From IMG/VR virus record IMGVR_UViG_3300017990_000353, positions 1 to 20,629 of that record: a stretch of 20,629 nucleotides of DNA. One strand, 5' to 3'. How positions within the stretch are numbered: position 1 is the stretch's first letter; the number at the start of each line of letters is the position of its first letter. Below the pieces are notes generated by a model. That model saw only the letters and a list, made by a program, of their open reading frames with translations. It ran no database searches and was not told where the DNA came from. Of the stretch, positions 1 to 20,629 are shown piece by piece. Position numbers and translations under genes: made by a program. Source of the DNA: a virus.

Positions 1-54
1 CCAAAAGGTTGCAAGCTTTGCGTCTGCCTTATCTCTGAGTTTAGCAAGAGTCAT
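1..54 (-). CDS. Start of a small phage protein (3' end outside window)
   Basis: An ATG lies 3 bases after the fibre stop codon, and an open frame of 18 codons runs off the left edge, reading MTLAKLRDKADAKLATFW. From memory of the family, this resembles the start of a short conserved phage protein often found next to tail fibre genes (a pattern of alternating basic and Asp/Ala residues followed by an aromatic FW pair). I cannot name its function. The position directly after the fibre suggests the same late transcript. It is partial, so length and domains cannot be judged. Confidence 0.6.
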   Translation of the reverse strand, partial: MTLAKLRDKADAKLATFW

Positions 55-57
55 ACG

Positions 58-2097
58 CTAGGCGGTGTACTGGATATATAGCGCACCCTCCGTGGTGGTG
101 CTTGCGGTTGGTGGCGTTGCGCTAGTTCCGTAGCAGACGTTCACCACTTCGTCCGTCGTTCCTGTGCCGTGGTCACTTGCTACTACTGCTCCTGTGAACG
201 TCGCACCTGCGAGTGCTGCCTTCTTGTCCAGTTCAACCTTTGCCCCTGCTGGTGTGACTGCTCGTGTTGTATCTGTGCCTGTTGTAACTTCTGCGTCCGT
301 AGCAAGCTCTACTACACCCTCTGCTGTTGTGCTAGCGTTTGGTAGGTTTGCTTCTGGTAGAACACCTGTCACATCTGCTGTGAGGTCAATCTGATTGCGG
401 GTTATCTCTTGCCCTGTGATGGTGATGTAGTCTGGTGTGCCAGCAAGGGTAACGTTGGTTGAGTTGTCTGTACCTGCTTGGTCTACATCGAGCGTAGCGC
501 GTGCGGTAGCTGCGTCTGCATCGTCAATAACCGTTGCGCCGAAGGCACTGATTGTCGTGTTTGCAGGCAGCGAAAGTGTCTTGATGTCTGCGTCTACCTC
601 ACTATCCATAAGTGCTCCTGCTGCGGTGACGTTTGCGGTGTCGGTTACGTCTGCCCCTGTTTCAATGCCATCCAGCTTTGTTTTGTCACCGTCTACAAAT
701 GCACCCTCCGACGGTTTCACCTGTAGTGTTGATGTGTCGAGTGCCTTGACACCAGCAAGGTCTGTCAGTTCTGAGTCCATGAGAGCGCCAGCACTGGTCA
801 CATTTGCTGTGTCGGTCACATCTGCACCTGCTTCGATGCCGTCTAGTTTTGTCTTGTCGCCGTCTGCAAAACCACCCTCAGCAGGTTCTACCTGTATCGT
901 GCCAGTGATACCGTCGAGCTTGTTGAGTTCTGTTGCCGTGATACTCGTTGTGCCACCGTCCATTGAGATGCTGCCGTCTTGCTGTATGCGCAGTGCCTCT
1001 GAGCGCGAGGTCGCGCCGTTGTTCGTAATTTCAAACCGTAGCTCTGCACCGTTCTGTACTCCGCTCCAGTTCTCGGTGGCGTATGCTGAAGCCATTGCTG
1101 CGTTTGCCATTGTGCTTGCTCCGTCATTTGCACCACCGAAGAGGAAGTAACCAAGTCGTGTGCCTGATGCTGTGGCCGCACCATCATCACTGTATCCAGC
1201 CATACCAGCACCTGTGTTGCCACTTGCTACATCGTTGATGAACTGTGCCGTCACACCGTTGCCGTTGCGTGTCACAGAGAGTGTGTCGCCGTCAAACGTG
1301 AGGTCTGCGTCGCCCTCTATCGTGCCGTCACCTGTCCATACACCTACCTGTCCATCTGCTGGTGTTCCCACCTTTGCTACGTCACCACCTCCTGCTGGTA
1401 CAGCCCACTTGACGCCGAGTGCTTCTGAACTGTCTGCGGTGAGCACAGTGTTATCTGCGCCAATTGGTACACGAGCATTGGTAGTGCTGTAGCCCCACAA
1501 ATCGCCCTTCGTGGTGAGTGGTGAGGACAGACCACCTGTTGTCGTGCCACCTGATACATTCACGCCACCATGCACGAACTTTGGCCCACGGCTGGTTGCA
1601 GCGTCGAGCTTCCTAAACTGTGTTTCAATTTCATCCTGTAGGCCGTCAATAGCGGTGAACTTGAGTCTGTCGTGTCCCTCTAGGGCTTCCAGTTCTGCCT
1701 TGATGTAGTCAACGGTGATCACGTCAGTCGCCAATTCTGGCTTTGGTAGTGCCTCAACCTGTTTGGTGATGAAGTCGCGCACCTCTTTGTAGTCTGGGTA
1801 GTCCACACCTGCAATCGGAGTCGTACCGTCCTTTCCTGGTGCACCGTCGCGCACTTGCTTCATCCGCTTGTCCACACCCTGCAACAATTTGACGAAGTGC
1901 TTGTCGAGTTCTTTTTGCCGTTTCTGCGCTGCGCTGTCGATGTCAATGATGGCCTTTTGGCTGTTGATCCGTGCTTGCTTGACCGCCTCTATGACTTTGT
2001 TGAACATCGAGTAGAACTCGTCAGAGGTGATGTAGTCCTCTTCTTGGAGTCTTCCCATCATTCGCTCGAAGTCTTTTTTAGTAATTTTGTTGGCCAT
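58..2097 (-). CDS. Tail fibre protein
   Basis: A 679-residue protein built like a trimeric phage fibre. Residues 1-80 are charged and helical, a likely virion-attachment segment. Residues 84-102 hold a short collagen-like stretch (GAPGKDG, then GVDYPD). A second helical part runs to about 165. The rest is Gly/Thr/Ala/Asp-rich and probably beta-structured. A TTKGDLWGY...VLTADS segment near 193-225 is common in phage fibres. A 37-residue unit (DGDKTKLDGI...GADVTDTANVT) occurs twice, at 407-443 and 464-500. Near 590-625 there is an EGVVELATDAE...RAVTPAG repeat of the Phage_fiber_2 type. The C-terminus ends in a GALYIQY motif typical of fibre tips. Its likely role is host surface recognition; receptor and enzymatic activity cannot be read from the sequence. 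A TATAAT box lies 14 bases before the ATG. Confidence 0.88.
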   Translation of the reverse strand: MANKITKKDFERMMGRLQEEDYITSDEFYSMFNKVIEAVKQARINSQKAIIDIDSAAQKRQKELDKHFVKLLQGVDKRMKQVRDGAPGKDGTTPIAGVDYPDYKEVRDFITKQVEALPKPELATDVITVDYIKAELEALEGHDRLKFTAIDGLQDEIETQFRKLDAATSRGPKFVHGGVNVSGGTTTGGLSSPLTTKGDLWGYSTTNARVPIGADNTVLTADSSEALGVKWAVPAGGGDVAKVGTPADGQVGVWTGDGTIEGDADLTFDGDTLSVTRNGNGVTAQFINDVASGNTGAGMAGYSDDGAATASGTRLGYFLFGGANDGASTMANAAMASAYATENWSGVQNGAELRFEITNNGATSRSEALRIQQDGSISMDGGTTSITATELNKLDGITGTIQVEPAEGGFADGDKTKLDGIEAGADVTDTANVTSAGALMDSELTDLAGVKALDTSTLQVKPSEGAFVDGDKTKLDGIETGADVTDTANVTAAGALMDSEVDADIKTLSLPANTTISAFGATVIDDADAATARATLDVDQAGTDNSTNVTLAGTPDYITITGQEITRNQIDLTADVTGVLPEANLPNASTTAEGVVELATDAEVTTGTDTTRAVTPAGAKVELDKKAALAGATFTGAVVASDHGTGTTDEVVNVCYGTSATPPTASTTTEGALYIQYTA
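598..879 (-). repeat. Two copies of a 111-bp in-frame repeat in the fibre gene
   Basis: The units at 769-879 and 598-708 are each 111 bases, spaced by a 171-base period, and encode near-identical 37-residue segments (residues 407-443 and 464-500). The proteins differ at few positions (for example GGF/GAF, EAG/ETG, TSAG/TAAG), while the DNA differs mostly at third codon positions. The duplication is therefore old or held by protein-level selection rather than a recent slip. Confidence 0.85.
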
Positions 2098-2111
2098 GAT
2101 GTGTGTTTTTT

Positions 2112-2117
2112 ATTATA
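2112..2117 (-). promoter_or_regulatory. Candidate -10 box of the tail fibre gene
   Basis: On the minus strand a perfect TATAAT lies in the 22-base gap between the preceding gene and the fibre ATG, with 14 bases between box and ATG. No convincing -35 hexamer is seen at 16-18 bases upstream and there is no extended TG. Transcription would start about 7-8 bases before the ATG, leaving almost no leader. Confidence 0.45.
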
Positions 2118-2119
2118 AC

Positions 2120-4318
2120 CTATGCTGCTCTGTCTATTGCCTTGCCAATTCGCGCTGCTTCCTTTATGTAACGGTTCTTTGCACTTTGGCTGATACTTGG
2201 GTTCAGTGCTCGTTCATACAAAAGTTGCTGCTGCTGGGCGAGTTCTTGCAACTGTGTTCTACGGGCACCAGGAGTTAGTTGTTCGAGGTCTTTCAGTATT
2301 TCGCCTATATCCAACATGCCACCTTCTTTGTTTGGTAAGTCAGGGTTGAAAAACTCTTTTGCGCGTTGCGCCAGTGTAGGATTTGTTGCATCCGACGTGC
2401 TAGTATTGGTGGATGATACGGGTTGACGTGTTGTTGTCGGTGGCGTTGGTACTTGGGTTCCTGTTGGTGCTTCTAGTAGTGCTTGTATAGCCTTTTGTTG
2501 GTCAGTTGCATCTGGTTGGCCTATACGCATGATGTCGCCAAACGCCTGTCGTATACCTCCTGAGAATGAGGCTGGCTGCGTTGTTTGATCGGCGAATATC
2601 TTTTGAAGATACAGCTCAAACTCGCCAAGCGATTTGAGGTCTGCACCATTGTAGCCGTTCATTCGAGCTAGGCGATCTAGCTCGTCCACTATCGCTTCGT
2701 ACTCTGCACGCGACTGCGCGTTGCTAAACACCCTGCGTAGCCGTGTTTCAACGGTAGCACCCTCTGGCACTGATATATTCAAGTTTCGGCTAGTTTTGAA
2801 CAGTGTTTCATCGAGGTCGTCAACGAAATTGCGGTATTGCCTATACTGATTGTTGAGCGCACGCAACTCGACTCCTGGCTGTCCTGGCATGTTGTCAAGT
2901 GGGCTGCGGTAAATATCGCGTGCAAGTGTTGTGAAGTTCACTCTTTCTCCGTTTACGTTTACATATGGGACAGAGCTTTCTGTTGATTGGTATGCTTCGC
3001 GTTGTATTCGGGAAAGTAGCGAGTCTAGCTCTTGTAGATCGATCGGGTCTAGGGTGTCACCGCGCGAGTGTACCTTGTCGTATATTTCACGAACGACCTT
3101 GCTTTCCGCTTTGCTAAAGTTTGACGGCCCAAAGTCAAGTCTGCCACCAGGCCCAACAACGACCTTGTTATCGCGCAACAGGTCGTCAAACTGTGCGTAC
3201 GCTGGACGCATGTCAACAGTCACACCGTCTGGTAGGTTGTTGATGGCAGTTTCTATTTCTTGGCCTATCTGTGCTCGACGCGCATCTACCGCTCGGTACT
3301 GAGCTGCACCTGTGTCAGCAATGATTTTACCGATGGCTTCTCTATTATCGCCCGCAGCATGGAAGTACATATCGCTCATGCTGTTGCGTGTTGCGTCGTC
3401 TGCGGTAGTTATGAGTCGCACTTGTCGTTCTGGCACGTCTGCTTTTACGGCAGCACGTATTTCAGGGGTTGGAGCTTCGCGGATAGCCTGTTGCTTGGCC
3501 CGTGCTTGTTTCATGCGGTCTTGCAGGTGTGTGATAGCCCGTCTAGTATTGTCTGTCACAATGTTTGCGGTGTCGCCTACTACGGTTCCTGTTCCAATGG
3601 CCGTCCTACCAACGCCCTCCGCAACGTCCTCAACAACCTCGCCAACAACGGTAGTAGGCCGTAGTGAACGTCCAGCGCGAACGACAGCGTCTATACCCTC
3701 TGTTGCGGCACGCTTTACACCTGAACCAACGCCTTTCATGCCAACCAGTTCGACTGCTGCCTCAAGCAAGGCCATGTCTGCACGCACTTTTCTAAACTCA
3801 ACAGGGTCGTTTTCGCGCAACCATTCGTAGTCTGCCCTAAGGCCCTGTACTGTTTCTGTGTTTGCAATAGGCATGGCGACGTTCTCCATAAACGACTTGG
3901 CAATCTTGTCTTCTCTTTCCTGTGTTACGGCAGCTTTACCAACTCCTAGAAACAACTCACCTGCGCCTCGTGCAATTCCACCAGCAACCTCGCCAACAAT
4001 GTTTTTTCCTGTGGTAAATGCTTCACCGAGTGTTTTGGTGTCGTCTTGCATCCACGCAGTTTGACTTTCGGAAGCTCGCTGCACACCCTGACCAAACTGT
4101 TTTCCAGCACCAACGACTGCCTGGCCTATATCACCAATCGTTTCTTCTATTGAAAAACCCTCATCTTCATCACGAGTAAATATGGCATCTGTGAGCAAAG
4201 GACTTTGGCGGCCCTCACGACTAGCTGCGACAGCCATTTTTGCATCGAGAAGACTACCGCCGTTCTTCTTGACGTTTCGCATTATCTCTATTTCTCCTGG
4301 GGTTAAATCTGGTTCCAT
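2120..4318 (-). CDS. Large helical protein, probable internal virion/ejection protein
   Basis: A 732-residue protein without a recognisable catalytic motif. The N-terminal third has several Gly/Ala-rich amphipathic or mildly hydrophobic segments (GDIGQAVVGAGKQFGQGV; NIVGEVAGGIARGAGELFLG; VGEVVEDVAEGVGRTAIG), roughly residues 60-255. The middle is charged and helical. A Thr/Pro/Ser linker near 630-660 is followed by a Gln-rich helical C-terminus. Membrane-active Gly-rich helices in a large protein between nozzle and fibre genes fit proteins ejected into the host at infection (T7 gp14/15/16-type role), but this rests on position and composition, not on homology I can prove. Its start lies inside the preceding gene (16-base overlap). 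A tail-associated structural protein is the alternative. Confidence 0.5.
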   Translation of the reverse strand: MEPDLTPGEIEIMRNVKKNGGSLLDAKMAVAASREGRQSPLLTDAIFTRDEDEGFSIEETIGDIGQAVVGAGKQFGQGVQRASESQTAWMQDDTKTLGEAFTTGKNIVGEVAGGIARGAGELFLGVGKAAVTQEREDKIAKSFMENVAMPIANTETVQGLRADYEWLRENDPVEFRKVRADMALLEAAVELVGMKGVGSGVKRAATEGIDAVVRAGRSLRPTTVVGEVVEDVAEGVGRTAIGTGTVVGDTANIVTDNTRRAITHLQDRMKQARAKQQAIREAPTPEIRAAVKADVPERQVRLITTADDATRNSMSDMYFHAAGDNREAIGKIIADTGAAQYRAVDARRAQIGQEIETAINNLPDGVTVDMRPAYAQFDDLLRDNKVVVGPGGRLDFGPSNFSKAESKVVREIYDKVHSRGDTLDPIDLQELDSLLSRIQREAYQSTESSVPYVNVNGERVNFTTLARDIYRSPLDNMPGQPGVELRALNNQYRQYRNFVDDLDETLFKTSRNLNISVPEGATVETRLRRVFSNAQSRAEYEAIVDELDRLARMNGYNGADLKSLGEFELYLQKIFADQTTQPASFSGGIRQAFGDIMRIGQPDATDQQKAIQALLEAPTGTQVPTPPTTTRQPVSSTNTSTSDATNPTLAQRAKEFFNPDLPNKEGGMLDIGEILKDLEQLTPGARRTQLQELAQQQQLLYERALNPSISQSAKNRYIKEAARIGKAIDRAA

Positions 4319-5868
4319 ACTTCATCCATTTGGTTACTAGTAGCAATACCAACTGCGTTGTCTACGCGACTCTCAGACACGGTTTCGTACAGATCTTTGA
4401 GTGCCTTTTCTACCTTTTCAGGGCTTCCGATGAACTCTTGCTTTTCCCTATCCCACATTGTTGCAAGCTTGTTGGCTGAGTCTGCAACTACATCCATTTC
4501 TTTTTCATTAAGTGCACCAAACGTAATACCGCGTGCCTTTGCATCTGCCAATGCGTTGAGTGTGCTGACTGACGTGATGTAGTCCATGTTGGACGCGAGG
4601 TTTTCTTGTGCAAGTTTGTTTGCAAAGTAGCCACGGTTGGATGGCTGGAATGCACTTACAAACGCACCTTTGATTTTTCCTGTTGTAACGCTCAGTCCAA
4701 GCTCGTTGTTGTACGCCTCCACGATATTTTCTTGCATATTTGCGTACACAGCGTCATTCTGCTTCTTTGCCACTTCGCGTTGTGCCGTTTCTGCTGAAAT
4801 ATCACCAGCCTTTGCTGCTGCGTCGAGGTTGTATTTGGCCCAGGCAAGCTGCTGTTCTGCTGCAAAGCGTGACTTTTGCCACGAGAGGTTGGGGTCAATT
4901 CCGTACTGCCCTGCTGCCACCCATGCTTCCTCTGGCGTGCTTGCGTTCTTTATGTTTTGCACAACATCGACAGGGGCACCGTTGACACTTGCAACGCGCA
5001 CGGCCTCCATTTTGGTTTCTCTCATATCAGACACAAACTGCTCCTGTAACCGTAGCTGGCTGTTGAACGTAGCCTGTTCGCTGTCGGTCATGTCGTCGCC
5101 CAACACGTCGTACATGGTGCGCCAGAAGCCCATTTGTCGTTCGTACCGTTGGTTTTCTGCGTCTATTGCGCTCTGTGCTGTTTCGTATGCCATCTGGTAG
5201 TCCTGTCGTGCGTAGTGCAAAGCCATAGCCTTGTCAGCAAGGTTCTGGTCGCTTTCGTACTTGTAGTTCTGTATGTCAGCCTCTAGTGCACCACGTAGTT
5301 TACCCTCAGGGTTGGTTCGCATCTCCTGAATGGTACGTCGCTGGTCAGCTACTGCCTGATCGTAGCCCTGCTGTAGTCGGTTTGCTTCTTCTTGTCGTGC
5401 AAACACCCCCTCTTGCCGTCGTATAGCGTCTGCATCGAAGTCCTGGCCCTCTTGGTAAACGCCCATGAGGTTTTGTACCGCCATGTCGCGTGCCGACAAT
5501 TCCTGTGGCTCGGCGACTGCCTGCTCGCCACCAATGGCTGCTGAAAGCTGACTGTCGAGTGGTGAAGCTGCTGCTGGTTCTGTTGCTACCCCCATGCCAG
5601 CCGTGCCTAGTTCCCCTGCACCGATTTCAACGTCTGCTGGTGGTGCGACATAGCCAAGCTGCTGTGCTCGTGCTGGGTTGTGTTTATAGATAGCTGCTAG
5701 TTGGTCGCTGTTGTATGTGAAACCAGTGTTTGCTGGTTGTGTTGTTGGTTGTGTTGCTGGTTGTGGTCGCCCACCCTTTGCTGCTACAGCAGCGTTCGTC
5801 GCCTCTTGTACTGCGCTCCCTTTGGAGGCGAGTGCCGACATTGTTGGATCTAGGTTATAGGTTGCCAT
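4303..5868 (-). CDS. Large helical virion protein, probable ejection protein
   Basis: A 521-residue protein. Residues 1-50 are low-complexity Ala/Thr/Pro/Gln with a TQP repeat. Residues about 125-300 are strongly helical, Gln/Glu/Ala-rich and coiled-coil-like. The C-terminal part contains an AKARGITFGALNEKEMD segment (about residues 443-459) that resembles a motif (GATFGALS.xEL) I know from large uncharacterised phage virion proteins. No signal peptide, lysozyme or protease motif is visible. It follows the nozzle-like gene after a single base and overlaps the next large protein gene by 16 bases, so the pair is probably made together. Internal virion or ejection protein is the best inference; a tail adhesin or chaperone cannot be excluded. 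Confidence 0.5.
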   Translation of the reverse strand: MATYNLDPTMSALASKGSAVQEATNAAVAAKGGRPQPATQPTTQPANTGFTYNSDQLAAIYKHNPARAQQLGYVAPPADVEIGAGELGTAGMGVATEPAAASPLDSQLSAAIGGEQAVAEPQELSARDMAVQNLMGVYQEGQDFDADAIRRQEGVFARQEEANRLQQGYDQAVADQRRTIQEMRTNPEGKLRGALEADIQNYKYESDQNLADKAMALHYARQDYQMAYETAQSAIDAENQRYERQMGFWRTMYDVLGDDMTDSEQATFNSQLRLQEQFVSDMRETKMEAVRVASVNGAPVDVVQNIKNASTPEEAWVAAGQYGIDPNLSWQKSRFAAEQQLAWAKYNLDAAAKAGDISAETAQREVAKKQNDAVYANMQENIVEAYNNELGLSVTTGKIKGAFVSAFQPSNRGYFANKLAQENLASNMDYITSVSTLNALADAKARGITFGALNEKEMDVVADSANKLATMWDREKQEFIGSPEKVEKALKDLYETVSESRVDNAVGIATSNQMDEVWNQI

Positions 5869-5878
5869 ATTACGCTAC
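5865..5878 (-). repeat. 14-bp gene-junction sequence, copy 1
   Basis: GTAGCGTAATATGG on the minus strand spans the nozzle-like gene stop (PVA, TAA), one base, and the next ATG. An identical 14-mer at 12892-12905 spans the portal stop and the following small gene start. Both upstream proteins end Pro-Val-Ala. Shared ancestry of the junction or selection on stop-start coupling could explain it; chance is possible. Confidence 0.5.
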
Positions 5879-7987
5879 TGGTTTATGAAGTACGTGGGCT
5901 ACTAATAGTTCTTCGATTTCCACGTCCTCGCCTCGCAGTTCTATCTTGAACTGAATGGCCTTGCTCTTCACTCCATTGTTACCCAGTGCGACTTCCGAGT
6001 ACCCGTCTTCATTCGTAATTGTATCACTGTCAAGGGTGGTTTGATAATTCCAGCGTGATACGACGGCTCGTGCGGTGTCACTGGCACTAATGTTTTTGAC
6101 TGCCTCTCTCAGGTTTACGGTATATGTTCCACCAGCCTCACTGATACTGTCGATGTGTAGTAGGTATCCTGATCCAGCACCCTGTACCACCTCTACTTCG
6201 TCACCAGCCTGTACGTTAGCGAACTGTGTATCGGTTGTGGTGAAGGTGTCGCTGTCTGACCATGTGATTGCACCTCCGAGTGTACGGTTTGCGTCGATAT
6301 ACTTGACTTTAACTATAGGGTCTTCGACAAGCGTGCGGTATTTGACCACGATTTTATCCAGGGCCGTTTCAAGTTTGCTGTGTTTGATGAATAGCTTTTG
6401 CCAATCTTCTTGCAGCCCTGCGCTCATCATTTTTGATGTGACAAAGTAGCCTCGGTTCTCCGTGTCTGGCAGCACGTAGCCACCACATTCATAGTTCGTA
6501 GTTGTGTCCTTGTGCTGTACAACAGCCCCGTATAGTAGACCGTCATGGTAAACGCCGCCGTCCACAGTTATTGGCCGCTCGTCAATTTGTACGCACCCCT
6601 GCAAAGACGTTGGTGTGTATGACTGGCCGAAGTCACTTTTTGGGTAGAACTGTAGTACCTGGTTGTTGTTGCCCGTGCCTGTCAGGTCGATTTCCGTACC
6701 ATCTATTGCATCCTGATAGCTTGCTGCAAGCTGTATGGTTGTCGCGTCTACTTTGATGGTGTAGTACAGGGCATCATCATCGAGGCCAGCTATCGCTGTA
6801 GCACTATCAGCGCTGTAGTATCGCACTGGTGTCCCAGTGTCTTCTGCTGCGGTGACGGTGATTTCATTGGTAGCGGTGTCAACATCTGTTGTTGCAACAA
6901 CGTCAACCACAGTCTTTGTTGCTGTAGTTGCATGTCGATGGTACAAACCAACCGACTCATCATACGCATATATGCCAGCATTTTGATTTGCTAGGTATTT
7001 TTGCCCGTCTTTTGCAAGTGCTGAGCCGTTATTGGAGCCAACATTGAAATACGCAACGCCAGACTGCAACCACGATGAACAGCTGCGAGCTGTACCGAAA
7101 GCACCAATGGAGAGAACTGCCGTTGTGTCATAAAATGATGGCAACGAACCAACGCGCACCAACTCGACTGGTGTCCAGTACAACACCTCCCCAAGAGTGG
7201 TGAACGCAAGAAAGCTGCCACGGTACGGCGCAATGGTGTGGATTGTTGATGACCCGATTGGATAAGCGTAGTTTGCAGCAGCCGTTTGATTGTCCCATAT
7301 ATACAAGACACCATTTCCTGAGTTCTCATCGTCGTGACAGCCAACTGCTATGTAGCCGTTGTTGTATGCCAAACTTTTGATGTCCATGTCTGATGGTAGC
7401 GTCAGTGTTCGTTGTAGGGCGTAGCTTGAGTCGTAAGATTTTGCCTCGTTCCCATCTCCAACAACAATTTCGTTATTTTTGAGGTCATAGCATAGTGGGT
7501 GCATATCTGCACCAAGTCCAGTCACCCTATCAGTCCAAGTTTCTGACCACGAAGTTGTAGATACAGACACAATACTGTCTGCGTCGGTTACATGCAGCTC
7601 GCCGAAAGCGGTGATGCCGTCTTCGTCCGTTTGCCTTGTTGAGCTTGGTACATTGGTTGTTGTATCTTGCGTGACCGTCAGGCGACCACCGTATTTGTTG
7701 GAGGACGTACCCGCGCCAGTGATAGAGTCCCACGTCATCGAGAAGTGAAACGCCGTGTTGTTTGTCCACACGCGATAGCTACCACCACTTTGAACAACAC
7801 CATAATGCAGTGGTACACCGAAGTCAGCGTCGTCTTGGTCACTATAGAAACTCGCTGTCGGGTGAGACAAACGTAGATAGCCCTCCTTGTCGAAGTTCAA
7901 GTTCCGAGTTGTCACAATGTCAGGTAGCTTCTCGTTTGCATACTGAACTGTCCACCTGCCATCTTCTCTTGCTGGTAGCTTTATCAT
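5870..7987 (-). CDS. Beta-rich tail protein, likely tail nozzle/tubular protein B-like
   Basis: A 705-residue protein. Residues about 160-345 show successive blade-like repeats (a small hydrophobic strand, NNEIVVGDG / NNGYIAVGCHD / RGSFLAFTT, then a YxWD- or YWTP-type strand), as in beta-propeller tail nozzles of short-tailed phages. An inserted domain at about residues 362-447 looks like the small Ig-like phage module (pattern D.ATNEITV...TGTPVRYYS...LDDDALYYTIKVDATTIQLA). The C-terminus is beta-rich. It starts in an ATGA overlap with the small gene before it and follows the adaptor closely, matching the adaptor-then-nozzle order of podoviruses. Assignment to T7 gp12/P22 gp10-like function is by architecture and position. 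A receptor-binding beta-propeller is the alternative. Confidence 0.6.
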   Translation of the reverse strand: MIKLPAREDGRWTVQYANEKLPDIVTTRNLNFDKEGYLRLSHPTASFYSDQDDADFGVPLHYGVVQSGGSYRVWTNNTAFHFSMTWDSITGAGTSSNKYGGRLTVTQDTTTNVPSSTRQTDEDGITAFGELHVTDADSIVSVSTTSWSETWTDRVTGLGADMHPLCYDLKNNEIVVGDGNEAKSYDSSYALQRTLTLPSDMDIKSLAYNNGYIAVGCHDDENSGNGVLYIWDNQTAAANYAYPIGSSTIHTIAPYRGSFLAFTTLGEVLYWTPVELVRVGSLPSFYDTTAVLSIGAFGTARSCSSWLQSGVAYFNVGSNNGSALAKDGQKYLANQNAGIYAYDESVGLYHRHATTATKTVVDVVATTDVDTATNEITVTAAEDTGTPVRYYSADSATAIAGLDDDALYYTIKVDATTIQLAASYQDAIDGTEIDLTGTGNNNQVLQFYPKSDFGQSYTPTSLQGCVQIDERPITVDGGVYHDGLLYGAVVQHKDTTTNYECGGYVLPDTENRGYFVTSKMMSAGLQEDWQKLFIKHSKLETALDKIVVKYRTLVEDPIVKVKYIDANRTLGGAITWSDSDTFTTTDTQFANVQAGDEVEVVQGAGSGYLLHIDSISEAGGTYTVNLREAVKNISASDTARAVVSRWNYQTTLDSDTITNEDGYSEVALGNNGVKSKAIQFKIELRGEDVEIEELLVAHVLHKPVA

Positions 7988-8178
7988 GGTGCTGTGGTTG
8001 CTATTTTACGTCTAATGCCGTTGACGGTGACTGGAGCGTTCGTACCATCAAAGTTACCTACTATCTTGATCTGCTGTTTGTCCATGCGTTGCATCGTGTC
8101 CTCAAGCTGTTTCACCTGGCCTCGCAACTGCTGTAGGTTCTGCAAGATCTCGTTGATTTGTTTGCTCTGGTCTTCCAT
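7984..8178 (-). CDS. Small coiled-coil protein, unknown function
   Basis: A 64-residue protein. Residues 1-40 form one Gln/Leu-rich amphipathic helix with heptad-like spacing (INEILQNLQQLRGQVKQLED), followed by a short beta-like tail ending NGIRRKIATTAP. Its ATG overlaps the adaptor stop (TAATG) and its TGA overlaps the nozzle ATG (ATGA), so its translation is coupled to both. The strict packing and non-random helix support a real gene. A small tail-assembly or trimerising factor is plausible but unproven. Confidence 0.7.
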   Translation of the reverse strand: MEDQSKQINEILQNLQQLRGQVKQLEDTMQRMDKQQIKIVGNFDGTNAPVTVNGIRRKIATTAP

Positions 8179-8918
8179 TATCGTGAGCTACGCTTTACGG
8201 CCATCATCTGCGGTACGCGGTCTTCCTCTCGTTGTCGAAAGAAGTTTTTGATGTCGGCCTCCATACGGGCAATATCATTGTTCACCAGTGCCTTGAGGTT
8301 CGGGTTGGTGTTCTCGGTAGCGTACTGGTCAACTGCATAAAGCGGTATCAACTGGTCAAACACCGACGGAATACCAGCCGTTGCGGTTGTGTCGGCTGTA
8401 GTGAACTGGTGTGGTGCGCGTTGGTAGTAGTATTTCAAGCCGTCTGTTGCGCTGTAGTTCGGTTTAGGTGCCAGGCTAATGTAGCCACCGACCTTTTCAT
8501 AGCGGAATGGTACGCCCGTGTATGATGCGTCGTCCTCTGCGTATGCTTGCGTGCCACGTTCTCGTAGGTCAAACGGGTAGATTTGTGTGTAGTCGGTTGC
8601 AGTAGCTGATTGTAGTATCAGTACCTTGAAAATAAACAGGATATCCTGTGGATTAGTCAGTGCTATCTCGCGTGTGCCACTGGTAATGTCTTCGGTTGCC
8701 GTGTCGTAGCTGCCGTGGTTCCAGTCACCAATGCGCCATCGGTTCGCGAACTCACTCATAAGAACCATGGCCCTGCTGAGTGCCTGGTTGTTGCGTACTG
8801 TCCATTGCGCTAGTTCTTTTGTGTTTCCACTGATACGGCCATAGTCGCTAGAATAGACCAAACGTTCTTCGGCCTGGATTATGCCGTTGTATGTGCTGGT
8901 GTCGTTGTAAGAGAGCAT
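8178..8918 (-). CDS. Head-tail adaptor (connector) protein
   Basis: A 246-residue protein. The pattern in the second half is that of phage adaptor proteins: a VPFRYEKVGGYISLAPKP segment (about residues 138-155), then LKYYYQRAPHQF, a PSVFDQLIPLYAV helix, and a C-terminal helix NDIARMEADIKNFFRQRE. This strand-strand-helix-helix order is known from adaptors that sit under the portal (SU10/P22 gp4/T7 gp11-like). It is the first gene after a 112-base gap and is followed by the nozzle-like gene, as expected for the tail side of the connector. The start has no SD; a CATAAT box lies 10 bases upstream. Other structural roles cannot be ruled out without a structure search. Confidence 0.65.
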   Translation of the reverse strand: MLSYNDTSTYNGIIQAEERLVYSSDYGRISGNTKELAQWTVRNNQALSRAMVLMSEFANRWRIGDWNHGSYDTATEDITSGTREIALTNPQDILFIFKVLILQSATATDYTQIYPFDLRERGTQAYAEDDASYTGVPFRYEKVGGYISLAPKPNYSATDGLKYYYQRAPHQFTTADTTATAGIPSVFDQLIPLYAVDQYATENTNPNLKALVNNDIARMEADIKNFFRQREEDRVPQMMAVKRSSR

Positions 8919-8928
8919 GATTGCTTAA

Positions 8929-8934
8929 ATTATG
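8929..8934 (-). promoter_or_regulatory. Weak candidate -10 box before the adaptor gene
   Basis: On the minus strand CATAAT lies 10 bases before the adaptor ATG in an otherwise non-coding gap. There is no extended TG and no -35 at normal spacing. It is listed because every larger gap here carries a similar box; alone it is weak. Confidence 0.3.
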
Positions 8935-8974
8935 CGCCAACGACAACGCTTTCCCTAATTGTAAATGGCACGAA

Positions 8975-9020
8975 CGGAGGGTGCAAGTCGCTGAGGGCTG
9001 GAAAGCCCTTGCACCCCCCG
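8975..9020 (-). ncRNA. Structured RNA element in the gap between coiled-coil and adaptor genes
   Basis: On the minus strand the RNA can fold into a 12-bp outer stem (9020-9009 with 8986-8975, one G-U pair) enclosing a 5-bp GGGCU/AGCCC stem with a UUCC tetraloop (9008-8995), and an 8-base bulge on the 3' side. Read on the plus strand, the G-U pair becomes an A-C mismatch, so the fold is better on the transcribed strand. No U-tract follows, so it is not a standard intrinsic terminator. It occupies almost half of the 112-base non-coding gap. It could be a processing site, mRNA stabiliser or factor-dependent terminator; function is unknown. Confidence 0.55.
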
Positions 9021-9030
9021 ATCCAACCCT

Positions 9031-9606
9031 TTACTTTTCTATTGTACTATGCTTTGCCGCCCACTGTCGCTTCCAGTCGTCTAGGTGACTAAACTTCTCC
9101 ACGACAACCTTGCCACCTTTCAGGTCTGCGGTCAGCAAGTCTTCGTATTCATCCAGGAAGTTCTCCTTTGTAACGTACTTCTGTATCTTGGGAATGGCAC
9201 GGTCTTTTATCTTTTGCACTTTGAGGGCCATCTTGTTTCGTTCCTTTTCGGCCTTTTCCTTTTTGTCTGATAGTGCAAGGTGTTCCTTTCGCATGTCGTC
9301 AGGTATAGCTTTCATCTTTTCTGCGTAGATTGCCTTGCTGATTTTTTCCAGCTTCTTTACGTCCTTGTTTATCTTTTCGCGTAGCTCGTTACCCTCCTTG
9401 ATGAGTTCCTTTGGTTCAACTTTGCCCGTCAACTCCATTTCTTGCTTGGATAGTTCTTCGATACGCTTCTCGATGTCAGCGATTTCCTTGCTAATCTTGC
9501 GCCCGTCTTTCACGAGCTCGTCCTTTTGTGCGAGCCATTTGATAAGGGTCTTGTCCTCAATGATTACTTTTCCTGTTGGAACAGGCTTTGATACGCTTTT
9601 TCCCAT
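9031..9606 (-). CDS. Lys/Glu-rich coiled-coil protein, unknown function
   Basis: A 191-residue protein dominated by charged helices: residues about 25-150 are Lys/Glu/Ile/Leu heptads, with no Cys and one short break (VEPKELIKEG near 63-72). The C-terminus (about 150-185) holds aromatic residues, including DDWKRQWAAKH. Its ATG lies 43 bases inside the preceding glycosyltransferase gene in another frame. No catalytic motif is visible. Its place after the capsid genes and before the adaptor suggests a virion or assembly protein, but composition alone does not show it. Confidence 0.7.
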   Translation of the reverse strand: MGKSVSKPVPTGKVIIEDKTLIKWLAQKDELVKDGRKISKEIADIEKRIEELSKQEMELTGKVEPKELIKEGNELREKINKDVKKLEKISKAIYAEKMKAIPDDMRKEHLALSDKKEKAEKERNKMALKVQKIKDRAIPKIQKYVTKENFLDEYEDLLTADLKGGKVVVEKFSHLDDWKRQWAAKHSTIEK

Positions 9607-10655
9607 AGTTCGGCGTTATTAGTAATGTTGTATTTGTCTTCTACATACTCACGGGCAGCTCTCCCCATAGCACGGCGTTTGTCGAGGTCTGTGGATAGTT
9701 CCCGTATGGCAGCAACGAACTCATCTGTGTCATTGGCTATAATCATGTGTTCAGCGTCATGCTTGTCCACTTGATACGGTGATTTCCCATCTGGGAACCC
9801 TTGTGCAATGACGGGTATTTCAAACAACGAGGCTTCGAGGAACTTGAGGTTGCTCTTGCATCGGTTGAAATAGTTGTCAGCCCGTGGAATTGCCATTATA
9901 TCAAGCCGTAGCTCGTTCAAGTAGTCGTAGTACAGCTCCATATCTACAAACCCATGCCAGTCGATGCGGTCTTGTATCTTGTCTAGTTTTTCGTACTCGT
10001 CTTTGTACAGTTCCTTCATAACCTTGTCGCCTCGGTTGCGAGGCATTGAGAACAGCACCCATTCAATATGCTCGTCGTCTATGGTGCGTGTGATGAGGTC
10101 GTAGGCGATGTCAAAGTCTGACGTGACACCTATTGAGCCAGTGATGCCGATGCGCACCTTGTCGCTCTCGTTGCGTTTCGGTTCGTCAAAGTAGAACGGG
10201 TCTATGCAGTTTGGCAACACGACGACGTTTGGATTGAGTTTGCGATACTCGTCTGCGAGGTAGTCAGTCGTGGTCGTAACCAAGTCAGCTTCTTTGATGA
10301 AGTCGTCAATAGTTTCGTTGATTTTGGCAAGGCCTGTCTCCAATCGTTCCTTGTCCATATACTCGTTGAGCTTGAACCCCCCGTCGTCCTTGTAGGTGTC
10401 ATCGTTGTCAAAGACGATTTTCTTGCCTTGCTGTTTGAGCATTCGTGCCAGTTTGAGCTTGTTGGGGTCGTCTGGTCGATGAAAGACCACGACATCTGCT
10501 TGTTGTGCTGCATAGGCTTTGTCTTCTGGTGTCTTGTTGACGTTATCTAGTATCATCGTCGTTTGATCGCCATCCCACCCGTTCTCAGTCAACGGTAGAA
10601 AACAACGGTAGAAATAGCAGCCCTGTAGACCTGAACTTACAAAGTAGGCTCTCAT
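9564..10655 (-). CDS. GT4/GT1-like glycosyltransferase (GT-B fold)
   Basis: A 363-residue protein with the layout of retaining GT-B glycosyltransferases. The N-terminal Rossmann half starts MRAYFVSS with the acceptor-side YRCFLPL (residues 16-22). A VVFHRP strand and a KIVFDNDDTY segment follow, then VVVLPNCIDP linking to the C-terminal half, which begins KVRIGITGSIG. Near the C-terminus FLEASLFEIPVIAQG matches the nucleotide-sugar-binding E-x7-E region. A final helix RAMGRAAREYVEDKYN is typical of GT4. The length is normal. It transfers a sugar from an activated donor; donor and acceptor are unknown. It is unusual to find it between the capsid and adaptor genes. Its ATG overlaps the TGA of the small gene before it, which suggests coupling with late expression and possibly with decoration of virion proteins. 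Confidence 0.82.
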   Translation of the reverse strand: MRAYFVSSGLQGCYFYRCFLPLTENGWDGDQTTMILDNVNKTPEDKAYAAQQADVVVFHRPDDPNKLKLARMLKQQGKKIVFDNDDTYKDDGGFKLNEYMDKERLETGLAKINETIDDFIKEADLVTTTTDYLADEYRKLNPNVVVLPNCIDPFYFDEPKRNESDKVRIGITGSIGVTSDFDIAYDLITRTIDDEHIEWVLFSMPRNRGDKVMKELYKDEYEKLDKIQDRIDWHGFVDMELYYDYLNELRLDIMAIPRADNYFNRCKSNLKFLEASLFEIPVIAQGFPDGKSPYQVDKHDAEHMIIANDTDEFVAAIRELSTDLDKRRAMGRAAREYVEDKYNITNNAELWEKAYQSLFQQEK

Positions 10656-10816
10656 TGTTGTTTTGGTTTGATTACCTTTTCCTCAATGACGTTGCCAGCC
10701 TTGTCTATGATTTGCCTGGTGCGCGTCATTTGGCTGGTCGGTGCAATGACCGTACCGCCTTTCTTTTTTTGCGTAGCTGCCTTTTGGTGGTCAGCCATGA
10801 TAGATTTTCGTTCCAT
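10652..10816 (-). CDS. Small basic protein, unknown function
   Basis: A 54-residue open frame beginning MERKSIMADH, with a Lys-rich patch (QKKKGG) and a C-terminal half that looks like a short beta-hairpin (RQIIDKAGNVIEEKVIKPK). Its TGA overlaps the ATG of the glycosyltransferase gene (ATGA), the coupling style used across this window, which supports it. A second in-frame ATG at residue 7 could be the true start (48 residues). An extended -10 box lies 28 bases before the first ATG. No function can be given. Confidence 0.6.
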   Translation of the reverse strand: MERKSIMADHQKAATQKKKGGTVIAPTSQMTRTRQIIDKAGNVIEEKVIKPKQQ

Positions 10817-10844
10817 AGCGACAATGGTTTATGGTAGTGCATAA

Positions 10845-10853
10845 AGTATACCA
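10845..10853 (-). promoter_or_regulatory. Extended -10 promoter candidate after the capsid gene
   Basis: On the minus strand TGGTATACT is a good extended -10 element (TGnTATAAT with one change), 28 bases before the ATG of the 54-residue protein. Its first bases are the last bases of the hairpin at 10879-10851. It could restart transcription of the glycosyltransferase and coiled-coil genes separately from the abundant capsid transcript. Confidence 0.45.
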
Positions 10854-10879
10854 CAAAGCACCCCGTAGGGCGCTTGTGG
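10851..10879 (-). terminator. UNCG-capped hairpin after the major capsid gene
   Basis: The minus-strand RNA folds into a stem of 12 pairs (CCACAA with UUGUGG, then GC/GC, one G-U pair, and CCC/GGG) with a single bulged U and a C(UACG)G loop, one of the very stable UNCG tetraloops. It lies 18 bases after the capsid stop codon. The following bases (UAUACUUUAUG) are only modestly U-rich, so partial termination or 3'-end protection of capsid mRNA are both possible. A shorter 6-bp inverted repeat (10888-10901) overlaps the capsid stop codon. Confidence 0.55.
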
Positions 10880-10897
10880 ACAACTGTGTAGGTGAAC

Positions 10898-11812
10898 CTA
10901 CGCAGCCGTGAGCATCTTCACACCAGAAGTATCTCGGTTCTCGATTACACCGTAGAGAATGTCTGCGGTTGTGAGAGTTGAGAGGTATTCTGGGATGTAG
11001 TTTGACTGGACGCGAACACCTGCGCTGCCAACCATGCTGCCCTTTGAACCACCAGAACCAAGAGGTGAGGTAGCCCAGTGGATAGCATCCTTGTGAGCGA
11101 GAGCGTTGTAACGGCCTGTCGTGCCAGAAACGTACTGTATCTGGGTGGTGATGTACACAGGGATACCGTACAGGTATGCCATAGGCTTCTTGGCGACAGG
11201 GTCTTGAACTGGGCTGTTGATAGCCAGTGAGAACTTGTCGAGTGACTGTACATCGTTCCAGAAGACATCAGGGTGCATGAAGAATGCACGGTCTTCCTGT
11301 GGTACGTTTGCGCTGTCGAGGTAAGCGATAGCAGCGCGGATTTCGCTGTCTGCGAGGTTGGTGGTTGAAGCACCAACTGACTGGCTGAAGCCAGAGAACA
11401 GAGAAGTGATAGCTGTGTCGAGCTTCTTTGCTACGCCGTATCCTGCGCTGCGAGCGTAGGACTCTTGTACGGTGTAGCTGTGCTTGACCTGAGCCATTTC
11501 GCGATCCTCAATGGCGAACGATACCTCGTACCACTGGTCGATGGTGAGGGTGACGTTCGTTTCATCGGGAGCGACGAGTGTAACTGCGGTTGCGTTGGAC
11601 TTAGCCGTTGCAGCCATCTCAGTTACGGATGGGGTGTAAATAATACGACCACCATCTGCTACTTCGTCTGAGCGATCCGTGAAGAACGGGGCACACACGA
11701 GGTTTGCACGGTAGAAGTCGTTTACTTTTTCTCCCCACAGTGAGGGCATCATTGCATCGAGGTCGGTTGAACCATTGCTGTATGCGCCAACTGAAGTTGT
11801 AGGAAATGCCAT
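10898..11812 (-). CDS. Major capsid protein
   Basis: A 304-residue protein. It directly follows the scaffold gene, has the size and near-neutral composition of HK97-fold coat proteins, and lacks Cys-rich or catalytic motifs. Typical coat features are an N-terminal arm with SLWGEKVNDFYRANLV (residues 24-39), a beta-rich E-loop-like region around 55-95, a long spine-like helix region about 100-140 (YTVQESYARSAGYGVAKKLD), and a C-terminal domain with FFMHPDVFWNDVQSLD and PMAYLYGIPVYITTQI. There is no N-terminal protease or delta domain, so a separate scaffold rather than a cleaved fusion is used. It is followed by a stable hairpin. HK97 fold is inferred. Confidence 0.85.
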   Translation of the reverse strand: MAFPTTSVGAYSNGSTDLDAMMPSLWGEKVNDFYRANLVCAPFFTDRSDEVADGGRIIYTPSVTEMAATAKSNATAVTLVAPDETNVTLTIDQWYEVSFAIEDREMAQVKHSYTVQESYARSAGYGVAKKLDTAITSLFSGFSQSVGASTTNLADSEIRAAIAYLDSANVPQEDRAFFMHPDVFWNDVQSLDKFSLAINSPVQDPVAKKPMAYLYGIPVYITTQIQYVSGTTGRYNALAHKDAIHWATSPLGSGGSKGSMVGSAGVRVQSNYIPEYLSTLTTADILYGVIENRDTSGVKMLTAA

Positions 11813-11860
11813 ACTAAATTAGTTGCTAGTGTGACTGTGTAATGGCTCCCTACTTCGTAT

Positions 11861-12400
11861 CTAGCTTTTCATTGCTCGTTTCCAAAGCTTCTTGTGTTCG
11901 TCTTGTGAAAGTCCTGGTGTCGAGAAGTCCTTTTTGGGCTTCCCTTGACCACTCCCCTTTGACGCACCGAGGCCAGCTTCCTTGTCCTTTTTCTCCTGCT
12001 CAAACTTCTCTTTCCTAAATAGGAAGTAGTCGTCTTTTTGCGCGGTGATCAGGTCAACTCCCTGGTCTTCTGAAATGGTCTTGAGAACTGCTATGAGTTC
12101 CGTTTCCATTCCTTGTGCTTTGAGAACTTGCTCTTGAATTGCGTTCTCCGAAGTGGGAACGTCAGGAGTTTCAAGATCAGTGCGAGTCTTTTCAGACTTC
12201 GACTTCTCTTTTTTCAGCCGTTGTGCAAGCTCGTAGTTTTTCTTACGTTCTCGCTCTAGCTCTAAAGCTAGGTCGGGCTGTTCAGGGGCCTCTGTTTCCC
12301 CTGCCACTTCTTCCTCGTTCTCAGTTGAGTCGTCTGTGGTGACTTCCTCATCCGTAGGGTTCGTGCCTTGTCCCTCTGGCTGTATGTCCTCTTTGGGCAT
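11861..12400 (-). CDS. Capsid scaffolding protein
   Basis: A 179-residue protein with the classic scaffold layout. The first 50 residues are very acidic and disordered (Glu/Asp/Thr/Pro). A helical coiled-coil stretch starts LALELERERKKNYELAQRLK (about 44-63). A middle helix lies about 88-130. The C-terminus is Gly/Ser/Lys-rich and basic, ending in a small helix (SQDEHKKLWKRAMKS) like the coat-binding helix of scaffolds. It lies immediately before the major capsid gene with 48 bases between. It guides coat assembly and would leave before or during packaging. No protease motif is visible in it or nearby. Confidence 0.82.
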   Translation of the reverse strand: MPKEDIQPEGQGTNPTDEEVTTDDSTENEEEVAGETEAPEQPDLALELERERKKNYELAQRLKKEKSKSEKTRTDLETPDVPTSENAIQEQVLKAQGMETELIAVLKTISEDQGVDLITAQKDDYFLFRKEKFEQEKKDKEAGLGASKGSGQGKPKKDFSTPGLSQDEHKKLWKRAMKS

Positions 12401-12406
12401 ATTGGT

Positions 12407-12454
12407 TGTCAGCTCATGCCTTATCTGACGGGCTATTATGACAGTTCATGCCTT
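12407..12454 (-). repeat. Paired 16-bp direct repeats before the scaffold gene
   Basis: TGTCAGCTCATGCCTT at 12407-12422 and TGACAGTTCATGCCTT at 12439-12454 match at 14 of 16 bases. They are spaced 32 bases start to start, about three DNA helical turns, so both face the same side of the helix. The second copy overlaps the candidate -10 element at 12435-12443. This geometry fits a protein-binding operator. A chance repeat is unlikely in a 74-base gap, but no binding protein is identified. Confidence 0.6.
12435..12443 (-). promoter_or_regulatory. Extended -10 promoter candidate for scaffold and capsid genes
   Basis: On the minus strand TGTCATAAT is an extended -10 (TGnTATAAT with one change) in the 74-base gap before the scaffold gene, 34 bases from its ATG. 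No clear -35 is seen, as allowed for extended -10 promoters. It would give extra transcription to scaffold and capsid, the proteins needed in largest amount. The flanking repeats suggest that it is regulated. Confidence 0.5.
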
Positions 12455-12474
12455 TTCTGCCGTGGCTAATGACT

Positions 12475-12660
12475 CTATTGTAACCTATTTTTATAAATAC
12501 GTTCACCCTCCCAACCGTAACGAGGCTTTATCTCGACTTCTGTATCGACTACATCACCCCATCCTTTCGCTGCCTTGCGTACCTTTTTTACAGCTTTTGT
12601 AGCTACTTGCTTGACGGTCTTCTTGACAGTCTTTTTTGCGGTTTTCTTTTTTGCTGGCAT
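12475..12660 (-). CDS. Histone-H1-like Lys-rich small protein
   Basis: A 61-residue protein. Residues 1-33 are almost only Lys, Ala, Thr and Val (PAKKKTAKKTVKKTVKQVAT), like the C-terminal tails of histone H1 and bacterial H1-like proteins. The remainder, beginning WGDVVDTEVE, is mixed and includes an aromatic GWEGERIYKN. The gene sits one base after its upstream neighbour. The high positive charge predicts DNA or RNA binding, or binding to the acidic scaffold next door; which one is inference. The DNA of the basic part contains short near-tandem repeats. Confidence 0.7.
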   Translation of the reverse strand: MPAKKKTAKKTVKKTVKQVATKAVKKVRKAAKGWGDVVDTEVEIKPRYGWEGERIYKNRLQ

Positions 12661-12661
12661 G

Positions 12662-12895
12662 TTATTTTGCTTGATTAGTTGTATTAGGCTTGTTTTTCTC
12701 GCCGTACTGTTCTTCTAATGTTGAGAACAGCTTGTCAATGGTTTTGCGTGCTTCGGGGAAACCCCACGTTGTCACTTCATCATCTGAGTAAACGGCCTTG
12801 AGCGCGAGTTTGTCCAACAGTTCGTGCATATACACACGCACCGTTTCACGTATGACTTCTTGCTCGTAGAATTGCTTGAGTGCGTCCTTTTCCAT
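12662..12895 (-). CDS. Small helical protein, unknown function
   Basis: A 77-residue, mostly helical, charged protein: a first helix EKDALKQFYEQEVIRETVRV, a second with LLDKLALKAV, a TTWGFPEARKTIDKLF segment, and a polar tail. It starts one base after the portal stop, in the same GTAATATGG arrangement seen at the nozzle/ejection gene junction. Position between portal and scaffold suggests a late or head-related product, but I recognise no family. Confidence 0.7.
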   Translation of the reverse strand: MEKDALKQFYEQEVIRETVRVYMHELLDKLALKAVYSDDEVTTWGFPEARKTIDKLFSTLEEQYGEKNKPNTTNQAK

Positions 12896-12896
12896 A

Positions 12897-14717
12897 TTAC
12901 GCTACAGGAGCTTCTGTGGGCTGTGTTTGTCCTGGTGTGACGGATTGTACGGGTGACGGTGTTGCAGGGCCTTGTGGGGCAGCCTGTGGCTTCTGAGGGC
13001 CGCCTATGCCTAGTTCTATAGGTGATATACCGACTGCTGCCTTGTCTACAATGGTGCCGAACAGTTTTGCCAGTGTTGGGTTCTCTAGGATTGCGAACGT
13101 GCCCGTCTGTGGGTTGTAGCTTTGTGACACCGTTGACATGATTTGACTGAGTGATGTCAGTACGGCTGCCTTGTTCTCCTGTTCGTTGGTGATGTTGAGC
13201 GTTACCTTGCCCTCCCAACCGTCAAAGAACTTCTCAGGTATCTTGACGTGTCGTTTTGCGCCTCCCTTGCGTGCCATTTCGATGTTCTCGGCCTTGATTG
13301 TGTCGATGTCCTCTTGTGTGAACGTCTGCATTTTGAGCAACATATCCTTTGCGGCCTTGCGTGCCATCTTATTACCGTATGCCTCGTCGATAGCCTCCAA
13401 TTCTTCTTCGTCGTATTCCTCTGCCAGTACGTGCTCACCTTTCAACTTGTTGATAAGGTGTGGAATAACCCACTCATTGAACGCCTCCTCTAGGTCAATG
13501 CCAGCTTCCTCCTGTCGAAAGGCGAATGGTCGCTGTGCCACCTGGTTCAACAGTGCTGTCTGGCTGTATGGGGTGCCCGATGGTGGTTGTTCGCCTGTGT
13601 TTGCGTCGAATGTGCTGTTGGCCTTGTCGAGTTGGTTCTCCCACTGTTCGACAATGTTTTGGAAGTTGCCAAGTGCTGCTGGTGCAAGCTCTAGCTTTTC
13701 CATACGACGGCCTTCTTCGACTTTCCATACCTTGCCGTCGTCTACCTCCAACATATTCCCAGCCACGTTGTCTGCATCGGTGACTACTGTGACCTTTCCA
13801 GCCAAGTCCATAGTGTTCTTCTGCTTGATCACCAGGTCGTTTACCCATACCTGGCCCTCCTCGCTTTCCTCGATAACACCACGGCCCAAACCACGGCCTG
13901 TCACTTCTTCCCATGCAAGGTAGCGATAGTCTAGTTCCTTTGGCTTCTGGCTGTACAGCACGTATTCGCAGTCCTCGTCGTCTTCGTCTACCAATAGGAA
14001 GTGCTTTTGCAGGTAGTAGCGGTCAGTTGCGTCCTGTGGTTCTTTGCCCTGTGCCTCTAGGTATGTGTCATGGTCGAACACACCCGTTATCTCATGCACC
14101 TTGAGTCGCATCGGTGCCTCGTCGTCGCCTTGCTGCTCGCGCTTTTCCTCAAACAACTCAAGCGCACGGTCAATTGCCTCATCGTTCCACGTACCGCGCT
14201 TGTTGATGAAGTCCAGTGGTGACAGGTAGTGTTCCTCGATAATCGGTGAGCCAATGATGTCCACTTGGTCAGTCAGTGTGTTGCGCCAATCGCACACTTC
14301 TAGGTACAGCTCGCCGTCTTTGAGCACTTTTTTGTACAGCACGCCACCGTACTTTGGACGCACGTATGCGTACTTGTTCAGGAATGTGCTGAACTTTGTT
14401 TGCTTCATCCACTTGTACATCTCACGGTTCAGCAACATCGTCTGCGCCCATGCCTTGCTGTTATCGCTTGTTGCACGGAAGTCCTTGATGTCGAACTCTG
14501 TGGCAGTCTTTGCGAGCGTAACGCGGAAGTTCACTACGTTGAAGAACGGCTTGTCACGTCCCAGGTCGTCTTTTTGACCACTGGCGTAGCGACTGAGTGC
14601 GTAGAAGTCAGCCGTTTTGATTAGTTCGCGCTGTTTGTATTCAAGTCCCTCGTAGAGTTGCACACTACCGTCACGGTAGCGTCCCTCGAAATACTTTGCC
14701 TGATCGTATATATTCAT
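12897..14717 (-). CDS. Portal protein
   Basis: A 606-residue protein directly after the large terminase, the usual portal position. The N-terminus is helical (residues 1-120). A beta-containing wing region includes YGGVLYKKVLKDGELYLEV (123-141) and PIIEEHYLSPLDF (158-170). The segment RGLGRGVIEESEEGQVWVND (275-294) matches the portal stem pattern in which a G-R-G-x-x-E motif leads into long helices. A polar loop near 371-385 (DANTGEQPPSGTPYSQ) resembles the tunnel-loop region. The C-terminus is Pro/Gln-rich and disordered. Length is in the range for podoviral and siphoviral portals. It forms the dodecameric DNA gate, binds terminase during packaging and the adaptor afterwards. No fused MuF domain is seen. 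Confidence 0.82.
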   Translation of the reverse strand: MNIYDQAKYFEGRYRDGSVQLYEGLEYKQRELIKTADFYALSRYASGQKDDLGRDKPFFNVVNFRVTLAKTATEFDIKDFRATSDNSKAWAQTMLLNREMYKWMKQTKFSTFLNKYAYVRPKYGGVLYKKVLKDGELYLEVCDWRNTLTDQVDIIGSPIIEEHYLSPLDFINKRGTWNDEAIDRALELFEEKREQQGDDEAPMRLKVHEITGVFDHDTYLEAQGKEPQDATDRYYLQKHFLLVDEDDEDCEYVLYSQKPKELDYRYLAWEEVTGRGLGRGVIEESEEGQVWVNDLVIKQKNTMDLAGKVTVVTDADNVAGNMLEVDDGKVWKVEEGRRMEKLELAPAALGNFQNIVEQWENQLDKANSTFDANTGEQPPSGTPYSQTALLNQVAQRPFAFRQEEAGIDLEEAFNEWVIPHLINKLKGEHVLAEEYDEEELEAIDEAYGNKMARKAAKDMLLKMQTFTQEDIDTIKAENIEMARKGGAKRHVKIPEKFFDGWEGKVTLNITNEQENKAAVLTSLSQIMSTVSQSYNPQTGTFAILENPTLAKLFGTIVDKAAVGISPIELGIGGPQKPQAAPQGPATPSPVQSVTPGQTQPTEAPVA

Positions 14718-14738
14718 ATGTTGCTAGGACAGGCGCGA

Positions 14739-15932
14739 CTACCTTGCGTTATTTGCTAAGTTGCGATTTCGCTCTTGCGTAATTCTAATTCTATCACGTA
14801 ATGAAAGTTCATTACTAGCTCGGAAGCTCTCTAAACCATAACGCACAGCATCCATAGCGTCACTATAGTCGTGGTTTGGTGCATTGGTTATGCGCCCCTC
14901 CTTGTCTATTTCAAACATATAGTTCATGTAGCACTTCCAAACGTTGAAGCTGCGCTTGGTGACACTGATCTTCTGGTGTTGGACGTACTGTATGCCCTGG
15001 TTCACACTATCTCTACCCTTTTTGGTTCCCATAATGTTGATTCCATATGAACGTATCTCATCTATTGACTTTGGTTCGGCACTGTCAGCCATTACTAACG
15101 CACGCTCTGTATTCTGTAGCACGTCAGCTATCTGCTTGTTGCTCATCCCCGTGGCGTAGGCAATCTCGTCGATGATGTAGCCACCGTTGTATGAGTAGAT
15201 AGCAACGATAGCTGTCGGGTCGTTGGTGTAGCCGAAGTCCAACCCGTATCGTTCCAGCCGTGCCTCGTGTGGTATCTCATCTATCTGTCGCCAGTTCTTG
15301 TATATCTTGCCCTCAACTTCACCTAGCTGGCCTTCACCGTAGACCTTCCACCATCCAGTAAGCCCCCTTCTTTTTTCTATTGACTCAACAATCGCGGGAT
15401 CAAGGGCTTCATTGTCTCTGTAGGTAAGGGTGATGTGGTTTACGTCGTCACGGTGTCCTATAACCTGATCGTATACCCAAAACTCATTGGTTGGGTTGTA
15501 ATCTATGAAAATAAACTCTTTCGTTCGCACCTCAAGCTGGTCAAACGACTCGTATGGCAATAAGTTTGCCTCATTCACAAACAACCTGTCTCGTCGCGGC
15601 CCTCTAACCTTGCCTGGCATATCTGCCGAGAAGAACTCTATACGTGAACCAGTCTCAAATGTGTATGTTTTTTCTCCTTTGCTCCACCTCCTGTCCTCGT
15701 AATATCCATGCTCTTGCATTATCATAAGAAAGTCACGCATTGCACCTCGTTTCAGATGGGGGTACGACTCAGAAACAACGCTAGTGAGTGTCGGACGTTT
15801 GTCTGTCTGAGCCATTGCAATGAGATACAGTAAGATACTGATGGTTTTACTGGCGGATGTGCCGCCCTGTACCACACGTATTCGCTTGGTCAACTCCCTT
15901 ATTCGCCTGGTTGCTGTCGTTTCTTGAAACAT
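14739..15932 (-). CDS. terL: Terminase large subunit
   Basis: A 397-residue packaging ATPase and nuclease. Walker A is GGTSASKT (residues 23-30). Walker B is LFVNEAN (117-123) with the catalytic Glu at 121. A coupling-type IDYNPTN lies at 143-149. The C-terminal RNase H-like nuclease carries acidic residues in GLDFGYTNDPT (Asp232), MADSAEPK (Asp283) and YSDAMDAVRYG (Asp358/361). This matches the Terminase_3/PBSX-type family. It overlaps the endonuclease VII gene by 34 bases in another frame. It cuts concatemeric DNA and pumps it through the portal. No key residue seems to be missing. Confidence 0.95.
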   Translation of the reverse strand: MFQETTATRRIRELTKRIRVVQGGTSASKTISILLYLIAMAQTDKRPTLTSVVSESYPHLKRGAMRDFLMIMQEHGYYEDRRWSKGEKTYTFETGSRIEFFSADMPGKVRGPRRDRLFVNEANLLPYESFDQLEVRTKEFIFIDYNPTNEFWVYDQVIGHRDDVNHITLTYRDNEALDPAIVESIEKRRGLTGWWKVYGEGQLGEVEGKIYKNWRQIDEIPHEARLERYGLDFGYTNDPTAIVAIYSYNGGYIIDEIAYATGMSNKQIADVLQNTERALVMADSAEPKSIDEIRSYGINIMGTKKGRDSVNQGIQYVQHQKISVTKRSFNVWKCYMNYMFEIDKEGRITNAPNHDYSDAMDAVRYGLESFRASNELSLRDRIRITQERNRNLANNAR

Positions 15933-16309
15933 GACTCGATATAGTTTATGGCTGCCTCCATTCGCTGTATGTCGTCCTCAAACATACCAATCGCCCAGTT
16001 GCACTTCTGGCAGAGTAGCCCCCGCACGACACCCGTGGTGTGACAATGGTCTACCGCCAACCTCTTGTTCTTTTCCTCACGCCTACAAATTGCGCACACG
16101 CCTCCCTGTCGTTTCAACATCTTTTCATAGTCCCGTATCGAGATGCCGAAGACCTTGCGAAGTCGCTTATCAGTCTCTTTGTCTTTGTTGGCCTCTCGTT
16201 CAGCAGCTAGTCTCTCCTTGTGCCTTTCTTTGTACGCCTTTGTGTACGCCCGCTTCTTGTCCCTGTTTTTGAGATAATAGGCACGGTGGTACTCCTTATT
16301 GTACGTCAT
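15899..16309 (-). CDS. Recombination endonuclease VII-like (His-Me/HNH) nuclease
   Basis: A 136-residue protein. Residues 1-50 are a very basic Lys/Arg/Tyr helix. The nuclease core has zinc ligands Cys72/Cys75 (CAIC) and Cys100/Cys103 (CQKC), a DHCH catalytic block (87-90), the HTTGVVRGLLC segment, and Asn104 directly after the last zinc Cys, as in T4 gp49. Endonuclease VII resolves Holliday junctions and other branched DNA; in phages this frees DNA for packaging. It lies between the two terminase genes and overlaps both (14 and 34 bases). A homing-type HNH insertion is less likely because the overlaps show integration into the operon. Confidence 0.88.
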   Translation of the reverse strand: MTYNKEYHRAYYLKNRDKKRAYTKAYKERHKERLAAEREANKDKETDKRLRKVFGISIRDYEKMLKRQGGVCAICRREEKNKRLAVDHCHTTGVVRGLLCQKCNWAIGMFEDDIQRMEAAINYIESCFKKRQQPGE

Positions 16310-16694
16310 CTTCCCTTGTTAGTGGGATAATTGGTGTAGGCAGTTCTTTGCCGTCCGTCGTTACGTCTGACTTCTCTCTCATGCCGTGGTTACTGCTAAG
16401 CACGAGCTTTGCAATGGTTGGGTTATAGTCCCCAGAAAGCCCTTTATCTAACAGCCGTTTGCGCTGTTCCTCTCGTATCTGTGTCAAAGAGTTGGAAAAC
16501 TCTGGGTGAGCTTGCTCCCATTCATAAAGTGTGGTCTTATTTACCCCTATATGAGCAGCAAATCCCTCTACGGTTGGTAGGTTGACTGTCTGACGCTTGG
16601 TCTCCTCGTCAAAGGTGTCTTGTCGCTCCTCTAAGTAGTCCCAAACTATGTCGTTGAACTTTGGGTCGTATTTTGATGGTCTTCCTCCTGGCAT
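16296..16694 (-). CDS. terS: Terminase small subunit
   Basis: A 132-residue protein. The start MPGGRPSKYDP is typical of small terminases. A helix-turn-helix lies at about 41-64 (TVEGFAAHIGVNKTTLYEWE), followed by an oligomerising helical region (SLTQIREEQRKRLLDKGL) and a C-terminal tail rich in Pro/Thr (LPTPIIPLTRED) that may contact the large subunit. It recognises phage DNA for packaging. An extended -10 promoter candidate lies directly before it, and the ATG falls where transcription should start. Confidence 0.88.
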   Translation of the reverse strand: MPGGRPSKYDPKFNDIVWDYLEERQDTFDEETKRQTVNLPTVEGFAAHIGVNKTTLYEWEQAHPEFSNSLTQIREEQRKRLLDKGLSGDYNPTIAKLVLSSNHGMREKSDVTTDGKELPTPIIPLTREDDVQ

Positions 16695-16700
16695 AGATAT

Positions 16701-16709
16701 ATTTTAGCA
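16701..16709 (-). promoter_or_regulatory. Extended -10 promoter giving a possible leaderless terS transcript
   Basis: On the minus strand TGCTAAAAT is followed by 6 bases (ATATCT) and the terS ATG. Transcription normally starts about 7 bases after the -10 box, so the first base of the mRNA would be the A of ATG. The box overlaps the end of the GT2 gene. The same word pattern and spacing occurs before the dehydratase gene. Confidence 0.55.
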
Positions 16710-17318
16710 TGGATTATAGTTTTCGCGGTGTCTGCGGTAGTACAGTAGTGGCTTTTGTAGGTGCTTGATCGTTGCTCCCTTGTTCATCAGAGCGTTGTAC
16801 AGGTGCATGTCCTCTAATGAGCGTCCTGGGGGTGACTGGTAGCCACCTGCCCGTTTTGCCATACCTGTCTTGTAGAGCATTGAGCCGTGGTGTCCACCGT
16901 CCCTGTGCCAATACAGCCCTTCTGGGTCGCGTTGTGTCTCGCCTGGGTGTCTGCCTTCTATCTCATTGCGCCTATCACCTACTACCATGATGTCGTACAT
17001 TACGATGTCTGTCGTCCACTCGCTCAACTGTTCCAGTGCGTCAGCGCGTAGCCAGTTGTCGGCACCCAAGAACATCACGTAGTCCGTGTCCACCTCGTTC
17101 ATTAGCATGTCTTGGAAGTTTGCCACGGTTCCCATGTTCTTTGTGCGCAGCACGTAGTTCACTTCGGGATACAACTCTGGTAGGTGTGTGCAATCTCCCA
17201 CGCCGTCGTCAACAAACCATACCTTGTCGAACTGCTTGGTCTGTTCTAGCACCGTTTCTATCGCATGTGCCGCTAGGTGGCCGTATTTGTATGATGCTAT
17301 AACGCAGCCGTAGGTCAT
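16704..17318 (-). CDS. GT2-family glycosyltransferase (GT-A fold)
   Basis: A 204-residue protein when started at the ATG that overlaps the preceding TGA (ATGA); a longer upstream extension is a shadow of the dioxygenase gene. It opens MTYGCVIASYKYG as GT2 enzymes do. The nucleotide-binding VWFVDDGVGD has Asp37/Asp38. A GADN at 85-88 (FLGADNW) stands where the metal-binding DxD is normally found, with Ala in place of the first Asp. The catalytic-base region is SLEDMHLYNALM (Glu169/Asp170). The C-terminus is LLYYRRHREN. It is shorter than typical GT2 enzymes (about 250-300) but complete in core motifs. It likely adds one sugar from an activated donor. It is the last gene of the sugar module, 9 bases before terS. 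Confidence 0.82.
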   Translation of the reverse strand: MTYGCVIASYKYGHLAAHAIETVLEQTKQFDKVWFVDDGVGDCTHLPELYPEVNYVLRTKNMGTVANFQDMLMNEVDTDYVMFLGADNWLRADALEQLSEWTTDIVMYDIMVVGDRRNEIEGRHPGETQRDPEGLYWHRDGGHHGSMLYKTGMAKRAGGYQSPPGRSLEDMHLYNALMNKGATIKHLQKPLLYYRRHRENYNPC

Positions 17319-18049
17319 GGTATGAGTGTTGGGTCTATGTCTTGTGGCTCTCCGTCTTTCAGATACCACGGATAGTCCAGGCAGCCTTCGGCTCGGGCAA
17401 GCCCATTCATGTAGGTGCAACGGTCTTGATCGCTGTGGTTCTGCTCCGAACCGTGTACGGTTGTGACGTACCAGAGCAGCACACTACCCTTCTTGGCTTC
17501 GTATTTCGTCCCGTAACGGCCCCTGCGGTCAAACGTGCGTAAGTTGCCCAGTGACCCTGTAAACTCGTCGTCTGGCTCCTGGTGTGAGCCCTCAATGAAC
17601 TCCACTGTGCCGTTCTCCACTGTGAGGTCGTCTACTGCAATGATGGTCTGTAGGTAGTGCTCGCGAATGTTGGGGAACCTGTCGGCTGGTGTGCGAAAGA
17701 TAACGTCCCTGTGCCAGTTGAACTGATCCTCGGTGTGGGCTTCACGGAAATAGACCTGATTGTTTACCTGCTTTACGTTGTCGCCCAAGAACGCTCGCAC
17801 TATCTTCACCATGCGAGGGTCTTTGCGTATATCGTTCAGGTAGCTATTGACTATGGCTGGAAAGAACACAAGTGCCTTGTGACCATACTTGTATTCAATG
17901 GGAACATGCGGGTAACCAGCCTTTGATACTTCTTCGGCGGTGATGGTCTTTGCCTCTGTCTTGAGGCGGGCCATCTCCTCGTCAGTAAACACGCCAGAGA
18001 TTGAGGTGATGCCCTTCTCCTGTAGTTCTGTGATTTGTTTGTTATACAT
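17315..18049 (-). CDS. PhyH-type Fe(II)/2-oxoglutarate dioxygenase
   Basis: A 244-residue protein. The start at 18049 is chosen because it overlaps the preceding stop by only 8 bases and begins MYNKQITELQEKG, typical of the family; a longer start is an artefact of overlap. The metal-binding triad is visible: His113 and Asp115 in NWHRDV, and His199 in TTVHGSE. The 2-oxoglutarate-binding Arg is likely Arg210 (SDQDRCTYM). The motif ENGTVEFIEGSHQ (145-157) is the usual PhyH loop. Such enzymes hydroxylate small molecules or sugars. Within a sugar module it could modify a nucleotide sugar or glycan; the substrate is unknown. Confidence 0.85.
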   Translation of the reverse strand: MYNKQITELQEKGITSISGVFTDEEMARLKTEAKTITAEEVSKAGYPHVPIEYKYGHKALVFFPAIVNSYLNDIRKDPRMVKIVRAFLGDNVKQVNNQVYFREAHTEDQFNWHRDVIFRTPADRFPNIREHYLQTIIAVDDLTVENGTVEFIEGSHQEPDDEFTGSLGNLRTFDRRGRYGTKYEAKKGSVLLWYVTTVHGSEQNHSDQDRCTYMNGLARAEGCLDYPWYLKDGEPQDIDPTLIP

Positions 18050-18566
18050 ATGCCCGTGGTATGGATAAGATTGTTCCGTCTGTTGCGTCAACACTAAATG
18101 CACTCCCGTATTTCTGTTCTACTAAGCGCAGCACACGATCATTGTACCGACCATATGGATAGGCGAAGTAATCAGTGGGGAAGCCCTCAAACGGCGTTAT
18201 TTCTCGCTGTATTTCCTCATCTGATAGTGTTGTTAGGTCGCGGTGACTCCATGTGTGCCAGCCCACTTTACATCCCATCTTCTCTAGTTCGACTATCTCT
18301 TTGAGCGTGCAGTATTCCTCTCGTGGCATACCCTTGTCGAAGCTGTTGTCTTTGCCGATGTAGTCACCCATGACAAACAAGATCACGTCGCGGCCCTCTA
18401 GTAGATCGCGGTTCTCATAGACGTTCTTGTACACGCCGTCGAACGTCAGTGTGCCTGTTGCGTTTGCTACCTCGTCACGGGTGTTATAGTTAGCGGCTAT
18501 GTGCGGCTGCTTGCTCGGTGACTCACCGATGTTGTGCATCAGCATTACGGTTTCTGGTATAGACAT
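18042..18566 (-). CDS. NodB-like polysaccharide deacetylase with degenerate metal site
   Basis: A 174-residue protein if started at ATG 18566, which leaves MSIPETVMLMHNIGE, the usual N-terminus of this family. A start at 18650 would add 28 residues read through the methyltransferase gene. Motif 1, normally TFDDG, reads TFDGV (41-45), losing the second Asp that binds metal. Motif 2 HTWSH (104-108) and motif 3 AYPYG (135-139) are kept, as is the FVMGDYIG strand. It may act weakly, use another metal ligand, or be a binding protein. It overlaps the methyltransferase by 22 bases and the dioxygenase by 8. It would remove acetyl groups from a glycan if active. Confidence 0.8.
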   Translation of the reverse strand: MSIPETVMLMHNIGESPSKQPHIAANYNTRDEVANATGTLTFDGVYKNVYENRDLLEGRDVILFVMGDYIGKDNSFDKGMPREEYCTLKEIVELEKMGCKVGWHTWSHRDLTTLSDEEIQREITPFEGFPTDYFAYPYGRYNDRVLRLVEQKYGSAFSVDATDGTILSIPRAYV

Positions 18567-19027
18567 AAGTGCTCGACGTAATCCCTGTATGGGAAGTGCT
18601 GCTCGTGCAACAATTTCCATCCTATGAACTTGTCCAAACCTTTCTCCCATGACTCTATGTTACACAAAAGAACGTGGTGGCTACTAGCGTGCTTCGCCAT
18701 GCGGACGATTGCTTTGTAGTCATACTGTTCGTATAGCATACCCGTTACTACAACAAGGTCATACCGACCTTCGGGAAACTCAACACGTGTCACGTTGTCG
18801 GGAAAACGCTCGGCTGCTACATCACTGATTTCGATGCCGTGTATCTCATCTGCTGGCAGGTCTGTTGTGAGCCAGCCTTCACCTGCGCCGATGTCTAGTG
18901 CGCGTTTGTAGTGTTCGGGTAAAACCTCCAAGATGATGTCTTTGCGCTTCTGGTCGTCAGGGTTTGTCTCGTAGCCCCACGGATCACGCTGACAATACCA
19001 CTGTTCTAGCTCGCCCTTAGTTTGCAT
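18545..19027 (-). CDS. SAM-dependent methyltransferase (class I, NodS-like)
   Basis: A 160-residue protein. The N-terminal YCQRDPWGYETNPDDQKRKD (11-30) is the signature of NodS-type methyltransferases. Motif I is ALDIGAGEGWLT (43-54). The acidic SAM-ribose residue is in HGIEIS (63-68). A later strand, RYDLVVVTGMLYEQYDY, ends the core. At 160 residues it is short (family usually 180-210), with little beyond the core. It overlaps the dehydratase by 11 bases. NodS methylates an amino sugar in Nod factors; by analogy it could N- or O-methylate a sugar here, but the substrate is not shown. Confidence 0.82.
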   Translation of the reverse strand: MQTKGELEQWYCQRDPWGYETNPDDQKRKDIILEVLPEHYKRALDIGAGEGWLTTDLPADEIHGIEISDVAAERFPDNVTRVEFPEGRYDLVVVTGMLYEQYDYKAIVRMAKHASSHHVLLCNIESWEKGLDKFIGWKLLHEQHFPYRDYVEHLCLYQKP

Positions 19028-19997
19028 ACCATCGTGGGTTATCTAGCGTCCACTTGACTGTCTTTTCAAGCGACTCATCGAATGTTCGCGGCACCTCCCA
19101 TCCTATCTCTTGCATAGAAACGGGGCTGAGCGCGTAACGTAGATCGTGCCCTGGTCGGCTACTGTGGAAGTCAACCATCTCATACTTGAGTGGCTTGCCG
19201 ATGATTGCTGCTATCTTTTGCGCTAGTTGTAGGTTATCCACCTCTTGTTCACCTGTGATGTGGTATTCACCGTCGTACACTTCATTGTTGATGAGGTGCA
19301 TGTAACCGTCTGCTACGTTCCTCGCATGTATGTAGAATCGTGAACCTGCTTTGGTCTTATCTGCATTGGCGTGGATCGTGACGGTTTCACCCTCCATGAC
19401 CTTGCGTATGACAATCGGTATAAACTTCTCCGAGTCCTGGCGTTCTCCAAAGATATTCATAGACCGTGTGATCGCAATCGGTAAGTTGTACGTGTTAGCG
19501 TACGCTATACAGAACATCTCGGCGGCACTCTTGCTTGCACTGTATGGGTTACTTGGGCGGTGTACGTCACCTACATTTGACCAGCCAACGTCTATCGAGC
19601 CGAATACCTCGTCAGTTGAGAAGTAGTAAAAGCATTTGAGGTTCTTGAGCGTGCGTGCAAAGTTGAGCATATGCACCGTCCCGACCACGTTGCTCTGTGC
19701 AAAGCGTACTGGATCGGTGATGCTGTTATCTACGTGACTCTCGGCTCCTAAGTGGAAAATGTAGTCAACCTCGCCTATCTCGGCAGCAAGGTTTTCTTCT
19801 ACTGGCAGCGTGAAGTCTGCTGTGAGCACGGTAATGCGCTCATCGTTGTATACGTTGATGTCACGCAAGCGGTCGAGCGAGCCAGCGTATGATAGACGGT
19901 CAATGATGACGATGTGCCAGTCTGTGTTCTTGATAAAATGCTCGACAAAATGATGGCCTACAAACCCTAGACCACCAGTGATAGCGACACGTTTCAT
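19017..19997 (-). CDS. rmlB: dTDP-glucose 4,6-dehydratase
   Basis: A 326-residue extended short-chain dehydrogenase with RmlB signatures: NAD-binding TGGLGFVG (7-14), DRLSYAGSLDRL (33-44) for the NAD adenine side, FHLGAESHVDNSI (81-93), the dehydratase-specific STDEVFG (127-133) with the Asp129/Glu130 pair, and YSASK (152-156) with catalytic Tyr and Lys. Length is slightly below the usual 340-360. It converts dTDP-glucose to dTDP-4-keto-6-deoxyglucose, the entry to rhamnose and other deoxysugars. RmlA, RmlC and RmlD are not in the window, so precursors may come from the host or from genes outside. A promoter candidate and upstream hairpin mark it as first gene of a new unit. Confidence 0.9.
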   Translation of the reverse strand: MKRVAITGGLGFVGHHFVEHFIKNTDWHIVIIDRLSYAGSLDRLRDINVYNDERITVLTADFTLPVEENLAAEIGEVDYIFHLGAESHVDNSITDPVRFAQSNVVGTVHMLNFARTLKNLKCFYYFSTDEVFGSIDVGWSNVGDVHRPSNPYSASKSAAEMFCIAYANTYNLPIAITRSMNIFGERQDSEKFIPIVIRKVMEGETVTIHANADKTKAGSRFYIHARNVADGYMHLINNEVYDGEYHITGEQEVDNLQLAQKIAAIIGKPLKYEMVDFHSSRPGHDLRYALSPVSMQEIGWEVPRTFDESLEKTVKWTLDNPRWYAN

Positions 19998-20003
19998 TTC
20001 TCT

Positions 20004-20012
20004 ATTGTAGCA
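20004..20012 (-). promoter_or_regulatory. rmlB: Extended -10 promoter giving a possible leaderless rmlB transcript
   Basis: On the minus strand TGCTACAAT is followed by 6 bases (AGAGAA) and the ATG. Together with the terS promoter (TGCTAAAAT, 6 bases, ATG) this gives the same TGCTANAAT-N6-ATG layout at two unrelated gene starts. No -35 box is evident, as expected for an extended -10 promoter. The region is AT-rich compared with its surroundings. Confidence 0.55.
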
Positions 20013-20044
20013 TATATAGCACCGTTTGGGTGTGGAAAACTATG

Positions 20045-20063
20045 CCCCCTCATTGCGAGGGGG
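20045..20063 (-). terminator. Terminator-like hairpin after the phosphoesterase gene
   Basis: A perfect 7-bp stem (CCCCCTC and GAGGGGG) with a 5-base loop begins 7 bases after the phosphoesterase stop. On the minus strand it is followed by CATAGTTTTCC, a short T-run. It separates the upstream unit from the promoter of the sugar module. The U-tract is weak, so termination may be partial. Confidence 0.6.
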
Positions 20064-20070
20064 ACTTTGA

Positions 20071-20629
20071 TTAGCAGGAAAAGATAATGGGTATGTTGAC
20101 CGTCATGCCGCGATCCTTGTCGATAAGGAACAAGGCTTGGCATGGTCGCTCGAACTCTGCACCTATCTTGGTGGCGAAGCTGTTGTACCCGACCACGGAG
20201 CCGTTCAGTACCCAACCAGCGGGGTTCACACGATACATGTGCAGGTGCCCGATGACATCTATGACGGGGCTGCCCTTGGCAACGTTGGCTTTGTTCCATT
20301 GCATTGCTCTTCTATTGAGGTAGGTGTAGGGGCCGTTGACGCCACCAAAGCTGATGGTGTCACCGTGATGGAAGCGCAGGGTGCGTTCGCCTGGGTGCCC
20401 TTTGTACAGGGTGATGTACGTGTGGAGGGCGAGGTCGTTCACCCAGTTGAACTGTGGCAGCCTTGCAGCCAGGTTGTGGAACATGTACCACTCCAGACTG
20501 TTCCCTTGACGAGAACTGGCGTGCAGCCTGTGGGTCACTCGGCCATGGTTTCCATCTTTGCAGACAATGGTTATCTTGTCGAAGTGTGGCTCAAGGTGGA
20601 GTAAGCCGCTCTCTATCCAGCTCTGTGCA
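20071..20629 (-). CDS. Metallophosphoesterase (calcineurin-like), 5' end outside window
   Basis: The open frame continues to the right edge. About 185 residues are visible. A DGNHGR block near 20545-20562 is the GNH[D/E/G] metal- and phosphate-binding motif of calcineurin-like phosphoesterases. It is followed by RFHHGDT-type residues (HHGD, near 20365-20376) and the terminal GHLHMYR (GHxH) near 20243-20263. The order GNH ... H ... GHxH is that of the family; the first motif (DxH) must lie outside the window. The C-terminus ends in NGSVVGYNSFA, common in phage versions. It could act on nucleic acid ends, nucleotides or proteins. It is probably upstream of the late region, in a different transcription unit. 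Confidence 0.78.
   Translation of the reverse strand, partial: AQSWIESGLLHLEPHFDKITIVCKDGNHGRVTHRLHASSRQGNSLEWYMFHNLAARLPQFNWVNDLALHTYITLYKGHPGERTLRFHHGDTISFGGVNGPYTYLNRRAMQWNKANVAKGSPVIDVIGHLHMYRVNPAGWVLNGSVVGYNSFATKIGAEFERPCQALFLIDKDRGMTVNIPIIFSC

Follow-up and report, generated by a model that had tools for sequence, protein, structure and literature searches.

The rhizobial protein NodC is a GT2 glycosyltransferase. The NodC-NodB-NodS system unites, as does the phage cassette described here, a GT2, a NodB-fold deacetylase and a NodS-type methyltransferase, and in rhizobia NodB acts first as a deacetylase, after which NodS N-methylates (PMC5080398). The homology of the cassette to this system is distant: it is phage-borne, its deacetylase homologue (DAC) is shorter and has one Asp fewer, a PhyH-type dioxygenase is added, and the NodA acyltransferase is absent. 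The fold predicted for DAC is shared with the CE4 de-N-acetylases of NodB2 topology (PgaB, IcaB) and with PplD, its top structural matches in the PDB, and so is a catalytic-type His near the N-terminus, where motif 5 sits in the NodB2 topology (PMC10967932). DAC differs from all three in being about 172 aa long, in having no signal peptide and in reading FDG instead of FDDG.

Virion glycosylation in mycobacteriophages was reportedly described by Freeman et al. in 2023. In the available text of two accounts (PMC12619734, PMC12691614), mycobacteriophages encode glycosyltransferases and carry glycans on capsid and tail-tube subunits; the present phage likewise encodes glycosyltransferases, and that text makes no mention of a NodB/NodS/PhyH set. 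The glycan clusters of cyanophages and jumbo phages share with the present locus NAD-dependent dehydratases, several glycosyltransferases and a sporadic, polymorphic occurrence, yet they are large islands, read as acting on the host surface, and the MT-DAC-PhyH-GT2 unit (MT, methyltransferase) goes unmentioned in the portion of PMC7824862 that was available. In Podoviridae sp. ctQWt234 (MW202801.1), PhyH, MT, NodB-like and GT4 genes follow the capsid gene, the PhyH, MT and DAC proteins showing 43-49% identity; this phage differs in its integrase, its radical SAM/SPASM enzyme, its unrelated GT2 and a cluster devoid of dehydratase.

Gene content and layout of the locus

The window, that is, the whole stretch of viral DNA analysed (20,629 nucleotides), contains the following features.

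20071..20629, minus strand: exonuclease/phosphoesterase-like gene, C-terminal part (PHROG 284 exonuclease, E 1.1e-14)
20045..20063, minus strand: hairpin CCCCCTC/GAGGGGG in the gap that separates the module from its upstream neighbour, candidate terminator (consensus scan)
19017..19997, minus strand: dTDP-glucose 4,6-dehydratase-like (RmlB-like) gene (GDP_Man_Dehyd 152.7 bits)
18545..19027, minus strand: MT, NodS-like class I SAM methyltransferase, cassette core (Methyltransf_23 35.3 bits)
18042..18566, minus strand: DAC, short NodB-like (CE4-type) deacetylase homologue, cassette core (Polysacc_deac_1, PF01522, 50.5 bits, E 2.6e-13)
17315..18049, minus strand: PhyH, Fe(II)/2-oxoglutarate dioxygenase, absent from some relatives' cassettes (PhyH 81.8 bits, cut-off 22, E 1.1e-22)
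16704..17318, minus strand: GT2, GT-A fold glycosyltransferase, cassette member (Glycos_transf_2 43.2 bits, E 5e-11)
16296..16694, minus strand: terS, terminase small subunit (GP3_package 65.7 bits, E 4.7e-18)
15899..16309, minus strand: recombination endonuclease VII, separating terS from terL (PF02945, E 7.7e-26)
14739..15932, minus strand: terL, terminase large subunit (Terminase_3C and Terminase_3; phrog_2)
12897..14717, minus strand: portal-like protein, directly after terL (37-38% similarity to same-place genes in phages L015 and L070)
10898..11812, minus strand: major capsid protein (identified by tblastn against capsid genes annotated in Anabaena phage A-4L, among others)
9564..10655, minus strand: GT4-like glycosyltransferase after the capsid gene (PF13524; phrog_7162, E 2.7e-41)

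As the preliminary description had it, the five genes from the dehydratase to GT2 share one strand (minus), overlap successively by 11, 22, 8 and 4 bp and adjoin terS, from which the end of GT2 is separated by 9 bp; the families then named hold, all five proteins scoring above the Pfam gathering score, and the GT4-like gene placed further on, after the capsid, is found at 10655-9564. Since the region recurs in identical form in other IMG/VR contigs (L003/L035 and L027, and partly L002), it is not an assembly artefact. The upstream exonuclease/phosphoesterase-like gene, cut by the window edge, is complete (404 aa) in a longer contig. The hairpin is a weak terminator candidate, for the scan total does not rise above shuffle expectation, and a sigma-70 promoter scan gave no match above chance. 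Four of the five module proteins lack a PHROGs family, and when the region was compared with phage records by blastn, nothing but the dehydratase gene matched, in cyanophages. All module proteins were checked for membrane-like segments and none has any; neither a flippase nor a polyprenyl-phosphate transferase was found in the module.

The dehydratase matches TIGR01181 over its full length with 250 bits (E 3e-74), below the equivalog cut-off of 365.1 bits, and the solved dTDP-glucose 4,6-dehydratase 8du1 with E 2.6e-58; alignment to the latter places the catalytic T-D-E and YxxxK motifs at STDEVFG and YSASK. The family profile of MT retrieves NodS (3ofj, E 1.4e-6) as its top PDB match, the next standing at 6e-4. 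NodS is also its top NCBIfam match, with 17 bits against an equivalog cut-off of 300, and for this reason the protein is called NodS-like and not NodS, to which its sequence suggests a distant kinship.

The structure prediction proposed in the preliminary description yielded a NodB fold for DAC (pLDDT 94; Foldseek matches PplD at E 4e-9 and IcaB at E 2e-8) and a GT-A fold for GT2 (pLDDT 91.5), whose PDB relatives are the Leptospira GT 6p61, RmlT, TarP and SpsA and whose motifs DD, GADNW and ED are invariant. Across 27 relatives of DAC, H9, D41, G42, H102 and H106 are invariant. The metal-binding CE4 motif 2 (HxxxH) is thus present, as GWHTWSH with H102 and H106, whereas in motif 1, the tandem Asp that provides base and metal ligand, the second Asp is Gly in 27/27. 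Because this residue is missing, DAC is not classed as a proven CE4 enzyme; its deacetylase activity is putative, and it may be a pseudoenzyme. In PhyH, the facial triad HxD...H and the 2-oxoglutarate Arg (H112, D114, H198, R209) are invariant among 17 relatives. A scan with the single PhyH sequence returned the same virus only, and profile searches were required.

Distribution of the cassette among viruses and cells

The gene set is conserved in other phages, which the preliminary description had proposed to check, yet not as the five-gene unit first described: what recurs is MT-DAC-(PhyH)-GT2, and the dehydratase, missing from most cassettes, is a local addition outside it. MT adjoins DAC in all 47 non-redundant viral cassettes, with GT2 in 40 and PhyH in 35 of them, and the same gene set comes back when GT2 or PhyH by itself serves as the search anchor. 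The four genes show correlated pairwise distances (r 0.68-0.91; none of 500 permutations equally high), indicating that they tend to diverge together.

The phages that bear the cassette have unrelated terminases and capsids. In this phage and in L069 it immediately precedes terS, and in L070 too it lies before terS. L047 has it with a terS-like gene on one side and terL on the other, L064 has it after terL, and in L042, L040 and L048 it is flanked by capsid genes on one side and tail genes on the other; in larger phages (the L055 group, L071 and L073) it is found near a RecA-like gene or in big glycan islands, not by head genes. A lack of conservation among related phages, which the preliminary description would have taken as refutation, is seen in L015 only, where the same slot holds a cytidylyltransferase and a different GT2, whereas L070, of the same lineage, retains MT, DAC and GT2. 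Six phages (this one, L015, L070, L069, L042 and L040) have the GT4 gene after that for the capsid, L015, which has no cassette, among them.

Among 85,000 bacterial and archaeal genomes the cassette is nearly absent, with 4 matches in a pattern-based scan of genome contigs that may miss divergent copies; the three clear matches (L091-L093) resemble phage contigs. The fourth, L094, was rejected as an ordinary deacetylase. Within the phylum Chloroflexi, 1 of 301 genomes matched, by a contig already known, and a plasmid search returned weak partial matches only. This near absence from bacterial and archaeal genomes, Chloroflexi genomes and plasmids disfavours a bacterial origin, nor do the genes belong to a host surface-polysaccharide cluster. 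A literature search found no published description of MT-DAC-(PhyH)-GT2. The cassette is, then, a previously unnamed, virus-restricted and mobile one, which recurs across dozens of viruses that are not otherwise related and is very rare elsewhere; the constancy of its partners across these viruses, together with its near absence from cells, points to a selected viral function.

Proposed pathway, target and alternatives

A glycan module within a late phage operon, as first described, is supported; its product, first suggested to be a methylated, hydroxylated deoxysugar, would, from the kinship with NodS and NodB, rather be an N-methylated, deacetylated amino sugar. From that kinship and the rhizobial order of reactions, I propose a pathway in which all steps would be cytosolic, served by a mobile, virus-restricted cassette which a podovirus-like phage here carries in its late operon. 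DAC would remove the N-acetyl group from an amino sugar, either nucleotide-bound or on a growing glycan, MT would then methylate the freed amine, PhyH, in the phages having it, would hydroxylate the sugar, and GT2 would transfer or extend it; here the extra RmlB-like dehydratase may feed the cassette, and the capsid-linked GT4 may make the first or another link. The acceptor would most likely be a virion protein, because relatives keep the capsid-linked GT4 but exchange the genes that precede terS; the GT4 by the capsid and, in several lineages, the cassette by terminase or head genes also match the late structural location expected of virion-glycosylation systems. This reading as a whole is put forward tentatively, at somewhat less than an even chance.

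The cassette might instead act during infection on a polysaccharide of the host surface (LPS, capsule or teichoic acid), altering it and so blocking rival phages. The multi-gene glycan islands that house it in L071 and L073 would fit, its position away from head genes in the larger phages suiting a host-glycan role as well, as would the likeness of the GT2 fold to the teichoic-acid glycosyltransferases TarP, TarS and RmlT and the interpretation of similar jumbo-cyanophage clusters as surface-glycan modification in the available part of PMC7824862. Against it, the module lacks a flippase, a polyprenyl-phosphate transferase and any membrane protein, the GT4 tracks the capsid gene, and in several small phages a place among packaging and head genes is usually too late for host protection, so that a host-surface role is considered rather unlikely. 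Sugar or hydroxyl groups put on DNA bases before packaging would fit the adjoining terminase genes, such chemistry is plausible for PhyH-type dioxygenases and for glycosyltransferases, and DNA-modifying phage glycosyltransferases are known (via the available text of PMC12619734). Yet of the 18 cassette-bearing records tested just 2 yielded a thymidylate synthase/hydroxymethylase homologue, this phage's 33-kb, possibly incomplete contig yielded none, and the NodS/NodB homology indicates amino sugars, making DNA hypermodification very improbable.

A dead NodB-fold partner in DAC, with MT O-methylating the dehydratase's 4-keto-6-deoxy sugar, would lead back to the methylated, hydroxylated deoxysugar. 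The Gly in 27/27 aligned relatives speaks for this, as do a weak fold match of DAC to the known CE4 pseudoenzyme BA3943 and, in this phage, the overlap of the RmlB-like dehydratase with MT; but the first Asp, both motif-2 His and the N-terminal His are invariant, a conservation for which an inactive protein would have no need, and most cassettes have no dehydratase. This combined reading is judged improbable. If DAC works with two His and only one Asp, it would inform metal binding in CE4 enzymes.

In its widest and decidedly speculative form, which is doubtful, the proposal is that a virus-only cassette common to many unrelated phages makes an N-methylated, sometimes hydroxylated amino sugar by means of a NodB-fold enzyme with an altered metal site, and that these phages place it on their own particles, interchangeable cassettes serving a conserved capsid-linked glycosyltransferase. 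Few phage virion-glycosylation systems are known. The cassette supplies four named families (MT, DAC, PhyH and GT2) open to joint assay, and as the slot preceding terS changes its contents whereas GT4 stays with the capsid gene, it becomes testable whether phages exchange their sugar coats.

The five-gene module and its setting

The preliminary description placed five overlapping same-strand genes directly before terS, the terminase small subunit gene, and coordinates and Pfam agree with it, all five proteins falling in their families above cut-offs. They encode an RmlB-like dehydratase, a NodS-like methyltransferase (MT), a short NodB-like, CE4-type deacetylase homologue (DAC), an Fe(II)/2-oxoglutarate dioxygenase (PhyH) and a glycosyltransferase (GT2), with overlaps of 11, 22, 8 and 4 bp, and 9 bp separate GT2 from terS. 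Past the module come terS, endonuclease VII, terL (the terminase large subunit gene), portal, small genes, a scaffold-like gene, capsid, the GT4-like glycosyltransferase gene that had likewise been described, and tail-region genes. The window is a virus record of 20.6 kb; its virus is also present in a 32.9-kb contig and further contigs, at 100% protein identity, the 32.9-kb contig supplying in full the gene upstream of the module.

19997 to 16704, minus strand: five-gene module
15899-16309, minus strand: recombination endonuclease VII, between terS and terL, overlapping each
12475-12660, minus strand: protein of 61 aa (KKKTAKKTVKKTVKQVATKAVKKVRKAAKG) encoded between the portal gene and the scaffold-like gene, rich in lysine and alanine and with a composition like that of histone H1; it could be a DNA-binding virion protein
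58-2097, minus strand: tail-fibre-like protein, repeat units DGDKTKLDGIE(A/T)GADVTDTANVT(S/A)AGALMDSE

A recurrent cassette

The sugar cassette is real, recurrent and virus-enriched, albeit as four genes: MT, DAC, PhyH and GT2 recur, while the dehydratase was otherwise found near a cassette at high similarity in L091 only. In the unrelated podovirus genome MW202801.1 (L040), PhyH, MT and NodB-like genes follow the capsid gene (43-49% identity); it is the only one of 50,697 phage records with clear relatives of these three, and GT2 has no clear relative among them. MT and DAC profiles built from the window/MW202801.1 pairs matched 27 and 25 loci, respectively, in viral contigs. MT and DAC lie beside 32 of 35 GT2 loci (non-redundant, 5' side not cut) and 33 of 36 PhyH loci, the two scans independently recovering the same neighbour genes. 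Anchored on MT or DAC, without preselection for the pair, scans found DAC at every MT locus and MT at every DAC locus, the one exception being a match truncated by a contig end. The two genes share a strand, with MT 5' of DAC and an overlap between them in nearly all cases.

Once DAC proteins with alignment scores of about 90% had been merged, 47 cassette versions were left, preselected for both MT and DAC (47/47), with GT2 in 40 and PhyH in 35, some absences being contig ends. PhyH is present in contig L057 and absent from its close sibling L060, and is therefore optional. Distances of the four proteins are correlated (Mantel-type r 0.68-0.91, 0/500 permutations), as would be expected of genes travelling together.

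Run against 85,000 genomes of bacteria and archaea, the DAC profile matched four loci (L091-L094) in a scan that relies on exact short peptide patterns and could miss more divergent copies. L091 and L092 hold the whole cassette and share one more gene, and in L093 the cassette lies upstream of tail-type genes; L094 is a distant deacetylase within a Bacteroides polysaccharide locus. Further genes of L091 (PAOV01000021.1), a phage-like contig of a Chloroflexi MAG, encode an IMP-dehydrogenase-like protein and an RmlB-like dehydratase. When 301 genomes from a single phylum were searched by profile, nothing came up beyond the already known contig, and no published description of the cassette was found in the searched literature.

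Placement and the slot before terS

The cassette does occur beside terminase genes elsewhere. In L069 (different terL, portal 24%) it directly precedes terS, as in the window, and L070 likewise has it before terS; L047 has it between terL and a terS-like gene, and in L064 it comes shortly after terL. In L042, L040 and L048 the capsid gene lies on one side of it and tail genes on the other, neighbour identities in unannotated contigs being judged partly by eye. In the window and in L015, L070, L069, L042 and L040, the capsid gene is followed by a GT4 gene, all of these GT4s belonging to one broad family. In larger phages at least 12 kb separate the cassette from terL, and it sits within glycan islands or close to a RecA-like gene; one phage group has it beside a RecA-like gene, not head genes (L055:8001-11743). 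Upstream of the L040 cassette (L040:19640-20704) is a radical SAM/SPASM enzyme, possibly an alternative sugar- or peptide-modifying step.

Conservation in related phages proved partial. Among 33 viral contigs related by terL, the nearest by synteny other than the same virus is L015 (terL 65%, capsid 68%, GT4 55%), which lacks the cassette and has before terS another, different GT2 together with a gene resembling cytidylyltransferases (L015:2209-3104). L070, a second lineage member (portal 38%, capsid 48%, GT4 35%), keeps MT-DAC and GT2 there, PhyH being absent. Because L015 lacks and L070 holds the cassette at this point, gene content just before terS varies, whereas GT4 after the capsid is retained; the L015 arrangement marks the slot as a swappable sugar-gene site.

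Putative chemistry and target

NodS is the best match of MT among solved structures. The DAC model has a NodB fold (pLDDT 94) and matches PplD, IcaB and PgaB; the HFTV1 turret (8qpg), from a haloarchaeal virus, is a weak fold match in the PDB (E 8e-4). Residues H9, D41, H102 and H106 of DAC are invariant, and the second Asp of motif 1, which in standard CE4 enzymes serves as the metal ligand, is always Gly. According to a review, the CE4 tandem Asp pair acts in catalysis and metal binding (PMC10967932). PhyH has complete metal and 2-oxoglutarate residues, GT2 is modelled confidently as a GT-A fold, with RmlT, TarP, SpsA and a Leptospira GT close to it, and the dehydratase scores under the RmlB equivalog cut-off. 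None of the module proteins has membrane-like segments.

A plausible mechanism is that a sugar would be deacetylated and then N-methylated in the cytosol, a two-step logic as in Nod-factor synthesis, before optional hydroxylation and transfer. N-methylation of chito-oligomers never occurs there without prior deacetylation (PMC5080398), and the unbroken MT-DAC pairing would be in line with this logic. The main rival as to the target is that the cassette modifies the host surface; our best guess is that it modifies the virion.
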